From: Lachnospiraceae bacterium
GTDB lineage: Bacteria; Bacillota; Clostridia; Lachnospirales; Lachnospiraceae
Direction: 5' to 3'
Assembly: GCA_014804655.1 (NCBI GenBank)
Contig: JAAUZK010000018.1
Location: 1-64,000 of the forward strand
DNA: 64,000 nucleotides
The position numbers and the translations under genes were made by a program. Below are positions 1-64,000 of the stretch, piece after piece (position 1 is the stretch's first letter; each line of letters begins with the position of its first letter). The notes under the pieces were generated by a model, which had not been told where the DNA came from, searched no databases, and saw only the letters and a list, made by a program, of their open reading frames with translations.

Positions 1-2
1 TA

Positions 3-149
3 AATGCCATTGTAGCCACCCGCCCTTCTGTTGTTTATTGTAACAGGGAAGACGGCAGAATGATAGACTATGTGAAATTTTCAAGGTGCTATGTGGAGCT
101 ATTCGACCCCAACATCATCAATATAATAACTTTATATTTTGGAAAGTAA
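3..149 (+). CDS. C-terminal end of an unidentified protein, cut by the window edge
   Basis: The third forward frame is open from the first base and gives 48 residues before a TAA at 147-149, ending in LYFGK. The other forward frames carry stops early. The composition (mixed charged and hydrophobic residues, NREDGRMIDY) is protein-like, but the fragment is too short to assign a family. The following 400 bases hold no gene, which fits the end of a transcription unit. Confidence 0.35.
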   Translation, partial: NAIVATRPSVVYCNREDGRMIDYVKFSRCYVELFDPNIINIITLYFGK

Positions 150-208
150 CTAGAAATGCAGTGTTCAGTATTGTAATGTCCCTGTTCGGCCTACCTCAAA
201 ACCCAGCA

Positions 209-354
209 CAGAGGGAAGCTAATATCTTAAGGAGCCCCTTAAAAAGCGTCAGTGCTTAACGAGCTTCTGAGTTGCGAAGCAACTCACGAGTTTAGCATCT
301 GATACGCTTTTTACGGAGCGAGAGCGCGGCTCCGTAGATATTAGCTTCCCTCTG
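209..354. repeat. Long inverted repeat with nested hairpins upstream of glnS
   Basis: A perfect 19-bp inverted repeat lies at 209-227 and 336-354. Inside it are a second pair (aaaaagcgt at 241-249 and acgcttttt at 304-312) and a central hairpin GAGTTGC-GAA-GCAACTC near 268-284. The whole block could fold as one cruciform or RNA stem. It may act as a terminator for the gene before it or be a mobile palindromic element. The rest of 150-563 shows no gene, and no T-box motif was found before glnS. Confidence 0.6.
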
Positions 355-563
355 CGCGTCCGTCTTATATACCCCCCTAAACATAAACATAGGTTTAAGT
401 AACGCAATTGTACGGTATCGCAATCGCCCGTCCGCAACCGCCCGCGAATTTTTCCTTTCTATTTTCATTAGCCTGTGATACAATAGCAATGTACGGCGTA
501 AAAAGCAATGTCCGCAGCCTATGGCAGCAGCACATTCATTCTACTGCGTCGCGAGGAGTATCT

Positions 564-2285
564 ATGAGTGAGAAAGAGAAGAACGTAACAGAGGATATAA
601 CAGCGGAAGCGGCACAGAAAGAGAACGTTTCCAGAAATTTTATCGAACAGATCATTGATCAGGATCTGGCGGAAGGTGTCTATGATACCGTTAATACCAG
701 ATTCCCGCCGGAACCGAACGGTTATCTGCACATCGGTCATGCCAAGAGTATTCTGCTGAATTCGGGACTGGCGAAGCAGTACGGCGGCAAGTTCAATCTG
801 CGTTTTGATGATACTAACCCCACGAAAGAGAAGACCGAGTTCGTGGAATCTATCAAGGAAGATGTAAGGTGGCTCGGCGCGAATTTCGAGGACAGACTTT
901 TCTTTGCTTCCGATTATTTTGAACAGATGTACGAGGGTGCAGTGAAGCTGATCCGCAAGGGCAAGGCATATGTGTCCGATCTGACGGCGGAACAGATGAG
1001 AGAGTACCGCGGTACATTGACCGAGCCGGGTAAGGACGACCCTAACCGGGACAGGAGTGTGGAAGAGAATCTGCGCCTGTTTGAGGAGATGAAAGAAGGC
1101 AGATACGCAGACGGTGAGAAGACGCTGCGGGCTAAGATCGATATGGCATCGCCTAACATCAACATGCGGGACCCGATCTTGTATCGCGTGGCACATCTGA
1201 CGCACCATAACACCGGCGACCGGTGGTGTATCTATCCCGTGTATGATTATGCGCATCCGATCGAAGATGCCATTGAGGGGATCACACATTCCATCTGTAC
1301 ACTGGAGTTTGAAGATCACAGACCGTTGTACAACTGGGTGGTGGAGGAAACCGAACTTTGGGAGAAATATCCGCCCAGACAGATCGAGTTTGCGAAAATG
1401 TATTTGACCAATGTAGTCACTGGTAAGAGATATATCAAGAAATTAGTGGAGGACGGCATTGTGGACGGTTGGGACGATCCCCGTCTTGTGTCCATTGCGG
1501 CGCTTCGAAGAAGAGGTTTTACGCCGGAGTCCATTCAGCTGTTTGTGGATTTGTGCGGTGTGTCCAAGGCCAATTCCTCCGCGGAATATTCCATGCTGGA
1601 GTATTGCATCCGAGAGGATCTGAAAATGAAACGCGCCCGCATCATGGCAGCACTCGACCCTGTGAAGCTGGTGATTGATAACTATCCGGAAGGGCAGGTC
1701 GAGATGTTAGAGGTGGTCAACAATCCGGAGAATGAGGATCTTGGCAAGAGAGAAGTTCCTTTTTCCGGAGAATTGTATATAGATCGGGAAGATTTCATGG
1801 AGGAGCCGCCGAAGAAATATTTCAGGCTGTTTCCAGGCAATGAAGTGCGTCTCATGAGTGCATATTTCGTGAAATGTGTCGGGTATGAGAAAGACGATGA
1901 CGGCAGAGTGACGGTAGTACACTGTACCTACGATCCGGCCTCCAAGGGCGGCAACAGTCCTGACGGACGTAAGGTGAAGGGCACGATCCACTGGGTATCC
2001 GCGGCACATGCGGTTAAAGCGGAAGTCAGACTCTATGAGAACATCATTGATGAGGAAAAGGGGGTCTACAACGAGGACGGCAGTCTGAATTTAAATCCTG
2101 ACTCGCTGAAGGTGTTGAAGGAGTGCTATATCGAGCCTTCCGTAAAAGGAGCCAAGGCATATGACAGCTTCCAGTTCGTCAGACAGGGATTCTTCTGTGT
2201 AGATTGTAAGGATTCAAGACCGGATAGTCTTGTATTCAACAGAATTGTGTCTCTAAAGAGTTCTTATGTATTGCCGAAAAAGTAA
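564..2285 (+). CDS. glnS: Glutaminyl-tRNA synthetase
   Basis: Class I cytosolic aminoacyl-tRNA synthetase that charges tRNA-Gln with glutamine. The 573-residue protein has the HIGH-type motif [14 protein letters not shown] near residue 50, then the GlnRS-type block [17 protein letters not shown] and CIREDL, followed by the anticodon-binding beta-barrels. An upstream in-frame ATG at 408 exists, but the start at 564 is preferred because GAGGAG at 553-558 is correctly spaced and the family begins here. The KMSKS loop is unusual: the segment that reads VMSKRKL in E. coli reads roughly VVTGKRY here. The gene stands alone, with hairpins on both sides. Confidence 0.95.
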
Positions 2286-2306
2286 AAATATGAGAGAATA
2301 AAAATA

Positions 2307-2406
2307 AATTCCTCCGGAATTAATTTTAATAAATTCCTTCGGAATTAACTTTGCGAGTTCCGCTCCGCGGACTCGAAGTATGCTGAGAAATCTCTTTATA
2401 GCATAC
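2307..2406. terminator. Cluster of four small hairpins after glnS
   Basis: Two near-copies of AATTCC-loop-GGAATT lie at 2307-2321 and 2332-2346. A GC-rich stem follows at 2354-2375 (CGAGTTCCGC / GCGGACTCG, one bulge), and then arms GTATGCT and AGCATAC at 2378-2384 and 2400-2406. No long T tract follows any one stem, so termination is likely but not certain. The repeat units may instead be a small palindromic repeat family. Confidence 0.5.
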
Positions 2407-2456
2407 GAAGTAAATTTATATAGCAATTGGGACAGTTATGATTGGGAGGATATACA

Positions 2457-3317
2457 ATGGCAGGATTATTGTCAGGGTTAGAGCAGTTTGGCTTGAGTAA
2501 CCTGGAGAACATGGATTTGTATGAAGCGCCTAAGAAAGAGGAGAAGGGGGCCGACGGCAAAGGCACGCATACTGTGCAGGAACAGGATTTTCTGTTTGAT
2601 AAGTCTTTCACCTGCCCGATCTGTGACAAGGAGTTTAAGGCGAGAACGGTTAGGATCGGTAAAGCGAAATTAGCGGGAAGCGATCTTGATTTAAGACCGC
2701 GCTACGAGCAGATTGATCTGCTCAAGTACGATATCATCCTGTGTCCGCACTGCGGATATGCGGCACTCAGCAGATTCTTTAAGTTTGTGACAGCTCCGCA
2801 GGCGAAGAACATTAAGAAGACGATCTCCGCTACCTTTAAGCCACAGAAAGAGACGAAAGAGATTTACACATACGACGAAGCACTGGAGCGTTACAAGCTG
2901 ACGCTTGCGAACGCGATTGTAAAACAGACGAGGGCCAGTGAGAAGGCATATATTTGTCTGAAGACTGCCTGGCTTCTGCGCGGTAAGGCGGAGCATCTTG
3001 ATAAGGAACTGCCGGATTATGAGGAACAGAAGAAGCTGTGCGAGGATGAGGAGAACGAATTCTTAAGAAACGCATTGGAGGGATTTCTGGCAGCGAGACA
3101 GACCGAGAGCTTCCCGATGTGCGGTATGGATGAGCCCACTGTGGATTATCTGATTGCGGTTACGGCGATGCGGTTTGAACAGTACGATGTGTCCAGCCGT
3201 CTGATCACAGGCATTCTCCAGTCTCCTACGGCGAATCCCCGTATGAAGGATAAGGCGAGAGACATCAAAGAGATGTTGATGAAGAAGATCAAGGAAAAGA
3301 ATGCCTCAAGAAAATAG
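2457..3317 (+). CDS. DUF2225 family zinc-ribbon-like protein
   Basis: This 286-residue protein has two CxxC pairs, CPICDKEF near residue 52 and CPHCGYAAL near residue 97, forming a likely zinc-binding N-terminal unit. A helical, TPR-like C-terminal part follows. This arrangement is typical of DUF2225 proteins of Firmicutes, whose function is unknown. The ATG at 2457 follows GGGAGGA at 2444-2450; an upstream TTG at 2442 is ignored. It ends three bases before the MocR gene, so the two may be co-transcribed. Confidence 0.85.
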   Translation: MAGLLSGLEQFGLSNLENMDLYEAPKKEEKGADGKGTHTVQEQDFLFDKSFTCPICDKEFKARTVRIGKAKLAGSDLDLRPRYEQIDLLKYDIILCPHCGYAALSRFFKFVTAPQAKNIKKTISATFKPQKETKEIYTYDEALERYKLTLANAIVKQTRASEKAYICLKTAWLLRGKAEHLDKELPDYEEQKKLCEDEENEFLRNALEGFLAARQTESFPMCGMDEPTVDYLIAVTAMRFEQYDVSSRLITGILQSPTANPRMKDKARDIKEMLMKKIKEKNASRK

Positions 3318-3320
3318 AAC

Positions 3321-4772
3321 ATGAAAGAATTACCGATTCATATTCAGCTACATCCGGAAAACAGCAAAACACTATATGAACAAATCTATGAGTATATTCG
3401 GGAAGAGATCAAGGCCGGCAGCCTGCTGCAGAATGAGAAGCTGCCCTCCGCGAGATTTCTGGCGGAGTACCTGCAGGTATCGCGGACAACGGTAGATATG
3501 GCCTATGACCAGCTTGTCTCGGAGGGATATCTGGAAGCGAGACCACGCAAAGGGTACTTTGTCAGCACGTACGAGAAGTTGAACGCGATAGATCGGATTC
3601 CGCAGGGAGACAGATATCTGCCTTCCGGACAGGGAGACGTACCGCGGCGGGGAGGAGACGGATCTCATCAGAAGACGGCACAGCCGATGTTTTCCTACGA
3701 TTTTTCCCCGAATGCGATTGACATGCGGTATTTTCCGTATGCTACATGGAAGAAGATCACGAAGAATATTCTCGTAGATGCCAATAGTAAGATGTTTTCA
3801 CTGGGAGAACCCCAGGGGGACCCGGAGCTTAGGACGACGATCTGCCGCTATCTGCATGGGTCGCGCGGTGTCAATTGTGAACCGGAACAGATTATTATCG
3901 GAGCAGGGAATGATTACCTGCTTCTTTTATTGGAAAAAATACTGGGACGCCACATCCGGGTTGCGATGGAGAATCCAACTTATATAAAAGCGTACAAAAT
4001 ATTCCGGTCGTGCGCCTATCCGGTATGCTTTATCCCCATGGATGAGAGCGGACTGCGGGTAGACTGTCTGCGGCAGACAGATGCACAGGTGGCCTATGTG
4101 ATGCCCTCCCACCAGTATCCCACGGGAGTTTCTATGCCCATCGGCAGACGGATGGAACTGTTGAAATGGGCGGCCGAAGCGGAAGAGCGATATCTGATCG
4201 AGGATGATTACGACAGTGAATTTCGGTATAAAGGAAAACCGCTGCCGTCTCTGCAGGCCTCGGATCATAACGGCAGGGTGGTCTATATCGGGACCTTCTC
4301 CAAGGCGATAGCGCCTGCGATCCGTATCAGCTATATGGTGTTGCCGTATCCGCTGCTGGAGCGGTATCGCAGGGAGTGCGGTTTCTATTCGTCCACGGTG
4401 TCCCGAATTGATCAGACTATCCTAAATGAGTTTATTCAGGACGGTTATTTCGAACGGTATTTGAATAAAATGCGTAAGCGGTATCGGGAGAAGCGTGATT
4501 TGGTTCTGAATGAGTTAAAAGCTTTTGAGCGGGGCTTCGACATATCTGGCAGTAATGCGGGACTGCATGTGCTCCTGACAGACCGGCAGGGAAGGGCGGA
4601 AGAAGAGCTGGCCGAATCGGCGGCAAAAGAAGGCGTCAGAGTTTACCGGATGCAGGATTTCAGAATGGGAGAACATACAGACGATGCGGCAATGCTGATC
4701 ATTGGATATGGTGCTTTGACGGACGAAGAGATTCGGGAAGGGATTGCACGATTAAAAAAAGTCTGGCTGTAA
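3321..4772 (+). CDS. MocR/PdxR-type transcriptional regulator (GntR HTH plus aminotransferase-like domain)
   Basis: The 483-residue protein starts with a GntR winged helix (residues 1-75, ending EARPRKGYFV). An aminotransferase class I fold covers about residues 125-483, with the PLP-lysine segment YIGTFSKAIAPAIR. MocR proteins bind PLP or PLP adducts and control vitamin B6, GABA or amino acid genes. No pdxST or gab genes are adjacent, so the target is unknown. The stop codon lies inside the hairpin at 4758-4787. Confidence 0.9.
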   Translation: MKELPIHIQLHPENSKTLYEQIYEYIREEIKAGSLLQNEKLPSARFLAEYLQVSRTTVDMAYDQLVSEGYLEARPRKGYFVSTYEKLNAIDRIPQGDRYLPSGQGDVPRRGGDGSHQKTAQPMFSYDFSPNAIDMRYFPYATWKKITKNILVDANSKMFSLGEPQGDPELRTTICRYLHGSRGVNCEPEQIIIGAGNDYLLLLLEKILGRHIRVAMENPTYIKAYKIFRSCAYPVCFIPMDESGLRVDCLRQTDAQVAYVMPSHQYPTGVSMPIGRRMELLKWAAEAEERYLIEDDYDSEFRYKGKPLPSLQASDHNGRVVYIGTFSKAIAPAIRISYMVLPYPLLERYRRECGFYSSTVSRIDQTILNEFIQDGYFERYLNKMRKRYREKRDLVLNELKAFERGFDISGSNAGLHVLLTDRQGRAEEELAESAAKEGVRVYRMQDFRMGEHTDDAAMLIIGYGALTDEEIREGIARLKKVWL

Positions 4773-4787
4773 ACACAGCCGGACTTT
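4758..4787 (-). terminator. Intrinsic terminator for the TetR gene, overlapping the MocR stop codon
   Basis: A 13-bp stem (AAAGTCTGGCTGT / ACAGCCGGACTTT, one G-U pair) surrounds a 4-base loop. Read on the minus strand it is followed by seven T, so it should stop transcripts from the TetR gene. It also overlaps the last codons of the MocR gene. Confidence 0.8.
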
Positions 4788-4806
4788 AAATTCTTAGCAT
4801 ATTATT

Positions 4807-4852
4807 CGAGTTCGCGAAGCGAATCTCGCAATTGAGCGAAGCTCAATTTTTT
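4807..4852 (+). terminator. Two GCGAAGC-capped hairpins with T tract
   Basis: CGAGTTCGC-GAA-GCGAATCTCG lies at 4807-4828, and AATTGAGC-GAA-GCTCAATT with following T's at 4830-4852. The second has the form of a plus-strand terminator for the MocR gene and runs into the stop codon of the convergent TetR gene. Both loops carry GCGAAGC, a sequence known to form very stable DNA mini-hairpins. Confidence 0.65.
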
Positions 4853-5459
4853 ACCTTTTTTTGTATGATATCTGCTTCATCATATCCAGATATGAGACGG
4901 TTTCCTCGTAGAGCATCTCCGGATGGAAAGAGTCGTCGTCGAAGTGGGCGCACATCAGGCCGTTGACAGTGTAGTCCAGCATGGCGTCCAACTTCTCGAA
5001 GGATACCTGATCTACGAAGAGGGAACGGTCCGCCTGATTTTTTAACATAGAGTATACGTCCTGAATGACGCTGCGCTGTTTCTCGATCGCCATAAGCGCT
5101 TCTTTTACATTCTCGGTAGAACAGCGGTCAAGGAACTGCTGCATGTAGGGATAGTTCTTTAAAACCTGCATTTTGGCAAATTCGATCTGCTTTCTGATCT
5201 CGAAATAATCGTCGGCGGAAGAGGGTACTCCCGTGGTCAATTCCAGCTTCATGAAACGAACGCTGTAATCGTGTAGAAAAGTATAAAGTCCCAGCTTGCT
5301 GCCAAAATAGTGAAACAAGAGCCCCTTGCTGATGCCGGCCTCCGCCACGATATCGTCAGTGCTTGCATGTTTGTAGCCGTTTATGGCAAAGATCTTAAGA
5401 GAGGCATTGATCATGCGGTCCTGTTTTTCTTTTTTCAGATCAAAAAATTTGTCGTTCAT
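4851..5459 (-). CDS. TetR/AcrR family transcriptional regulator
   Basis: The 202-residue protein has an N-terminal helix-turn-helix (residues 15-60, including DDIVAEAGISKGLLFHYFGS). The remainder is a helical ligand-binding domain of usual TetR length. The start at 5459 has GGGGATT just upstream; the longer open frame to 5666 lacks a better signal. The ligand is unknown. A 13-bp palindrome about 50 bases upstream suggests autoregulation. It faces the MocR gene. Confidence 0.85.
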   Translation of the reverse strand: MNDKFFDLKKEKQDRMINASLKIFAINGYKHASTDDIVAEAGISKGLLFHYFGSKLGLYTFLHDYSVRFMKLELTTGVPSSADDYFEIRKQIEFAKMQVLKNYPYMQQFLDRCSTENVKEALMAIEKQRSVIQDVYSMLKNQADRSLFVDQVSFEKLDAMLDYTVNGLMCAHFDDDSFHPEMLYEETVSYLDMMKQISYKKR

Positions 5460-5508
5460 ATAATCCCCAATCCTGTTATGTGCATTACTTTTTTCTTCGG
5501 AAAGTGTT

Positions 5509-5521
5509 GACTCTATGAGTC
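5509..5521. promoter_or_regulatory. Candidate operator palindrome for the TetR regulator
   Basis: GACTC-TAT-GAGTC is a perfect 13-bp palindrome 50 bases upstream of the TetR start. It overlaps a possible plus-strand promoter (TTGACT at 5507-5512, TATGAT at 5531-5536, 18-bp spacer). Operator function is inferred from position and symmetry only. Confidence 0.4.
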
Positions 5522-5721
5522 GTATTTGAGTATGATAGCACAAAAAAGGACGAGATTCAATGTCTGGGGGAAAACTAGTTTTTAGAAATTTTAGGGGCAC
5601 AAGATGTTGTGTTCTAAACGACAACGGTGAAAAAACATTTATTTTTTGTACATATTCCCTTTTCATTTTGATAAAATAGTATTAATATAGTGATATAACA
5701 GACGGTGAAAGGAGAACCCTC

Positions 5722-6138
5722 ATGGCGAAAAAATTTGGTAAGTTTTTAATGGTGACAGCTGCTCTCGGAGCCGTTGCAGCAGGTGCGTATTATTATTTAC
5801 AAGGTAAAGATGACTTTGTAGATGATGATTTCGATGACGATGATGATTTTGATAATTTTGATGAAGATTTGGACGATGACGAGGCGGCGAAGGATAGTGA
5901 CCGCAATTATGTCGATCTGGATCTGGAGAAAGCGGAAGATTTTAAAGAAGGTCTGAGCGCTGCCAAGGCTGAAGTGACCGACAAGGTCGTAGGTGCGGCG
6001 AAGGAAGTAACCGACAAGGTCGTTGACACGGCGAAGGAAGCCGCTGATACGGTTAAGAAGGTTGCTGACAAAGCGGAAGTGAAAGTGGAAGAGTTTTTCG
6101 ACGATGATGACAACGACGGGTCCATGGACGCGATGTAA
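5722..6138 (+). CDS. Small membrane-anchored acidic protein
   Basis: This 138-residue protein has a basic N-terminus and one hydrophobic segment (residues 7-26, FLMVTAALGAVAAGAYYY). A strongly acidic stretch of mostly Asp follows (30-55), then an Ala/Lys/Val-rich amphipathic region with repeats like TDKVV-AAKE (80-120) and an acidic tail. It resembles YtxH-like or apolipophorin-like surface helices, but no family can be named with confidence. The start follows AAAGGAGAACCCTC. It has its own terminator. Confidence 0.7.
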   Translation: MAKKFGKFLMVTAALGAVAAGAYYYLQGKDDFVDDDFDDDDDFDNFDEDLDDDEAAKDSDRNYVDLDLEKAEDFKEGLSAAKAEVTDKVVGAAKEVTDKVVDTAKEAADTVKKVADKAEVKVEEFFDDDDNDGSMDAM

Positions 6139-6166
6139 TATGATGTAAAGTTATATAAACATATGC

Positions 6167-6197
6167 AAAGCCCTGCGGAGAGTATCTGCCGGGCTTT
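6167..6197 (+). terminator. Intrinsic terminator after the acidic protein gene
   Basis: AAAGCCC at 6167-6173 pairs with GGGCTTT at 6191-6197, with extra pairing inside. Only a short pyrimidine tract follows. Confidence 0.6.
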
Positions 6198-6257
6198 CGT
6201 TCGGATAGTCGCTTTAGGATATAGAAATTATGGCATTGAACAGATAAGGCGGTATTT

Positions 6258-7556
6258 ATGAATTTAGAAGTGACAAATATTGGGAAAATCAGCCATGCAA
6301 ATATAGAATTAAATAGCATTACGGTCATTGCAGGCGAGAATAATACGGGGAAAAGTACCATTGGGAAGATGCTTTTTTGTGTCTTCCATGCTTTTCATGG
6401 GATTGAAGAGCAAGTCGTAGCAGAACGAGTGAAGTCTATTGCAAGAATATTGAGAGGATACCTTTATGAATCATATAGCGGTCGGTTTCTGCAGCCTAAA
6501 GTTATTATGAGGCTCGCAGAAAATATCGTTAATCGTAAAGAGGCAGTTCTTGCGGATATGAATGTTTTAGCGCGGGAAATAGTAGCTTTCTTGCAGAGTA
6601 TAGATCTGCGTTCGCAGCAACATATCAGCATAGAAAATCTAGAAACTTTAGAACCTTTATATGCCAAGATTTGTGTCTATTTAACAATAGAGGACGACGA
6701 TCTGAGAAAAGCGATCTTACGTAAAAGGCTTGAAGCGGAATTTGCCATGAAGATCGGACATCTGAATCACCCGGATAAGGAATCAAGGGTCGGGGTACAC
6801 ATAAAGGATAGCAGTATCGAATTTACGGTCATTAAAAATGAGAATATTGATATCAAGAGTTACATGAGCTTGAACAAAGAAATTATATATATGGATGATC
6901 CGTTTATACTGGATGATATTAATGATTCCAGATGGGATGTATTCCTTAACAAGTTCGGTCATCGGCATGATATGCTGGAAAAGCTGGCGGATGGGAAGAA
7001 AACGACGGAATTTACCATGGCAGATGAATTGGTTGTTAAGAAGAAACTGGAAAAGATTTTTGATATTATGAGCGGTGTATGTTCTGGCAGTGTGACGGAG
7101 GATGAAAGCGGTAATTTTATATATCAGACAGACCGGCTGCAGGGAAATCTTGAGATGATAAATCTATCTACCGGGATGAAGAGTTTCGCTATTTTAAGAC
7201 GTCTGCTGGAGAATGGCAATATAGATGAGAAGGGAGTGGTGATATTGGATGAGCCAGAGATCCATTTACATCCGGAGTGGCAGCTGCGGTTTGCAGAGAT
7301 CATCGTGCTTATTCAGAAAGAGTTCGACGTGAATATCCTTTTAAATACACACAGTCCATATTTCTTGAACGCGATTGAGGTTTATTCAGAGAAATACGGG
7401 ATAGATCAAAAGTGTAAATATTATCTTGTAGATGAGAAAGAAGGGAGCACGGCCGTTACTGATGTTACAGATAAAACAGAGATAATTTATGCTAAACTGG
7501 CAAGACCACTACAGGAATTAGAGAACTTGGAGTATAGTGATGAAGGTACAGTATAA
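6258..7556 (+). CDS. AAA family ATPase of the RecF/OLD-like (AAA_15) type
   Basis: The 432-residue protein has an SMC/RecF-type ATPase core split by a long helical insert. The Walker A is GENNTGKST (residues 26-34), the ABC-like signature LSTGMKSF starts at 303, the Walker B is VVILDEPEIHLHPEW with D331/E332, and the switch histidine NTHSPYFL is at H365. Only about 65 residues follow, so there is no TOPRIM nuclease as in OLD proteins. It overlaps the next gene by 17 bases. ATPases of this type with a small partner are common in phage-defence modules (inference). Confidence 0.85.
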   Translation: MNLEVTNIGKISHANIELNSITVIAGENNTGKSTIGKMLFCVFHAFHGIEEQVVAERVKSIARILRGYLYESYSGRFLQPKVIMRLAENIVNRKEAVLADMNVLAREIVAFLQSIDLRSQQHISIENLETLEPLYAKICVYLTIEDDDLRKAILRKRLEAEFAMKIGHLNHPDKESRVGVHIKDSSIEFTVIKNENIDIKSYMSLNKEIIYMDDPFILDDINDSRWDVFLNKFGHRHDMLEKLADGKKTTEFTMADELVVKKKLEKIFDIMSGVCSGSVTEDESGNFIYQTDRLQGNLEMINLSTGMKSFAILRRLLENGNIDEKGVVILDEPEIHLHPEWQLRFAEIIVLIQKEFDVNILLNTHSPYFLNAIEVYSEKYGIDQKCKYYLVDEKEGSTAVTDVTDKTEIIYAKLARPLQELENLEYSDEGTV

Positions 7557-8115
7557 TAATATAGAGATATTCAAGAATAATATAGTTGCTCTGAAAGAGA
7601 CTTCATGGGATAAGGATGGAGATTGTCCGGGATATATGACGGATTCGAGCATTCAAGTGATTAATTTCGATAAGGTGAAAGAGGCTTATATCAAAAATAT
7701 GGGTCTTTCGAGTACCCCTTGTTCTAATGATGCGCTATATATCGGGGACAATGAAAAGATATATTTTATAGAATTTAAGAATGGAGTCGTTAAAAATAAA
7801 AAGGTATTCAATGTATATAATAAGATCTATGACAGTCTTTTGATCTTTAATGATATTGTTCAGGAAAATATATCATTTTGCAGAGAAAATGTTAGCTTCA
7901 TATTAGTATATAATGAGGGTAAGAATCCCAATGGGGAAAATACGACAAACGACGGAGAAAGTTCAAAAATCAAAATCGGCAAATACTTTTATGCAAAAGC
8001 AAAAAAGAAATATGTGAGATTTGGACTGGAACGGTTCGAAAAAATCTATTTCCGTGACGTTTATACATATACAGAAAAAGAATTTGAAGATGATTTCCTT
8101 GCGAATATAGAATGA
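7540..8115 (+). CDS. Partner protein of the ATPase, possible PD-(D/E)xK nuclease-like fold
   Basis: The 191-residue protein is encoded in an overlapping reading frame with the ATPase, which implies translational coupling. Residues D64 and D70 precede YFIEFKNG (E78-x-K80) at the end of a predicted strand, the pattern of a restriction-endonuclease-like core. A Lys/Arg-rich region follows near 145-165. No family is recognised; a nuclease or effector role is inferred only from the motif and context. ATG at 7540 is chosen over GTG at 7537. Confidence 0.7.
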   Translation: MKVQYNNIEIFKNNIVALKETSWDKDGDCPGYMTDSSIQVINFDKVKEAYIKNMGLSSTPCSNDALYIGDNEKIYFIEFKNGVVKNKKVFNVYNKIYDSLLIFNDIVQENISFCRENVSFILVYNEGKNPNGENTTNDGESSKIKIGKYFYAKAKKKYVRFGLERFEKIYFRDVYTYTEKEFEDDFLANIE

Positions 8116-8123
8116 GAGATTAA

Positions 8124-8165
8124 AATGCAGACAAGAATTTAGGATGAGAGGTTCTTGTCTGCATT
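8124..8165. terminator. Bidirectional terminator between convergent genes
   Basis: A perfect 14-bp stem, AATGCAGACAAGAA (8124-8137) with TTCTTGTCTGCATT (8152-8165), lies between the ATPase pair and the minus-strand DUF6062 gene. T-rich sequence follows on the minus strand. Confidence 0.75.
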
Positions 8166-8169
8166 TGAT

Positions 8170-8931
8170 TCATTTGTTCATCACATACGGCGGATCTGCC
8201 GGATACCCGCCTTTCAACTTCTGCATGCCACGTTCAATGGCATCCTTGGAGTTTTTCCAGTCGGCGTCCTTGTTGCGGTAGTCGAATTTTTCTACCATCC
8301 ATGCCACATCTTCGGAGAGTCGTGCCATATTCTGCTCCATCAGTGGGAATACCATATCGTAGAACTCCGCCTTTTCCTTGTCGGACAGTCGTGTGTCGGC
8401 TCCTTCGCACAGGTCGCCGAAATGGTGCAGGCAGAATCCCTTGCTGCTCTTTACCTTCTCACGGAATTCGGGGTCTCTCTTATACATGACGAAGAAGGTA
8501 TCCAGATAGCGTTCGTATGTATCGGCGTACCGCTTGCAGATATAGCAGGACTGCTCTTTTTCCGCGACCCAGAGTCCGATAGGGTTCTGGCGTTCGGTCT
8601 GCTTCCGAAACTTGTCCTTAAGCGATGTCTTGCCGGGTTTGAAGCTCTTAAACTGCTGCTGCATCTCTCGAATGATCTGCATATAGTGTGTCTTTAGAAT
8701 CCATGCGTTGCCAAGGGTGTTGCCATAGTCGTACATTTTCTTGAAATGATCGCGGCAGAAGCCCGCCAGGTCAGTCTGTTCGCGGACATCGCTCTCCATG
8801 TAGGAGGAGCCGGAGCCGAGCACGAAATCCAGCAGATCCTGCTCAACATTGCGCTCAATGAAGCAGAAAGGACATTCGTCGTTGGCGTTCATAGCGTCGT
8901 TAAGGGGGATCGTGTATAATTGTTCTTTCAT
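8170..8931 (-). CDS. DUF6062 family protein
   Basis: The 253-residue soluble protein begins MKEQLYTIPLNDA and has paired cysteines in CPFCFIE near residue 20, CRDH, CYICKRY and CLHHF. This spacing could bind a metal or iron-sulfur cluster. It matches DUF6062 proteins of Lachnospiraceae, whose function is unknown. The start at 8931 is supported by AGAAGG 6-7 bases upstream and a promoter at 8986-9014; the open frame continues upstream without support. Confidence 0.8.
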   Translation of the reverse strand: MKEQLYTIPLNDAMNANDECPFCFIERNVEQDLLDFVLGSGSSYMESDVREQTDLAGFCRDHFKKMYDYGNTLGNAWILKTHYMQIIREMQQQFKSFKPGKTSLKDKFRKQTERQNPIGLWVAEKEQSCYICKRYADTYERYLDTFFVMYKRDPEFREKVKSSKGFCLHHFGDLCEGADTRLSDKEKAEFYDMVFPLMEQNMARLSEDVAWMVEKFDYRNKDADWKNSKDAIERGMQKLKGGYPADPPYVMNK

Positions 8932-8985
8932 GAAATACCTTCTTTCCCGATTATTATATGGATTCGGTATCGAGTCCATAATGAT

Positions 8986-9014
8986 ATTGTACCGCATTCG
9001 GGGGAAAGGGTAAA
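8986..9014 (-). promoter_or_regulatory. Sigma-A-type promoter for the DUF6062 gene
   Basis: On the minus strand TTTACC (9009-9014) is followed by 17 bases and TACAAT (8986-8991). Confidence 0.55.
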
Positions 9015-9076
9015 TAATAAAATGTGCAGTGTAGTAAGTCCGGCATAGGAAATGGTAGCAAATCGGACGACATCGG

Positions 9077-9105
9077 TTGCACAGGTATGGCGTGCGTGTT
9101 ATATT
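9077..9105 (+). promoter_or_regulatory. Sigma-A-type promoter for the HAD hydrolase gene
   Basis: TTGCAC at 9077-9082, a 17-base spacer and TATATT at 9100-9105 lie about 90 bases upstream of the start. Confidence 0.6.
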
Positions 9106-9193
9106 AAATGAGAAAAACGGCAAACGGACTTATCGGCAGTGAATCAGATCAGAGAAATAAGGTAGAGAAGTAAATGCATAAAGGAGCCATCCC

Positions 9194-10018
9194 ATGATTA
9201 CACAAATACCACCGATTAATCAGGATCAGGAACATATACTGCCACAGATACGCTGCTTCGCGCTGGATATGGACGGCACGATTTATCTGGGAGAGCAGTG
9301 GATCGATGGCGCCGTAGAGTTCCTGCACAGAATCGAAGAGACCGGTAGAAACTACGTGTTCGTGACCAACAATTCCTCTAAAAATGCAGCCGTCTATGTG
9401 GATAAGCTGCACCGCATGGGATTGGATGTGGGTGAAGATAAAATCGTCACATCCGGACAGGCCACGATCCATTATCTGAAACAGCATTTCCCGGAGAAAA
9501 AAGTATTCCTGCTGGGCAATCAGCTGTTGCAGGAAGAATTTGAGCAGGCGGGAATCCTGTTGGAGGAGGAACATCCCGATGTGGTGGTGACCGCCTTCGA
9601 TACCTCGCTGGATTATCGGAAGATGTGTCGGGTGTGCGACCATGTGAGAGCCGGGCTGCCTTATCTTGCGACCCATCCCGACTATAACTGCCCCACGGAG
9701 ACGGGATTTATCCCCGATGCGGGTGCAATCCATGCGTTTATCCATGTGTCGGCGTTCCGATATCCGGACAGGGTCATTGGCAAACCGAATGAGGATATTG
9801 TTGAATATCTGACCACCAGAGTCAATGCTGAACGGAAGGAAATTGCCATGGTGGGGGATCGGCTGTATACGGACATCGCCGCAGGCAGGAATAACGGGCT
9901 TAAGAGTATACTCGTCCTGAGCGGGGAGGCATCCATGGAGGATGTGCGCCGGTCGGAGGTTTTGCCGGACATGATATTTGATTCGGTGAAGGAGATCGGA
10001 AAAATATTGGTATCTTAA
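9194..10018 (+). CDS. HAD-IIA family sugar/nucleotide phosphatase (NagD-like)
   Basis: The 274-residue cytosolic hydrolase has motif I LDMDGTIYLG (D25, D27), motif II VTNNSS and motif IV MVGDRLYTDIAAG, with GKPNEDIV before it. The C2-type cap between motifs II and III is that of NagD/AraL and phosphoglycolate-type phosphatases. The substrate cannot be read from the sequence. ATG at 9194 follows AAGGAG. The next gene starts 86 bases later, and the neighbours are envelope glycan genes. Confidence 0.88.
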   Translation: MITQIPPINQDQEHILPQIRCFALDMDGTIYLGEQWIDGAVEFLHRIEETGRNYVFVTNNSSKNAAVYVDKLHRMGLDVGEDKIVTSGQATIHYLKQHFPEKKVFLLGNQLLQEEFEQAGILLEEEHPDVVVTAFDTSLDYRKMCRVCDHVRAGLPYLATHPDYNCPTETGFIPDAGAIHAFIHVSAFRYPDRVIGKPNEDIVEYLTTRVNAERKEIAMVGDRLYTDIAAGRNNGLKSILVLSGEASMEDVRRSEVLPDMIFDSVKEIGKILVS

Positions 10019-10104
10019 GCAAGCAATTTGACTTCAAATAGGAATCTGCTATAATAAATCGGGTCTGATGTGACGATAGTGATTTAAGGCGGACATATAT
10101 TAAA

Positions 10105-12396
10105 ATGTTGAAAATCAAGAAGATAGCCCTCCCTGACGGGAAGAATATAAGTAAATATCTGTATGAACATCGTGTGCCGCTGCTCCAGTGCATTCCGGCG
10201 CTGGTAATCTTCCTGCTGGCGGTATATCGTTTGGCTGACACCGGACAGCCCATCCTGTTTAACGACGAGATCGGGTATTGGTCCAACAGCGCCTTCATGA
10301 TGGGTGACGACTGGACGTCGGTGACTGGCAGGATCAATTATTACTCCTACGGCTACAGCCTGCTGTTAATCCCCCTCAGAATGCTGGCCGATGTATTTTA
10401 CTGGGGATGGGACAGCTTATACCATGCGGCAATCGTGCTGAACGGCATCTTCCTTGTCATGAGCTACGTGATCGCATTGAAGCTTGCAAAACGGTATCTG
10501 CCCGAAATGAATACGCTTGTCAGGACGGCAGCATGCTTTACCATATGCACATATTCGTCCTATATCGTGTATGCTCATATTGCATGGACGGAGTGTACAC
10601 TGCTATTTTTCTTCTGGGTATTTCTTTATGTGATGATGCGCATGACAGATCACCCGACGGTCTGGAATCACGCCGTGTTTGCAGTCGTTTCCTTCTATTT
10701 ATATACGGTGCATCAGCGTGCGCTGGGAATCGTGGTAACGGCGGTACTGATCGTGTTGTGTATGCGGCTTATGCGGATAAATCGGTTAAAGGATACGGCG
10801 GTGTTTCTTGGCAGTATGTATCTGTGTGGGCTAATCCATGCCATGATCAAGGGCAATCTGCAGCATGTGAACTACTTGGGCGGCGATCCCATGGAATTTA
10901 GTGAACTGCTGGGATATGCGTTTAATAGGACGTCATACATTGTTTTGGCAGCGGGAATCCTGCTGCTTATGTTCTTATATTTATTGGAAAAAAGAAAATA
11001 CGGAATGATAGTGGCGCTTTTGGCAGTGGGAATCGCTCTGACAGCAGGCATGTTTCATTATTGGGGAAAAGGCGCAGCGGGCGGAGATAACAGCGGCGTG
11101 GTGCAGGCGGTTACCGGTCAGAGCGAAGTTTCAGCGGCGGACGACGGGACAGGGGCACTTGCGGCGAAACCTGTCGAGCGACGGATCTCCGTAAATGACT
11201 TCTCAGGTCAATGGGGAGTGGTCCGCGATATTTTCACAGGTAATGGATTGATTCGTCTGGGGATCAGTATCGTGGGTAAATGGTTCTATCTCGCCTCGGT
11301 GTCGGGGTTCGTGATCTGCTGGGGAATTGCGGGATTATTCAAGAATTTTTTTATCTTATGTAAGGATATTGTAAGCCATAAGATTGGAAGGCGTAGAGAG
11401 CAGGATACGAACAAGACAACGGTGACTTTCGTGGAATCAGCCACGCAATCTGAGAAAACGATGGCGGAGAATGTTGCAGATATGCCCGAAGAGTTTGAGG
11501 AAATACCGGCACAAAGAGTAGCAATGTCTGGAAATTACGTTGTACCGGTTCAGGAGCGGATCTGGTTTCTGGGACTGCTGGCAGCATGGCTTTCAACTTT
11601 CATGATCAGCGCGATTTATAAGGAAGGCTTCTATAAGAATGACGACCTTTTTAACGGCAGATATGTCGAGTTCACCATCGGTTTTCTGTTGCTGTACAGT
11701 CTTAATTGTCTGACAAATGACAAAAAATGGGTGCGCAAAGCGTTGCTTGTCATGGTATTATATATAGCAGCGGGACATCTGTGCCAGTATGCTATAGATG
11801 AGCTCGGCAGGACAGAGTTCGAGCTAGCGCACTGTGTCATGTTCGGACGGGTGATCTGGAATTACGAAGTGCCGGTAGGCAAAGTGAGAGCGCTGGAGGA
11901 ATATATCTTCCCGCTCGGCATATGGTTTCTCGTAATTTTGAAATTGGCAAGGGAGAAAATCCCGAGAGTGGCAGTGCTGAGGACGATTCTGGCGCTTATG
12001 ATTCCGGTCGTGGTGTGGAGCCACTTAGGTAGGACGATCGTGGACCGCTATGTGGTAGTCAGAAACGAGAAACAGGCGGAACCGCTTCCGCAGTTTGCGT
12101 CATGGATTAATGTGCTGGGTAGTGGAAGCAAACAGAGGGTCTACTATATACTGGATTCGTCGAATCAGAGATATGCCGGAGCACTGCAGTATATGCTGCA
12201 GGATGAATCTGTCACGGCGGCGTGGCTTTCGGAGGTGCCTTTCGCGGAGGACGCATTCTATGTGGTGCGGCAGAGTTATGTGGATGCGGAGGTAGTGGAG
12301 GATAACTGTGAGGTTATTATGTATTCCAGAGGTTATGCGCTTCTCATTAATAAAAATCAAGAGTTGATGGAAAAGTGGAAACCTTTTGCGAGATGA
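10105..12396 (+). CDS. Multi-pass membrane protein, GT-C glycosyltransferase-like
   Basis: The 763-residue protein has about a dozen hydrophobic segments from residue 30 on. The first external loop carries NDEIGYWSNSA, like the catalytic acidic pair of GT-C enzymes that use lipid-linked sugars. A charged cytosolic region (about 425-470) separates two membrane blocks, and the last ~130 residues are partly soluble. Two GT2 genes follow, one of which could make the polyprenyl-phosphate sugar donor. The exact family is not recognised. Confidence 0.7.
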   Translation: MLKIKKIALPDGKNISKYLYEHRVPLLQCIPALVIFLLAVYRLADTGQPILFNDEIGYWSNSAFMMGDDWTSVTGRINYYSYGYSLLLIPLRMLADVFYWGWDSLYHAAIVLNGIFLVMSYVIALKLAKRYLPEMNTLVRTAACFTICTYSSYIVYAHIAWTECTLLFFFWVFLYVMMRMTDHPTVWNHAVFAVVSFYLYTVHQRALGIVVTAVLIVLCMRLMRINRLKDTAVFLGSMYLCGLIHAMIKGNLQHVNYLGGDPMEFSELLGYAFNRTSYIVLAAGILLLMFLYLLEKRKYGMIVALLAVGIALTAGMFHYWGKGAAGGDNSGVVQAVTGQSEVSAADDGTGALAAKPVERRISVNDFSGQWGVVRDIFTGNGLIRLGISIVGKWFYLASVSGFVICWGIAGLFKNFFILCKDIVSHKIGRRREQDTNKTTVTFVESATQSEKTMAENVADMPEEFEEIPAQRVAMSGNYVVPVQERIWFLGLLAAWLSTFMISAIYKEGFYKNDDLFNGRYVEFTIGFLLLYSLNCLTNDKKWVRKALLVMVLYIAAGHLCQYAIDELGRTEFELAHCVMFGRVIWNYEVPVGKVRALEEYIFPLGIWFLVILKLAREKIPRVAVLRTILALMIPVVVWSHLGRTIVDRYVVVRNEKQAEPLPQFASWINVLGSGSKQRVYYILDSSNQRYAGALQYMLQDESVTAAWLSEVPFAEDAFYVVRQSYVDAEVVEDNCEVIMYSRGYALLINKNQELMEKWKPFAR

Positions 12397-12493
12397 CACG
12401 AGTGTCACAAATGTTGCTGGCAAATATAGATAGATTGCACGTTCGGCTTAATGTATCTATGTCAGTTTATAGAAGTAATTTTCAGGTGTATAT

Positions 12494-13648
12494 ATGGTAA
12501 AAGAGGAAACAACAGAAGCTATTAGACCGCTCATTACAGCGGTTATGCCGGTCTATAACGGCGAACGTCATTTGCGGGAGACCTTGAATCATATCGTAGA
12601 GATTCAGGAACAGGGCATGGAACTGCTCCTGATCGATGATGGCTCCACGGATACAAGCGGCGCGATCTGCAGAGAGTATGAGCTGCTTGATCGGCGGATT
12701 CGCTACATCAGACAGGATAATCAGGGAATTGCCGGAAGCCGGAACAGAGGGATTGAGCTGGCAAGAGGAGAATACATATGCTTCTGGGATCAGGATGATA
12801 TCGTGCTTCCGGAAGGATATTTCAAGCTTCTATATAAGATACAGGCAGGGTATGGCTGTATGGGAATGTGCAGCACAAAGCGTATGATCGGAGAAGAGAT
12901 GAGTGCCTTCGAGAAGATCACGGAGGGTGTTTATGACGAAGAGGAAGTACGCAGGAAGCTGTTGTACCCGCTGCTCTTCCGGGGATATACATATTCCTTC
13001 GCACAGGGAACGGATTATCTGTACGGTTCGGTGTGGAAATGCATTTTCAGGACAGACTTTGTTAAGGAAAATCAGATCAATTTCAGAAGATTTGTTAATT
13101 ATGAGGACGACTGGATCTTCGTGACACGTGCCCTGTGCTGTGCGGACCGGGTGGTTACCTCCAGAAAAGCGGGGTACTGCTGGCGTGTCAATGAAGGGTC
13201 GGAGTCACACAGGGGAGTTTATATTCCGGATCTGTGCGAGCGCTTTGCGGCGCTGGATGAGTACGTCATCGGTTATCTGAAAGAGGGCATCCGGGAAGCG
13301 GAAGTGCTGACAGAGTACAGGAAGGTCAGCATGTGCGAACATTATGTGGAATTGTGCCGCAATGCGGCGAATATACGATATGCACGAGATAAGAAGGGCG
13401 GCGGACGCAGAGCACACAGGGAACGCATGAAGTCCTATCTGTGGCAGACGAATTATAAGAAATGCCTTACCTGCCGGAAATATCTGCGCAGCTCCGCATA
13501 CAGACGGCGCATTGTATTATTCACCCTCAGATACGGCGGAGTAGAGGCGGCTCGGATCGTCAGTGGCATATACGGCCGGCTGGAAACGGGGCTTAGCGGG
13601 TTCGGATGGATCACCCGCATGGAAAGACAGCGTAAAATGGCTGAATAG
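12494..13648 (+). CDS. GT2 family glycosyltransferase
   Basis: The 384-residue protein has a GT-A fold at residues 12-230: AVMPVYNGERHLRET, the nucleotide-binding LLIDDGSTDTSG, and CFWDQDDI as the DxD-like metal site. The C-terminal part is basic (many Arg/Lys), suggesting peripheral membrane binding. It probably transfers a sugar to an envelope glycan on the cytosolic face. Confidence 0.85.
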   Translation: MVKEETTEAIRPLITAVMPVYNGERHLRETLNHIVEIQEQGMELLLIDDGSTDTSGAICREYELLDRRIRYIRQDNQGIAGSRNRGIELARGEYICFWDQDDIVLPEGYFKLLYKIQAGYGCMGMCSTKRMIGEEMSAFEKITEGVYDEEEVRRKLLYPLLFRGYTYSFAQGTDYLYGSVWKCIFRTDFVKENQINFRRFVNYEDDWIFVTRALCCADRVVTSRKAGYCWRVNEGSESHRGVYIPDLCERFAALDEYVIGYLKEGIREAEVLTEYRKVSMCEHYVELCRNAANIRYARDKKGGGRRAHRERMKSYLWQTNYKKCLTCRKYLRSSAYRRRIVLFTLRYGGVEAARIVSGIYGRLETGLSGFGWITRMERQRKMAE

Positions 13649-13685
13649 TTACTATATATAATGAAACAGATTCAGGAGGCATCCG

Positions 13686-14699
13686 ATGAAACTGATTATT
13701 CAGATACCGTGCTATAACGAGGCGGAGACACTGGAGATCGCTCTGAATGCTCTGCCCAAGCAGATCGACGGAGTGGATGAAATAGAATATCTGATCATCA
13801 ATGACGGCAGCAGCGACGATACAGAGAAAGTTGCACTGGAGTGGGGGATTAATTACATCGTTCATTTCAAGCGCAATCTGGGTCTGGCTAAGGGATTCTT
13901 AGCGGGCATTGATCTGGCGCTGCGTCACGGGGCGGATATTATTGTGAATACGGACGCGGATAACCAGTATTGTGCGGACGATATCGAGAAGCTGATCCGC
14001 CCCATACTGGAAAGGAAAGCCGATATCGTGATCGGCGAGCGTCCCATTGCGGAAATCGAAGAGTTCTCATGGGTCAAGAAAAAGCTGCAGCGGCTTGGCA
14101 GCTTCGTGGTGCGGGTAGCATCCAGAACGGATATCCCCGACGCACCCAGCGGATTCCGTGCATACAGCAGGAAAGCGGCCATGCGGGTCAACGTGCATAA
14201 CGAATATACCTATACGCTGGAGACCATCGTGCAGGCAGGCAGGAATAAGATGGCGATTACTTCAGTGCCCGTCAGCACCAATCCGGAACTGCGCAAATCC
14301 AGGCTGATGAATTCCATCTTCGGCTATATTAAGAGGTCGGTGCTGACGATCCTGCGGGCAGTGCTGATGTATAAGCCTCTGCAGGTATTTACGCTGATAG
14401 GGGCCGTCGCCATGGCGGGCGGCGTCGCTATCGGGGTAAGATTCCTGATCTTCTTCTGTCAAGGGAACGGCGGCGGACATACCCAGTCCCTGATTCTGGC
14501 GGCAATGCTGATCATCATCGGCAGCCAGACCTTCGTGACCGGCATGCAGGCGGATATCATATCGGCCAACCGTAAGCTGCTGGAAGATATTCAGTACCGG
14601 GTGAAGAAACTGGAATTCGGGCTACTTGATCCAGACGGGAAAGCCGTGACGGAGCGCGATGAGGGTGACATAAAATCAGACCCAAACGAATATGAGTAG
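13686..14699 (+). CDS. DPM1-like GT2 polyprenyl-phosphate glycosyltransferase
   Basis: The 337-residue protein starts IIQIPCYNEAETLE, with IINDGSSDDT and the metal motif NTDADNQY. The DAPSGFRAY segment is typical of the dolichyl-phosphate mannose synthase/DPG-synthase group. Two C-terminal hydrophobic segments (about 235-300) anchor it. Likely role: charging undecaprenyl phosphate for the GT-C-like protein encoded at 10105. The start follows AGGAGG with good spacing. Confidence 0.87.
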   Translation: MKLIIQIPCYNEAETLEIALNALPKQIDGVDEIEYLIINDGSSDDTEKVALEWGINYIVHFKRNLGLAKGFLAGIDLALRHGADIIVNTDADNQYCADDIEKLIRPILERKADIVIGERPIAEIEEFSWVKKKLQRLGSFVVRVASRTDIPDAPSGFRAYSRKAAMRVNVHNEYTYTLETIVQAGRNKMAITSVPVSTNPELRKSRLMNSIFGYIKRSVLTILRAVLMYKPLQVFTLIGAVAMAGGVAIGVRFLIFFCQGNGGGHTQSLILAAMLIIIGSQTFVTGMQADIISANRKLLEDIQYRVKKLEFGLLDPDGKAVTERDEGDIKSDPNEYE

Positions 14700-14789
14700 C
14701 TATAGGGTATCATTTTTTCGGTATTATGATGTTTTTTACATAAAAAACTCACCAAAATACACAAAAATTATTTTTGTCATAAGGGGGGA

Positions 14790-14818
14790 TTGCAAAATAA
14801 AAAAAACAGTTGTATACT
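14790..14818 (+). promoter_or_regulatory. Promoter of the intact Big_2 gene
   Basis: TTGCAA at 14790-14795, a 17-base spacer and TATACT at 14813-14818. An AT-only hairpin at 14761-14777 lies just upstream and may end the previous transcript. Confidence 0.7.
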
Positions 14819-14858
14819 AAGGACTAGCGTTAAAAACTATTATGGAGGAGAGAGTGCA

Positions 14859-17615
14859 ATGAAAAACGTGAAAAAGTTGCTTAAAAAAGCAATGGTGTTT
14901 ACTTTAGCGGCTTCTATGCTGGTAGGAACACCGTTGACAGCATCGGCAGCAGGTATTCGCGGCGTGTACAGTGTATCGGATGGTAATGGTACTATAGAAG
15001 GTACTGAGAATGGTAGCGGCACTGGCACAGTTACGAATACCAATACCGAGACAGGGTCCGGCGTGCTGAACAACAATGATGCTAAGATTATAGGCATCGT
15101 TCTGGATAAGGATACTGTCAAAGCTGAGGCAGGAGAATCGGAAACTTTAACGGCAACCATTATTACAGATGGCGATGTTTCCGAGGCGGATCTTGACAAA
15201 TTGAAGAGTAAGATCCATTGGGAATTATCCAATGCAGACGATGTCGAGGGAGAGCCGTCGAAGAGAAATCCGGCTGCATATGTAGGTATTAGCACACCGA
15301 ATGGTGCAGGAGACAGAACTTTATTGAAGCTGAATCCTAAGAAGGGAACGAAAGCAGGACAGGAAGTTGTCGTAACTGCCAAGATTGATAATACTTATTA
15401 CTTTGATGAGAATAATGAGCTTAAGGAATATGTGACTAAGCGTGAACCGTATACGGCTTCTGCGACGGTATCTGTTAAGGAGTACAGTAAAGACTTTGAG
15501 TTTTTTGACTTGCCTGAGAAAGGCAAAATCTATGTAAAACATACCATTAACATGAACGACCACGTTCAGCGTATTCCTGAAACGGCTAATGATGAGATCA
15601 CTTGGATTTCTACCAATACGAAAGCCGCTACAGTTACAGCAGCGGGTGTAGTTACCTTTAAGAAGGCTGGTGAAAGCGGAAAGATTATTGCGGTAGGTGA
15701 GAGAGAGGCTTACAAGGAGTGGGATTACGGCACGATTGAGGCGGGTACACCGGCTTCCAAGGTTGTCATCCAGGACGGTGATGGCGCTGCGTTTGACAAG
15801 AAGAAAGCGTCTTATGATATCAAGGATGATATTGACAATTGGGGACAGGATGTACAGGTTGAGTTGTATGCAAAGGTGAAAGCGGCGGTTGACGACAAGG
15901 GAGAACTTGTAACAGACCCTGAATACCTTGTAAAAACCTTGGATAAGGATGGCAACGTTAAATCTATTAAATCCAAAACGGTAGAGCTTGTAGAGGGAAC
16001 TCCGTATATTGAGGTTTCTAAAGATAACAAAACCTATAAGGTTTGGGATAAGTTGGTCGTTACCGATACGATCACATGGTTATCTAACAAGCCGGCAATT
16101 GTATCAGTAGAATCTACTGAGGGTTACGACAATAAGCTGTATGCTAAAGGTGCAGGTACGGCTGTAATCACAGCAAAGGCTTCCAGCGGCAAGTCAGACA
16201 AACTGACAGTTACCGTTAAGGCTATATTATCAGAGATCTGGATTGCTGAAGATGCAGATGGAACTCCGTTAGTTAATGATCCCGGATTATACTCCGGTCA
16301 GACCATGCAGTTGTATGTCGGCAGAAATCCTAAAGCGAATAAGGACGCTGTAAAGTGGTCTATTGAAAAAGTAAAGAATGATAAGGGAAAAGATGTCGCT
16401 AACCCGAATGCTACGATCAATGCGAAAGGTCTTCTGACAATCAAACCTAAAGTAGAGAGTGGTGCTGAGGTTGTAGTTGTGCTGGAGCCTAAGAAAGCAG
16501 TTGCGGGTGTAGAGCCGGCTAAATTTTCATTTGTTGTTACCCAGAGTAGCATTGATGGAATTACCGTAACAGAAGAAGGGTACGATGCACCGATTGCAAA
16601 GGTATCTCTGAATGATAAAGGCAAAGTTGTGCAGAATAATGGCGTAGATAAGAGCGCGAACACAAGAGAGATTGCTATTCCGAAGAACAAAACTTATATC
16701 GCAGAACCTATTCCTAGTGTGGATGATTATGACAGTGCTGCCGATAGTCTGACATGGAAGTCTTCCAATACAAAGGTTGCAGAACTTTCAACTGATATAG
16801 GCGGTAATGTTAAGATTACAGCCAAAGCGACTGGTACATCTACAATTACGGTAAGTGGTATCCGTGTAAACGGTACGAAGGCAAGCGTAATCAAGACCAC
16901 CTTCAAGGTATCTGTGAAACAGCCTGTTAAGACGATTACACTGAATAAAACTTCGGTTGTTCTGAACAAGAAGACGAAGAAGGTTAAAGGCGAGACAGTA
17001 ACAGCGGATCAGAAGGTTGCTCTGAAGGCAACGCTTGGACCGAAGGGCGTAAAGAAGACAGATGTTCACTGGAGTGTAACGAAGAATGGTAATCCTTTGA
17101 CGAGTGACGAAGAATTGGAAGCTTTGGGTCTGTTGAAAAAGAGTAAAGAAGTCGTAGCGGCTAGTGTTTCGGTTAATTTACCGCAGCCTGAGATTGGTGA
17201 TGTATTTGAGATTACAGCAAAAACCGATTCCGGAGCTTCTGCAACAGCTACAGTTAAGGTTGTCAACACAACGACCGAAGTACAAATCAGAAAGATAGTT
17301 GGCGATAGTGAAGAGGTTGTTTCGAAGAATGAGGCACTTAACATTGGTTATTCTATTGCTCTGAAGACCTATATCAATACTGCAGCTAAGAAGGATCCTG
17401 CTACTTGGCAGCTTGAGGGCTTTGATAATCTTGATTCAACTAACAGAGATGTACGTGAGACCGTTGAGTACAGTGTAAATAAGAAGGGTATTGTAACTAT
17501 TGATACCAAGACTGGTACAATACGTGCTATCAACAGCGGTAAAGTAACTATCACGGCTAAGACCCCGCTTAATAAGAAGGCATCATTTACGATTACAGTA
17601 TCAAAGCCGCAGTAA
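14859..17615 (+). CDS. Secreted multi-domain Big_2 (bacterial Ig-like) surface protein
   Basis: The 918-residue protein has a classical signal peptide (basic KNVKKLLKK, hydrophobic core, cleavage near ASAAG). Repeated Big_2-like units follow, each with W-S/E...V-x...G-x-A-x-ITA patterns (e.g. ITWLSNKPAIVSVEST, LTWKSSNTKVAEL, GKVTITAKTP). There is no LPXTG or other anchor at the C-terminus, which ends KASFTITVSKPQ. ATG at 14859 follows TGGAGGAGAG. It may be a secreted adhesin or matrix protein. A paralogous pseudogene lies tail-to-tail. Confidence 0.85.
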   Translation: MKNVKKLLKKAMVFTLAASMLVGTPLTASAAGIRGVYSVSDGNGTIEGTENGSGTGTVTNTNTETGSGVLNNNDAKIIGIVLDKDTVKAEAGESETLTATIITDGDVSEADLDKLKSKIHWELSNADDVEGEPSKRNPAAYVGISTPNGAGDRTLLKLNPKKGTKAGQEVVVTAKIDNTYYFDENNELKEYVTKREPYTASATVSVKEYSKDFEFFDLPEKGKIYVKHTINMNDHVQRIPETANDEITWISTNTKAATVTAAGVVTFKKAGESGKIIAVGEREAYKEWDYGTIEAGTPASKVVIQDGDGAAFDKKKASYDIKDDIDNWGQDVQVELYAKVKAAVDDKGELVTDPEYLVKTLDKDGNVKSIKSKTVELVEGTPYIEVSKDNKTYKVWDKLVVTDTITWLSNKPAIVSVESTEGYDNKLYAKGAGTAVITAKASSGKSDKLTVTVKAILSEIWIAEDADGTPLVNDPGLYSGQTMQLYVGRNPKANKDAVKWSIEKVKNDKGKDVANPNATINAKGLLTIKPKVESGAEVVVVLEPKKAVAGVEPAKFSFVVTQSSIDGITVTEEGYDAPIAKVSLNDKGKVVQNNGVDKSANTREIAIPKNKTYIAEPIPSVDDYDSAADSLTWKSSNTKVAELSTDIGGNVKITAKATGTSTITVSGIRVNGTKASVIKTTFKVSVKQPVKTITLNKTSVVLNKKTKKVKGETVTADQKVALKATLGPKGVKKTDVHWSVTKNGNPLTSDEELEALGLLKKSKEVVAASVSVNLPQPEIGDVFEITAKTDSGASATATVKVVNTTTEVQIRKIVGDSEEVVSKNEALNIGYSIALKTYINTAAKKDPATWQLEGFDNLDSTNRDVRETVEYSVNKKGIVTIDTKTGTIRAINSGKVTITAKTPLNKKASFTITVSKPQ
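14870..14984 (+). repeat. 115-bp inverted repeat, left copy (signal-peptide region of the intact Big_2 gene)
   Basis: Aligning by hand, these 115 bases match the reverse complement of 20280-20394 without gaps and with 5 mismatches. It covers codons 4-42, mainly the signal peptide. Confidence 0.85.
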
Positions 17616-17670
17616 AAGATATTCTTACAGGCGAGTAATAATTGAATTATTATGATTAAATAATCATTAG

Positions 17671-17709
17671 AAACAGGGTAATATTTCATTTAGGAATATT
17701 ACCCTGTTT
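17671..17709 (+). terminator. Terminator of the intact Big_2 gene
   Basis: AAACAGGGTAATATT (17671-17685) pairs perfectly with AATATTACCCTGTTT (17695-17709), followed by T. Confidence 0.8.
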
Positions 17710-17742
17710 TCATGATTATTCAATCACATTTCGTCATAACTC

Positions 17743-17783
17743 AAAAAGATAGGATAATACTCCTATCGGAATATTACCCTATC
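17743..17783 (-). terminator. Terminator of the minus-strand Big_2 pseudogene
   Basis: A 16-bp stem at 17748-17763 and 17768-17783 is completed by G-U pairs only when read on the minus strand, where five T follow (17743-17747). Its core GGGTAATATT is shared with the terminator at 17671. Confidence 0.75.
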
Positions 17784-17832
17784 TCTGAATATCATTCTTT
17801 CAAAAGCATTATGTTGCAGTTTTTTACTGTGC

Positions 17833-20394
17833 CTATTGAACCACAACCTTAAGAGTTGCTTTCTTATTATTCGGTGTCTTAGCCGTAATGGTTACATTTC
17901 CTGCTTTCACGCCATATACTTTATTACCAACAATATTGACTTAACCTGCACCGCTTTGTGTATAGGTAACACCTTCTGTCTGATCAGTACCTGCAACAAT
18001 CCAATTACCATCAACTTTAACTTCCGGCTGCATATCGAAAGACGCACCAACTTTTACAGTCTCGGTATTAGCTTTATGATTGCTAAACTTATCATGGGTT
18101 CCAGCTTTATGGATTTCAATACTTGCAGGTTTCTGTAACACTTTGATTGTTGCAGTTGCTGATACACCTGTTACAGATGTAGCTCATACTGTATAGACAT
18201 CTCCAAGAGCAGGCGCTGCAAATTCCACTTTGTAATTCACATTATTTTTACCGCTCGCTTTGGTTTTGTTTGTAAGAACACCCTCAGCCACAGTCTTACC
18301 ATTCTTATCAAGAACCGTCCAATTTACCAGATCAGCAGCACCCTTAGGATTCATGGTTGCCTTTAAGGATACCGACTGCTTCTGCATTACACCCTGCTTA
18401 TTTGCCTTCGGATAAAGTACGATATCCGTCTTGTTCAGCTTAAGAGATGTTGTAGGCTGAATAACATTTACAGTGAACTGAGCCTTAATAACCTTTGCTG
18501 TCTTAGCAGAAGTCTTCGCATCATCATTCCACTTCGTTACTTTGATACCGCTTACCGTAATCTTGGTTGTACCTTTTGCTAATGGTTTAATTATTACCGT
18601 ACCAGCTTTCTCATCTGGCACCATCTCTGCTACTTTGCTGTTTGAATTCGTCCAGCTAAAGGACTCTACAGTACCATTATCCCAGCCTTCCACAGCTTCA
18701 ATTACCTCTGCTTGATATACGCCATTCACTGGAATCCTAATATCTGTCTTAGCTTTATTGATATCTTCCTTTTTCTGCTTTGTTCCCTCAAGCCATACCT
18801 TGGTAACCGGCTTCGGATCTTTCGCATTCGTAATATTTGTAACCGCTATACCATTGATACTACTCTGATTAAGACCTATTCTTACCGTCTGAGGTCCAAG
18901 CGTATTCTTATCGATCCCATCCGTATTTGCTATTTTCTTATCTTTCTTGGACTGAACCTTTACATAAACTGCGTCGGCTTGTAACGTGTTCTTAACTTTC
19001 AGCACACCTTTCGCATTAATTGTAACATCTTTGCTCTTTTGTGTACATGCCTCATCAGCCCATACCGACCATGTCAAAGCATCGTTGTTCATTTCCGGAT
19101 CTCTTTCTACACCTAAGGTAAATGACTGTCCGGTAAATGCATCCGTTGGTGCTGTATCCACATCGACTATAAGTCCGTTCAGTGCTGCGGAAACCTTCAC
19201 ACTGAAGCTTGCTTTCTTACCGCTTGTTGCTGTGGCTGTAATCTTAGCCGTACCGACATTGACCGGTTCCAGTGTTGCTTCAGTGCCAGCAACATTCGTA
19301 AGCCGAATGATTTCGGTCTTAGTCTTACCGATGCTCCATGTGATGTCGTCAGTAATACCATAATCAGTACCATCCTTTGCAATCATTTTGGCATAGACAT
19401 CCATGCCAGTCCATGGTTCATCACCACCGGCATCTACTTTCACAGTACCCTTCAGAAGTACATCTTCTTCCGGTTCAGCCTTATCCTCATAAATTTTGAC
19501 TTCGTTGGCCGGTTTACCTTCTCCAACTGTCAGAGTAGCCGTTGCTGTTTTACCGAGCTCAGATACGGCCGTAACGGTGAATGTATTATTTGCCGGTTTT
19601 TTGCTGTCATATTTCTTAACAGTAACAAAACCATCATTAGAAATGGTTGCTGCACTTGTCTTGCTGATTGACCATGTAATGTCATCATTGGCTGTGGTAG
19701 GATCCTTCTCCAGCCATCTTTTCATATCTACTGTATGTTTTACAAGAAGACACCATCCGCTTCACCCAGCTCTGTCTTTGTAAACCATATATCATCTGCA
19801 TACTGTTTAACAAAAACTTTAGCTGTTGCAGGCTCAACCTCAATGGCAGACCCCTTACAGATCTTCGTTTCACCGGTTTTTTCGTCTACATATTCAAAAG
19901 AATAGTCTTTTCCAGTGAGTGAAGCAGTAATCACAACTTCTTCTCCGACATTGGCAGCTTGCCTAGGATTTAAGGTAGCCACTGTTCTATCAGAGGCTTT
20001 CACATCAATACTTACCTTATTGCGGTCACTTGATTCCCATCTGATCAGTTTGTTGATTTCATCTATCAATCCCTGATTTTCTTCGGCACCGTCCAGCATA
20101 ACTGTAGCCTTCAGGACCGGTTTCGGATTCGCTCCAACCTCTGTTTTCACATAATCCTGATCCAGAGCGATACCAATGATCTTTGTCTCATTGTCTCTCA
20201 GCACGCCGGTATTTGTGTTTGTGTTCGTAACAGTACCTGTAGCTGTATCATCAATACCATTTTAGTTGATAGTAGTTTCACCATCCGATACACTGTACAC
20301 ACCGCGAATGCCTGCTGCCGATGCTGTCAAAGGTGTTCCTACCAGCATAGAAGCCGCCAAAGTAAACACCATTGCTTTTTGAAGCAACTTTTTC
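17833..20394 (-). pseudogene. Broken Big_2 surface-protein gene, paralogue of the plus-strand copy
   Basis: The reading runs from a signal peptide (20280-20394) through Big_2 units to TAG at 17833-17835. It is interrupted by an in-frame TAA near 20262, a frameshift near 19737 (after LGEADGVFL, where VKHTVDM resumes in another frame), a TGA at 18184 and a TAA at 17941. Long intact stretches (18187-19725 and 19743-20204) show the damage is recent. It lacks a proper start codon: the 5' end runs into the recombinase gene. Its internal sequence differs from the intact paralogue, but domain order is alike. Confidence 0.85.
20280..20394 (-). repeat. 115-bp inverted repeat, right copy (signal-peptide region of the pseudogene)
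   Basis: Partner of 14870-14984, in opposite orientation, about 5.3 kb away. Five mismatches, mostly at third codon positions. Confidence 0.85.
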
Positions 20395-20401
20395 TTTTGC
20401 T

Positions 20402-21367
20402 TCAGATAATTTTTAACATTTTTTCAATATTTTGAACTTCTTTTGCTTTCTCGTCATCTGTTACATGAACATATAAATTCATGGTGATGCCTATGTTTGA
20501 ATGTCCCAGAATCATTTGCAGAGTTTTTGGACGCATGCCGCTTTCAATACATCGTGTAGCAAAAGTATGTCACAGGACGTGCATAGAAAATCTTTCAATT
20601 CCAGCCTTATCACAATAATAGAACAGCTTTGAATCATATGTACTGTTTTTGATTGGTGTACCATGCTTGCCTAGGAAAACACTATCTGGGAATTCTATTG
20701 ATTTGCCCTTCATAGATTTTAGCTTTTCCTTTTGATTATTTAGAATGTCTATCGCTTCCTGCGTTAACGGTACATCCCTGACACTATTTTTTGTTTTTGG
20801 TTCACCGATTTTCCATTCGCGTACAGAATATCGATATTCCATTGTCCTGCGGATATGCTGTGTTCTCATCTCAAAATCCACATCCTGCCAACATAAGCCG
20901 GACATTTCTCCGGTTCGGAGCCCTGTTTGCAAAAGCAAAGCAAATTGATTGTAATTGTCTGTTCCTTTGACAGTTTTGAGAAATAATCTCTGTTCTTCAA
21001 TCGTCAAGGCCCGCATTTGTTTCGCTTTCCTGCCGCATGTACATTTTACGCTCTTTGTTACCGGATTCTTACCAATCAGTTCATTCTCTACTGCACAATC
21101 AAATAGCATTCGCATGATAAGCCGGGCATGTTCTATGACTGAATTTGAGTATCTGGTTGACATTTGATTAAGTACGTTTTGGCAATGTAAAGGTTTGACT
21201 TCCTTTAATGGCATATCTCCGATCAACGGTTTTATGTTTTTTTCATAGCATTCGCTGTAAATTCTTCTCGTGTTAAATCGAATGTTATTATTTTTGATAT
21301 TGTCGATCCAATAATGAAACCAAGTATCTACAGTGGGGCTTTCATTTTGAAATAAATCTGTATTCAT
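20402..21367 (-). pseudogene. Tyrosine recombinase/integrase with a nonsense codon at a catalytic residue
   Basis: Reading through one TGA (20570-20572) gives a 321-residue phage-type integrase. It has an N-terminal SAM-like DNA-binding domain (residues 10-100) and a catalytic domain with the first Arg in LQTGLRTGEMSGLCW, Lys in KTKNSVRDVPL, His in LGHSN and nucleophile Tyr in MNLYVHV. The HxxR box reads H-V-L-stop-H-T-F-A-T-R, so the TGA replaces the second catalytic Arg. The start has GAGGAG and a good promoter. Its end abuts the Big_2 pseudogene. Excision genes or att sites were not seen. Confidence 0.85.
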
Positions 21368-21398
21368 TGCTAAAATCTCCTCATCTTTTTAATAAGAA

Positions 21399-21427
21399 AT
21401 TCTATTTTAATATATAATAAGCGTCAA
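21399..21427 (-). promoter_or_regulatory. Promoter of the recombinase gene
   Basis: On the minus strand TTGACG (21422-21427), a 17-base spacer and TAGAAT (21399-21404). Confidence 0.6.
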
Positions 21428-21551
21428 GCATATATATCAAAATATGTCGAAAAGAGGAGGAAACTGTAGAGGCGGTGAAGAGAATAGGTAGCTCCCTCAA
21501 AAACTTTGAATACTCCAAAATACTTTCTGCTATACAGTGGAGAATACAGTC

Positions 21552-21580
21552 TTTACACTTTTTTTGTATTTTGTTATACT
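21552..21580 (+). promoter_or_regulatory. Promoter of the 63-residue protein gene
   Basis: TTTACA at 21552-21557, a 17-base spacer and TATACT at 21575-21580, about 48 bases before the start. Confidence 0.65.
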
Positions 21581-21627
21581 CATATTACAACAATTAATGT
21601 CAACCATAATAGAAAGCAGGTGATTAG

Positions 21628-21819
21628 ATGCCCTATAATGGTGAAATCGTTAGAGATGTAGTTGAACAGTTCCAAAAGGTGCAGGCACATATGAAAAACG
21701 CCAGGGAAGAGAATGCGGTAAAAACTTATGAAGGTTTAAAGAAAGATTATAAATCTTTAAAGGTAATATTAAATTCTCTAGGCGTGAATCTGACAGATAT
21801 TGACGAAATAAAAGAATAG
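21628..21819 (+). CDS. Small helical protein of unknown function
   Basis: 63 residues, soluble, largely helical and charged, with heptad-like spacing through DVVEQFQKVQAHMKNARE and EGLKKDYKSLKVIL. It has a ribosome site (AGCAGGTG), a promoter and a terminator at 21894, so it is very likely real. No family was recognised. Confidence 0.65.
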   Translation: MPYNGEIVRDVVEQFQKVQAHMKNAREENAVKTYEGLKKDYKSLKVILNSLGVNLTDIDEIKE

Positions 21820-21893
21820 AAGTAATGCTTTTTTTGAGGAGATTATGAGGGGTTCGTCGAATGTACCTGTCAAAAAAATGCTGAAAAAATTAT

Positions 21894-21917
21894 CGGGAAC
21901 TGAACAGTTCCCGTTTT
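21894..21917 (+). terminator. Intrinsic terminator
   Basis: CGGGAACTG-AA-CAGTTCCCG followed by TTTT, ending the unit with the 63-residue protein. Confidence 0.85.
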
Positions 21918-21977
21918 CACGTTAAGGAGCCTTATATAGAATTAGGTATTTCTGCTAGAGATTAGGGAGGACTATCT

Positions 21978-23102
21978 ATGCGCAATAAAATTGTCCTAAT
22001 CGGACCGGTTTATCCATATAAGGGCGGGATATCCCACTACACGGGACTAATGTATCGAGAACTGGAGAAACGGCATGATGTAGAGCTGATTTCTTACAAG
22101 ATGCAGTATCCGAAATTCCTCTTCCATAAGGAACAGAGGGATTATGACAATGACAGCTTTAAGATAGCGGGTGCGGAGTATATGCTTCACACGGCGAATC
22201 CTTTTAATATAATAAGGACAGCGCGCCGTATCAGGAGACAGAGACCGGATATCGTAGTGATCCAGTGGTGGCATCCTTATTTTGCGCCCTGTTATTTTCT
22301 TCTGACACATTTTATGGGGCGGCAGAAGATCGTTTTTATATGTCATAACGTATTTCCTCACGAGAGATTTCCCATGGACAGATTCCTTACGAAACTGGCG
22401 TTAAAGCGGGGAGATCATTATATCGTGCATGCGAGGGAAGAAGCGAGTGAGTTAGAGAAGATTAAGAAGAATCCGGATTATGTGGTGACGCCCCACCCGA
22501 CCTATAATGCTTTTCGTTTTGAAGGTATGAGTAAGGCACAGGCCAGAGAGCGTCTACATGTGGAGCAGGATGAGCATGTACTGCTGTTTTTCGGATATGT
22601 GAGAGAATATAAGGGACTGAAATATCTGCTTCGGGCAATGCCGGCGATCCTGCGGGAGGATAGTAAGGTGAGGCTTCTGGTGGTTGGGGAATTCGGTTCC
22701 GACAGAGATGACTATCAGGCATTGATCGATGAATCCGGCGTGGGCGAGCACGTGAACGTGGTGGACTCGTATACACCGGACCGGGAAGTGGAGAAGTATT
22801 TCGCGGCTGCGGATCTTGTAGTGCTTCCCTATATATCTGCGACCCAGAGCGGGATCGTACAGATCGCATACGGTTTTACGAAGCCTGTGATCGTTACAGA
22901 GGTAGGCGGACTGCCGGATGTGGTGGAGGACGGCAGAACCGGATATGTGGTGCAGCCAAAGAGCCCGGAGGCGATTGCGGCGGCGGCGGTTAAGTTCTTC
23001 CGGGAGAATCGGGCGGAGAGTATGGCGGAGAATATTGAGAAGGAGGCTTACCGGTTCTCGTGGGAGAGGATGGGGGATGTGATTGAGGGTTTTATGAAGT
23101 GA
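21978..23102 (+). CDS. GT4 family glycosyltransferase
   Basis: The 374-residue GT-B fold enzyme has an N-terminal acceptor domain starting VLIGPVYPYKGGISHYTG. Its C-terminal donor domain has LLFFGYVREYKGLKYLLRA and VLPYISATQSGIVQIAYGF, with the GGLPDVVEDG tail typical of GT4. It uses a nucleotide sugar and is likely involved in surface glycan assembly. AGGGAGG precedes the ATG. Confidence 0.9.
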   Translation: MRNKIVLIGPVYPYKGGISHYTGLMYRELEKRHDVELISYKMQYPKFLFHKEQRDYDNDSFKIAGAEYMLHTANPFNIIRTARRIRRQRPDIVVIQWWHPYFAPCYFLLTHFMGRQKIVFICHNVFPHERFPMDRFLTKLALKRGDHYIVHAREEASELEKIKKNPDYVVTPHPTYNAFRFEGMSKAQARERLHVEQDEHVLLFFGYVREYKGLKYLLRAMPAILREDSKVRLLVVGEFGSDRDDYQALIDESGVGEHVNVVDSYTPDREVEKYFAAADLVVLPYISATQSGIVQIAYGFTKPVIVTEVGGLPDVVEDGRTGYVVQPKSPEAIAAAAVKFFRENRAESMAENIEKEAYRFSWERMGDVIEGFMK

Positions 23103-23162
23103 TCTGGAAGGATAATTCGTGGTGGTGAGGTGATACAGAACGCGAATCTATGTCATTTATAG

Positions 23163-23191
23163 TTGACGAATTATGACAAATAGATTAGAAT
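23163..23191 (+). promoter_or_regulatory. Promoter of the DAC-like gene
   Basis: TTGACG at 23163-23168, a 17-base spacer and TAGAAT at 23186-23191, about 85 bases before the start. Confidence 0.65.
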
Positions 23192-23274
23192 GTTAAATGT
23201 AATTTGCTTTATAAGAGACGGGATTACATAGAAATCGGCTATTAGGATAAATGGTATAAAGCGAGATTTTCGGA

Positions 23275-24672
23275 ATGAACCTAACATTTTTAACTTCGTT
23301 ATTTAGCGAATTTCAAAATATTTTTCGGAGTACAATGGAAGAACTCTTTGTGAACAAGTGTTTGTGTGAGGAAACGTCATTGTATTTTTTTGTGATAGAG
23401 ATTTCCGAAGGTTCCAAACAAGCATGTTTTGTTAATGCTCGGTTGTTGACGGAAGATATTTGTGCAGAGGGAAAGAAGACTTATGACGAACTGATTCGTG
23501 AATTTCTGACAGAAAGATTTGAAGCAAGAAGATATATGCTGTGGGAGTCGGATCATGTGCTGGTAAATAATAAGGAATATAAGATATTCTGGGTCTTTTT
23601 TTCGGAGTGTGCGGACAGTAACAATGGACGGTTTTTGCTTCGATGTGTATTAGAAGAATTGGCGGAAGACTTCAATAAGCGGCTCAAATCAGTAAGTGGG
23701 GACATGACGGAGAGTGTAGGATCATATCACTATTTAATCCAGAGGATCATGCAGGATGCAACGGCGAAAGCCTGTCTGTATTTACAGAAATTATATGCAC
23801 CGCTAAATATTCCTTTTATTGTTGAATTATCCGGAGAGTATTATGAAAAGTCGGAATGTCGGTCGAATATGGTATTCTTTTTCCGGCAGGCCGTTCATAA
23901 GATAGAGGAAGCCGGTACTTTGTATTATTTTGAGAATATGAAATCAGGGGATATGGAGACAGGAGAGATTGATTTCATTCCCTCGAACAGCCGGCTGATC
24001 AGGAAACTTTTGCAAATCGCACAGGATGATTTATGCCTGATCGTGGGTGAGGATGATGTTAAGAGAACATTTAAAGTCCTCGGTATTTGCAAGAAAAGTT
24101 TTCTGGAGGAGATGGGGAATGAATATCCCTATATTATGATCAGATTTAAAAATCATATGCAATGGGATATGTTGGAAAATCAGACGTACATATTCTCCTA
24201 TAGAAATGGGCAATATAAAATCGAACGTGAGATTCACGAGGCATATCTTATTAGAAAACTGACGGAGCGTTTCGGAGAAGAGCAATCCGCATATAGGGAT
24301 CTGAATGCGAATATAAAGAGCGTAATCCCGCATGAGCATGGTACAATGCTCGTTATAATGGATAAAGAAGACGCAGCCCGGGAAGCAAGGCGGCTGGGCA
24401 TGTTGCAGCAGGGATTTCCGACAGCACAGCCGGAAATACGTACGGAAGAGATCAAACGTCTGAGTAATATTGACGGAAGTATTATCATTGATACGGCTGG
24501 ACAGATACACGGAATTGGTATGATTTTAGACGGAGATTCCCAAGAAACGGGTAATCGGGCAAGGGGCGCCAGATACAATTCTGCAGTAAAATATAAGGCG
24601 TATTTGGAAAAGAATAATATAAAATCAATGATTTTGATAATATCTGAGGATGGTCCGATAGATATCATGTGA
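23275..24672 (+). CDS. Protein with C-terminal DisA/DAC-like nucleotide domain
   Basis: A 465-residue soluble protein. Residues 350-465 resemble the diadenylate cyclase (DisA_N/DAC) fold: HGTMLVIMD at 355, IDGSIIID at 399-406 in place of the DGA motif, GIGMILDGD at 413, RGARYNSAVKY at 430-440 in place of GTRHRTA, and IISEDG at 455. The motif changes (DGA to DGS, RHR to RYN) mean that cyclase activity is uncertain; it could be a nucleotide sensor. Residues 1-340 are of unknown fold. A terminator hairpin follows. Similar DAC-variant domains occur in predicted conflict and signalling systems. Confidence 0.7.
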   Translation: MNLTFLTSLFSEFQNIFRSTMEELFVNKCLCEETSLYFFVIEISEGSKQACFVNARLLTEDICAEGKKTYDELIREFLTERFEARRYMLWESDHVLVNNKEYKIFWVFFSECADSNNGRFLLRCVLEELAEDFNKRLKSVSGDMTESVGSYHYLIQRIMQDATAKACLYLQKLYAPLNIPFIVELSGEYYEKSECRSNMVFFFRQAVHKIEEAGTLYYFENMKSGDMETGEIDFIPSNSRLIRKLLQIAQDDLCLIVGEDDVKRTFKVLGICKKSFLEEMGNEYPYIMIRFKNHMQWDMLENQTYIFSYRNGQYKIEREIHEAYLIRKLTERFGEEQSAYRDLNANIKSVIPHEHGTMLVIMDKEDAAREARRLGMLQQGFPTAQPEIRTEEIKRLSNIDGSIIIDTAGQIHGIGMILDGDSQETGNRARGARYNSAVKYKAYLEKNNIKSMILIISEDGPIDIM

Positions 24673-24682
24673 AAAAACGGTA

Positions 24683-24711
24683 TTGACATGACGCCGTGGT
24701 TGTAGTACTAT
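24683..24711 (+). promoter_or_regulatory. Strong promoter of the 54-residue protein gene
   Basis: TTGACA at 24683-24688, exactly 17 bases, then TACTAT at 24706-24711. Confidence 0.75.
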
Positions 24712-24717
24712 ATTGAC

Positions 24718-24739
24718 GGAGGATTTTTTCCTCCTTTTT
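24718..24739 (+). terminator. Terminator of the DAC-like gene, at the next transcript's start
   Basis: GGAGGA pairs with TCCTCC around a T loop and is followed by TTTTT. It lies just 3' of the -10 box at 24706, so the new transcript would begin with this hairpin. It most simply ends the upstream gene; protection of the 5' end is an alternative. Confidence 0.65.
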
Positions 24740-24767
24740 AAATTAAAAGTGCAGGGGGTAGTTGCGT

Positions 24768-24932
24768 ATGGCGGTAACGACAGGTGAACTAAGAGATAAG
24801 TTAGATAGCTTTAAATATCTTGGGTTATTTAGAAGATCAAGTGAGCAGACGCCGACCAGTTATTGGAAGAAGTGTAAAAGAGACTACTCGCCCTTGACGC
24901 GTACCCAGAAAGCGCGCAGGATGGATAAATAA
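24768..24932 (+). CDS. 54-residue basic protein
   Basis: ATG at 24768 after GGGGG(TA), then 54 codons to TAA at 24930-24932. The product (MAVTTGELRDKL..., ending QKARRMDK) is rich in Lys/Arg, with an aromatic patch SYWKKCKRDY. It has its own promoter (24683) and terminator (24943), so it is expressed as a separate short message between the DAC-like and metallopeptidase genes. No family is recognised; it might be a regulator or DNA/RNA-binding peptide. Confidence 0.6.
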   Translation: MAVTTGELRDKLDSFKYLGLFRRSSEQTPTSYWKKCKRDYSPLTRTQKARRMDK

Positions 24933-24942
24933 AGTAAAGGGA

Positions 24943-24972
24943 GAGCCAAAAAGTATTTTGGCTCTTTTTTTA
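24943..24972 (+). terminator. Intrinsic terminator after the 54-residue gene
   Basis: GAGCCAAAA (24943-24951) pairs with TTTTGGCTC (24956-24964), followed by eight T. Confidence 0.85.
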
Positions 24973-25001
24973 CGGCAAGAAAGACGTATGATGGAGGAGA
25001 T

Positions 25002-27716
25002 ATGAGTCGGGAAATAGATGTCAGAATTATGAAACTCAATAAATGGTATGTGCCGAAGAGTTTCGCGATGGATGATTTGGACCATGACCAGCCGGTGGTC
25101 TTAGGATACTTTGATGCACTTCAAGTACAGAAGGTAGAGATTGACCGGACACAGCGACATCCTTTTACATCAGGGTATGAGGAACTGGAGCGCAGTAAGA
25201 ATGAAGAAAAGAAAAAGCTTGTAGATTACAGTTCACAGGAACAGATGTTATTTCTGAATATATGCGAATCGGAGGAAGAGGAAAACGGACTCCGGTTTAC
25301 TCGGGATAGTGTAGAGCGGTTCTGGCAGGATAAAACTTGTCCTTATATTTTCCTTTCTATGATACATATCAACCATGGCGGCAAACTGAAGCGGGCGTTA
25401 CGCAAGATTGCGAAGGTTTTTGAAAAAGATTACCTAAGCTATATTTCATTTGACTATTGCGATATTGTGTTGTTTACACATAATATGCAGATCAGGGTAT
25501 TCATGGAGAAGATTAAGCAGCTCTTTGAAGTGAAGGGGACAGAAGAAGCCGTTATATTTGATACTTTTTCCATGGTCAGTTTTTGGCCTGAGTTTGCTGC
25601 AAATGCAGAATGCTGCAGTGGCGGATGCCTGTGTGAGCAGGAAGGTAAATCGGACTTTCAGGCAACGATCAATCTGAGTATAAGAGATTACAACCAGTTT
25701 ACCCGGTGGTATTCGAAAATAGACCAAAAAGGTATTAGACTTACACGTTATAATATGTTCGGCAGACATGATATATCTATCGTGAATGATGAGGCAAACA
25801 CATCATGGCTTATGCAGGTTATGGGAAGACTGCATGATGCAAAGAGCCAGGAGATATTCTGGACATTTGAGACATATATCAAAATTCTCGATGATAGTAA
25901 TGTGACCATGACTCCTGACGAGCCTGATTATTTGAGTGAAGTCTACAGTCATGTAACGGGAACTCTGGACGAAGCAATCAGAGGATCAAAAGGAATAGAA
26001 GAAATAATCATGAATTCCGAATTCCGTGATAAGAGCAGGTATTTACTGCCTATATATGAGGTAAGGGACTGTATTTGCAGTATTGTGAAGAACAGTTTTG
26101 CCGAAGAATTTATATACTGTATTTATGAGTCTTTTCTGCACTTTATATCGTATATGAAAAAAGAGATCAAATATCTGAGTGAGCTGGATATAGATCCGAT
26201 CATCAGTGAGGGAGAGATCGCAAATGCCTACGATGATTATTTTACTGCGTTAAATACACTCGTGAACAGTACGATGCACAATGAGAGACAATTTGTGCAG
26301 GCGACTGCTTTTAATGCAGTATTCTATTCTGTGCCGCCCAAGATCATGGCTTTTTATAATGCGTATATTTATCGCATAAAACAAATCTTGCGTGATACAG
26401 AATGTACAGAGGAATATACTTTTTTGATTTATCCAAGTTTCTCGCCAACGATATTTGTCAGACGCATCTCGCTGGCGGATAATCCACCCGTGGATCGGAT
26501 ACTAACCGTCAGGATAAGCGAAAAATCGCTTTATGACATTGAATCTGTTGTGTATCAAATGGTTCATGAACTTGCGCATTATGTCGGAAAAGAGCTCAGG
26601 TGCAGAAATGTACGCAAAAAGAAAATATTAGCTGCTCTGATAGGACACATTGCGGTAAAATGTGCGATGGATCGCAAAACGTGTCAGTTGCTGAATTCTA
26701 TTGTTGAGACGAAGCTGATGAAGGACGACACAGATAATACGGCGGGTTTATGTTCATCGGAATCTGAGTATCTTGAAGATATGAATGATGTAGGAAGAGA
26801 ATTATTGCAGCTGTTGGATAATTCACAGGAATGCAGAAGCTTTTTCGAAAGATATTATAGAGAGCAAATCGACATAGACGAGAATTTTTGCGATGAACTA
26901 TTGGAGGACATCGGAATTAACGAGAAAAATCAGGCGGTCATAATAAGAAATCTGCTGCCCCGGTATTGTGATGTAAAGTATGCGGCGTTTCATGATCAGT
27001 TAAAGAAGATGAATTCTTATGAGGAAATGTGTGAATATGAAGATTATATAGAAATGTTGAAGAGTGTTTATAGCGAATGCTATGCGGATTTGCAAATGAT
27101 ATTGGTTCTTGCAATGAGTGCAGAGGACTATTTGTACACTTTTTTTGTGAAGCAGCAGGTACCGGTAGAAAGCATGCTGTTAGATATTGAGTCGATGCTT
27201 CGGATCAGCACGGTCTACAGAGTTATGACAGACTGTTCTGTATGGCAAAAGAGCGCGAATGGGCCGGACTGCGAATTAGCAGCAATTATTGAATATATAA
27301 ATGAATATAACAAAGATGTAAGAGAAGGCACAGGCACAGAAAGCCGCAGGAAATCCGAAGAATATATAGAGCAGATCAAGGCAATGCAAAAACAATATGA
27401 TTTTAAGAAGGGAATCAGACTTAAGAAATCTTCGACAGAGCAAATGCAGCAGATTCGGGTAGGAATGGAGGAAATAGTTCCTTATGTGGATGCGGCAGTC
27501 GGTTTGTATGAGTATTTGCTGGAAGTCATGATGGAATCTCTGAAAGAATATACATGTGCGTCAAAGAAGGTAATGATTGAGGAGGTAAGAAAAATAGTTG
27601 GTAAGATATTGAATTTTGACGACGCTGCAGGGGTATTTGACAGCATAGAAAAAGAACTGAGCTATTATAAACAGGAAGGCTGTAAGATCCAACCGGGTAG
27701 AACGGAAACTCTATAA
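25002..27716 (+). CDS. Large protein with HELAH zinc-metallopeptidase motif
   Basis: 904 residues, soluble. The protease-like signature is MVHELAHYVG (H522-E-L-A-H526), and a plausible third ligand is in SECYADLQM (E692, D695), a gluzincin-like pattern. A cysteine cluster CCSGGCLC lies at 204-211. The first ~500 residues are of unknown fold and may sense something; the remainder is helical and acidic. AGGAG precedes the ATG at 25002. No promoter was seen between the terminator at 24943 and the start, so expression may come from readthrough. The role is unknown; proteolytic effector is an inference. Confidence 0.75.
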   Translation: MSREIDVRIMKLNKWYVPKSFAMDDLDHDQPVVLGYFDALQVQKVEIDRTQRHPFTSGYEELERSKNEEKKKLVDYSSQEQMLFLNICESEEEENGLRFTRDSVERFWQDKTCPYIFLSMIHINHGGKLKRALRKIAKVFEKDYLSYISFDYCDIVLFTHNMQIRVFMEKIKQLFEVKGTEEAVIFDTFSMVSFWPEFAANAECCSGGCLCEQEGKSDFQATINLSIRDYNQFTRWYSKIDQKGIRLTRYNMFGRHDISIVNDEANTSWLMQVMGRLHDAKSQEIFWTFETYIKILDDSNVTMTPDEPDYLSEVYSHVTGTLDEAIRGSKGIEEIIMNSEFRDKSRYLLPIYEVRDCICSIVKNSFAEEFIYCIYESFLHFISYMKKEIKYLSELDIDPIISEGEIANAYDDYFTALNTLVNSTMHNERQFVQATAFNAVFYSVPPKIMAFYNAYIYRIKQILRDTECTEEYTFLIYPSFSPTIFVRRISLADNPPVDRILTVRISEKSLYDIESVVYQMVHELAHYVGKELRCRNVRKKKILAALIGHIAVKCAMDRKTCQLLNSIVETKLMKDDTDNTAGLCSSESEYLEDMNDVGRELLQLLDNSQECRSFFERYYREQIDIDENFCDELLEDIGINEKNQAVIIRNLLPRYCDVKYAAFHDQLKKMNSYEEMCEYEDYIEMLKSVYSECYADLQMILVLAMSAEDYLYTFFVKQQVPVESMLLDIESMLRISTVYRVMTDCSVWQKSANGPDCELAAIIEYINEYNKDVREGTGTESRRKSEEYIEQIKAMQKQYDFKKGIRLKKSSTEQMQQIRVGMEEIVPYVDAAVGLYEYLLEVMMESLKEYTCASKKVMIEEVRKIVGKILNFDDAAGVFDSIEKELSYYKQEGCKIQPGRTETL

Positions 27717-28000
27717 TAGGGATAAAAGACTGGATTTTCGTCACGTATTGTGGCATAATGTTTTTGGAAAGAATCATTCAGAGCAGGAAGCGATGTATTT
27801 TGTACAAAAGATAAAATGTTCTGTGGTGGTTCTTTCTTGTTTTACGGAAGAAGCTATGAAGATTGAGGTAGCGAAGTGAATCAATCGAGTGAATGAGTTT
27901 GGCTGTGTGGTTATTGTACGGGCAAGATCGTTCTACGAAATGTTTATGAAAGATTAGTGGACATTTGTATAAAAGGCGATGAAGTAGTTGAGATAGTTGA

Positions 28001-28927
28001 ATGATGAAAGAATGTAGTAAACCATTGGTAAGTATTATAGTACCTGTATATCAGGTAAAAGATTATGTCGGGGAGTGCGTGGAATCCTTGCTTCGGCAGA
28101 TTTATACGAATCTAGAGATTCTGCTGGTGGACGATGGCAGTACGGACGGCTCCGGAGAGATATGTGATGAATATGCGCGCAGGGATAATAGAATCAGGGT
28201 GATTCATCATGAGAATCAGGGACTATCGGCAGCCAGAAATGCAGGACTAGATCGGGCAATGGGAGAATATGTGGCATTTGTGGATTCTGACGATGCCGTG
28301 TTGCCGGTTTTTATAGAGACATTGTATGATCTGGCAGAAAGATATCAGGCGGATATTGCGGTCTGTGCATATGGGCGGGGAGAGATCAAAGGCACTGGTA
28401 CACAAATTGAAAATGACATACGTGTCGCAAACCCATTTCGAGATAAGAAAGCTGGTGGTACAGTAGACAGATATGATTACTCTAAATATGACGGTAGTGT
28501 CACAGAAGTATGTATGACCTCGAGCCAGATGTTGCGTCAGTGGCATGGACGATATAAGAAGTGGGAAACGGTGGCATGGAATAAACTTTATCGGAAGCGG
28601 ATTTTGGATGGAACAGACGACAGTGACGCGATACGTTTTCCGATTGGTAGAAGACATGAAGATGTCTTGACAAGCCACTTGATCGTTGCGAACGCAGGGA
28701 GAATCGCTCTGACCACACAGAAACTCTACATGTATCGTACAAGGGAAGATAGCATCACTACTCAAGTTATGACGGCGGAGCATAGAAAGCAGAATCTGCT
28801 TGCGCAGAGAGAGCGGATGGCGTTTTTTAGAAAGCGGCGGTATTGGCGGGCATATCTGAACTTGCTTATAGGGTATGTGCTACATGTGGGGTGGTTTTGG
28901 TGGAAGAGGGAGAAGGAACGTAAATGA
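28001..28927 (+). CDS. GT2 family glycosyltransferase
   Basis: The 308-residue protein has a typical GT-A domain: VSIIVPVYQVKDYVGE, LLVDDGSTDGSGEICDEY, GLSAARNAGLDRA and FVDSDD as the metal site. The basic tail ends WWKREKERK. Its stop overlaps the start of the next gene by 4 bases (ATGA type), so the two are translationally coupled. The 284 bases upstream show nothing identifiable. Confidence 0.9.
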   Translation: MMKECSKPLVSIIVPVYQVKDYVGECVESLLRQIYTNLEILLVDDGSTDGSGEICDEYARRDNRIRVIHHENQGLSAARNAGLDRAMGEYVAFVDSDDAVLPVFIETLYDLAERYQADIAVCAYGRGEIKGTGTQIENDIRVANPFRDKKAGGTVDRYDYSKYDGSVTEVCMTSSQMLRQWHGRYKKWETVAWNKLYRKRILDGTDDSDAIRFPIGRRHEDVLTSHLIVANAGRIALTTQKLYMYRTREDSITTQVMTAEHRKQNLLAQRERMAFFRKRRYWRAYLNLLIGYVLHVGWFWWKREKERK

Positions 28928-30477
28928 AGGATAAGATTATTTTAAAGAAAACAGCTTTCATCGTAGGGGCAATATTTGCCTGTTTGATTATTATACAGCA
29001 TCGATATGTTTTCATGTGTTTCGATGATTACGGTTATGCAAGCCTGTCATATGGATGGACTGGAAATGCAGTGGGAATGGACTATGGTCTAAAGGATATT
29101 TTTCAGTTCTTGAAGTGGCATTATTTGAACCACGGCGGACGCGTTCTCTATTTTTTCTTTGAGATCGTAATGTTTAGGATCGGTGGGACGGTGTTAATCC
29201 AGATCGTACAGGCTGTCATTATTATAATGATCAGCATTATTTCCGGAAAAATCGTTGCGGAAGTGGTCAAGTGTGAGGAGTGGCAGAGTGTTTCGTTATG
29301 TTTGGTTTTGTATGGCACATTATGCCTGCGATCTGTGAGAGATAGCATTTATTGGTATACGGCCAGTGTTTTATATGTCTGGCCGTTACTACCGCTGTTA
29401 GGCTGTATGTGGGTTACGACATTGATTCAGAGAAAAGAAACGCGGCTTAGGAAATGGACGGCGGTGTTACTGGCTTTTATGGCGGCGTTTTCGCAGGAAC
29501 AGATATCTGTTCTGATCATTGTCTGGATCGCCATACGTATTCTGTCTGTGTATTGGGACCAGAGACAGAAGAATGAGAAAATACATATCCCGGGTTATTT
29601 GATCCTGATGGGTATCAGTGCCGTTTTAGGAGGCGCAATTACCATACTGGCACCGGGGAATTTTGTTCGTGCCGTAGAGGATGAATGTTACAGCAAAAGT
29701 ATTGTAATAATGTTGATAGAAAATGCAGGAAAGATTGTGAACTGCAATATAGGATATTGGAATTGGGTATTTGTGCTGATTATGACGGCAGTATTCGGAA
29801 CAGCGGCGGCAATTTATCTCAAAAACAGAAAGATAATGGGAGTTGCGTGTATATTTGCAGGGTATTATGTTCTGGAACGCATCTTGCCCGGGCAGATGCA
29901 GACGGCTTCGCTCTTATTTGGAGTTGTGGTGCGGTTCGTGTGGGTGTTATACTTCTTCAGCATTCTTTCAGTATACTATTATAAGCGGAAAAACTATTTA
30001 TTATTGTCAATGTTGATTGCGGGGATCTGTTCACAGGGAGCATTGATTATTTCGCCGATAGTTTATACGAGATGCCATACGGTGATGGAGTTTATTTTAC
30101 ATATTATATTGACGGAATGTATTATAAGTATCGGAAATGCAGATATAATAAGTCGGAAAAGACCGAGAACAGTGGGATTTCATTTGTGTGTCGGTTTCCT
30201 GTGTATATATGCTTTGTGTAATTTTTGCAGTATTATAGGCGGCTATAAACGAAATGATGAAATAAACAAAATGAATCACTATAAGCTGGAGGAGATAGGA
30301 GAAGGTTATAAGGATGGATATGAAATAGAGGAAGTTGAACTATATAAGCTGTATGATGACAGATATGCAACGAATATGCCCTATCAGGAAGGATATGAAT
30401 ATATTGAAGGGTGGATGAAGAATTATTATGAGCTGCCACAGGAGATACATTTTTACTGGCGTGAGGTGAAGGAGTAG
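28924..30477 (+). CDS. Multi-pass membrane protein, DUF6056-like / GT-C type
   Basis: The 517-residue protein has about 11 hydrophobic segments. The first external loop contains FDDYGYASLSYGW with an Asp pair, as in GT-C transferases and DUF6056 proteins. The C-terminal ~70 residues are soluble and acidic. Coupled to the GT2 gene at 28001, it probably acts on a lipid-linked sugar or exports or attaches glycan. The DUF assignment is from memory of the pattern. Confidence 0.65.
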   Translation: MKDKIILKKTAFIVGAIFACLIIIQHRYVFMCFDDYGYASLSYGWTGNAVGMDYGLKDIFQFLKWHYLNHGGRVLYFFFEIVMFRIGGTVLIQIVQAVIIIMISIISGKIVAEVVKCEEWQSVSLCLVLYGTLCLRSVRDSIYWYTASVLYVWPLLPLLGCMWVTTLIQRKETRLRKWTAVLLAFMAAFSQEQISVLIIVWIAIRILSVYWDQRQKNEKIHIPGYLILMGISAVLGGAITILAPGNFVRAVEDECYSKSIVIMLIENAGKIVNCNIGYWNWVFVLIMTAVFGTAAAIYLKNRKIMGVACIFAGYYVLERILPGQMQTASLLFGVVVRFVWVLYFFSILSVYYYKRKNYLLLSMLIAGICSQGALIISPIVYTRCHTVMEFILHIILTECIISIGNADIISRKRPRTVGFHLCVGFLCIYALCNFCSIIGGYKRNDEINKMNHYKLEEIGEGYKDGYEIEEVELYKLYDDRYATNMPYQEGYEYIEGWMKNYYELPQEIHFYWREVKE

Positions 30478-30592
30478 CGGAGAAAAAAAGTAACATAAGC
30501 GAAAAGCTTCAGGAGATTTTGTGTGTAAAAATCCACATTTTAAAGCCCACATGTTTTTCTGTAATAATTATTTTTCAATTAGGTCTGCTATA

Positions 30593-30621
30593 TTGTTTTA
30601 TGAAACAATTTATTGTAAAAT
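30593..30621 (+). promoter_or_regulatory. Candidate promoter of the polysaccharide operon
   Basis: TTGTTT at 30593-30598, a 17-base spacer and TAAAAT at 30616-30621. The region is AT-rich and includes the palindrome TTGTTTTATGAAACAA. Confidence 0.5.
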
Positions 30622-30658
30622 ATACAAGTTAAGTGTGCTGTAGAAAAGGAATAAAACC

Positions 30659-31750
30659 ATGCAACCGGTTGAAAAGAAGAAAATGCTGTATATAATGGGG
30701 ATTGACTGGGAGTGGATCTATCAAAGACCACAAGTTATTGCTGAGTATTTGAGCCAAGATTATGAAATCACAGTCGCATTTCCTGTCAAAATATGGGACA
30801 GACATGTAATAAAGAATCACAGGAATGAAAAAACGGGGATTCATAAGCTGAAGTTATGGGCATTTCCGTTTCAGAGAAAAAGTAAATGTATTGGTAAGAT
30901 TGCAGACAGATATAAAAAATTTCTTTTAAGAAACTACCAGCAGTATGAGTATATTTATATAGATGATCCTATTGCTATTGAATATATATCGGAAGAGTAT
31001 AAAGGGCGCTTGATTTATGATTGTATAGATGATCATGAGCAGATGTGCAGCAATGAATATATACGGCGAAGAGTAGTAGAAGATGAAGAAATTTTAATGC
31101 AGAGGAGTGATTTAGTAATAGTTTCTTCACAGAACCTATTGCAAAAGAGGGCACACATATATAATAAGAAGTTGAATCTGGTCAGAAACGGGACAAGTTA
31201 TGCAACAGTATATGGTGCAAAAGAGATTGCTATAAAGAATCAGTACATTATAGGATATATTGGAACAATTGCTGAATGGTTCGATCAAAAGATGATCATA
31301 CAAAGCGCTCAAAAGCATATTGAGTTGGAATATCATTTGATAGGACCATGTATTATATCAGATCAGATCAGGAACAATAGAATAATTTATGATGGTGTTA
31401 TAGAACATGTAAATCTTCAACTACATGTGAAAGACTATGACTGTATGATAATGCCGTTTATTGTGAATGAGATCGTGAAGGCTGTTGATCCGGTAAAATT
31501 ATATGAGTACATTGCTTTTGGCAAATGTATTATCAGTGTTTATTATGAGGAATTAGAATATTTTAGAGATTATGTTTATTTTTATAAAACAGAGAAAGAA
31601 TATAACAGTTTATTGGATAATTTGATTAAGCAAGGATTTCCGCCTAAGTATAATAGACAGCAGCAAGAGAAATTTCTTAAAGAGAATAGTTGGAAAGAGA
31701 GATATCGGGTCATTCATCAGCTTATCGAGCAGATAAGTGTACATATGTAA
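30659..31750 (+). CDS. GT4-like glycosyltransferase
   Basis: The 363-residue GT-B protein contains DWEWIYQRPQVIAEYL near the N-terminus and a donor domain with IIGYIGTIAEWFD and VKAVDPVKLYEYIAFGK. The same layout (GY.G..A.W.D, FVIN...V.PVK..EY.A.GK) is seen in the middle of the 1355-residue fusion encoded at 35501. Related to TuaH/WbpY-type enzymes. It starts an AT-rich block of polysaccharide genes. Confidence 0.82.
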   Translation: MQPVEKKKMLYIMGIDWEWIYQRPQVIAEYLSQDYEITVAFPVKIWDRHVIKNHRNEKTGIHKLKLWAFPFQRKSKCIGKIADRYKKFLLRNYQQYEYIYIDDPIAIEYISEEYKGRLIYDCIDDHEQMCSNEYIRRRVVEDEEILMQRSDLVIVSSQNLLQKRAHIYNKKLNLVRNGTSYATVYGAKEIAIKNQYIIGYIGTIAEWFDQKMIIQSAQKHIELEYHLIGPCIISDQIRNNRIIYDGVIEHVNLQLHVKDYDCMIMPFIVNEIVKAVDPVKLYEYIAFGKCIISVYYEELEYFRDYVYFYKTEKEYNSLLDNLIKQGFPPKYNRQQQEKFLKENSWKERYRVIHQLIEQISVHM

Positions 31751-31821
31751 ATGAAAAAACAAAGAGTGAATTTTGAGGATATTTCAAAATATCGATGATT
31801 TGGAAGGGAACAGCTAAAATT

Positions 31822-32937
31822 ATGAAGATAATGAGTGTATTTGGAACCAGACCGGAAGCTATTAAAATGTGTCCGCTGGTTAAGGAACTGGAGAAAAATC
31901 AAGCAATCGAGAGTATCGTATGTTTGACGGGACAGCATAGGGAGATGCTTCAGCAGGTTATAGATATATTTGGTATTAATGTGAAATATAATCTGGACAT
32001 TATGCAACCCAGACAGACATTGACAACGATTACGACTTCTGTGTTAGAAAAGATGGAGACAGTGCTAAAAGATGAAAACCCGGATATAGTATTGGTTCAT
32101 GGTGATACGACTACGTCATTTGTTGCGGCATTGGCGGCTTTTTATCAGCAAATACCCGTAGGACATGTGGAAGCTGGGCTTCGTACTTATGACAAGTATT
32201 CACCTTTTCCGGAAGAGATGAACAGATGTCTGACCGGTAGGATTGCAACACTGCATTTTTCGCCGACAGAAAATAACAGAAGAAATCTTGCAAAGGAAAA
32301 TGTAACAGATCATGTTTATGTGACAGGCAATACAGTGATTGATGCTTTCCAAACAACAGTGAAGGAAGGATATGTTTATAAAGATGAAAAATTACAGAAA
32401 ATAGATTTTATCGGTAAAAGATGTATTCTTATGACTGCACATAGGAGAGAAAATTTAGGTCAGCCGTTGATTAATATATGTAATGCGGTGAAAAGAATCG
32501 TTGAGGAGTATTCTGATCTAGAGGTAATATATCCGGTTCATATGAATCCGGCAGTACGGGATACTGCAATGGCAATACTGGGAGATATGGATAGAGTACA
32601 TTTGATACAACCCTTGGATGTAGAAGATATGCATAATCTTATGTCTAAGAGTTATCTGGTAATGACGGACTCCGGGGGACTGCAGGAAGAAGCGCCGGCG
32701 TGTGGTATCCCCGTTTTGGTATTAAGGACGGAGACAGAGAGACCGGAGGCTGTGGAAGCCGGAACAGTTAAGGTAGTGGGAGTGGATGAAGAGGTAATCT
32801 ACCAAAGTGCAGTTACCCTGTTGACGGATTACGCGGAATACAACAAGATGGCTAAGGCGGTTAATCCATATGGGGATGGACATGCAAGTGAGCGGATTAT
32901 GAAGGCTGTAATAGAATGGTTAGCTAACAAAAATTAG
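31822..32937 (+). CDS. wecB: UDP-N-acetylglucosamine 2-epimerase (non-hydrolysing)
   Basis: Interconverts UDP-GlcNAc and UDP-ManNAc in the cytosol, giving the ManNAc donor for teichoic-type linkage units or capsules. The 371-residue protein has SVFGTRPEAIKMCPL, VHGDTTTSFVAALAAFY, HVEAGLRT, EEMNR, TAHRREN and TDSGGLQEEAPA, all diagnostic for the family. The ATG at 31822 (GGAAGGGAA upstream) is chosen over an in-frame ATG at 31795 because the family starts at MKIMSVFGTRPE. Confidence 0.95.
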   Translation: MKIMSVFGTRPEAIKMCPLVKELEKNQAIESIVCLTGQHREMLQQVIDIFGINVKYNLDIMQPRQTLTTITTSVLEKMETVLKDENPDIVLVHGDTTTSFVAALAAFYQQIPVGHVEAGLRTYDKYSPFPEEMNRCLTGRIATLHFSPTENNRRNLAKENVTDHVYVTGNTVIDAFQTTVKEGYVYKDEKLQKIDFIGKRCILMTAHRRENLGQPLINICNAVKRIVEEYSDLEVIYPVHMNPAVRDTAMAILGDMDRVHLIQPLDVEDMHNLMSKSYLVMTDSGGLQEEAPACGIPVLVLRTETERPEAVEAGTVKVVGVDEEVIYQSAVTLLTDYAEYNKMAKAVNPYGDGHASERIMKAVIEWLANKN

Positions 32938-32948
32938 GAAGAATAAAA

Positions 32949-34247
32949 ATGTGTGTAAAACGAAAAAACTTTATTATTTATTATGCTTGCATTTTTTTGA
33001 TCACGGTCTTTTTTATAGTTTTTTTGTCGAATGTTGATATGATAAACTATTCTAATAGTGAGAGCGATGCTTATAATAGCGGAATAGTAGAACCGTATTT
33101 GCATGAAGATAATCTATACAGATTTGCGATTGTAGATGTTAATCAAAAAATATATCATATGGGCTTAAACGTATTGGCAGAGCAAGAAGTGTTTCAAATA
33201 AAGGCTTACTATCAAGGATTCGAGACAGAAGAATATTTTCAGATTGACTTAAAAGCCATTGGACGTGAAGAGGCATATGAAGTATTTTCTATACAAGATG
33301 CAGGTGAAGCGAGAAATCTTTATGTAGATATTTACGGGCAATTTAATGCGTCACCGTCTATTATTATAAGTACAATACCACCCACATTTAAAATTATGTG
33401 GGAAACAGTACTTTTGGGAATAAGTATTCTTCTCTTAGCAGTAGTTATATATATCAAAAGGAATTTTTTATTGGACATATATTATAATAGGGATATATTG
33501 CGGATGCTATTATCAAATGATATTAATTCACGATATGCAGGTTCCTTTTTTGGCGGAGCATGGAGCTATGTGCAGCCTGTGATCTCTATTTTTGTTTTTT
33601 GGTTTGTTTTCCAATTAGGATTTAAGAGTTCTCCTGTTCAGAATATGCCGTTTATCCTTTGGTTCCTGCCGGCATATATTGCATGGATGTACTTTCAGGA
33701 CGTTATATCGTATTCGACCAGCTGCTTGCGGGAATATTCATACTTAGTTAAAAAGATAAAGTTTAAAGTAAATATTATTCCCATGATTAAGGTGCTGGCG
33801 GCATTTAAGATTCATATTTGTTTTATTATAGTAACATTCATTATTTATGCGGTATATGGTGTGAAGCCATCACTTAGCTATCTGCAGCTGCTTTATTATA
33901 GCTGTGCCATGATATTTCTTTTGTCAGGTATTTCATGGCTGGTTGCGGCGCTTAATGTGTTTGTTAAAGACATGGCGCCTATTATAAATATTGTCTTACA
34001 GCTCGGTTATTTTGCTATTCCGATATTCTGGAATGAGGAGATGCTTCATCCTTTTGTTGTTAAAATACTAAAATTCAATCCGGTGTATTATATTGTTCAA
34101 GGCTATAGGGATAGTATATGCGGCGGGAAATGGTTTTGGGAAGATGTTAGGTATATGAGTTATTATTGGGTGGTAGCGATCCTTGTTTTTAGCATTGGTC
34201 TATGGTTATTTGACGGAGCGAAAAAGCACTTCTCAGATTTGTTATAG
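32949..34247 (+). CDS. ABC-2 type polysaccharide export permease (Wzm-like) with extra external domain
   Basis: The 432-residue protein has a C-terminal ABC2_membrane region (about 180-430, six hydrophobic segments, with SRYAGSFFGGAWSYVQPV as the usual entry motif). Before it lie one membrane segment (residues 10-27), a roughly 115-residue external domain (28-140) and a second segment (about 145-168). Usual Wzm/TagG proteins are near 260-280 residues. It pairs with the ATPase encoded next. Confidence 0.88.
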   Translation: MCVKRKNFIIYYACIFLITVFFIVFLSNVDMINYSNSESDAYNSGIVEPYLHEDNLYRFAIVDVNQKIYHMGLNVLAEQEVFQIKAYYQGFETEEYFQIDLKAIGREEAYEVFSIQDAGEARNLYVDIYGQFNASPSIIISTIPPTFKIMWETVLLGISILLLAVVIYIKRNFLLDIYYNRDILRMLLSNDINSRYAGSFFGGAWSYVQPVISIFVFWFVFQLGFKSSPVQNMPFILWFLPAYIAWMYFQDVISYSTSCLREYSYLVKKIKFKVNIIPMIKVLAAFKIHICFIIVTFIIYAVYGVKPSLSYLQLLYYSCAMIFLLSGISWLVAALNVFVKDMAPIINIVLQLGYFAIPIFWNEEMLHPFVVKILKFNPVYYIVQGYRDSICGGKWFWEDVRYMSYYWVVAILVFSIGLWLFDGAKKHFSDLL

Positions 34248-34258
34248 GAGGATTGAGG

Positions 34259-35500
34259 ATGTCGGAATTTGCAATAGATATAAGAGAGGTATCTAAATTA
34301 TATAAATTGTATGATAAACCGATTGATCGATTGAAGGAATTGGTTCATTTCCCAAGTAGTAATGCCTATGCACGAGATTTTATGGCATTAAATAAGATTA
34401 CACTTCAAGTACGTAAAGGTGATACAGTAGGAATATTGGGAAAGAACGGAGCGGGGAAATCAACTTTATTAAAGATAATTACCGGTGTTTTATCAGAAAC
34501 CAGTGGAAGTATAAAAATAGAGGGCACAATATCCGCATTATTGGAGTTGGGGGCAGGGTTTAATCCCGAATATTCAGGGATCGAAAATATTTTCCTAAAT
34601 GGTGCCATGATGGGATTTAACCATAGCGAAATGGAAAAGAAATTAGATCAGATTGTTTCGTTTGCAGATATCGGAGATTTTATTAATCAGCCGGTAAAGG
34701 CATATTCAAGTGGAATGTTTGCAAGATTAGCATTTTCAGTTGCAATTAGTGTTGAACCGGATATTTTAATTGTAGATGAGGCATTATCTGTCGGAGATAC
34801 GCGTTTTCAGATAAAATGCATGGAACATATGAAGAAAATGATGGAAGGTGGGACTACGGTCTTATTTGTGTCTCATGATATTAATGCAATAAGGCGATTT
34901 TGTCATAGGTGTGTATGGATTGACAAGGGAGAGATTATACTTGATGGTGATGTGAATATTGTGGCAGACGCTTATAGCGATTTTTTGAAAAGAGATTATG
35001 TGGATGCGGCAATTTATAAAGAAAAATCTGCTGACAAAGTAAATCAGGCTGTAATTGGAAAGCGCATGCGGGAAGAAAACGAAAATTGTATCGCAGAGAT
35101 TGTTGACTTTAGAGTGATGGATAAACATGGGTTTGTAGGTGAAAATATTAATTATGATGAACCATTGAAGATACATGTTGATTATGAAGTGTATGACGAT
35201 ACATTAAGTGATCCCGTAATTGGAGTTGCGATTAGAGGTAGTGATGATGATTATACCTGTGGACTAAATACTCTGTTGGATGGATATAAAATACCTTGGA
35301 ACAAGGGCCATAACTCTGTCACATTATGTTTTCCTTATGGAATAAGAGCTGTGGGGGGTGACTATTTCTTTGAAGTAGCTATCGAAGATCAAACAGCTAC
35401 AATAGGAATGCATTACATTCAACGAATACAGAAGTTTCATATGAATATGGAATACAAATGTGAAGGAAGGTATTGTATTCCGCATCTTTGGGAGGGTTAA
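34259..35500 (+). CDS. ABC transporter ATPase of polysaccharide export (Wzt-like)
   Basis: The 413-residue protein has an N-terminal ATPase: Walker A GILGKNGAGKST, Q-loop region, signature YSSGMFARLAFS, Walker B ILIVDEALSVGD and the switch His in FVSHDIN. A C-terminal Wzt-type carbohydrate-binding beta domain (about 265-413) recognises the finished chain end. ATG at 34259 follows TAGGAGG; the TTG at 34253 is ignored. Powers export of a lipid-linked polysaccharide with the preceding permease. Confidence 0.92.
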   Translation: MSEFAIDIREVSKLYKLYDKPIDRLKELVHFPSSNAYARDFMALNKITLQVRKGDTVGILGKNGAGKSTLLKIITGVLSETSGSIKIEGTISALLELGAGFNPEYSGIENIFLNGAMMGFNHSEMEKKLDQIVSFADIGDFINQPVKAYSSGMFARLAFSVAISVEPDILIVDEALSVGDTRFQIKCMEHMKKMMEGGTTVLFVSHDINAIRRFCHRCVWIDKGEIILDGDVNIVADAYSDFLKRDYVDAAIYKEKSADKVNQAVIGKRMREENENCIAEIVDFRVMDKHGFVGENINYDEPLKIHVDYEVYDDTLSDPVIGVAIRGSDDDYTCGLNTLLDGYKIPWNKGHNSVTLCFPYGIRAVGGDYFFEVAIEDQTATIGMHYIQRIQKFHMNMEYKCEGRYCIPHLWEG

Positions 35501-38500
35501 ATGTTCAAATATGATTTTAGCTTAGATATGTATACAGATAATGCAAATGCAGACATCATTAGACGTATTGAAAATGGAAGCAGGGTTTTAGAGTTCGGAC
35601 CGGCCAATGGGCGCATGACGAAATTTCTAAAGGAGCAAAAGCAATGTTTGGTTGATATTGTTGAGATAGATGAGGAATCCGGAAAGTGTGCTGCTGAATA
35701 TGCGAATAAGGCATGTCTTGGCGTAGAGGACGGGGATATTAACCGTACGCGGTGGCAGGAAATATTAGAAGGAAATATATATGATGTAATAGTTTTTACA
35801 GATGTGCTGGAGCATTTAAGCAATCCTATGGATGTTTTAAAAAGGTGTAGCACATTTTTGGGTGATAATGGAAAAATACTTTGCTCTATTCCAAACATTG
35901 CTCATGCTTCGGTTATTTTAGGCTTAATAAACGGGAAATTTGAATATACCGATAACGGATTGTTAGATAGAACCCATATCCATTTTTTCACTGAGGAAAG
36001 TTTCAAAAGACTTATAAATGATGCTGGGTATTGTGTTTCTTATGAACACTCTATCTTGGGAAAAGTCGGAACGATAGAATTACCTTATACATATGAGACG
36101 GTCGGAAAAGATGTACAGAGAGTGTTAAAGAACCGCGTCAATAATGAGGCATATCAATATATTTTTGAATTAAAGAAAGATATATATCAAGATGAAGTAG
36201 AAAACGTATTTAACCTGATTCCAGGACAAGTAGGAATATTAAAGTGCTATATTAAAGAAGAAGACGATAGCGATTTCTGCGAACAAAAGTGTATATCAAA
36301 GCGATTATATTCACAGAATGTTAATCTTGAGCTGGATATCAGCGGATATTCAAATGTAATTGCACTAAGAGTGCAATTACTTGATACAAATGGAGTAATA
36401 AGGATTAATTACGTTGGATATACATCCAACGGTGAAAAGGGCAGTGTAAAATACACAACAAATGGATCTACTATATACAATAATACAATATGTTCATTGG
36501 AAGAGCCAGTGAATATATATTGGTGGTTGGATAAAGAAGCAGTATCTAATACAATAGTAAAATTAAGTTATGATATAATTGTTTATAATTCGGATGTACT
36601 GAGACAAATGGGTGGATTCACTCGCATACTGGAGGAAATGAGACATGAAATTGGTGTTCTTGAGTGCAATAAAGAAGAATTAAAGCAGCAATTAGATATA
36701 TCAAAAGAAGATAATGAATCTATACGGATAGATATTCAAAACTTAGAAGATGAATTAGAAAATTTACAGACCGTCAATAAAGAAATAGAAGGCGAATTAG
36801 GAAGTTTACAGGTGATCAATGAAAGTATACAGTTAGAGAAAGAAAAAAAAATACAAGATTTGAAAGAAGCGGAGGAGGTATTACAGAAGCGGTATGAAGA
36901 AAATGAGTTGCTGAAGAAGCAGATTGAAGCTATTGATGAAGACCGGGTGCGGTTATATCATATGATTGAAGATCTGAATGGTTTGATTCTGCATCGAGAA
37001 AATACGATATCATGGAGGCTGACATGGCCATTAAGAAAAATAGGGGCTATTCTCAGCAAATTAAAGAAACTGATAAAGGGATTAGTAAAACTATCTCTGG
37101 AAGCATTGCGTTATAGTAAGAAACATGGCATAAAGGCAGCTGTAAACAGGACTATTCATTATAAGCAGATCAAGAAAGAAAAAGAACAAAAAAAGCAGGA
37201 GATTATTATAGAAAGCCAGAAACATGAGATTTGGGACGAATTGGATAAGTGGATTGATAATACGCCCCATGATTTCATAGACGTTTTTCCAGCACCTATG
37301 GGATGGAATACACCGTTATTCCAAAGATTTCAACATTTATCACTGCAGGCAGGCAATGCGGGTGGTATTTCTTTCTATGGAGCCCATCCGGTGGTTGATA
37401 CAGATGTTGACACATATAAGTTTGTCAATGAAACATTATGTATTGTGAATATGGAGTGCCAGGAGGTAGTGGATCGATTCTGGAATGTTCTTGATAAAAA
37501 GAGCGGATTAAAGTACTTACGGATTCAGTCTATTGATTTGGCGACAACAATAGAGAGGATTGAGGATTTTATTCGACGTGGATATAAGATCGTATATGAA
37601 TATATAGATGAAATAACACCGCAGATAACCGGAAATATACCGGAATTTGTTTTTAAAAGGCATGAGTATTTATTAAAAAATGAGAAAATTACAGTGGTAG
37701 CCACATCAGACAAATTGTTTGATCAGGTAAAGCCTTACCGTGAAAACAATATGATTATGTTAAATAATGGTGTTGATTATGATCATTGGAATATTCAGCG
37801 TGAAAATATTGAGTGTCCGGAGGATATTAAAGATATTATAGCACTGGGAAAAATTGTAGTAGGATATCATGGTGCGTTGGCACAATGGATTGACTATGAG
37901 TTATTAAAGCGAATTGCGCAGGATAAGAGATTTGTTTTGTTGCTTATTGGATTTGAGCATGATGGGAATTTAAAGAAGAGTGGGATATTGGATTATGATA
38001 ATGTTTACTATTTGGGAGCAAAGAATTATCAGGAATTAAATACCTATTGTTCTTTTTATGATATAGCCATTTTGCCATTTGTTATTAATAATATAACACT
38101 TTCCGTCTCCCCTGTGAAAATTTTTGAGTATATGGCAGCTGGGAAGCCGGTGGTTACTTATGCGTTACCTGAGTGTAAAAAGTATGCCAGCTGTCTTTGC
38201 GCTGATAGTCAGGAAGAATTCCTAGACAAATTAGAGATGGCTGTTTCGTTGAGAAAAGATAAAAAATATCTTGAGTTATTGCGACAGGATGCATTAAATA
38301 ATACTTGGACTGCCATCATGCAGAAAATGATTGAGTATGTCAAGAAGAATTATGAAGGAGAGAGTGAAGACGATATTCTCAATACAGGTATCGGAAGTAA
38401 AGAAAGAAATTCCTATCTTAATCAAATTCTTAATCAGCCTAATTATATCGATAAAAGATTTTACCGAGAAATAACTGATAAACCATATGCAAGATGTGCG

Positions 38501-39568
38501 GGAGACAGTAAGATCATTGCTTACTATCTCACGCAATTTCACCCGGATAGACACAATGAGGAGTGGTGGGGAAAAGGTGTGACAGAGTGGAATAATGTCA
38601 CTCGTGCAGTGCCGCAATTTTCGGAACATTATCAGCCAAGGCTGCCGGGAGAACTGGGGTTCTATGATCTTAGGATTATTGATAATATGAGAAGGCAGAT
38701 TGAATTGGCGAGGATGTATGGAATCTATGGGTTTTCTTTTTATTACTATTGGTTTGATGGAGAGAGATTGCTTGAAAAGCCATTAGAAATGTTTTTGGAA
38801 AATAAGGATTTAGATTTTCCCTTTTCTATCTGCTGGGCGAATGAAAATTGGACGAAACGGTATGATGGTACAAATACTGATATCTTAATGGAGCAAAGGA
38901 ATTCGGTTGATAGTTACTGTAATGTTATTAAAGATATTGTGAGATTTTTGTCAGACAGCAGATATATAACCATCGATAATAGAAAGATGTTGACTGTTTA
39001 CAGACCGTCATTAATGCCGAAAGTTAAAAGTGTTTTGAGTTATTGGCGAGATCATTGCAGAGATAATGGAATTGGAGAAATCTATATTATAGCAGTGAAA
39101 GAGAATGGCGTTGAAACAGACTGGCTTGCAGAAGGATATGATGCCGTTACAGAATTTCATCCAGGGACATTGTATACGAATTGTGTTAATGTATCTAGTG
39201 ATCTGAAGTATGTTAGGAATGATTTTGCGGGTGAAGTGTTCTCATATCCAGACATAGTATATAAACAGAAATATTTTATGTACGATTACAATAAGTTATA
39301 TCGCGCGGTTATGCCGATGTGGGATAATACGGCAAGACGAAATAATAAGGGAATGATATTCCATGGTTCTACACCTGCATTGTATAAACAGTGGTTAAAA
39401 GATGTGATTAATGCCGGTAAAAGGCGCGATGATATTGAAGAGAATCTTATATTTATTAATGCGTGGAATGAGTGGGGCGAAGGAGCGTATCTGGAACCGG
39501 ATAAGAGGTATGGATATGCGTATTTGCAGGCAACGAAGGAGGCGGTTGAAGAAAGTCGATGCATTTGA
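35501..39568 (+). CDS. Fusion: SAM methyltransferase, coiled coil, GT4, WbsX-like
   Basis: 1355 residues in at least four parts. Residues 1-180: class I SAM methyltransferase (VLEFGPANGRMTKFL, DVLEHL). Residues 180-370: beta-rich linker. 370-515: coiled coil, ending in the SWRLTWPLR motif seen before GT domains. 590-950: GT4 domain (VVGYHGALAQWIDYEL, LSVSPVKIFEYMAAGKPVV). 1004-1350: WbsX/GH99-like domain (IIAYYLTQFHPDRHNEEWWG, WANENWT, FINAWNEWGEGAYLEPD). It starts directly after the Wzt stop. Such fusions could size, methyl-cap and extend a chain next to the exporter, as WbdD does with Wzm/Wzt (analogy, inference). Confidence 0.88.
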   Translation: MFKYDFSLDMYTDNANADIIRRIENGSRVLEFGPANGRMTKFLKEQKQCLVDIVEIDEESGKCAAEYANKACLGVEDGDINRTRWQEILEGNIYDVIVFTDVLEHLSNPMDVLKRCSTFLGDNGKILCSIPNIAHASVILGLINGKFEYTDNGLLDRTHIHFFTEESFKRLINDAGYCVSYEHSILGKVGTIELPYTYETVGKDVQRVLKNRVNNEAYQYIFELKKDIYQDEVENVFNLIPGQVGILKCYIKEEDDSDFCEQKCISKRLYSQNVNLELDISGYSNVIALRVQLLDTNGVIRINYVGYTSNGEKGSVKYTTNGSTIYNNTICSLEEPVNIYWWLDKEAVSNTIVKLSYDIIVYNSDVLRQMGGFTRILEEMRHEIGVLECNKEELKQQLDISKEDNESIRIDIQNLEDELENLQTVNKEIEGELGSLQVINESIQLEKEKKIQDLKEAEEVLQKRYEENELLKKQIEAIDEDRVRLYHMIEDLNGLILHRENTISWRLTWPLRKIGAILSKLKKLIKGLVKLSLEALRYSKKHGIKAAVNRTIHYKQIKKEKEQKKQEIIIESQKHEIWDELDKWIDNTPHDFIDVFPAPMGWNTPLFQRFQHLSLQAGNAGGISFYGAHPVVDTDVDTYKFVNETLCIVNMECQEVVDRFWNVLDKKSGLKYLRIQSIDLATTIERIEDFIRRGYKIVYEYIDEITPQITGNIPEFVFKRHEYLLKNEKITVVATSDKLFDQVKPYRENNMIMLNNGVDYDHWNIQRENIECPEDIKDIIALGKIVVGYHGALAQWIDYELLKRIAQDKRFVLLLIGFEHDGNLKKSGILDYDNVYYLGAKNYQELNTYCSFYDIAILPFVINNITLSVSPVKIFEYMAAGKPVVTYALPECKKYASCLCADSQEEFLDKLEMAVSLRKDKKYLELLRQDALNNTWTAIMQKMIEYVKKNYEGESEDDILNTGIGSKERNSYLNQILNQPNYIDKRFYREITDKPYARCAGDSKIIAYYLTQFHPDRHNEEWWGKGVTEWNNVTRAVPQFSEHYQPRLPGELGFYDLRIIDNMRRQIELARMYGIYGFSFYYYWFDGERLLEKPLEMFLENKDLDFPFSICWANENWTKRYDGTNTDILMEQRNSVDSYCNVIKDIVRFLSDSRYITIDNRKMLTVYRPSLMPKVKSVLSYWRDHCRDNGIGEIYIIAVKENGVETDWLAEGYDAVTEFHPGTLYTNCVNVSSDLKYVRNDFAGEVFSYPDIVYKQKYFMYDYNKLYRAVMPMWDNTARRNNKGMIFHGSTPALYKQWLKDVINAGKRRDDIEENLIFINAWNEWGEGAYLEPDKRYGYAYLQATKEAVEESRCI

Positions 39569-40116
39569 TTTTTTAAGGTGCGGACAGAAAAGATTTAATG
39601 ATGTTTTGTGGAACTGTCGAATACAGACTTTTCAGTTATTTTCTGTTACAATAATTGCATGGTAATCCAAGTAATTGCATTGTTTTTCTTGCAGATGCTG
39701 AATAAAAACTACCTACAAGGAGCCCGAGTGTACAAAACGGCAGACAAACGCAAGAAGACTTTCATGATTTTAAACAGTCCAAGGGACTGCATATGAATCC
39801 CCAAAACCGATAAAGCAGATGGCGGATAAAGTTAAAGCAAAGTGTGCTGTTTTTTCCAAAGTGATACGTGCAATATTGCAAAGCCGTTACGCGTTTTGAT
39901 CATCCAGAGCCGCCTTTTACCGAAACTGGAAGACCGTCACAGGCTGGTAAAAGTGATAAGAAATAGGAATATCAGGATAACACTAACAGAATTGAGATGA
40001 AACGGTTTTCAACCGTAGCAAATGGTGTTATGGTATAGGTGTATCGTAATCGGGCTGGAAGAAACAAGGCGGACATTAATCATAAGACTACTAACTGAGA
40101 GAGGCAAATTTATAAA
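39569..40116. other. 548-base gap with no intact gene
   Basis: Short frames exist but none with a convincing start and family. A small stem CAGTCC-AAG-GGACTG near 39776-39790 and the palindrome CGGTTTTCAACCG near 40001 are visible. A frame through 39895-39950 reads protein-like (PLRVLIIQSRLLPKLEDRH) but is bounded by stops, so the stretch may hold remains of a lost gene. Confidence 0.4.
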
Positions 40117-43100
40117 ATGATAAATAATATAAGAATGAGATTATACAATAGTAGGGTTGAGTTCGTTATAAAAAATGTTTTGATTGTTGCAATGATCTTT
40201 TTTTTCAGCTTTCAGTTTAACAGGGAAAAATTAGACTTATGTTATAGTTATAGAGACTATGCTGTTGACGAAAATGCGGAAAATTTACAATGTATAGAAT
40301 ATAGTATAAATGGACTTTCCCAGAAATTTGTGGCTAAGGGTAATATTTTAAGCAGTGTATATATCTACTTGAATGACGTAACAGAATCAAACGGCGAATT
40401 AGAAATTGTTATCAAAGACAATAGGGATGTAGTTGTTCATAGAAAAATAATTTCTATGGGGGATTACCGCTCTGAGAACTGGAATAGAATAGATTTGGGT
40501 ATGTCTGGATTGAAAAGAGGCAAGGTTTATTCTTTTGAAATTTTGAGTAATACAGATATTTTGACAAATATTTCTTTGGAGAATAATAATCAATCTGTTT
40601 TTTTAGAATGTTTACAGAATGGACAAAGGGTTCAGTATATATTGAACTTAGGACTACAATTCACGTATCGCTATTTGAGTTTGGGAAATTTTATTGTACT
40701 TACATTGAATGGCATTTTTATAATATGTATGATTGCTATATTGAGTTATGCAATTTATAATATGAAAAAAATATATCGTGAATTTATAGTATCTGAAAAG
40801 AAACAGGGATTTGCATATGCACTATCAGGTGCACTTTCTGTCATGTTACTATTTAATCCGTTAGATCAAATTGCAACAGAGGTTAGTAAATTCAATAGGG
40901 TTTTTGGAGCCGGATTTATAAGAAATTACGATGTTTCAAAAGTTATTCATAATTTTGAAGTTTGGTTTTTGATTTTCACAATTACGTTTAGTCTGCTATT
41001 CTTATTGATAAATTATAAGAAAAAAGAGTGGGGTAGTGTTCAGGATAAAAGATATGAGATTTTTTTAGATAATTTAATTATTCTTGCATTAACTATGCAA
41101 TTACTTCGATGCTTTAATTTCTTTTATGATGAATCGGTGTCAGATAATATATTTTATTATTCTGTTTATTTATTGGGATTGTGGATTTTTTTTGTCGGAT
41201 TAATTATAACAACAAGGTTAAATAAAATAATTGATTACGAAACATTGATTCGAACTCTGGTAATTTCATTTTCCGAAGGATTTCCAATAGCAATTTTTAT
41301 TTCTGAAACTTGGCAGTCTGGGAAAATTTTAATTGGTGTGCAAGCTATACTTATTTGTTTAAATTTGACAATAGTATATTTTGCAAAACTTAAGAATTTT
41401 TTCTTTTTTGATAAGGTTTATAGTATATTAAGCTTATTATTAGCCTTCGTTCCATTTTTGACTTCTGTGTATATTGAATTAGTTCATATATTGAATCAAC
41501 ATGGTATATTTGTGACACATTTAAAAACAATATATGTTTTAATGAGTTGCCTATATATTATACTATTTACATTTGTATCACTAATTTTCAAATCAAAATC
41601 TTTATCTTTTCAAAAATGGAGAGAGTGGGCTTTTGGGGGAATCATTTTAGGCGTTTCTAGTTTAGGTGTTCAAATTCCGTTGCAACAAATAATAGAAGGA
41701 GATATTTATGAATCAGCAAATTGCAGTGTTTTAGTAAGTGATTGGCTGAATTTTGGATCAATTCCCATAGTTGAGCATTATGGTGGTCATATGATGCAAG
41801 GTGTATGGGAGGGGATTATTTATGCTTTATTGAATAATGATTATCACGGTGCAATCCTTTCACCATACAGGGTTTATATTTATCCGGTATTAGCTATATT
41901 GTTCTTTTTGTTGCTTAAAAATGTATGGGATGAGGATATTGCTGTATGGGCGGTGCTTTTGATTCCATTTTATAACAATTTTGGGTATTTTGGACTGGGA
42001 TTATTGGTATGCACTACAACGGTTGCATATGTGAGAAAAAAGACTTGGTTTAGGGCATTTGGCATATGGCTTGCGGTTGCGTGGTGCGTTATATATAGGT
42101 TAGATTTGGGATTTGCATTTGCTTTTGCGTCGATTATTGCGTTGATACTTTATGTTATAAAACAACGAGATTTGAGATCAATGAAGCAATTAGGAATTAG
42201 TTTTGTGATAACGGTTTCTAGTGGTGGTGCAGTTTGGTTTTTTTTATGTGTACTTAAGAACATTGATCCTTTCAAGAGAATAAGAGAATTTATAGAGATT
42301 TCTGCCTCTAATCAGAACTGGGCATTTTATGGTATAGGTGATTCATCTAAGGCTATTTTTGCATGGTGTTACATTATTGTTCCGCTCATTGTTGCGTTAT
42401 GTACAATATATATTGTTTTTTCTCAAAAGATATTAAAGAAGGTTAGTATAGAAAACTGGATAATGTTATTAATATTAGGGGTGTCATATTTTTGTAATTT
42501 TCAAAGAGGATTGACACGCCATAGTCTTATAGAAAATGCTACTACGGGCATACTTTGGTGTTCATTACTTTTTATTGCAATTTTTTTTGCATTATATTTA
42601 AATAGGAATTACTTATGTATTCCATTTTTTATTGTTCTTGTAATTTGTAATACAGTTTTTATTCAAGATGGAAATTATACTGAACAAAATATTGTTGATA
42701 CAGCCACAATTAAGCTGGATAATTTTATTGATACTTGGACAGTTCATCAGATGAGATTTGGAAGTGATGAAAATGAAATTAAAACATATTGGGAAGAACT
42801 TTCGGATAAAAAAGAGAAAGTTAATCGTGTGATTAACACTTTGGATAATGAAATCTTATCATATCAAAAAATAATGGATCTTTTATTACAAGACAATGAA
42901 ACATATATTGATTTTATGACACGTTCATTTGTTTATTCTGCAATAGGGAGAAGATGTCCCGTATATGTTGCGCAATCACCTATCATGCTATCGGGAGAGT
43001 ATTCGCAGGAGCGATTTGTATCAGATATTCAAGCAGATATTGATAATATTCCGTTGGCGATTTTACCAATTACTGATTCACGATTAAGTATTGGATATGA

Positions 43101-44136
43101 TGGAATCGCGAATGCATATCGTTATTATAAGGTATCGGAATTCATATATAAAAATTATAGACCTTTGTGCAGTAATGGTGAATTTGCAGTGTGGTGTCTG
43201 AAAGATAGATACGAGGATATGCTAAATAAATTGGAGTTTGCTGCTCTGGAAGCGGATTTGGACAGTATAATCGAATTGCCCTATTATGATTGTACAATAT
43301 TACAGCAAACGGGTGGAATTCAAGTAACGGCTATAGATATTGATCCCCGGATTGAGGATTTACAGGCAGTTATTGATTTGCATGAGGTGGTAGGTGTGCA
43401 TGCAAAAATATCTGTTGAATATCAGATTGATCATACAGGATATCTACAATTGTTTTACACTACGGATGAAGGAGAAAGCTATTCAGAGGAAAAGTCTTGT
43501 GTTGTTGAAGTATCAGACGAGGGAGTTGCAGAATTCCAAATCTATGTGACAGAGAATACAAAGCTTCGATTGGATATGCCAACTGAATGTACAATAAAGA
43601 TTAATAAAATTGTTTGTGGCATCAATCAAATTGATTGGGGATATGATGGAAATACAGTGTCAATAGATGAGTATGGCAATATCAATTATAGTTATTATAG
43701 TCAGCTTCATAATTATGAATTGGATCAACTACCAAGAATATGGGCGGAAAAGGATACAGTAAATGCTATTGGCAATAAAACTATGTATACCACAAATTTG
43801 ATCGGAAATACTTATGTTTTATCTGGAACAGAATTCAATGGACGTAGAGATGAGTGCTATTTGCTTTTAACAAGTAATTATTCAGGGCAAGATATTGGAG
43901 GAAAATATAAATCTGATGATGAATCGATGAGAGGCGTTGTATGTCTTGGATGGTATGATGGAGATATGTTTGTAGAAAAATGTAGGTATTTCTTTACAAT
44001 GCAGGAAGGAGAACACGACTATCTTTTTAGAATTAGTACAGATTATTTCTGGCATTTGGGAGAAATAAATGCGCTGCAATTTTATACAGACTATGATACT
44101 AACAAGACAAAAATTCGGATTTTAGAGGGAGATTAA
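40117..44136 (+). CDS. Very large multi-pass membrane protein of unknown family
   Basis: 1339 residues. One N-terminal membrane segment (20-36), an external beta-rich domain (40-190), then about 18 hydrophobic segments (195-860), then a soluble external C-terminal part (870-1339). The membrane part has the look of GT-C transferases, with a loop ISVLVSDWLNFG-like region (about residue 535) and GHMMQGVWEG. The tail has two beta-rich units, including KIWAEKD and FRISTDYFWHLGEINAL. AT content is very high. Probably transfers a lipid-linked sugar; not identified. Confidence 0.7.
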   Translation: MINNIRMRLYNSRVEFVIKNVLIVAMIFFFSFQFNREKLDLCYSYRDYAVDENAENLQCIEYSINGLSQKFVAKGNILSSVYIYLNDVTESNGELEIVIKDNRDVVVHRKIISMGDYRSENWNRIDLGMSGLKRGKVYSFEILSNTDILTNISLENNNQSVFLECLQNGQRVQYILNLGLQFTYRYLSLGNFIVLTLNGIFIICMIAILSYAIYNMKKIYREFIVSEKKQGFAYALSGALSVMLLFNPLDQIATEVSKFNRVFGAGFIRNYDVSKVIHNFEVWFLIFTITFSLLFLLINYKKKEWGSVQDKRYEIFLDNLIILALTMQLLRCFNFFYDESVSDNIFYYSVYLLGLWIFFVGLIITTRLNKIIDYETLIRTLVISFSEGFPIAIFISETWQSGKILIGVQAILICLNLTIVYFAKLKNFFFFDKVYSILSLLLAFVPFLTSVYIELVHILNQHGIFVTHLKTIYVLMSCLYIILFTFVSLIFKSKSLSFQKWREWAFGGIILGVSSLGVQIPLQQIIEGDIYESANCSVLVSDWLNFGSIPIVEHYGGHMMQGVWEGIIYALLNNDYHGAILSPYRVYIYPVLAILFFLLLKNVWDEDIAVWAVLLIPFYNNFGYFGLGLLVCTTTVAYVRKKTWFRAFGIWLAVAWCVIYRLDLGFAFAFASIIALILYVIKQRDLRSMKQLGISFVITVSSGGAVWFFLCVLKNIDPFKRIREFIEISASNQNWAFYGIGDSSKAIFAWCYIIVPLIVALCTIYIVFSQKILKKVSIENWIMLLILGVSYFCNFQRGLTRHSLIENATTGILWCSLLFIAIFFALYLNRNYLCIPFFIVLVICNTVFIQDGNYTEQNIVDTATIKLDNFIDTWTVHQMRFGSDENEIKTYWEELSDKKEKVNRVINTLDNEILSYQKIMDLLLQDNETYIDFMTRSFVYSAIGRRCPVYVAQSPIMLSGEYSQERFVSDIQADIDNIPLAILPITDSRLSIGYDGIANAYRYYKVSEFIYKNYRPLCSNGEFAVWCLKDRYEDMLNKLEFAALEADLDSIIELPYYDCTILQQTGGIQVTAIDIDPRIEDLQAVIDLHEVVGVHAKISVEYQIDHTGYLQLFYTTDEGESYSEEKSCVVEVSDEGVAEFQIYVTENTKLRLDMPTECTIKINKIVCGINQIDWGYDGNTVSIDEYGNINYSYYSQLHNYELDQLPRIWAEKDTVNAIGNKTMYTTNLIGNTYVLSGTEFNGRRDECYLLLTSNYSGQDIGGKYKSDDESMRGVVCLGWYDGDMFVEKCRYFFTMQEGEHDYLFRISTDYFWHLGEINALQFYTDYDTNKTKIRILEGD

Positions 44137-44229
44137 TGAACGTATTTTTCTGGTTTGGGTCATTTTCTCATACAATAACCGCGCATACTGTAAAAAGCGC
44201 TAATGGTGGAGCATATGGAGAATATTGCA

Positions 44230-45366
44230 ATGAGCATGAAGTATGATAAAATTATAATCGGGGCTGGTTTATATGGGCTGTATTCTGCATTATTTTGTGG
44301 ACAGCAAGGGCAAAGTGTTCTGGTTTTGGAGTGTGATGCAACCCCGTTTAGACGCGCAACTTATATTAACCAGGCGAGAGTACATCAGGGCTATCATTAT
44401 CCAAGATCAATTTCAACTGCGATGAAATCTGCGGGGTATTTTGAGAGATTTAATAAGGACTATGAATTTTGTATTAATAGAGAATTTAGCAAAGTCTATG
44501 CGACATCTTCGAGCTATTCTTGGTCTGATGGTGAACAATTTAAAAATTTCTGTAAAGCGGCAGGCATTCCATGTGAAGAATTACATGTTGGGCAGTTTTT
44601 TAAAACGGGTATGTGTGATGGTGCTTTCCTGACAAGGGAATACACATATGACGCAATGTTTTTAAAAAGTTATTATTTGGAAAAAATAGCGCTGTTAAAG
44701 CATGTTACAATAAAATATGATGTCACAATTAAGGCTATTGAAAAGTTACAGGAAGTTTACTGCGTTCGTGATGCAGAAGGTATAGAATATAAAACGGGAT
44801 TTTTGCTTAATGCAACGTATGCAGGAACAAATCAGATACTGAATATGTTGGGATATGAAAAATTTAAGGTCAAGTATGAATTGTGTGAAATTATTCTTTG
44901 TGACGTGAATGATATCTTAAGACAGTATGGATTTACAGTTATGGACGGACCGTTTTTTTCCATTATGCCATTTGGAAAAACGGGATTTCATTCGTTAACA
45001 TCGGTAACCTTTACACCACATACAACGAGTTACGATGATGTTCCGAGATTTGCTTGCCAGAAAATGTGTGGAGAAGGGTATTGCTCTTCAGGACATTTAG
45101 GTAATTGTAATGATTGCTCTGCGAAGCCGGCATCTGCCTTTCCGTATATGGAGAATCTAGCGCGAAAATATCTTAAAGATGAATATGAATTCCAGTATAG
45201 GCAATCATTGTTTTCTATGAAACCTATTTTAATGAGCTCTGAAATAGATGATTCAAGGCCGACAGTCATACACACACATTCTACTAATCCAACCTGTGTA
45301 AGTGTACTGTCTGGGAAAATAAATACAGTATATGATTTAGATGAGGTGTTGAACGATGGGCAATAA
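44230..45366 (+). CDS. FAD-dependent oxidoreductase (DAO family)
   Basis: The 378-residue protein has an N-terminal FAD-binding Rossmann motif IIIGAGLYGLYSA and the acidic end of the second strand at VLVLECD. A DAO-like body follows with NQARVHQGYHYPRS and FMDGPFF-type strands. A cysteine-rich insert (CQKMCGEGYC then GNCNDCSAKP) may bind metal. The start at 44230 is chosen because GGAG lies 9 bases upstream; 44203 and 44215 are in-frame alternatives. It overlaps the next gene by 11 bases. Likely oxidises a sugar or lipid precursor; substrate unknown. Confidence 0.8.
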   Translation: MSMKYDKIIIGAGLYGLYSALFCGQQGQSVLVLECDATPFRRATYINQARVHQGYHYPRSISTAMKSAGYFERFNKDYEFCINREFSKVYATSSSYSWSDGEQFKNFCKAAGIPCEELHVGQFFKTGMCDGAFLTREYTYDAMFLKSYYLEKIALLKHVTIKYDVTIKAIEKLQEVYCVRDAEGIEYKTGFLLNATYAGTNQILNMLGYEKFKVKYELCEIILCDVNDILRQYGFTVMDGPFFSIMPFGKTGFHSLTSVTFTPHTTSYDDVPRFACQKMCGEGYCSSGHLGNCNDCSAKPASAFPYMENLARKYLKDEYEFQYRQSLFSMKPILMSSEIDDSRPTVIHTHSTNPTCVSVLSGKINTVYDLDEVLNDGQ

Positions 45367-46294
45367 ACAGAAAAATTTTATTTCAGTCGTTGTTTATGTG
45401 CATAATGCAGAATCACGGATAGATAAGTTCCTCAGTATTATTACATCTATATTGGAAAACAATTTTGAACATTCGGAAATTATATGTGTGAACGATGATT
45501 CTACGGATAATAGTGTTGAAATCATTAAAGAGTTTAGTAGGAATGTAGCAGTGTCCAGTATAACCGTTCTGAATATGAGTTATTTTCATGGTTTGGAAAC
45601 TGCGATGAATGCTGGTATTGATTTAACAATTGGTGATTTTGTTTTTGAATTTGATTCAACAGTGCTTGACTTTGAGAAAGAAGAAATTATGAATGTTTAT
45701 TATCGGTCATTACAAGGATATGATATAGTGAGCGCTTCTCCGAATAAAAAGGAAAAGATTTCTTCGCAGTTGTTCTATAGAGTATTTGATCATTTTGCAA
45801 ATTTGCCGTATAAAATGTCAACCGAAAGGTTTCGCATTCTGAGCCGCAGAGTAATCAATAGAATCGGTTCTATGAATAAGACGATCCCATATAGGAAAGT
45901 GGTTTATGCCAACAGTGGGTTAAAAACAGATAATATGAAATATAGTGTGATTGGCACAGCTGATCAGAAAGCTGATAAAAGAGAAAAGAGTTATAGGTTT
46001 GGCTTAGCGGTTGATTCACTCATTTTATTTACAGAGATTGGATACAGAATGTCGATGCTGATGGCAGTTTTGATGATGGCGGTTTCAGTTTTGATGGTAG
46101 CTTATTCTGTTATTATTTATTTGGCGGCTAATCCGGTAACCGGATGGACGACCACGATTTTATTTCTTTCGGTGGCATTCGCCGGGCTTTTTGGAATATT
46201 AACAGTTGTTATCAAGTATTTGCAGTTACTTGTAGATCTTGTTTTTAAGAGGAAACATTATAGCTTTGAGAGTATTGAAAAGCTTACAAGATAA
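45356..46294 (+). CDS. Membrane-anchored GT2 glycosyltransferase (GtrB/DPM-like)
   Basis: The 312-residue protein has a GT-A domain (FISVVVYVHNAESR, ICVNDDSTDNS) and two C-terminal hydrophobic segments (225-290), as in polyprenyl-phosphate sugar transferases. The usual DAD/DxD metal motif is replaced by FEFDST near residue 100, so activity may be altered. It forms a tightly packed set with the FAD enzyme before it and the epimerase after it. Confidence 0.8.
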   Translation: MGNKQKNFISVVVYVHNAESRIDKFLSIITSILENNFEHSEIICVNDDSTDNSVEIIKEFSRNVAVSSITVLNMSYFHGLETAMNAGIDLTIGDFVFEFDSTVLDFEKEEIMNVYYRSLQGYDIVSASPNKKEKISSQLFYRVFDHFANLPYKMSTERFRILSRRVINRIGSMNKTIPYRKVVYANSGLKTDNMKYSVIGTADQKADKREKSYRFGLAVDSLILFTEIGYRMSMLMAVLMMAVSVLMVAYSVIIYLAANPVTGWTTTILFLSVAFAGLFGILTVVIKYLQLLVDLVFKRKHYSFESIEKLTR

Positions 46295-46304
46295 GGAGAA
46301 AATA

Positions 46305-47237
46305 ATGAACGCATTGGTTGGATATACAGGTTTTGTCGGTAGCAATCTTTACGCTGCGGGACATTTTGATGCAGTATATAATTCAAAAAATATTGGAGAG
46401 GCATATGACACGAAACCGGATTTGTTAATCTATGCAGGAATGCGTGCAGAAAAGTACCTTGCGAATCATGCGCCTGAAAAAGATTTGGAGTTAATTGTTC
46501 AGGCAGAAAAAAATATTTCCGACATCAAGCCTAAGAAATTAGTACTTATTTCTACTATTGATGTTTTTAAAAGACCGAAAGATGTGGATGAAACAACAGT
46601 AGTTGACACGAAAAACCTTCATCCGTATGGATATAATAGATATCAATTGGAATTATGGGTTCGAAATAATTATCCTGATGCATTGATTATCAGGCTTCCG
46701 GGATTGTTTGGAAAAAAAATAAAAAAGAATTTTATTTATGATTATATTAATATAATTCCGTTTATGTTGACAGAGCAAAAAATGGAGGAATTATCATCTA
46801 TAGATGACAAAATAGAATGTTATTATCAATTTCAAGACAACGGATTTTTTAAGCTGGGTAATGTATCGATAGAAGACAAGGAAGAATTGAAAAAAAAGTT
46901 CAGGAAAATAGGATTTAGTGCATTAAATTTTACTGATAGCAGAAGTGTATACCAGTTTTATAATTTGAATAGATTATGGGAGGATATACAGACAGCTATA
47001 AATGCGGACATTAAACTTTGGCATCCGGCAACAGAACCAATATCTGCAGGGGAGCTGTATAGATATTTGACAGGAAAAGAGTTTAAAAACGAATTGGACG
47101 GCATCCCGGCAGAATATAATTATAAAACGGTGTATGATAGAGTGTTTGGAGGAGAAGAAGGGTATATATGTAATAAGAGTACGATATTGGCAGACATCAA
47201 AAAGTTTATTTCAGAAGAAGTTTTGGTAGGAGAGTAG
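46305..47237 (+). CDS. NAD(P)-dependent sugar epimerase/reductase (SDR-like)
   Basis: The 310-residue protein has the Rossmann motif LVGYTGFVGSNLY at the N-terminus, LISTIDVF strand 5 and a catalytic-type Tyr in HPYGYNRYQLE. The usual Lys of YxxxK is Arg here. The start at 46305 follows AAGGAGA; the frame is open upstream from 46239 inside the previous gene. Probably makes or alters an unusual nucleotide sugar together with its neighbours. Confidence 0.75.
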   Translation: MNALVGYTGFVGSNLYAAGHFDAVYNSKNIGEAYDTKPDLLIYAGMRAEKYLANHAPEKDLELIVQAEKNISDIKPKKLVLISTIDVFKRPKDVDETTVVDTKNLHPYGYNRYQLELWVRNNYPDALIIRLPGLFGKKIKKNFIYDYINIIPFMLTEQKMEELSSIDDKIECYYQFQDNGFFKLGNVSIEDKEELKKKFRKIGFSALNFTDSRSVYQFYNLNRLWEDIQTAINADIKLWHPATEPISAGELYRYLTGKEFKNELDGIPAEYNYKTVYDRVFGGEEGYICNKSTILADIKKFISEEVLVGE

Positions 47238-47240
47238 ACA

Positions 47241-48044
47241 ATGAAATTATCAATTTCAAACATAGGGTGGGATCGGGAAAAGGATGTATTAGTTTATGGT
47301 TTAATGAAGAAATATGGATTTTGCGGTTTAGAGATTGCGCCAACGAGAATATTTGAGAATGCTCCCTATGAGAAGTTGTCAGAAGCTAAAGAATGGAGTG
47401 ATAATTTAAAAGAAGAGTATGGTTTTTGTGTGCCGTCTATGCAATCTATTTGGTATGGCAGACAGGAAAAACTATTTGGAAGTTCAGAGCAGCGGAAACA
47501 ACTATTAAATTATACAAAGAAGGCCATTGATTTTGCGATGGCTATAGAGTGTGCAAATCTTGTATTTGGTTGTCCGAGGAACAGATACTTTGAAAAGGAA
47601 GCAAAATGGGAGGATGGAGTAGCCTTTTTTAAAGAAGCTGGCGACTATGCGCACTACTGTGGTACAGTTATAGGCATGGAGGCTAATCCGCCTGTTTATA
47701 AGACAAATTATATTAATGATACGGCAAGTGCGATTGCTTTGGTAAAGGAGGTTGACTCTAAAGGATTCCGGTTAAATCTCGATATAGGCACTATGGTGGA
47801 AAATAATGAGGATGTGGAAATTCTGGAGAGTAATGTAGATTATATCAATCATGTGCATATTAGTGAACCCAATTTAAGGCTCATTCAGGAAAGAAAATTA
47901 CATATTGATTTATTACAATTATTAAGGGAAAATCATTATCAGGGATTTGTGTCCATTGAAATAGGGAAACAGGATAATGTTCAAGTGATAGAAAGGACAA
48001 TGGTATATGTAAAAGGCATTATGGAGCTGTTGCATATGGAATAG
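47241..48044 (+). CDS. Sugar phosphate isomerase/epimerase (xylose-isomerase-like TIM barrel)
   Basis: The 267-residue AP-endonuclease-2/xylose isomerase-like protein has conserved metal ligands: GLEIAPTR, IGMEANPP (Glu), LNLDIGTM (Asp), HVHISEP (His) and FVSIEIGKQ (Glu). The substrate is not evident. It begins three bases after the epimerase gene, in the same set as the FAD enzyme and GT2. Confidence 0.85.
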   Translation: MKLSISNIGWDREKDVLVYGLMKKYGFCGLEIAPTRIFENAPYEKLSEAKEWSDNLKEEYGFCVPSMQSIWYGRQEKLFGSSEQRKQLLNYTKKAIDFAMAIECANLVFGCPRNRYFEKEAKWEDGVAFFKEAGDYAHYCGTVIGMEANPPVYKTNYINDTASAIALVKEVDSKGFRLNLDIGTMVENNEDVEILESNVDYINHVHISEPNLRLIQERKLHIDLLQLLRENHYQGFVSIEIGKQDNVQVIERTMVYVKGIMELLHME

Positions 48045-48105
48045 AATATGAGAGAAATCTTTTAGATATATATAACCAATAAAAGAGGATTGGAGATTGG
48101 TGAAG

Positions 48106-48930
48106 ATGGTTTATGACAGACAAGCTGGGGTGCCCAGATTTGAATGTATGGAATATGAGAGTAAGACAAAAGAGTATGTTGTTTTAATACCAATTATCAA
48201 TGAGGGAGATAGAATTCATAAAGAACTTTTTCGGGCATTAAAATACAATGTTTCGGATTATGCCGATATTGTGATCTGTGATGGGGGATCGACAGATGGT
48301 TGTACGGATGAACGAAAATTACGTAAGCTTAAGGTAAATACCTTATTGGTAAAGGATGATATCGGAAAGCAGAGTGCACAGCTGCGCATGGGTATTTGGT
48401 GGGCATTGGAGCGAGGATATAGAGGTATTATTACGATTGATGGAAATAATAAAGACAGTATTGAAGATATTCCGTTTTTTATAGAAAAACTGGAAGAAGG
48501 ATATGATTTTATTCAGGGATCACGTTTTATAAAGGGAGGCAAGGCAATTAATACACCCCTTATACGATATCTTTCGGTAAGGCTGATTCATGCACCGGTT
48601 ATATCAATAACTGCCCGGCAAAAATTTACGGATACTACAAATGCATATAGGGCATATTCTGCGCGATACTTAAGCGACAAGCGCGTACAGCCTCTAAGGG
48701 ATATATTTATGACATATGAGCTGTTAGCGTATTTGTCGGTTAGAGCTACACAACTTGGTTATAAGGCGTGTGAAATTCCTGTAACAAGAGCCTACCCCAG
48801 AAAGGGAAAGACGCCTACGAAGATTAGTTTTTTTAAGGGGAATAGTGAACTGTTAAAAATATTGCTGAAAAATATGTTTGGAGCTTACAATCCTAAATCC
48901 ATGATTAGGTTCACGGATTCAGGTAATTAA
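48106..48930 (+). CDS. GT2 family glycosyltransferase
   Basis: The 274-residue protein has LIPIINEGDRIHKEL, ICDGGSTDGC and TIDGNNKDS as the nucleotide and metal sites. Its body resembles DPM1/polyprenyl-phosphate sugar synthases (GSRFIKGG, TNAYRAYSARYL). No C-terminal membrane segments. GGAG lies 10 bases before the ATG; TTG 48097 or GTG 48100 are possible starts. Confidence 0.82.
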   Translation: MVYDRQAGVPRFECMEYESKTKEYVVLIPIINEGDRIHKELFRALKYNVSDYADIVICDGGSTDGCTDERKLRKLKVNTLLVKDDIGKQSAQLRMGIWWALERGYRGIITIDGNNKDSIEDIPFFIEKLEEGYDFIQGSRFIKGGKAINTPLIRYLSVRLIHAPVISITARQKFTDTTNAYRAYSARYLSDKRVQPLRDIFMTYELLAYLSVRATQLGYKACEIPVTRAYPRKGKTPTKISFFKGNSELLKILLKNMFGAYNPKSMIRFTDSGN

Positions 48931-49008
48931 GAAGTAAAGTGAGGACTTTAATATAGTGTTTGAGAGAATATCTAATGATAAGATGAATAAATGAGAGGGA
49001 GTTTAGTA

Positions 49009-51231
49009 ATGTTAAAACAATTATGCCAAAAAAAAATTACAAAAGCGCTACCTATATTGGGGGCTGCCATATTAGGATTTTGCGCATTTTTTATTATTTA
49101 TGGTGTAAAAGCTTTGAATCCAACAAATGATAGTTGGATTATGCAGGGATACGATGAAGGTGATATTATAAAACATTATGCCGGATGGCTTGCCTTTCGG
49201 AATTCTGAATGGTCTTTTCCGTTGGGATTGGCAAATAAAATGGCTATAGGTGAAGGTACGTTAGTTTCATATACAGATAGTATTCCTTGGGTAGCTATAC
49301 TTTTTAAAATTTTAAGAGATTTTTTACCAGAAACATTTCAATACTTTGGTTTATATATTTTTGTATGTTTTGGATTGCAAGCGGTGGGGGCATACAAAAT
49401 TTTATTTTACAAAACAAACAATATATATTATTCATATTTAGGAACAGTTATATTTTGTTTTGCGCCGATTTTTTTAGAACGTTCTTTTCGACATACGGCA
49501 TTGGGATCACATTGGTTGATTCTTTTTTCGTTATTGTTTTATTTTCAACATAGAGATAGTCATTCTGCAAAATATTATATATTCTTTGGTATATTAGAAG
49601 TGTTGGCAATAGGTATACACCCATATTTTTTGCCTATGATTGCAATATTTGCCCTTTTATGTATGGTAGAGGATATCTATATTAAGCACAGTTACAGAGT
49701 TATCTTCTATTTTTTTCTACAGCTTTTATCAACATATATTAGTGGTTGTATAATAGGTGTATTGGGGAATAGTATTGCCAAATCAAGATGGGGATTTGGA
49801 TATTTTTCTATGAATTTGAATGCATTATTTAATCCTGCAAGTTTAGGCGGATACACTTGGTCAAACATACTGAAAACACAATCACAAACGTTAGGTAATT
49901 ATGATGGATTCAATTATTTAGGAGTGGGGATACTTATTACAATTCTGACGTTTGCTATTGTATTTCTATTAATTAGACCATGGAATAAAGTTATTGATAA
50001 ATTGAAAAGGTATTGTTTTCTTGTATTAGCATGCGGCTTATTGACGATGTTTGCAATAAGTAATGTTGTGACTTTTAATGAGAGAATACTTTTTACTATT
50101 CCATTACCGGCATTCATAACAGAACTTTGTGGAATCTTTAGGGCAAGTTCAAGAATGTTTTATCCGGTTTATTATCTGATATTTATTTTTCTTTTAATTA
50201 TGATATGGAATGTAAGAAGTAAAATAGGAGTGACATCAGTATATATCTTAATTGGCATATTAACTATTGTTCAAATAGCAGATATGGCCTCAATGATAGT
50301 ACAAAAGCATACAAGTATGGATGAAAACTGCGAATATAAATCCATATTAGATGATGATCAGTTGCAACAGATTGCATCAAGTTCAAGTGATTTGATGTTG
50401 GAAAACTGCAATATCAACAGCAGTACCAAAAGTAGTTTGGCTGTATGGGCATTAAAAAATGGAATGGGAACATATTATTCTGTTTCTGAAAATAGCGGGG
50501 ATTATGCAGTATCGGCAGCATTAAAGACTAAAGCGCTTGACAAAATTAAAAGCACTCATAAAATCGGAGAAAGTGTGATAGTGACATCGGATTTTGATAC
50601 GTTAGTTGAACTTAGTACTCTTGAGAATGTAGCCATTTATCAATACAAGGATGCGTGGTTAATAGTCAAGAATTATGGCTATATACCAGAAACAAATTAT
50701 AACGATAAAAAAGAAAAATTTACAGTAACCAATTTTACAGATAGCAATTGGGAAAATGGTATTTCTAAAGATGGAACTTGTCTGTTATTTGAGTTTACGG
50801 ACGAGATGTTGTTTGCGCTAAAAGATAAGAAGATAATTACTTGCAAGGGAGAAATATTTAGTATTCGTAACATAGACTTTGATAGTAAATGGATACATGT
50901 TTATGTGGATAGTAATGCTGAAAAATGCAAATATCCAGCAGAGATTATGATTGAACAATGTTTTACGGATGACAATGTGATTACAGTTGCTAATTTAACA
51001 GATAGTAATTGGAATAGGGGAGTATACGTTGATAATCGGACGCTACTGTTTGTTTATTCTGATGGATTACTTATGCGTATTTGGAATTCGGATTCTATTG
51101 CAGTTCAAGATGAAATGTATCGAATTTGCGATAAAAGCTTTGACAATAAATGGATACAAGTTACCTTGGATAAAGATGCGTCATCTTGTGGATATCCCGC
51201 TAATTTAATTTTTTTTAATTCAGTTTATTAG
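49009..51231 (+). CDS. DUF6311-like membrane protein with tandem C-terminal repeats
   Basis: 740 residues. About 11 membrane segments (residues 13-430), with an early external loop DSWIMQGYDEGDIIKHYAGW typical of DUF6311/GT-C proteins. An external part follows (430-560). Two ~75-residue repeats close the protein, the first starting TVTNFTDSNWENG and the second TVANLTDSNWNRG, each with a WIHVYVD/WIQVTLD strand and a Cys-x-YPA end. ATG at 49009 has GAGGGAG 7 bases upstream. Role: likely surface glycan transfer (inference). Confidence 0.75.
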   Translation: MLKQLCQKKITKALPILGAAILGFCAFFIIYGVKALNPTNDSWIMQGYDEGDIIKHYAGWLAFRNSEWSFPLGLANKMAIGEGTLVSYTDSIPWVAILFKILRDFLPETFQYFGLYIFVCFGLQAVGAYKILFYKTNNIYYSYLGTVIFCFAPIFLERSFRHTALGSHWLILFSLLFYFQHRDSHSAKYYIFFGILEVLAIGIHPYFLPMIAIFALLCMVEDIYIKHSYRVIFYFFLQLLSTYISGCIIGVLGNSIAKSRWGFGYFSMNLNALFNPASLGGYTWSNILKTQSQTLGNYDGFNYLGVGILITILTFAIVFLLIRPWNKVIDKLKRYCFLVLACGLLTMFAISNVVTFNERILFTIPLPAFITELCGIFRASSRMFYPVYYLIFIFLLIMIWNVRSKIGVTSVYILIGILTIVQIADMASMIVQKHTSMDENCEYKSILDDDQLQQIASSSSDLMLENCNINSSTKSSLAVWALKNGMGTYYSVSENSGDYAVSAALKTKALDKIKSTHKIGESVIVTSDFDTLVELSTLENVAIYQYKDAWLIVKNYGYIPETNYNDKKEKFTVTNFTDSNWENGISKDGTCLLFEFTDEMLFALKDKKIITCKGEIFSIRNIDFDSKWIHVYVDSNAEKCKYPAEIMIEQCFTDDNVITVANLTDSNWNRGVYVDNRTLLFVYSDGLLMRIWNSDSIAVQDEMYRICDKSFDNKWIQVTLDKDASSCGYPANLIFFNSVY

Positions 51232-51365
51232 AATACAAAAGTGGACAAGGAGCTTTGAAGTGTCTATAAAGAGAATTATGGATAAAATGTATCAAGTGCG
51301 ATGGAGTCAGGAGAACTGTACATACACAGCACCAAGGTTAGGCTGTTGATAAAAGGGGTAAAATT

Positions 51366-52493
51366 ATGAATGGAAACTTGAAAGTTGATATCATAACATT
51401 TCATTTCGTGAATAATTTCGGAGGTGTATTACAGGCATATGCTTTGCAGAAAACAATTTCGGAATGTTTTAATGCTGAGTGTGAGGTTATAGATTATAAG
51501 AATTGGTTTATATCTTTTACGGATACGGTGAGATTATTTCCGATTACCTCAAGCCTGAAGGAGATCATAGCAGGTCTCAAGACGATGAGATTGCGATTCG
51601 AAAGAATTCATATGTTTCGGGATTTTATTTCAGGTAATTGCCGGCTTACAAAATTATATAGAAATTATGTAGCATTAAAAATTGATCCGCCTGTAGCAGA
51701 TAAATATGTATGCGGGAGTGATCAAGTATGGAATCCCATGCTCACGATGGGTGTATCAAGAGGATATTTTTTGAGGTTTGTTGCGGATTTGAATAATAGA
51801 ATTGCATATGCACCCAGTTTCGGAACAGACAGGATTCCTAAAATTTTTAAGACGGCAATAAAGAAGTATCTGGATGGAATGGGGCATCTGTCGATCAGGG
51901 AGAGATCGGGCAGGGAATTGATCGGACAATTGACAGGTAAACAGGCGGAACAATTAATAGATCCTACGTTTTTAATGGACAAATGCGACTGGGAGAAGTT
52001 GGGAAATAATCCCAGATGTGGCGAAGAGTATATTCTGTTATATATTATGCAGAGAGATATGGAGGTATATGAGTATGCACGTAAGATTAAGGAGCAGATG
52101 GGCATAAAGTTGATAGAAATAAGCAGATACGGATATAATCCGGGATTTGTAGATGAATGCTTAATCAACGTTGGACCGTCAGAATTTTTGGGATTATTTC
52201 GGGACGCAAAATATGTATGTACAAATTCTTACCACGGACTGGCATTTTCTATTATTTTTGAAAAAGAATTTTGTCTTATTCCGTGTAAGAGATTTAGGGC
52301 TCGGATTAATAATTTACTTAAATTACTACATATAGAGACAGCAGATGGCGATGATTCTACGGACAGACTTACGGCAACATATAATAAGGAATATGTAAGG
52401 ACTACGATAGCCGGTGAGAGGCAAAAGGCAATTAATTATCTGAAGAAAAGCTTTGGATTAGCGAGGGATGAAACACATGATAAAAATTGTTAA
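51366..52493 (+). CDS. Polysaccharide pyruvyl transferase family protein
   Basis: 375 residues. N-terminal IITFHFVNNFGGVLQAYAL, middle VCGSDQVWNP and ISIRERSG-like strands, C-terminal CTNSYHGLAFSIIF: all standard for the PS_pyruv_trans family, which adds pyruvate ketals from PEP to glycans. It overlaps the following FrhB-like gene by 17 bases, a pairing often seen in surface polysaccharide loci. Confidence 0.9.
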   Translation: MNGNLKVDIITFHFVNNFGGVLQAYALQKTISECFNAECEVIDYKNWFISFTDTVRLFPITSSLKEIIAGLKTMRLRFERIHMFRDFISGNCRLTKLYRNYVALKIDPPVADKYVCGSDQVWNPMLTMGVSRGYFLRFVADLNNRIAYAPSFGTDRIPKIFKTAIKKYLDGMGHLSIRERSGRELIGQLTGKQAEQLIDPTFLMDKCDWEKLGNNPRCGEEYILLYIMQRDMEVYEYARKIKEQMGIKLIEISRYGYNPGFVDECLINVGPSEFLGLFRDAKYVCTNSYHGLAFSIIFEKEFCLIPCKRFRARINNLLKLLHIETADGDDSTDRLTATYNKEYVRTTIAGERQKAINYLKKSFGLARDETHDKNC

Positions 52494-53652
52494 TAAACAT
52501 GAATGTTGCGGATGCGGAGCATGTGAACAGATATGTCCTGCAAAATGCATAGGTTTAAAGGAGGACAGCGAAGGTTTCCTGTATCCCGAGACAGACGGGG
52601 CGGCATGTGTTTCTTGTGGCTTGTGTGAACAGGTGTGTCCCATAAAAAATAAGAAAAATAGAGTGGGAGGTACAAAGCCATATGCATATGCCGGATGGCA
52701 GAGAAGTGATGATATCAGATCAGACAGTTCATCAGGAGGTGCCTTTACGGCAGTTGCGGAGTATATTATAAAGAATGGCGGAGTGGTGTATGGCTGCGCA
52801 TTGAATTATCATATGGACGCCGTACATATCGGAGTAGAAACGATAGATGACCTTGCTGCGCTAAGAGGATCAAAATATGTGCAGAGTAAAATAGGGGATA
52901 TATATCAGAACATAAAAGAATGTTTGGAGAGGGGCAGAAAGGTGTTATTTGTAGGGACTCCTTGTCAGGCAGCAGGATTGCATGGATTTTTGAAGAAAAA
53001 ATATGAAAATCTCTATATAATAGATTTCATATGCCATGGGGTACCCTCGCCTAAGTTGTTTCACAATTATATCATGGATTTGGAACAAAAATATAATAAA
53101 AAAATAACTGCATATAAGTTCAGAACTAAGGATCATGGATGGAGTCAATTAGGGATGCAGTTAGGATCAGGATCAAAAATCGAATTTGCTGATGGAACAC
53201 ATATTAGAAAATATCCTGCATTTAAGGATCATTATATAAATGCTTTTCTGGATGATGTATGTCTTAGACCATCCTGTTACACGTGTCAGTTTAAGGAGGC
53301 AGAAAAGGAATATGCTGATCTCACGATCGCGGATTTCTGGGGGGTTAATAGAGTTTCAAAAGAATTGAATGATGGAAGGGGAACTTCCCTCCTACTGGTT
53401 CACAATGATCATGCGAGTGAGTTACTGGAGAAGATTAAAGATCAGTTTTATTATAAACAGGTAGATTTTGAGCGGGCTATTTGTCGAAACCGGAGTTTGA
53501 TACGGTCGGCTAAGCTGAATCCAAACAGAAAAAGATTTTATGAGGAACTGGAAACAAAGGGATATTCGTATGTTGAACGTAAATATATGGGTGCGTTTAC
53601 TTGGGGAGTTCACAAAGTTGTTAATATGGTAAGGAACAAATTAAAGCTATAA
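52477..53652 (+). CDS. FrhB-like iron-sulfur flavoprotein (coenzyme F420 hydrogenase beta-subunit family)
   Basis: 391 residues with two 4Fe-4S sites, CCGCGACEQICP near the N-terminus and CVSCGLCEQVCP next. The FrhB N and C domains follow (SSSGGAFTAVAEYI, VGTPCQAAGL, ICHGVPSPKL, ADLTIADFWG). ATG at 52477 is preferred to 52468 because of GAGGGA spacing. In polysaccharide loci these proteins act on sugars with pyruvyl-like partners; the exact reaction is not established here. Confidence 0.88.
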   Translation: MIKIVNKHECCGCGACEQICPAKCIGLKEDSEGFLYPETDGAACVSCGLCEQVCPIKNKKNRVGGTKPYAYAGWQRSDDIRSDSSSGGAFTAVAEYIIKNGGVVYGCALNYHMDAVHIGVETIDDLAALRGSKYVQSKIGDIYQNIKECLERGRKVLFVGTPCQAAGLHGFLKKKYENLYIIDFICHGVPSPKLFHNYIMDLEQKYNKKITAYKFRTKDHGWSQLGMQLGSGSKIEFADGTHIRKYPAFKDHYINAFLDDVCLRPSCYTCQFKEAEKEYADLTIADFWGVNRVSKELNDGRGTSLLLVHNDHASELLEKIKDQFYYKQVDFERAICRNRSLIRSAKLNPNRKRFYEELETKGYSYVERKYMGAFTWGVHKVVNMVRNKLKL

Positions 53653-53697
53653 GCTAAGAGTGAGAAACTGTAATTGAATAAAATGATGGAGAATGTT

Positions 53698-55209
53698 ATG
53701 AAGAGAGTAATTAATTTACTATTTGCTATATTTGTTATAGCGCTAATTATAGCTGTGTTTTTCATTGATAAGAATGTTGAGACAATGTTTCAAAATACTG
53801 TAAAGTGGGATAATGCAGGATATTTTCTTTTGGCATTTATATTATTATGTATTTGCTCCTGGGAGGGAGATACGAAGGAAATTTCTTATAAAAGGTATAA
53901 GATTATATCGATATTGATTGTAGTCATTACGGCAGTGTTGCAAGGCATTATTTCCAGGTGGATGCCTGTTAAGATATTAGCGGATTTTTCTCTGGTACGG
54001 GAGAGTGCTATAGAAATTGCACAAGGTGGCTCGCTTGCAGGAAAAGATTATTTTATAAGTTTTCCCAATAATATCAATATAACAGTTGTATTATCTTGGC
54101 TATATAGAATATTTCAAGATTGGAGATGGATTATTTTTTGTGGTTCGCTTCTAACAAACTTATCAGTTCTATTAATTTCATGTTCAGTTTATAAAATTTC
54201 AGGTAGTACATTTGCAGCCTTGTTTATAGAAATTATGGGAGAAATTTTGCTTGGTTTGACATGGCGTGCATTTTTGCCATATACTGATAATTATGGGATG
54301 GTTTTTGTAGCATTGATGATTTTTGTGTATTTTACGAAAATTCCTTCTAAGTATAAAATTCCTATGATTATTTTTTGTGGTTTTGCGGGGGCATTTATTA
54401 AAGCAACAGTATGTGTTGTTTTATTGGCAATAGCTATTCACGCATGGATGAAAAATATTCATGGTCTTTCAGATTTAAAGGACAATTTACGCAGGATTCT
54501 ATTAATCCTGTTTTGCTGTGTAATATGTTTAGGAGTGATCATGAAAATTCAGACTGTTAGCAGAAATAACATACAATATGAACCTTCTTCAATAGCGTGT
54601 AATTGGACGTATTATTTTATGCTTGGACAAAATACTCAGGCATACGGAATGTATAATGATGGGGATAGTGCTGGTATTAGGTTTCAGATATTGCAAAATT
54701 ATTCAGAGGATAAATGGAATCAGGCATTTGTTCAGGAAGCGTTAACCAGAATAAAGTCCAGAGGATTGATTGGGAATATACAATTTTATTTGATGAAAAT
54801 CAATTTGGCGTACAATGATGGATATTTTCATAATATGCGTCAGTTTACGGATGAGGATATAGACAAAAACTGCTTATATAGTTTTTACTTGGATGATGCA
54901 TCGGGGTTATATAGGATAGGTGCTGATGTTATGCAGGTTTTATGGGATACCATTCTCCTGTTAGTTATTTTGGATACCTTTTTATTTAGAAAGCTATATT
55001 CAAATATTGATGATATTTTTTGGAAAGTAGCTATTCTTGGAATTACAATGTATTTGATGATATTTGAAGTAAGGTCTAAATATATTTATATGTTTTTACC
55101 AGTATACATGTGCTACGGAGGAGTGATTTTTAATCGTTTTAGGATGTTTTTCAGTAAAGTGATAAAATTAGATTTATTAAAAGGTGTGGATATAAATGGA
55201 AAAAATTGA
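53698..55209 (+). CDS. Multi-pass membrane protein, probable GT-C transferase
   Basis: 503 residues with about 11 hydrophobic segments, an N-terminal basic MKR and an external loop with FSLVRESAIEIAQGG. A C-terminal external loop and a last segment follow. It overlaps the GtrA gene by 14 bases, so it may be the acceptor-side transferase (GtrC-like) of the Gtr set. The start at 53698 has GGAG 7 bases upstream; a TTG at 53674 is in frame. Confidence 0.72.
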   Translation: MKRVINLLFAIFVIALIIAVFFIDKNVETMFQNTVKWDNAGYFLLAFILLCICSWEGDTKEISYKRYKIISILIVVITAVLQGIISRWMPVKILADFSLVRESAIEIAQGGSLAGKDYFISFPNNINITVVLSWLYRIFQDWRWIIFCGSLLTNLSVLLISCSVYKISGSTFAALFIEIMGEILLGLTWRAFLPYTDNYGMVFVALMIFVYFTKIPSKYKIPMIIFCGFAGAFIKATVCVVLLAIAIHAWMKNIHGLSDLKDNLRRILLILFCCVICLGVIMKIQTVSRNNIQYEPSSIACNWTYYFMLGQNTQAYGMYNDGDSAGIRFQILQNYSEDKWNQAFVQEALTRIKSRGLIGNIQFYLMKINLAYNDGYFHNMRQFTDEDIDKNCLYSFYLDDASGLYRIGADVMQVLWDTILLLVILDTFLFRKLYSNIDDIFWKVAILGITMYLMIFEVRSKYIYMFLPVYMCYGGVIFNRFRMFFSKVIKLDLLKGVDINGKN

Positions 55210-55627
55210 TGTTTTATGGGAAAAGTTTGGACAGTTTATAAAATTCGCGATTGTAGGATGTTCGAATACCATAATAAATTTAGCCGTATACTATCTTTGC
55301 ATATTTCTGGGAGTTAATTATTTATTAGCTTATACATTAGGTTTTCTGATTAGTGTTTGTAATGCTTTTTTTTGGAATAATAAATATGTATTCGTTAATA
55401 AGAAGGAGACCAGTATTTTTAAAGCATTTGTTAAAGTTTTTGCATCCTATGGATTCAGCTTTCTGCTGTCTATTGTTTTGATGAGTTTATTAGTAGAAGT
55501 TTGTAGTATATCTTCTCTAATTGCCCCTATTTTGAAAATGGTTGTTACAATACCGCTCAATTTTGTCTTAAATAAAATATGGGCTTTTAAGGACAGGAAA
55601 GATAAGGGTGCGGAGGAGGAAGCATGA
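55196..55627 (+). CDS. GtrA family membrane protein
   Basis: 143 residues, four membrane segments, with FGQFIKFAIVGCSNTIINLAVYYL at the start and WAFKDRKDK at the end. GtrA proteins move undecaprenyl-phosphate-linked sugars across the membrane. It overlaps both neighbours and is part of a Gtr-type glycosylation unit. Confidence 0.9.
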   Translation: MEKIDVLWEKFGQFIKFAIVGCSNTIINLAVYYLCIFLGVNYLLAYTLGFLISVCNAFFWNNKYVFVNKKETSIFKAFVKVFASYGFSFLLSIVLMSLLVEVCSISSLIAPILKMVVTIPLNFVLNKIWAFKDRKDKGAEEEA

Positions 55628-56571
55628 AGTTATTGTCAATTGTTGTACCTTGTTATAAAGAGGAAAAGGCACTCCCCTTATTTTATTCTGAAGTTCGCAA
55701 AGTATTGGACACAATAGATATTGATTATGAGATTATCTTTGTAGATGATGGTTCAACGGACCAGACATTAAGTGTTATGCACGGATTTAGCGAAACGGAT
55801 TCAAAAGTTCATTATATTTCTTTCTCACGTAATTTTGGTAAAGAAGCGGCAATGTATGCAGGCTTGGCAAACGCAAAAGGCGATTATGTTGCGATCATGG
55901 ATGCTGACTTGCAGGACCCGCCGGCGTTATTACCCAAAATGTTGGAGATTCTTGAAAGTGGAGAATATGACAGCGTAGCTACAAGACGGGTTTCAAGGCG
56001 GGGAGAACCGGTGATAAGGAGTTTCTTTGCTAGAACATTCTATAAAATTATAAACAGGATATCTGATGCGGATATTGTCGATGGAGCAAGAGACTTCAGA
56101 CTGATGAAAAGAAAGATGATTGATGCTGTTGTGGCGATGACAGAGTATAATCGGTTTTCTAAGGGTATATTTGGCTGGATCGGATTTAAAACCTATTGGT
56201 TGCCGTTTGAGAATGTGGAGCGTGTGGCCGGTGAAACTAAATGGAATTTTTGGAAACTGACTCGGTATGCTGTTGATGGGATTTTTAACTTTTCGCAGAT
56301 ACCTCTGAAAATTTCTTCATGGACTGGATTGTTTATGACGTTTGTGTCATTGCTTGGGCTTATTTATATTGTTTTGAAAAGGACAATATACGGGAATCCC
56401 GTCGCAGGCTGGACTTCAACTGCTTGTATAATTATTTTTGTGGGTGGAATCCAGCTCTTTTGCATGGGGATTATGGGACAGTATATTGCAAGAATTTATA
56501 TGGAGACAAAAAATAGACCGCATTTTATTGTTGCTGATACGGACATTGAGGATGCGGTAGTAATAAAGTAA
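55624..56571 (+). CDS. GtrB-like GT2 polyprenyl-phosphate glycosyltransferase
   Basis: 315 residues. SIVVPCYKEEKALPLF, FVDDGSTDQTL, metal site DADLQDPP, and two C-terminal membrane segments (about 230-290) typical of GtrB. Coupled to GtrA by a 4-base overlap. It would load the carrier lipid with a sugar for GtrA to flip. Confidence 0.92.
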   Translation: MKLLSIVVPCYKEEKALPLFYSEVRKVLDTIDIDYEIIFVDDGSTDQTLSVMHGFSETDSKVHYISFSRNFGKEAAMYAGLANAKGDYVAIMDADLQDPPALLPKMLEILESGEYDSVATRRVSRRGEPVIRSFFARTFYKIINRISDADIVDGARDFRLMKRKMIDAVVAMTEYNRFSKGIFGWIGFKTYWLPFENVERVAGETKWNFWKLTRYAVDGIFNFSQIPLKISSWTGLFMTFVSLLGLIYIVLKRTIYGNPVAGWTSTACIIIFVGGIQLFCMGIMGQYIARIYMETKNRPHFIVADTDIEDAVVIK

Positions 56572-56595
56572 AGGGCAAGATGTCTAAGGGGATAG

Positions 56596-57354
56596 AGTGG
56601 TGGAAATCCTAATCAGATTTTGCAGTTCTACGGACAGGAAACACTTGCAAGAAACATGTCTTCAATTATATATGGCGGTCATTATATATCAAATTATCAT
56701 CCTGTTTTGCTGACATATTTCTATGGTGTATTCTTTAAAATTGGGAATAAATTATTAGGTGTATCTGTTCTAATACCTTTTTTAAAGAATCAGGGTTTGC
56801 TGGTGGTCATTATTTCACTAATCCTTACGGGGATTTTGTATAAGAATATTCGAAAATATTTGATGATGGTAATATGTACAGTAATTTTGATATATGTGGT
56901 GCTTTTTAGTAACATATTAATGCCGCTCTAAAAGATTGCTCCCGGAGGGAAACAGGAGGCTTTAAGTATACCTTTTCAACAAAAGGCTTTGTATGTGCAG
57001 TAATATGGTAATAAACTTAGTCAGAAAGAGTATGAAATAATCAATGCTGTATTACCGGCAGATGAAATTGCAGAACTCTATGTGGCAGAAAGAGCAGGCT
57101 TTTTGGGCATTTTTAATACATATACCGGTTATTGGGAGTCTTTTTTGCAATGCTATATTTGCTTGGATTGCAGTTGTTACTCTTTGCTATTGTGTATATC
57201 GGAAAAAGGCAAATGGATATTTGCGTTAATGCCGGTGATTCTTAATTTGATGGTATGTATGTTATCTCCGTGGAACGGAGTGACTAGATATATGCTACCT
57301 GTTATCTATGCGTTGCCGGTTTATGGGTGTATTTTGGGGAGGAAAGGGGAGTGA
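56596..57354 (+). pseudogene. Decayed DUF6020-like membrane protein gene (5' truncated, two internal stops)
   Basis: One frame is readable from NPNQILQFYGQET (56605) to TGA at 57352, with TAA at 56929 and 57001. It carries DUF6020-type signals: LQFYGQ, ISNYHPVLLTYF, GGKQEALSIPFQQKALYVQ and LSPWNGVTRYMLPVIYALP. The N-terminal membrane part is missing, with no start codon. It follows GtrB and may have been a third (GtrC-like) transferase. Confidence 0.8.
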
Positions 57355-57405
57355 CTATTGTCAGGCTTCTAGAAAACCTAAGCCCGAAGTAATAACTCCG
57401 TATTG

Positions 57406-57434
57406 TTGATATCGATGATACTTTGTAGTACAAT
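57406..57434 (+). promoter_or_regulatory. Promoter of the 219-residue protein gene
   Basis: TTGATA at 57406-57411, a 17-base spacer and TACAAT at 57429-57434, about 43 bases upstream. Confidence 0.65.
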
Positions 57435-57476
57435 ATTATATAATAATCTCGTACTACAAGGAGAAATAGATACGGC

Positions 57477-58136
57477 ATGTGGCAAAAGATAAAGGATAAG
57501 ATGAATCGCGTAAAAGATAAGGTAATATATATAGGAATAATCCTTGTGATGCTGGTAACTAGTGCAGCCGGTATCATGAAATGTATTCACGAGGGAGTTC
57601 CGGACGCAATTGACGCTATTGATATTGTATCGCTTGCGGCAATGGCATTAGTATTTGTCGAATTGCGGCAGAACAAGAAGATTAATGAGGCGCAGCTTAT
57701 TAAGGATATAAACAGTGAATTTATTAATAACGAGAAATTATCGAATGTAGAGCGCAAGCTGGAGGTGTACTACGACGAATATAAGCGTGCCAAAACTACG
57801 GAAGAGAGGGAAAAAATTCATCTGGATCTTTGTATGGATGTAGGGAGTGATCAAAGGCAGGATCTGGTAAATTATTTGGTACATTTAGAGGCAGTTGCAT
57901 CGCTGGTAAATAATGATGCCATCCGTTTGGATTCAGTCGATGATTTGATTGCCTATCGCTTTTTTATAGCAGTTAATAACCGTGTGGTGCAGGAGCATGA
58001 GCTGCTGCCGTTTAAAGATTATTATCGTGGCTGTTATACATTATATGGGAGATGGAAAGATGAAATGAAAAGGAAACATCTTGAAATTCCAATGAAAGAA
58101 CAGGGTGAAAGATTTTTTGAGAAAGGGTATAGATAG
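57477..58136 (+). CDS. Membrane-anchored DUF4760-like protein
   Basis: 219 residues. A membrane segment (17-34), a second hydrophobic stretch (48-62, DIVSLAAMALVFVELR), then a helical cytosolic part with INSEFINNEKLSNVERKLEVYY and a C-terminal HELLPFKDYYRGCY. The pattern recalls DUF4760, unknown function. ACAAGGAG upstream supports the start. Confidence 0.6.
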   Translation: MWQKIKDKMNRVKDKVIYIGIILVMLVTSAAGIMKCIHEGVPDAIDAIDIVSLAAMALVFVELRQNKKINEAQLIKDINSEFINNEKLSNVERKLEVYYDEYKRAKTTEEREKIHLDLCMDVGSDQRQDLVNYLVHLEAVASLVNNDAIRLDSVDDLIAYRFFIAVNNRVVQEHELLPFKDYYRGCYTLYGRWKDEMKRKHLEIPMKEQGERFFEKGYR

Positions 58137-58144
58137 CGGACAGA

Positions 58145-59347
58145 GTGAAAAAGGAAACGTTGGACTATATAACTCAAATTTATCAAAGTAAAGATTTTAT
58201 CGTGAATCCGACGGCTTATTTCTATGATATGTCGATCGTCAGAAAGAATATAGAAGAGCTTGAAAAGAATATGCCTTTGCAGGTAGCGCTTTATTATGCA
58301 ATGAAAGCCAATCCTAATGAGCAGATCATGCAGGAAATACGGAAACACAAGTATGTCAAGGGAATAGAAATTGCTTCTTCAGGTGAATTAAAACAGGCAT
58401 TGCAATATTATTGTGGAAAAGACATTATTTTTACCGGACCGGGGAAAACAGATTATGAGCTGGAACAGGCAATAGCCAATAATATCAGATTCATCAATGT
58501 TGAGAGTATGACAGAAGCTGTAAGAATTAATAATATAGTAAAGCGTTTAAACAAAGGATCCGTGGATGTTCTGCTTAGAATTAATTTGAATTATTCTGTA
58601 ATTGACGGGGTGGAAAACATGTCTGGTTATTCCACTAAAATGGGTATTGATGAAGAGGTATATATTGAAAATTATAGAGCTATAAACCGTATGGAAGGTA
58701 TAAATGTCAGGGGAATCCATGCATTTGCGGCGAGTGGGGTTTTAGATTATCAAACATTGCTTGATGTTGATAGATATATTTTTGACTTTGCTGATAGATT
58801 GCAGCAGGAAGTTGGAAATATTGATATTATAGATTTGGGTGGTGGTCTGGGCATTGATTATACTAATCAGAATCGGAAGCTGAATGTCAGGCAGTATGGT
58901 GAAAAGTTATCGGAACTTATAGGACAATATAATCTGTTTGAAAAAGAGATTATTATGGAACTGGGGACCTATATTGTAGGAAATGCGGGGTATTACACAG
59001 CTAAGATTATAGACATAAAAAAAATAAAAGGTAAAAAGCATATTATTATTGCAGGGGGAGTAAACCATATGGGATTGCCGCTGGAGATGAGACGGAAGCA
59101 TCCTGTAAGGATTATTTCAATGCATGAATCTAAATTATATCCCGAGCAGATGGAAGTCTGTAAAGAGACGGTAGATATTAGCGGACCTCTATGTATAGTA
59201 TCGGATAAACTTTCTTGGGATGAATATATAGAATGCGCGGAGATTGGGGATATTGTCATTTATCTGCAAGCAGGAGCATACTGCTATGGGGAGGGGATGC
59301 ATGAATTTCTAATGCATATGTTGCCGGCGGAAATTGTACTTACGTAA
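58145..59347 (+). CDS. PLP-dependent decarboxylase (Orn/DAP/Arg decarboxylase fold III)
   Basis: 400 residues. The PLP lysine is in YYAMKANPN (K54), with a phosphate-binding GGGLG in IIDLGGGLGID, HAFAASG for the PLP ring, and the C-terminal GPLCIVSDKLSWDE with the active-site Cys and Asp. It is close to DapDC/BtrK-like decarboxylases. GTG start at 58145 with a weak ribosome site, 9 bases after the previous stop. Substrate unknown; it may provide an amine for a glycan decoration, or be unrelated to the locus. Confidence 0.85.
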   Translation: MKKETLDYITQIYQSKDFIVNPTAYFYDMSIVRKNIEELEKNMPLQVALYYAMKANPNEQIMQEIRKHKYVKGIEIASSGELKQALQYYCGKDIIFTGPGKTDYELEQAIANNIRFINVESMTEAVRINNIVKRLNKGSVDVLLRINLNYSVIDGVENMSGYSTKMGIDEEVYIENYRAINRMEGINVRGIHAFAASGVLDYQTLLDVDRYIFDFADRLQQEVGNIDIIDLGGGLGIDYTNQNRKLNVRQYGEKLSELIGQYNLFEKEIIMELGTYIVGNAGYYTAKIIDIKKIKGKKHIIIAGGVNHMGLPLEMRRKHPVRIISMHESKLYPEQMEVCKETVDISGPLCIVSDKLSWDEYIECAEIGDIVIYLQAGAYCYGEGMHEFLMHMLPAEIVLT

Positions 59348-59508
59348 TAGCCGTTGAAAGTGATGATCATAAGACCTCAAGAGAAAAGCAGCCAGAAGAT
59401 AGAGGGTATACATCGTAAGCACTGAATAATAGGGGAATTTTACTCCCTTTCATAAACTTATATAGTGTCTGCTGATTATCCATCAATCTATAATATGGGA
59501 GATTCCTT

Positions 59509-60876
59509 ATGAAAGATAATAAACCGTGGTATGAAAAATTGGGTATATGGATTGGGATTGTTGCTGGAATATTTACAGTGCTGGGAATTAGTATATTCGG
59601 CGATAATTTTTTAGCCGGAGATGGTGAAACTAATATCAATGAGATAAATTTTCAGAATAATGAAGTAGAGAGTTTCTCTGGAAATGTTATTGGTGATATC
59701 AATACGAGTGATTATAGTAATATTCAAAATGTAGATTCTAATAATACTTATATAGAAAATCAGTATAATTTGAACGGCAATATTGTAGCGTTACCTTATG
59801 AAGATTTTATTACCGAATCGTACGACATCAATAAATTAGAAGATGCGTCTTTTATGGAAATAAAAGTACGAAATAAAGCTGATACTGTTTGGAGTGATAC
59901 GGTTGCTGTAAATGTTGGTGATCAAATAGAATTTCAAATAGAATATAAAAACACAAGTGATTATGATCAGATGGATGTTTTTATTTTTGATACACTCCCT
60001 GAAAATACAGAATATGTTAAAGGATCGTTAAAATTATATGACATAAATCATCCCAGTGGAGAAAATATTAATCCTGATGATTTTTTCTCAGATAAGGGGA
60101 TTAATGTTGGTAATTTTAAACCCGATGCAAATGTTTTTATTTTTTTTACAATAGAAATTACAGATTTAGGTTTAACGGATGGAATTCGAACACTGATAAA
60201 TGAAACGCGATACCAAGTTGGAACCGAAGAAAAAACAGTTTCAAAGGATCATGCATACACAATAGCGCATGGTTGGGGACCGGAACGCCCAACCTATGTC
60301 AATGAACACCCGGCAGATCATCCGGTATTCAATTCAATTACTGATAATATAGTATTGGGGGACGAAAGAAATTTTGTACGGATTGTCGAGCTTCAAGAGG
60401 ACGAAAATAAAGAAAAGAACACGTACGTAGATAGTCTTGAAATTGAACCGGGAAAACGATATGGAGTATTTATATATTATCATAATAATGCTGCATCAAA
60501 ATATAACAATGCTGAGAATGACTATACTGGTGTGGCCTGGAATGTAAGAATATCATCAGGTTTTCCTGAGTCTATGGTAAAGGGAGAAAAAGGAACAGTA
60601 TTCGGTCGTATTACATCTACAAATACTGATCCGGAATCTGTATGGGATTCTGCACAAATAATCGCTAAAGAAGATGTAACATTGCATTTTGTGCTATGCT
60701 CTGCCAAAATTCATAACAACTGGGGAGCATCAGATTCTGTTTTATCGGCTTATCTTTTTTCTAATGAGGGTACATTTATTGGGTTAGATAAATTAAATGG
60801 GATGATATTTGGATGTTATGAGTATTCAGGGTTTATTACTTATACAATTGAGGTCGAATCCGCGAGTAATATATAA
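59509..60876 (+). CDS. Membrane-anchored external protein with DUF11-like domain
   Basis: 455 residues. One membrane segment (11-33), an Asn-rich spacer (40-95), a beta domain (about 120-250) with VGDQIEFQIEYKNTSDYDQMDV and DTLPENTEYVKGS, typical of DUF11/isopeptide-like surface repeats. A second beta region contains GVFIYYHNNAASKYN. No sortase motif. Likely exposed on the cell surface; function unknown. Confidence 0.65.
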   Translation: MKDNKPWYEKLGIWIGIVAGIFTVLGISIFGDNFLAGDGETNINEINFQNNEVESFSGNVIGDINTSDYSNIQNVDSNNTYIENQYNLNGNIVALPYEDFITESYDINKLEDASFMEIKVRNKADTVWSDTVAVNVGDQIEFQIEYKNTSDYDQMDVFIFDTLPENTEYVKGSLKLYDINHPSGENINPDDFFSDKGINVGNFKPDANVFIFFTIEITDLGLTDGIRTLINETRYQVGTEEKTVSKDHAYTIAHGWGPERPTYVNEHPADHPVFNSITDNIVLGDERNFVRIVELQEDENKEKNTYVDSLEIEPGKRYGVFIYYHNNAASKYNNAENDYTGVAWNVRISSGFPESMVKGEKGTVFGRITSTNTDPESVWDSAQIIAKEDVTLHFVLCSAKIHNNWGASDSVLSAYLFSNEGTFIGLDKLNGMIFGCYEYSGFITYTIEVESASNI

Positions 60877-61065
60877 ACGGCAAGACCATCAATGCCTTTT
60901 CTCAGATATGTTCTGCCGCAGGCTATAATGATCTTTGAAACACCGTAAGCGCTAAAAGATTCAGCATTTATGCTGTAAAAATATTTCCATTTATTCATTT
61001 TAGTGTTATATTATAAATGTAGTGATTAGTTTGTATAAGCCCATATATGAGAAGGAAATTGCAGT

Positions 61066-62271
61066 ATGTTTGTAATTATTTTATTGTTTTTAGGTATTTT
61101 TTTGACAATTATAGCAATTATTCTTGCTGTAAACAAACAATCAACAGCAGGCGCAATAGTATCGGCAATTTTTGCCCTACTTGCATATTTTGTTTCTTTA
61201 TATCCGTCGATTTTTAACCAAGAAAAAACAGAACCCAATAGTGTCTTGAATTCTAAGTCTTTGAGTATGATATGTACTGATGAATATGATTTAAAAACCA
61301 TTGTTTCTCCAGATAATTGCGAAATAAAATGGAGCAGTGATAATACGGATATAGTTACTGTAGATAATAGAGGACATTTGAAAGCAATTAATGAAGGCAA
61401 TGCAACAATAACGGCAACCAGTGTTTATAAAAGTGTTGAATATACTGATATTTATAACGTCACAGTAAACAATCCTACTATAAACTTAGGCGCAGCAAGT
61501 TTGCTCCATGTTGGTGAAACTGATATCTTATCGGTTGTCACTATTCCAGAAAATGCAAGCATAAATTGGAATAGTAGTAATCTGGATGTTGTTAGCGTAA
61601 ATGACGCTGGGAAAATTAAAGGAATTTCAGAAGGTACAGCTACAATAACGGCTACAATGATTTATAACAACGTAAGTTATTCAGCTGATTGCACTATAGA
61701 TGTAAAAACATTTACTGAAGAAGGTGATAAAACTTTAAATGATAATATCGAATCTGATGAACAAGAAACTATTACCTCTGAAATAGAACAAAATAGTGAT
61801 TTACAAGAATCTGAAATTACTACCATTTCTATTAGAGATGTTGCTTGGTTGGATGATGAAAAAATATATAAAGATGATTACGCAACAACAATGAGGGGTG
61901 AAGAGTGGTCAGATTGTATTAGATTTGGAAGTAGTAATATTAATTCAGATGGAACTTCGGTGCTCAGAGTTGTTTGTGATAAAAAATTTAGCAAATTTAC
62001 CGCTGAAATTGCACCACAAGAAGGATTTGATAAAACAGAAACAGTAACATTATGTATTTATGGTGGAACTGACGATCAGCAAACATTTAAAGAAGAATTT
62101 CAAATTGATTATTCAACAAAATCCTTTAAAGTTGAATATGATATTTCTGACACTGAGGAACTGTATTTTTGGAAAATCGGTAACTATAATCAAGGAAGAA
62201 TAGCCGGTCAATTTATAAACGGGTATACTGGCATGGGAGTGCTTATGCGTGATGCTGTTTTATATAAATAA
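61066..62271 (+). CDS. Membrane-anchored Big_2 protein with C-terminal NPCBM-like domain
   Basis: 401 residues. Two N-terminal hydrophobic segments (1-22 and 27-45), then two Big_2 units (about 60-145 with IKWSSDNTDIVTVD, 146-225 with INWNSSNLDVVSVN, both with ATITAT). An acidic linker follows (228-258), then a domain with DVAWLDDEKIYKDDYA that resembles NPCBM carbohydrate-binding modules. Probably binds surface glycans. Confidence 0.75.
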   Translation: MFVIILLFLGIFLTIIAIILAVNKQSTAGAIVSAIFALLAYFVSLYPSIFNQEKTEPNSVLNSKSLSMICTDEYDLKTIVSPDNCEIKWSSDNTDIVTVDNRGHLKAINEGNATITATSVYKSVEYTDIYNVTVNNPTINLGAASLLHVGETDILSVVTIPENASINWNSSNLDVVSVNDAGKIKGISEGTATITATMIYNNVSYSADCTIDVKTFTEEGDKTLNDNIESDEQETITSEIEQNSDLQESEITTISIRDVAWLDDEKIYKDDYATTMRGEEWSDCIRFGSSNINSDGTSVLRVVCDKKFSKFTAEIAPQEGFDKTETVTLCIYGGTDDQQTFKEEFQIDYSTKSFKVEYDISDTEELYFWKIGNYNQGRIAGQFINGYTGMGVLMRDAVLYK

Positions 62272-62357
62272 AATTTAGATATGATAGCAGATGACATGCA
62301 CTTAAAAACAATCTAAAGAAACAAATTTTCTTATGGTGTACAAATGAGGTATATAAG

Positions 62358-62858
62358 ATGGGCGATCCTTTGATCCGTGAATGGATAATGTGTATAGCAA
62401 CTGGTATTGTAACAGGTGCTGGTTTATATGTTGTTCTCAATTTTTTTGACAATAAGCATATGGAAAAACAAATCACTCAGGCAAATAAAATGATAATCAA
62501 TCACCTACGAAGTTATGTAGTTGATAGTGGTTTGCCTCCAAGGGAAATAATAAATGCAGTTAAGGCTTCGGTTGCACGTGAATATAATGTAAGGTATGAC
62601 AAATTATTTACAACTAAATCATTATGTGAAGAAATAATAAAGGACATCATTGGCAATAGCTATATATCAAATTATAACCAAAAAAAATATATTGATATGT
62701 TGGTTAATTACCTTGAGGAAGATGATAATTTGGCAGCTGATAATAATGAATCATTGGTTAATATATCTAAATTAGGGCGAGATTTTAATTTGATTTCCAG
62801 CATAATAAGTATTATAGCAGGTATTGTTACTATTTTGAGTACGTTCTTGTTTGCATAA
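62358..62858 (+). CDS. Hypothetical protein with two terminal membrane segments
   Basis: 166 residues. Hydrophobic stretch near 8-30 and another at 145-165, with a charged helical middle (RSYVVDSGLPPREIINAVKAS). No family recognised. It follows the Big_2 protein by about 86 bases with a weak ribosome site. Confidence 0.6.
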   Translation: MGDPLIREWIMCIATGIVTGAGLYVVLNFFDNKHMEKQITQANKMIINHLRSYVVDSGLPPREIINAVKASVAREYNVRYDKLFTTKSLCEEIIKDIIGNSYISNYNQKKYIDMLVNYLEEDDNLAADNNESLVNISKLGRDFNLISSIISIIAGIVTILSTFLFA

Positions 62859-62874
62859 AATCGAGAGCTTCATA

Positions 62875-63069
62875 TTTTTATTTTTAAAAGCGGCAATATA
62901 TTCATTGGGATTGATCATTTCCTTGTGGCTTTTCCATCTATATTTGTTAGTGTAAACACATGCGAACTACAAGCTGTAGCAAATGAACTTTTCACCTTGT
63001 TTCTGTTTGCTAGATTCGATCAGGCTATTGGATAAACGGCTGTCATAGATTTTTCCATATCCAATCTTT
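62875..63069 (-). pseudogene. Possible decayed coding remnant
   Basis: On the minus strand a frame reads IYDSRLSNSLIESSKQKQG, then a TAG stop, and resumes in the same frame with KYRWKSHKEMINPNEYIAA. It looks protein-like, but no family was identified and there is no clear start. May be transposase or regulator debris. Confidence 0.3.
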
Positions 63070-63102
63070 TTCAACCATGATGAATGAATTGATGAATATG
63101 AT

Positions 63103-63222
63103 ATGCAGGCTGAATTGTATTATGTTAAGGGCGATTTTGACGAGGCGCTGGTCTGGCCTAGTAAAGCTCAGAAAATGGAGCGGCCGTACAAGCAAGAATG
63201 TTACTTCTTTAGAGGACAGTAG
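63103..63222 (+). pseudogene. Fragment of a TPR-type regulator
   Basis: A 39-residue stretch reads AELYYVKGDFDEALVWPSKA then KQECYFFRGQ and stop. This matches the style of a TPR unit from a MalT/LuxR-like regulator. Nothing intact surrounds it, so it is treated as gene debris. Confidence 0.4.
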
Positions 63223-63256
63223 ATGCGATTAGTTTGAATGCATAAATGAGTTTCTT

Positions 63257-63670
63257 CTATGGCAGGAGATTAATATTTAGATCCAGTATGCTCTGAAGTG
63301 CATAATTGCTCATCTGTACAAGAGGGATATTAAAACACTCGTCAAATAGTAATGCAACCGCAAAGAGGTTAACCTCATATTCATTTTTCAAGTTTTTGTC
63401 TTTGTAATTATGCTTGTATTTATGATTAAAAACGGCGTGCCCCAGTTCATGGGCGCATAGGATTGTTCTGGAGGTGTCATCATATTTATTGTTTATGAAA
63501 ATGGTCTTGGTTCCGTTTTCACATCTGTATGTGTTTGCTTTGAGAGAGCGGATATCCGCCTCTACGAAGAGCACTTCATACTGAAGCTGACGGGCAATTT
63601 CTATCGCATCTGTAGTCTCAAAGATGTTACGTAGCAATCTGGCATATAAAATAATATTTTCTTTTGTCAT
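63257..63670 (-). CDS. ImmA/IrrE-family metallopeptidase
   Basis: 137 residues. HELGHAVF is the zinc motif (CAHELGHAVFNHK); a downstream Glu in NEYEVNLFAVALLF is the expected third ligand. These proteases cleave repressors, often in mobile elements. ATG at 63670 has GGAGG 9 bases upstream. No XRE repressor is visible inside the window, but the upstream side is cut by the edge only 330 bases away. Confidence 0.85.
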   Translation of the reverse strand: MTKENIILYARLLRNIFETTDAIEIARQLQYEVLFVEADIRSLKANTYRCENGTKTIFINNKYDDTSRTILCAHELGHAVFNHKYKHNYKDKNLKNEYEVNLFAVALLFDECFNIPLVQMSNYALQSILDLNINLLP

Positions 63671-63693
63671 TACCAACAGCCTCCTATGCCTTT

Positions 63694-63722
63694 AGTATAG
63701 AATACGACTGAATGGTTGTCAA
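63694..63722 (-). promoter_or_regulatory. Consensus promoter of the ImmA gene
   Basis: On the minus strand TTGACA (63717-63722), a 17-base spacer and TATACT (63694-63699). An AATATA-TAG-TATATT palindrome at 63720-63734 overlaps the -35 side and could be an operator. Confidence 0.75.
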
Positions 63723-63860
63723 TATATAGTATATTCATAATGAAAGAGACACAATATACAGAGCGATAGATCAAAAGAGGGGCTTGTTTTAACTTCAAAA
63801 AGCCAAATACCAATTTAACCTAAATCAACCTGCAAACAGTATAAACTGCCAAAACACAGT

Positions 63861-63889
63861 TTGACATCCCAACCTCAACAGTGTATACT
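63861..63889 (+). promoter_or_regulatory. Consensus promoter pointing out of the window
   Basis: TTGACA at 63861-63866, a 17-base spacer and TATACT at 63884-63889. An inverted repeat AAACTG...CAGTTT (63843-63862) lies against the -35. Frames open after ATG 63935 run to the window end, but a start cannot be fixed. Confidence 0.65.
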
Positions 63890-64000
63890 CAATTCATAAC
63901 AATCAAATCTATGTGAAAATCTATCCATATCAATATGGGATCATTGGCATATCGCCGGTATTTTCACGAGGTAGAGTACTTACAGATCAAGGACATACGG

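What the first reader, a model, noticed from the sequence alone, without database searches (positions are those of the whole stretch)
23163..27716. Candidate three-part module: DAC-like protein, 54-residue peptide, HELAH metallopeptidase
Three consecutive genes not tied to the surrounding glycan locus: a 465-residue protein with a DisA/DAC-like C-terminus, a 54-residue basic protein with its own promoter and terminator, and a 904-residue protein with HELAH and a downstream SECYAD. A nucleotide-making or nucleotide-sensing protein beside a large protease is the layout of second-messenger defence systems. Whether the three work together is inference.
Basis: partly seen in the sequence, partly recalled or inferred. 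Interest (0 to 1): 0.72.

Follow-up and report, generated by a model that had tools for sequence, protein, structure and literature searches.

The report
Cyclase-metallopeptidase gene pair, probable phage defence
Three neighbouring genes in a gut bacterium form a real, co-inherited unit: a protein of the cyclic-nucleotide-making type, a small protein and an undescribed metallopeptidase-like protein, probably a phage-defence system with interchangeable parts, though no activity has been shown.

Summary
The 465-residue protein contains a diadenylate-cyclase (DAC) fold: its 17 best Foldseek PDB matches are all DisA/CdaA-type cyclases. It is a distant, below-cut-off relative of the DAC of DS-2, a validated CBASS-like anti-phage system. 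The 904-residue protein belongs to a family ("MP") with no meaningful Pfam, PADLOC or PDB-sequence match; HExxH and a distal ExxxD are invariant in 20 of 20 members aligned. I found 17 distinct loci with a DAC-family gene next to MP, in both orders; distances co-vary (15 pairs, r = 0.875). The small protein has homologues in 6 other loci. MP relatives elsewhere pair with SIR2 proteins (3 loci, one in this genome) or multi-pass membrane proteins (3 loci); one DAC-MP operon carries a SLATT_5 gene. Most likely MP is the constant sensor/activator and DAC an exchangeable effector or signal source in abortive phage defence. Function, signalling direction and product are untested. Against: the DAC motif is altered (GARYN for GTRHR), DAC sequence similarity to canonical cyclases is very weak, two loci lost the cyclase domain, and of 12 neighbour proteins scanned only two look defence-related.

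The parts
23163..23191 (+). promoter-like site upstream of the DAC gene
   Evidence: TTGACG-17-TAGAAT, 10 of 12; the region shows no excess of such sites over shuffles
23275..24672 (+). DACNH-DAC protein (465 aa); DAC domain about residues 345-465
   Evidence: NF053872 E 1.4e-45, 155.7 bits against a cut-off of 630; AF2 pLDDT 84.7; Foldseek best hits DisA/CdaA; Pfam DACNH 18.2 bits, below its cut-off of 27
24683..24711 (+). promoter-like site upstream of the small gene
   Evidence: TTGACA-17-TACTAT, 10 of 12; 11 of 200 shuffles of the gap reach it
24768..24932 (+). small basic protein, 54 aa, with a C-terminal tail shared with relatives (SYW...DYSxL...)
   Evidence: homologues at the same position in 6 other DAC-MP loci: 2 clear, 4 at 11.8-16.5 bits; dN/dS 0.22 against G638 with dS near saturation
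24934..24973 (+). terminator-like hairpin with T-run after the small gene
   Evidence: fold of 24930-24985, -22.4 kcal/mol; listed by the scan on the minus strand only
25002..27716 (+). MP: HExxH metallopeptidase-like protein, 904 aa (HELAH 522-526, ExxxD 692-696); two beta-alpha-beta-beta-alpha-beta units by my reading of the secondary structure (about 115-194 and 219-294)
   Evidence: H522, E523, H526, R538, E692, D696, R734 invariant in 20 of 20 aligned; AF2 pLDDT 80.2; no Pfam, PADLOC or PDB-sequence match of note

Best explanation
The locus is a patchily distributed, co-inherited two-protein module (DACNH-DAC plus MP) with an accessory small protein, and most likely an anti-phage (abortive infection) system. 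MP is the constant part: its N-terminal alpha/beta region would sense infection or a ligand, and its metallopeptidase would then cut or otherwise release its partner. The partner is exchangeable: DAC here, SIR2 or a multi-pass membrane protein in sister systems. The released DAC would use ATP to make an adenine dinucleotide that harms or stalls the infected cell, through the host's own c-di-AMP targets and ATP loss or, where present, through a dedicated effector such as SLATT_5. The small protein would be an inhibitor or cleavage target that keeps the system silent. Shown: adjacency, co-inheritance, conserved HExxH/ExxxD, DAC fold, partner exchange. Inferred: defence, direction of activation, product, role of the small protein.
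For: 17 distinct DAC-family+MP loci; 13 of 13 MP loci of the genome-contig scan have a DAC-family ORF directly upstream (the query was six DAC-linked MPs, and 5 of the 13 repeat earlier loci). DAC and MP distances correlate, r 0.875, 0 of 5000 permutations, with the same branching in the two paired trees. HExxH and ExxxD invariant in 20 of 20 MPs (16 DAC-type, 2 SIR2-type, 2 membrane-type). DAC fold. The DAC's superfamily includes the DS-2 CBASS DAC, whose predicted catalytic residues are needed for defence. SIR2_2 partners in 3 loci with conserved GAG, YNYD and HG motifs. Multi-pass membrane partners in 3 loci. SLATT_5 gene overlapping the MP 3' end in G504. Patchy occurrence: MP in 14 of 397 family genomes, 2 of 295 of the order, 3 of 391 of the class and 1 of 299 of the phylum, the window's genome counted in each.
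Against: No activity data. Of 12 neighbour proteins scanned in 7 DAC-MP loci, only SLATT_5 and one ThiF protein look defence-related; the rest are glycan, LRR, metabolic, kinase or unassigned. L058 and L059 keep MP and the small ORF but have lost the cyclase domain, awkward if DAC is the effector; the remaining ORF evolves faster than MP (dN/dS 0.46 against 0.17). GTRHR of CdaA is GARYN here, and profile comparison with that CdaA is near noise (4.4 bits; hhalign 0.5% probability), so catalysis or product may differ. 14 further DAC-family loci (15 with the G274 remnant) have no MP in the stretch held, and of 3 NF053872 hits in 96 genomes of the order only the window's has MP.
Confidence: 0.42

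Rival explanations
1. Signal-to-protease system: DAC (via DACNH) senses infection and makes a cyclic nucleotide, MP's N-terminal region binds it, and the activated peptidase is the effector that destroys host proteins or frees a toxin (perhaps the small protein).
For: A synthase next to a large enzyme with an unassigned N-terminal alpha/beta region resembles the CBASS layout; the DS-2 DAC works with a CBASS; SIR2-type enzymes could in principle also make a nucleotide signal (recalled).
Against: MP relatives also pair with membrane proteins in which no nucleotide-making domain was recognised, so MP does not need a cyclase; no cyclic-nucleotide-binding domain was recognised in MP.
Confidence: 0.24
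2. Panoptes-like inhibitory signalling: DAC makes its nucleotide all the time and this holds MP (or its partner) inactive; phage sponges or nucleases that remove the nucleotide release it.
For: Panoptes OptS constitutively makes cyclic dinucleotides including 2',3'-c-di-AMP that restrain OptE (PMC12657218 passages). A DAC beside a CBASS (DS-2) could equally be a guard.
Against: L058/L059 keep MP without a cyclase domain, which should then be harmful; no synthase was recognised among the partners of the SIR2- and membrane-type MPs.
Confidence: 0.12
3. A toxin-antitoxin-like unit in which the small protein neutralises DAC or MP, serving element maintenance rather than phage defence.
For: All 10 loci whose DAC-MP gap is 274 nt or more hold a small ORF (7 of the window's type), with promoter-like site and hairpin in the window.
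Against: 7 of 17 loci have no room for, or no detected, small gene between the two; small ORFs in gaps of this size also arise by chance, so only the 7 alike ones carry weight.
Confidence: 0.1
4. Not defence: a regulatory c-di-AMP/proteolysis unit for cell-envelope or glycan control, in keeping with its place among glycosyltransferases.
For: Window and G638 carry it beside the same glycosyltransferase (78% identical); L060 has NeuB and MptE-like neighbours.
Against: Patchy occurrence; neighbours differ among the loci scanned; DAC relatives sit in DS-2/CBASS, R-M and TIR/AAA settings.
Confidence: 0.12

Closest known systems
DS-2 (DefensePredictor; phospholipase + cGAS-like cyclase + DAC; NF053872 for the DAC gene)
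   Same: DAC protein of the same superfamily: profile match over residues 238-465 of ours; IDG and G[AS]RYNS motifs as in the Citrobacter and Gluconobacter plasmid copies that pass the cut-off.
   Different: No cGAS-like cyclase or phospholipase among the ten neighbouring proteins scanned; partner is MP; 155.7 bits against a 630 cut-off; the first 237 residues are not matched.
DisA/CdaA diadenylate cyclases (PF02457)
   Same: Same fold; DG and SE[ED] motifs kept in the alignment.
   Different: GTRHR becomes GARYN and HDGA becomes IDGS; sequence similarity to the genome's own CdaA is near noise; DACNH-like middle instead of the other parts of DisA or CdaA (those parts recalled).
Panoptes (OptS/OptE)
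   Same: Two-gene unit with a predicted cyclic-dinucleotide maker.
   Different: Synthase is an mCpol, effector a 2TM-beta protein; inhibitory logic not shown here.
Gluzincin-type metallopeptidases (clan MA(E), recalled)
   Same: HExxH plus a distal ExxxD, both invariant in the 20 aligned.
   Different: Spacer of about 166 residues; no sequence or fold match to a peptidase among the results.
SIR2 (SIR2_2) defence effectors (role recalled)
   Same: Sister systems pair MP relatives with SIR2_2 proteins.
   Different: The window module has no SIR2.

Membership tests
DAC domain (PF02457) | Pfam gathering score reached | tested here: not met
   Window protein gives no DAC hit at E<=1; 6 of 9 MP-linked members match at E<=0.01, G283 reaches 33.7 over 27
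DAC domain (PF02457) | DAC fold | tested here: met
   AF2 model; 17 best PDB hits all DisA/CdaA/DacA/DacM, E 8.4e-5 to 2.1e-3, next unrelated 0.13
DAC domain (PF02457) | DGA and RHR catalytic motifs (motif names recalled) | tested here: not met
   DGS and RYN in the window; DG[AST] and R-x-N in the 21 of 23 aligned relatives that keep the domain
DS-2 DAC (NF053872) | equivalog cut-off 630 bits | tested here: not met
   155.7 bits
CBASS | CD-NTase gene in the locus | tested here: not met
   none among ten proteins scanned between 18184 and 30477; the rest of the window was not scanned
CBASS | cyclic-nucleotide-activated effector | not testable with these tools
   needs biochemistry
Metallopeptidase, gluzincin type | HExxH and distal Glu ligand conserved | tested here: met
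   20 of 20 aligned
Metallopeptidase, gluzincin type | known peptidase fold | tested here: inconclusive
   no PDB hit at E<=0.001; best are coproheme decarboxylases/chlorite dismutases, E 8.2e-3
Panoptes | mCpol synthase and 2TM-beta effector | tested here: not met
   neither named among the proteins scanned

The most novel reading that the evidence does not exclude
An undescribed class of modular phage-defence systems in gut Firmicutes in which one metallopeptidase family acts as sensor and proteolytic trigger for interchangeable killers (diadenylate-cyclase-like enzyme, SIR2 NADase, membrane protein), with the DAC version turning the host's own 'essential poison' c-di-AMP (that phrase recalled), or a relative made by an altered active site, into the weapon.
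Probability: 0.3. Interest if true: 0.88.

Novelty: new variant of a known kind. Interest (0 to 1): 0.72.

Why it matters
A DAC was only recently tied experimentally to phage defence, next to a CBASS (DS-2). Here a related DAC stands without one, tied to a metallopeptidase-like family that Pfam and PADLOC do not describe and whose relatives swap DAC for SIR2 or membrane proteins. If confirmed it adds a modular system class, offers a simple test of what defence DACs do, and raises the possibility that c-di-AMP-type nucleotides are used as weapons in Firmicutes.

Tried and rejected
Small gene as a known RNA: Rfam (gathering thresholds) finds nothing in 23000-28000. Small protein as phage-derived: no relative confirmed in viral contigs. 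MP on phages or plasmids: none by tblastn at 1e-5; none in viral contigs with A3. Similar DNA on plasmids: none by megablast. PADLOC: no hit for five window genes or for 20 MPs. Sequence searches of the PDB with the DAC proteins: nothing. Viral fold library with the DAC model: nothing at E<=0.001. Weak MP matches (UBR4, Mei4, Staygreen, WLM, RNase L and others) are below cut-offs or single-member and judged chance. A single origin of the DAC-MP pair: FastTree puts MP-linked DACs together with weak support, the part of the IQ-TREE result that was printed does not (G603/G397 join a Priestia DAC, 55%), and both shift some weak branches relative; not claimed. Flanking repeats marking an inserted element: none convincing in 20000-29000. 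The first CdaA comparison used the wrong ORF (a YbbR-like neighbour, name recalled) and is void; one search replaces it. The G845 match is a 139-142-aa ORF unlike MP in length and was dropped. G384 (L040) has an MP-like gene split over two ORFs at undetermined bases and no assigned partner; in G537 (L044) the MP-like gene is also in two ORFs; G324's MP matched but not in the ORF-level search.
Full report
What is there. The window carries, on the + strand, a 465-aa gene (23275-24672), a 54-aa gene (24768-24932) and a 904-aa gene (25002-27716) between glycosyltransferase genes. The genome shares its family with G283, whose contig length equals that of Blautia sp. An81 (L065), so it is probably a Lachnospiraceae member (inference).

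The 465-aa protein. Against NCBIfam its only strong hit is NF053872 'DS2_3_antiphage' (E 1.4e-45, 155.7 bits over residues 238-465), far below the curated cut-off of 630 bits. Pfam gives DACNH at 18.2 bits (cut-off 27) and no DAC hit. The relative in G283 passes both DAC (33.7) and DACNH (31.7) cut-offs; of 9 MP-linked members scanned, 6 match DAC and 6 match DACNH at E<=0.01. The AlphaFold2 model (16 sequences, pLDDT 84.7, pTM 0.85) has as its 17 best PDB matches DisA, CdaA, DacA and DacM chains (E 8.4e-5 to 2.1e-3; CdaA 6huw TM 0.61 by target length, 132 columns); the next, unrelated, match is at 0.13. The listing shows no residue ranges; that the matched part is the C-terminus follows from the sequence alignments. 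Sequence-level support is weak: the PDB finds nothing for the alignment or the G283 protein, and the family's DAC profile gives the genome's own CdaA only 4.4 bits, hhalign 0.5% probability. In a MAFFT alignment with that CdaA, HDGA reads IDGS, GTRHR reads GARYN and SEE reads SED; that these are catalytic motifs is recalled. The altered motif is shared by the relatives that keep the domain (21 of 23 aligned), including two plasmid proteins that pass the NF053872 cut-off (Citrobacter 803.8 bits, Gluconobacter 712.2), both next to genes annotated as patatin-like phospholipase and nucleotidyltransferase. In the DefensePredictor paper (PMC13092281, passages seen) DS-2 is a phospholipase, a cGAS-like cyclase and a DAC; mutating either of two predicted DAC catalytic residues abolished defence, and 15 of 30 DAC homologues lay beside a CBASS. 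I did not see which residues were mutated.

The 904-aa protein ('MP'). No PADLOC model matches any of 20 members at E<=0.1; Pfam gives 17 weak single-member matches (best 0.0071) and the PDB sequence search 7 at E<=1 (best 0.0037, RNase L). Across 20 members (16 DAC-type, 2 SIR2-type, 2 membrane-type) H522, E523, H526, R538, E692, D696 and R734 are invariant. HExxH plus ExxxD is the gluzincin signature (recalled), here with about 166 residues between. The model (14 sequences, pLDDT 80.2) shows two beta-alpha-beta-beta-alpha-beta units in residues 115-294 by my reading of its secondary structure, followed by a largely helical remainder. Foldseek finds nothing at E<=0.001; the best hits are coproheme decarboxylases and chlorite dismutases from 8.2e-3 up, which I take only as support for two ferredoxin-like units.

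Do they belong together? In the family sample MP is in 14 of 397 genomes; in 9 of these the neighbouring ORF is a DAC-family protein. The single scan of the genome collection (84,980 species by its description; query six DAC-linked MPs, two exact peptide patterns) gave 13 MP loci, 13 of 13 with a DAC-family ORF directly upstream. Five repeat earlier loci, so there are 17 distinct DAC-family+MP loci. In two (L058, L059) the upstream ORF stops before the cyclase domain. Order is DAC-MP in 15 and MP-DAC in 2 (G603, G397). Distances between DACs and between MPs of 15 pairs (the two cyclase-less loci left out) correlate at r = 0.875 (0 of 5000 permutations), and the two FastTree trees show the same branching, some nodes with low support. 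DAC trees with further relatives shift some weak branches. A search of 397 family genomes with the DAC alignment (taken to be the same draw) found 11: the same 9 plus a 49-aa remnant (G274) and a weak, different DAC protein (G572); 2x2 table 9/5/2/381, Fisher p 1.7e-13. This p ignores phylogeny, and the DAC alignment was built mostly from MP-linked DACs, so it is descriptive. The separate NF053872 search in 96 genomes of the order found 3 hits, of which only the window's has MP in the stretch held (G012's contig is only 5.3 kb). Of 15 other DAC-family loci examined (2 genome contigs, 7 plasmids, 4 viral contigs, G572, and G274 whose remnant is under the size limit used) none holds an MP. So MPs of this subgroup come with a DAC-family gene, but DACs do not need MP.

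The small gene. Homologues of the 54-aa protein lie between DAC and MP in G638 and G543 (clear) and in L057, L058, L059, L060 (11.8-16.5 bits, same position), with a partly shared tail. G660 and L069 carry a second type alike by eye (CFxGKGxL), and L068 a third small ORF in the same gap. All 10 loci with a gap of 274 nt or more thus hold a small ORF; 5 loci have gaps of -35 to 24 nt, and 2 have the reverse order. Promoter-like sites beat most shuffles in W (11 of 200 reach it), L060 (0 of 200) and L069 (4 of 200); the other 7 of 10 gaps are not distinguished, though in G638 a TTGACA-17-TATAGT overlaps the DAC stop codon, outside the stretch scored. dN/dS between W and G638 is 0.22 with near-saturated dS, and L058/L059 differ by one synonymous and three amino-acid changes: weak support for a protein.

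Partner exchange. MP relatives without DAC have other partners. SIR2_2 proteins: the window genome's own second MP (contig C10; L005 5716-8802 with 8774-9928), G433 and G714 (57.8, 62.5 and 60.3 bits), the three SIR2s conserving GAG, YNYD and HG. Proteins with several hydrophobic segments in their N-terminal part: G502, G324, G537 (not detectably alike by phmmer; in G537 the MP-like gene is in two ORFs). G384 is unresolved. In G504 a 218-aa SLATT_5 protein overlaps the MP 3' end (39.9 bits against 29.5). That SIR2 and SLATT are defence effector types is recalled.

How it probably works. The part that stays the same is MP; the part that changes is an enzyme or membrane protein. In defence systems that pattern usually means constant sensor/activator plus exchangeable effector (inference). 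I therefore favour MP as sensor/trigger and DAC as effector or signal source. The cyclase-less L058/L059 loci count against DAC being indispensable, unless those loci are decaying: the remaining ORF is less constrained (0.46) than MP (0.17) and its YE and IRK motifs are changed.

Limits. No activity is shown. I scanned 12 neighbour proteins in 7 DAC-MP loci: apart from SLATT_5 (L034) and one ThiF protein (L068) they are a glycosyltransferase, NeuB, MptE-like, LRR (2), LGT, PEP-utilising, a histidine kinase and two unassigned, so defence-island evidence is weak. The SIR2-type locus of this genome has an AAA-ATPase/PD-(D/E)XK gene next door and a DprA-family gene nearby. Literature: in the results listed by the searches (capped lists; titles and abstract starts) I saw no paper describing a DAC-metallopeptidase pair; the library holds open-licence papers only. 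Passages of PMC5508000, PMC11066881 and PMC10167629 were searched for DAC motifs without use. Galperin 2023 (known to me only as cited in PMC13092281) and Burroughs 2015 (recalled) were not held.

Noticed in passing
G000:C10 (L005 5716-8802 and 8774-9928): The same genome holds a second member of the MP family (HECMH, 1028 aa) overlapping a SIR2_2 gene, beside an AAA-ATPase/PD-(D/E)XK gene and near a DprA gene and a weak phosphoribosyltransferase match (21.9 bits, cut-off 26.3): a sister system.
   Followed up: partly
window 20570-21367 (-): Tyrosine recombinase gene interrupted by an in-frame stop and so lacking its C-terminal part; a broken mobile-element remnant left of the module.
   Followed up: partly
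window 18184-20204 (-): ORF 18184-19725 has a weak Big_2 (Ig-like) match (19.7 bits, cut-off 22.8) and may be one broken gene with the ORF 19740-20204; an Ig-like-looking 898-aa gene (by reading) lies next to the module in G638 (L033 11098-13794).
   Followed up: no
window 21978-23102 and L033 5269-6423: The glycosyltransferase left of the module is 78% identical to one in G638 (same genus) that lies on the other side of its module: same neighbourhood, rearranged.
   Followed up: partly
L058 5731-6717, L059 5725-6717: Module relatives whose DAC protein has lost the cyclase domain but keeps the rest, the small ORF and MP.
   Followed up: partly
L034 10117-10773: SLATT_5 gene overlapping the MP gene of the G504 DAC-MP operon.
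   Followed up: partly
L010 9027-11915: A DAC-family gene next to an HD-domain gene (G010), without MP: another possible pairing.
   Followed up: partly
L095 337-7727: A divergent DAC-like protein (24 bits, cut-off 27) in a stretch with TIR, HNH and AAA_21/DUF4435 genes (G572).
   Followed up: partly
L053-L056: DAC-family genes on four viral contigs; in L054 the protein has a long C-terminal extension and a TIR-like gene lies nearby (by reading the translations).
   Followed up: no
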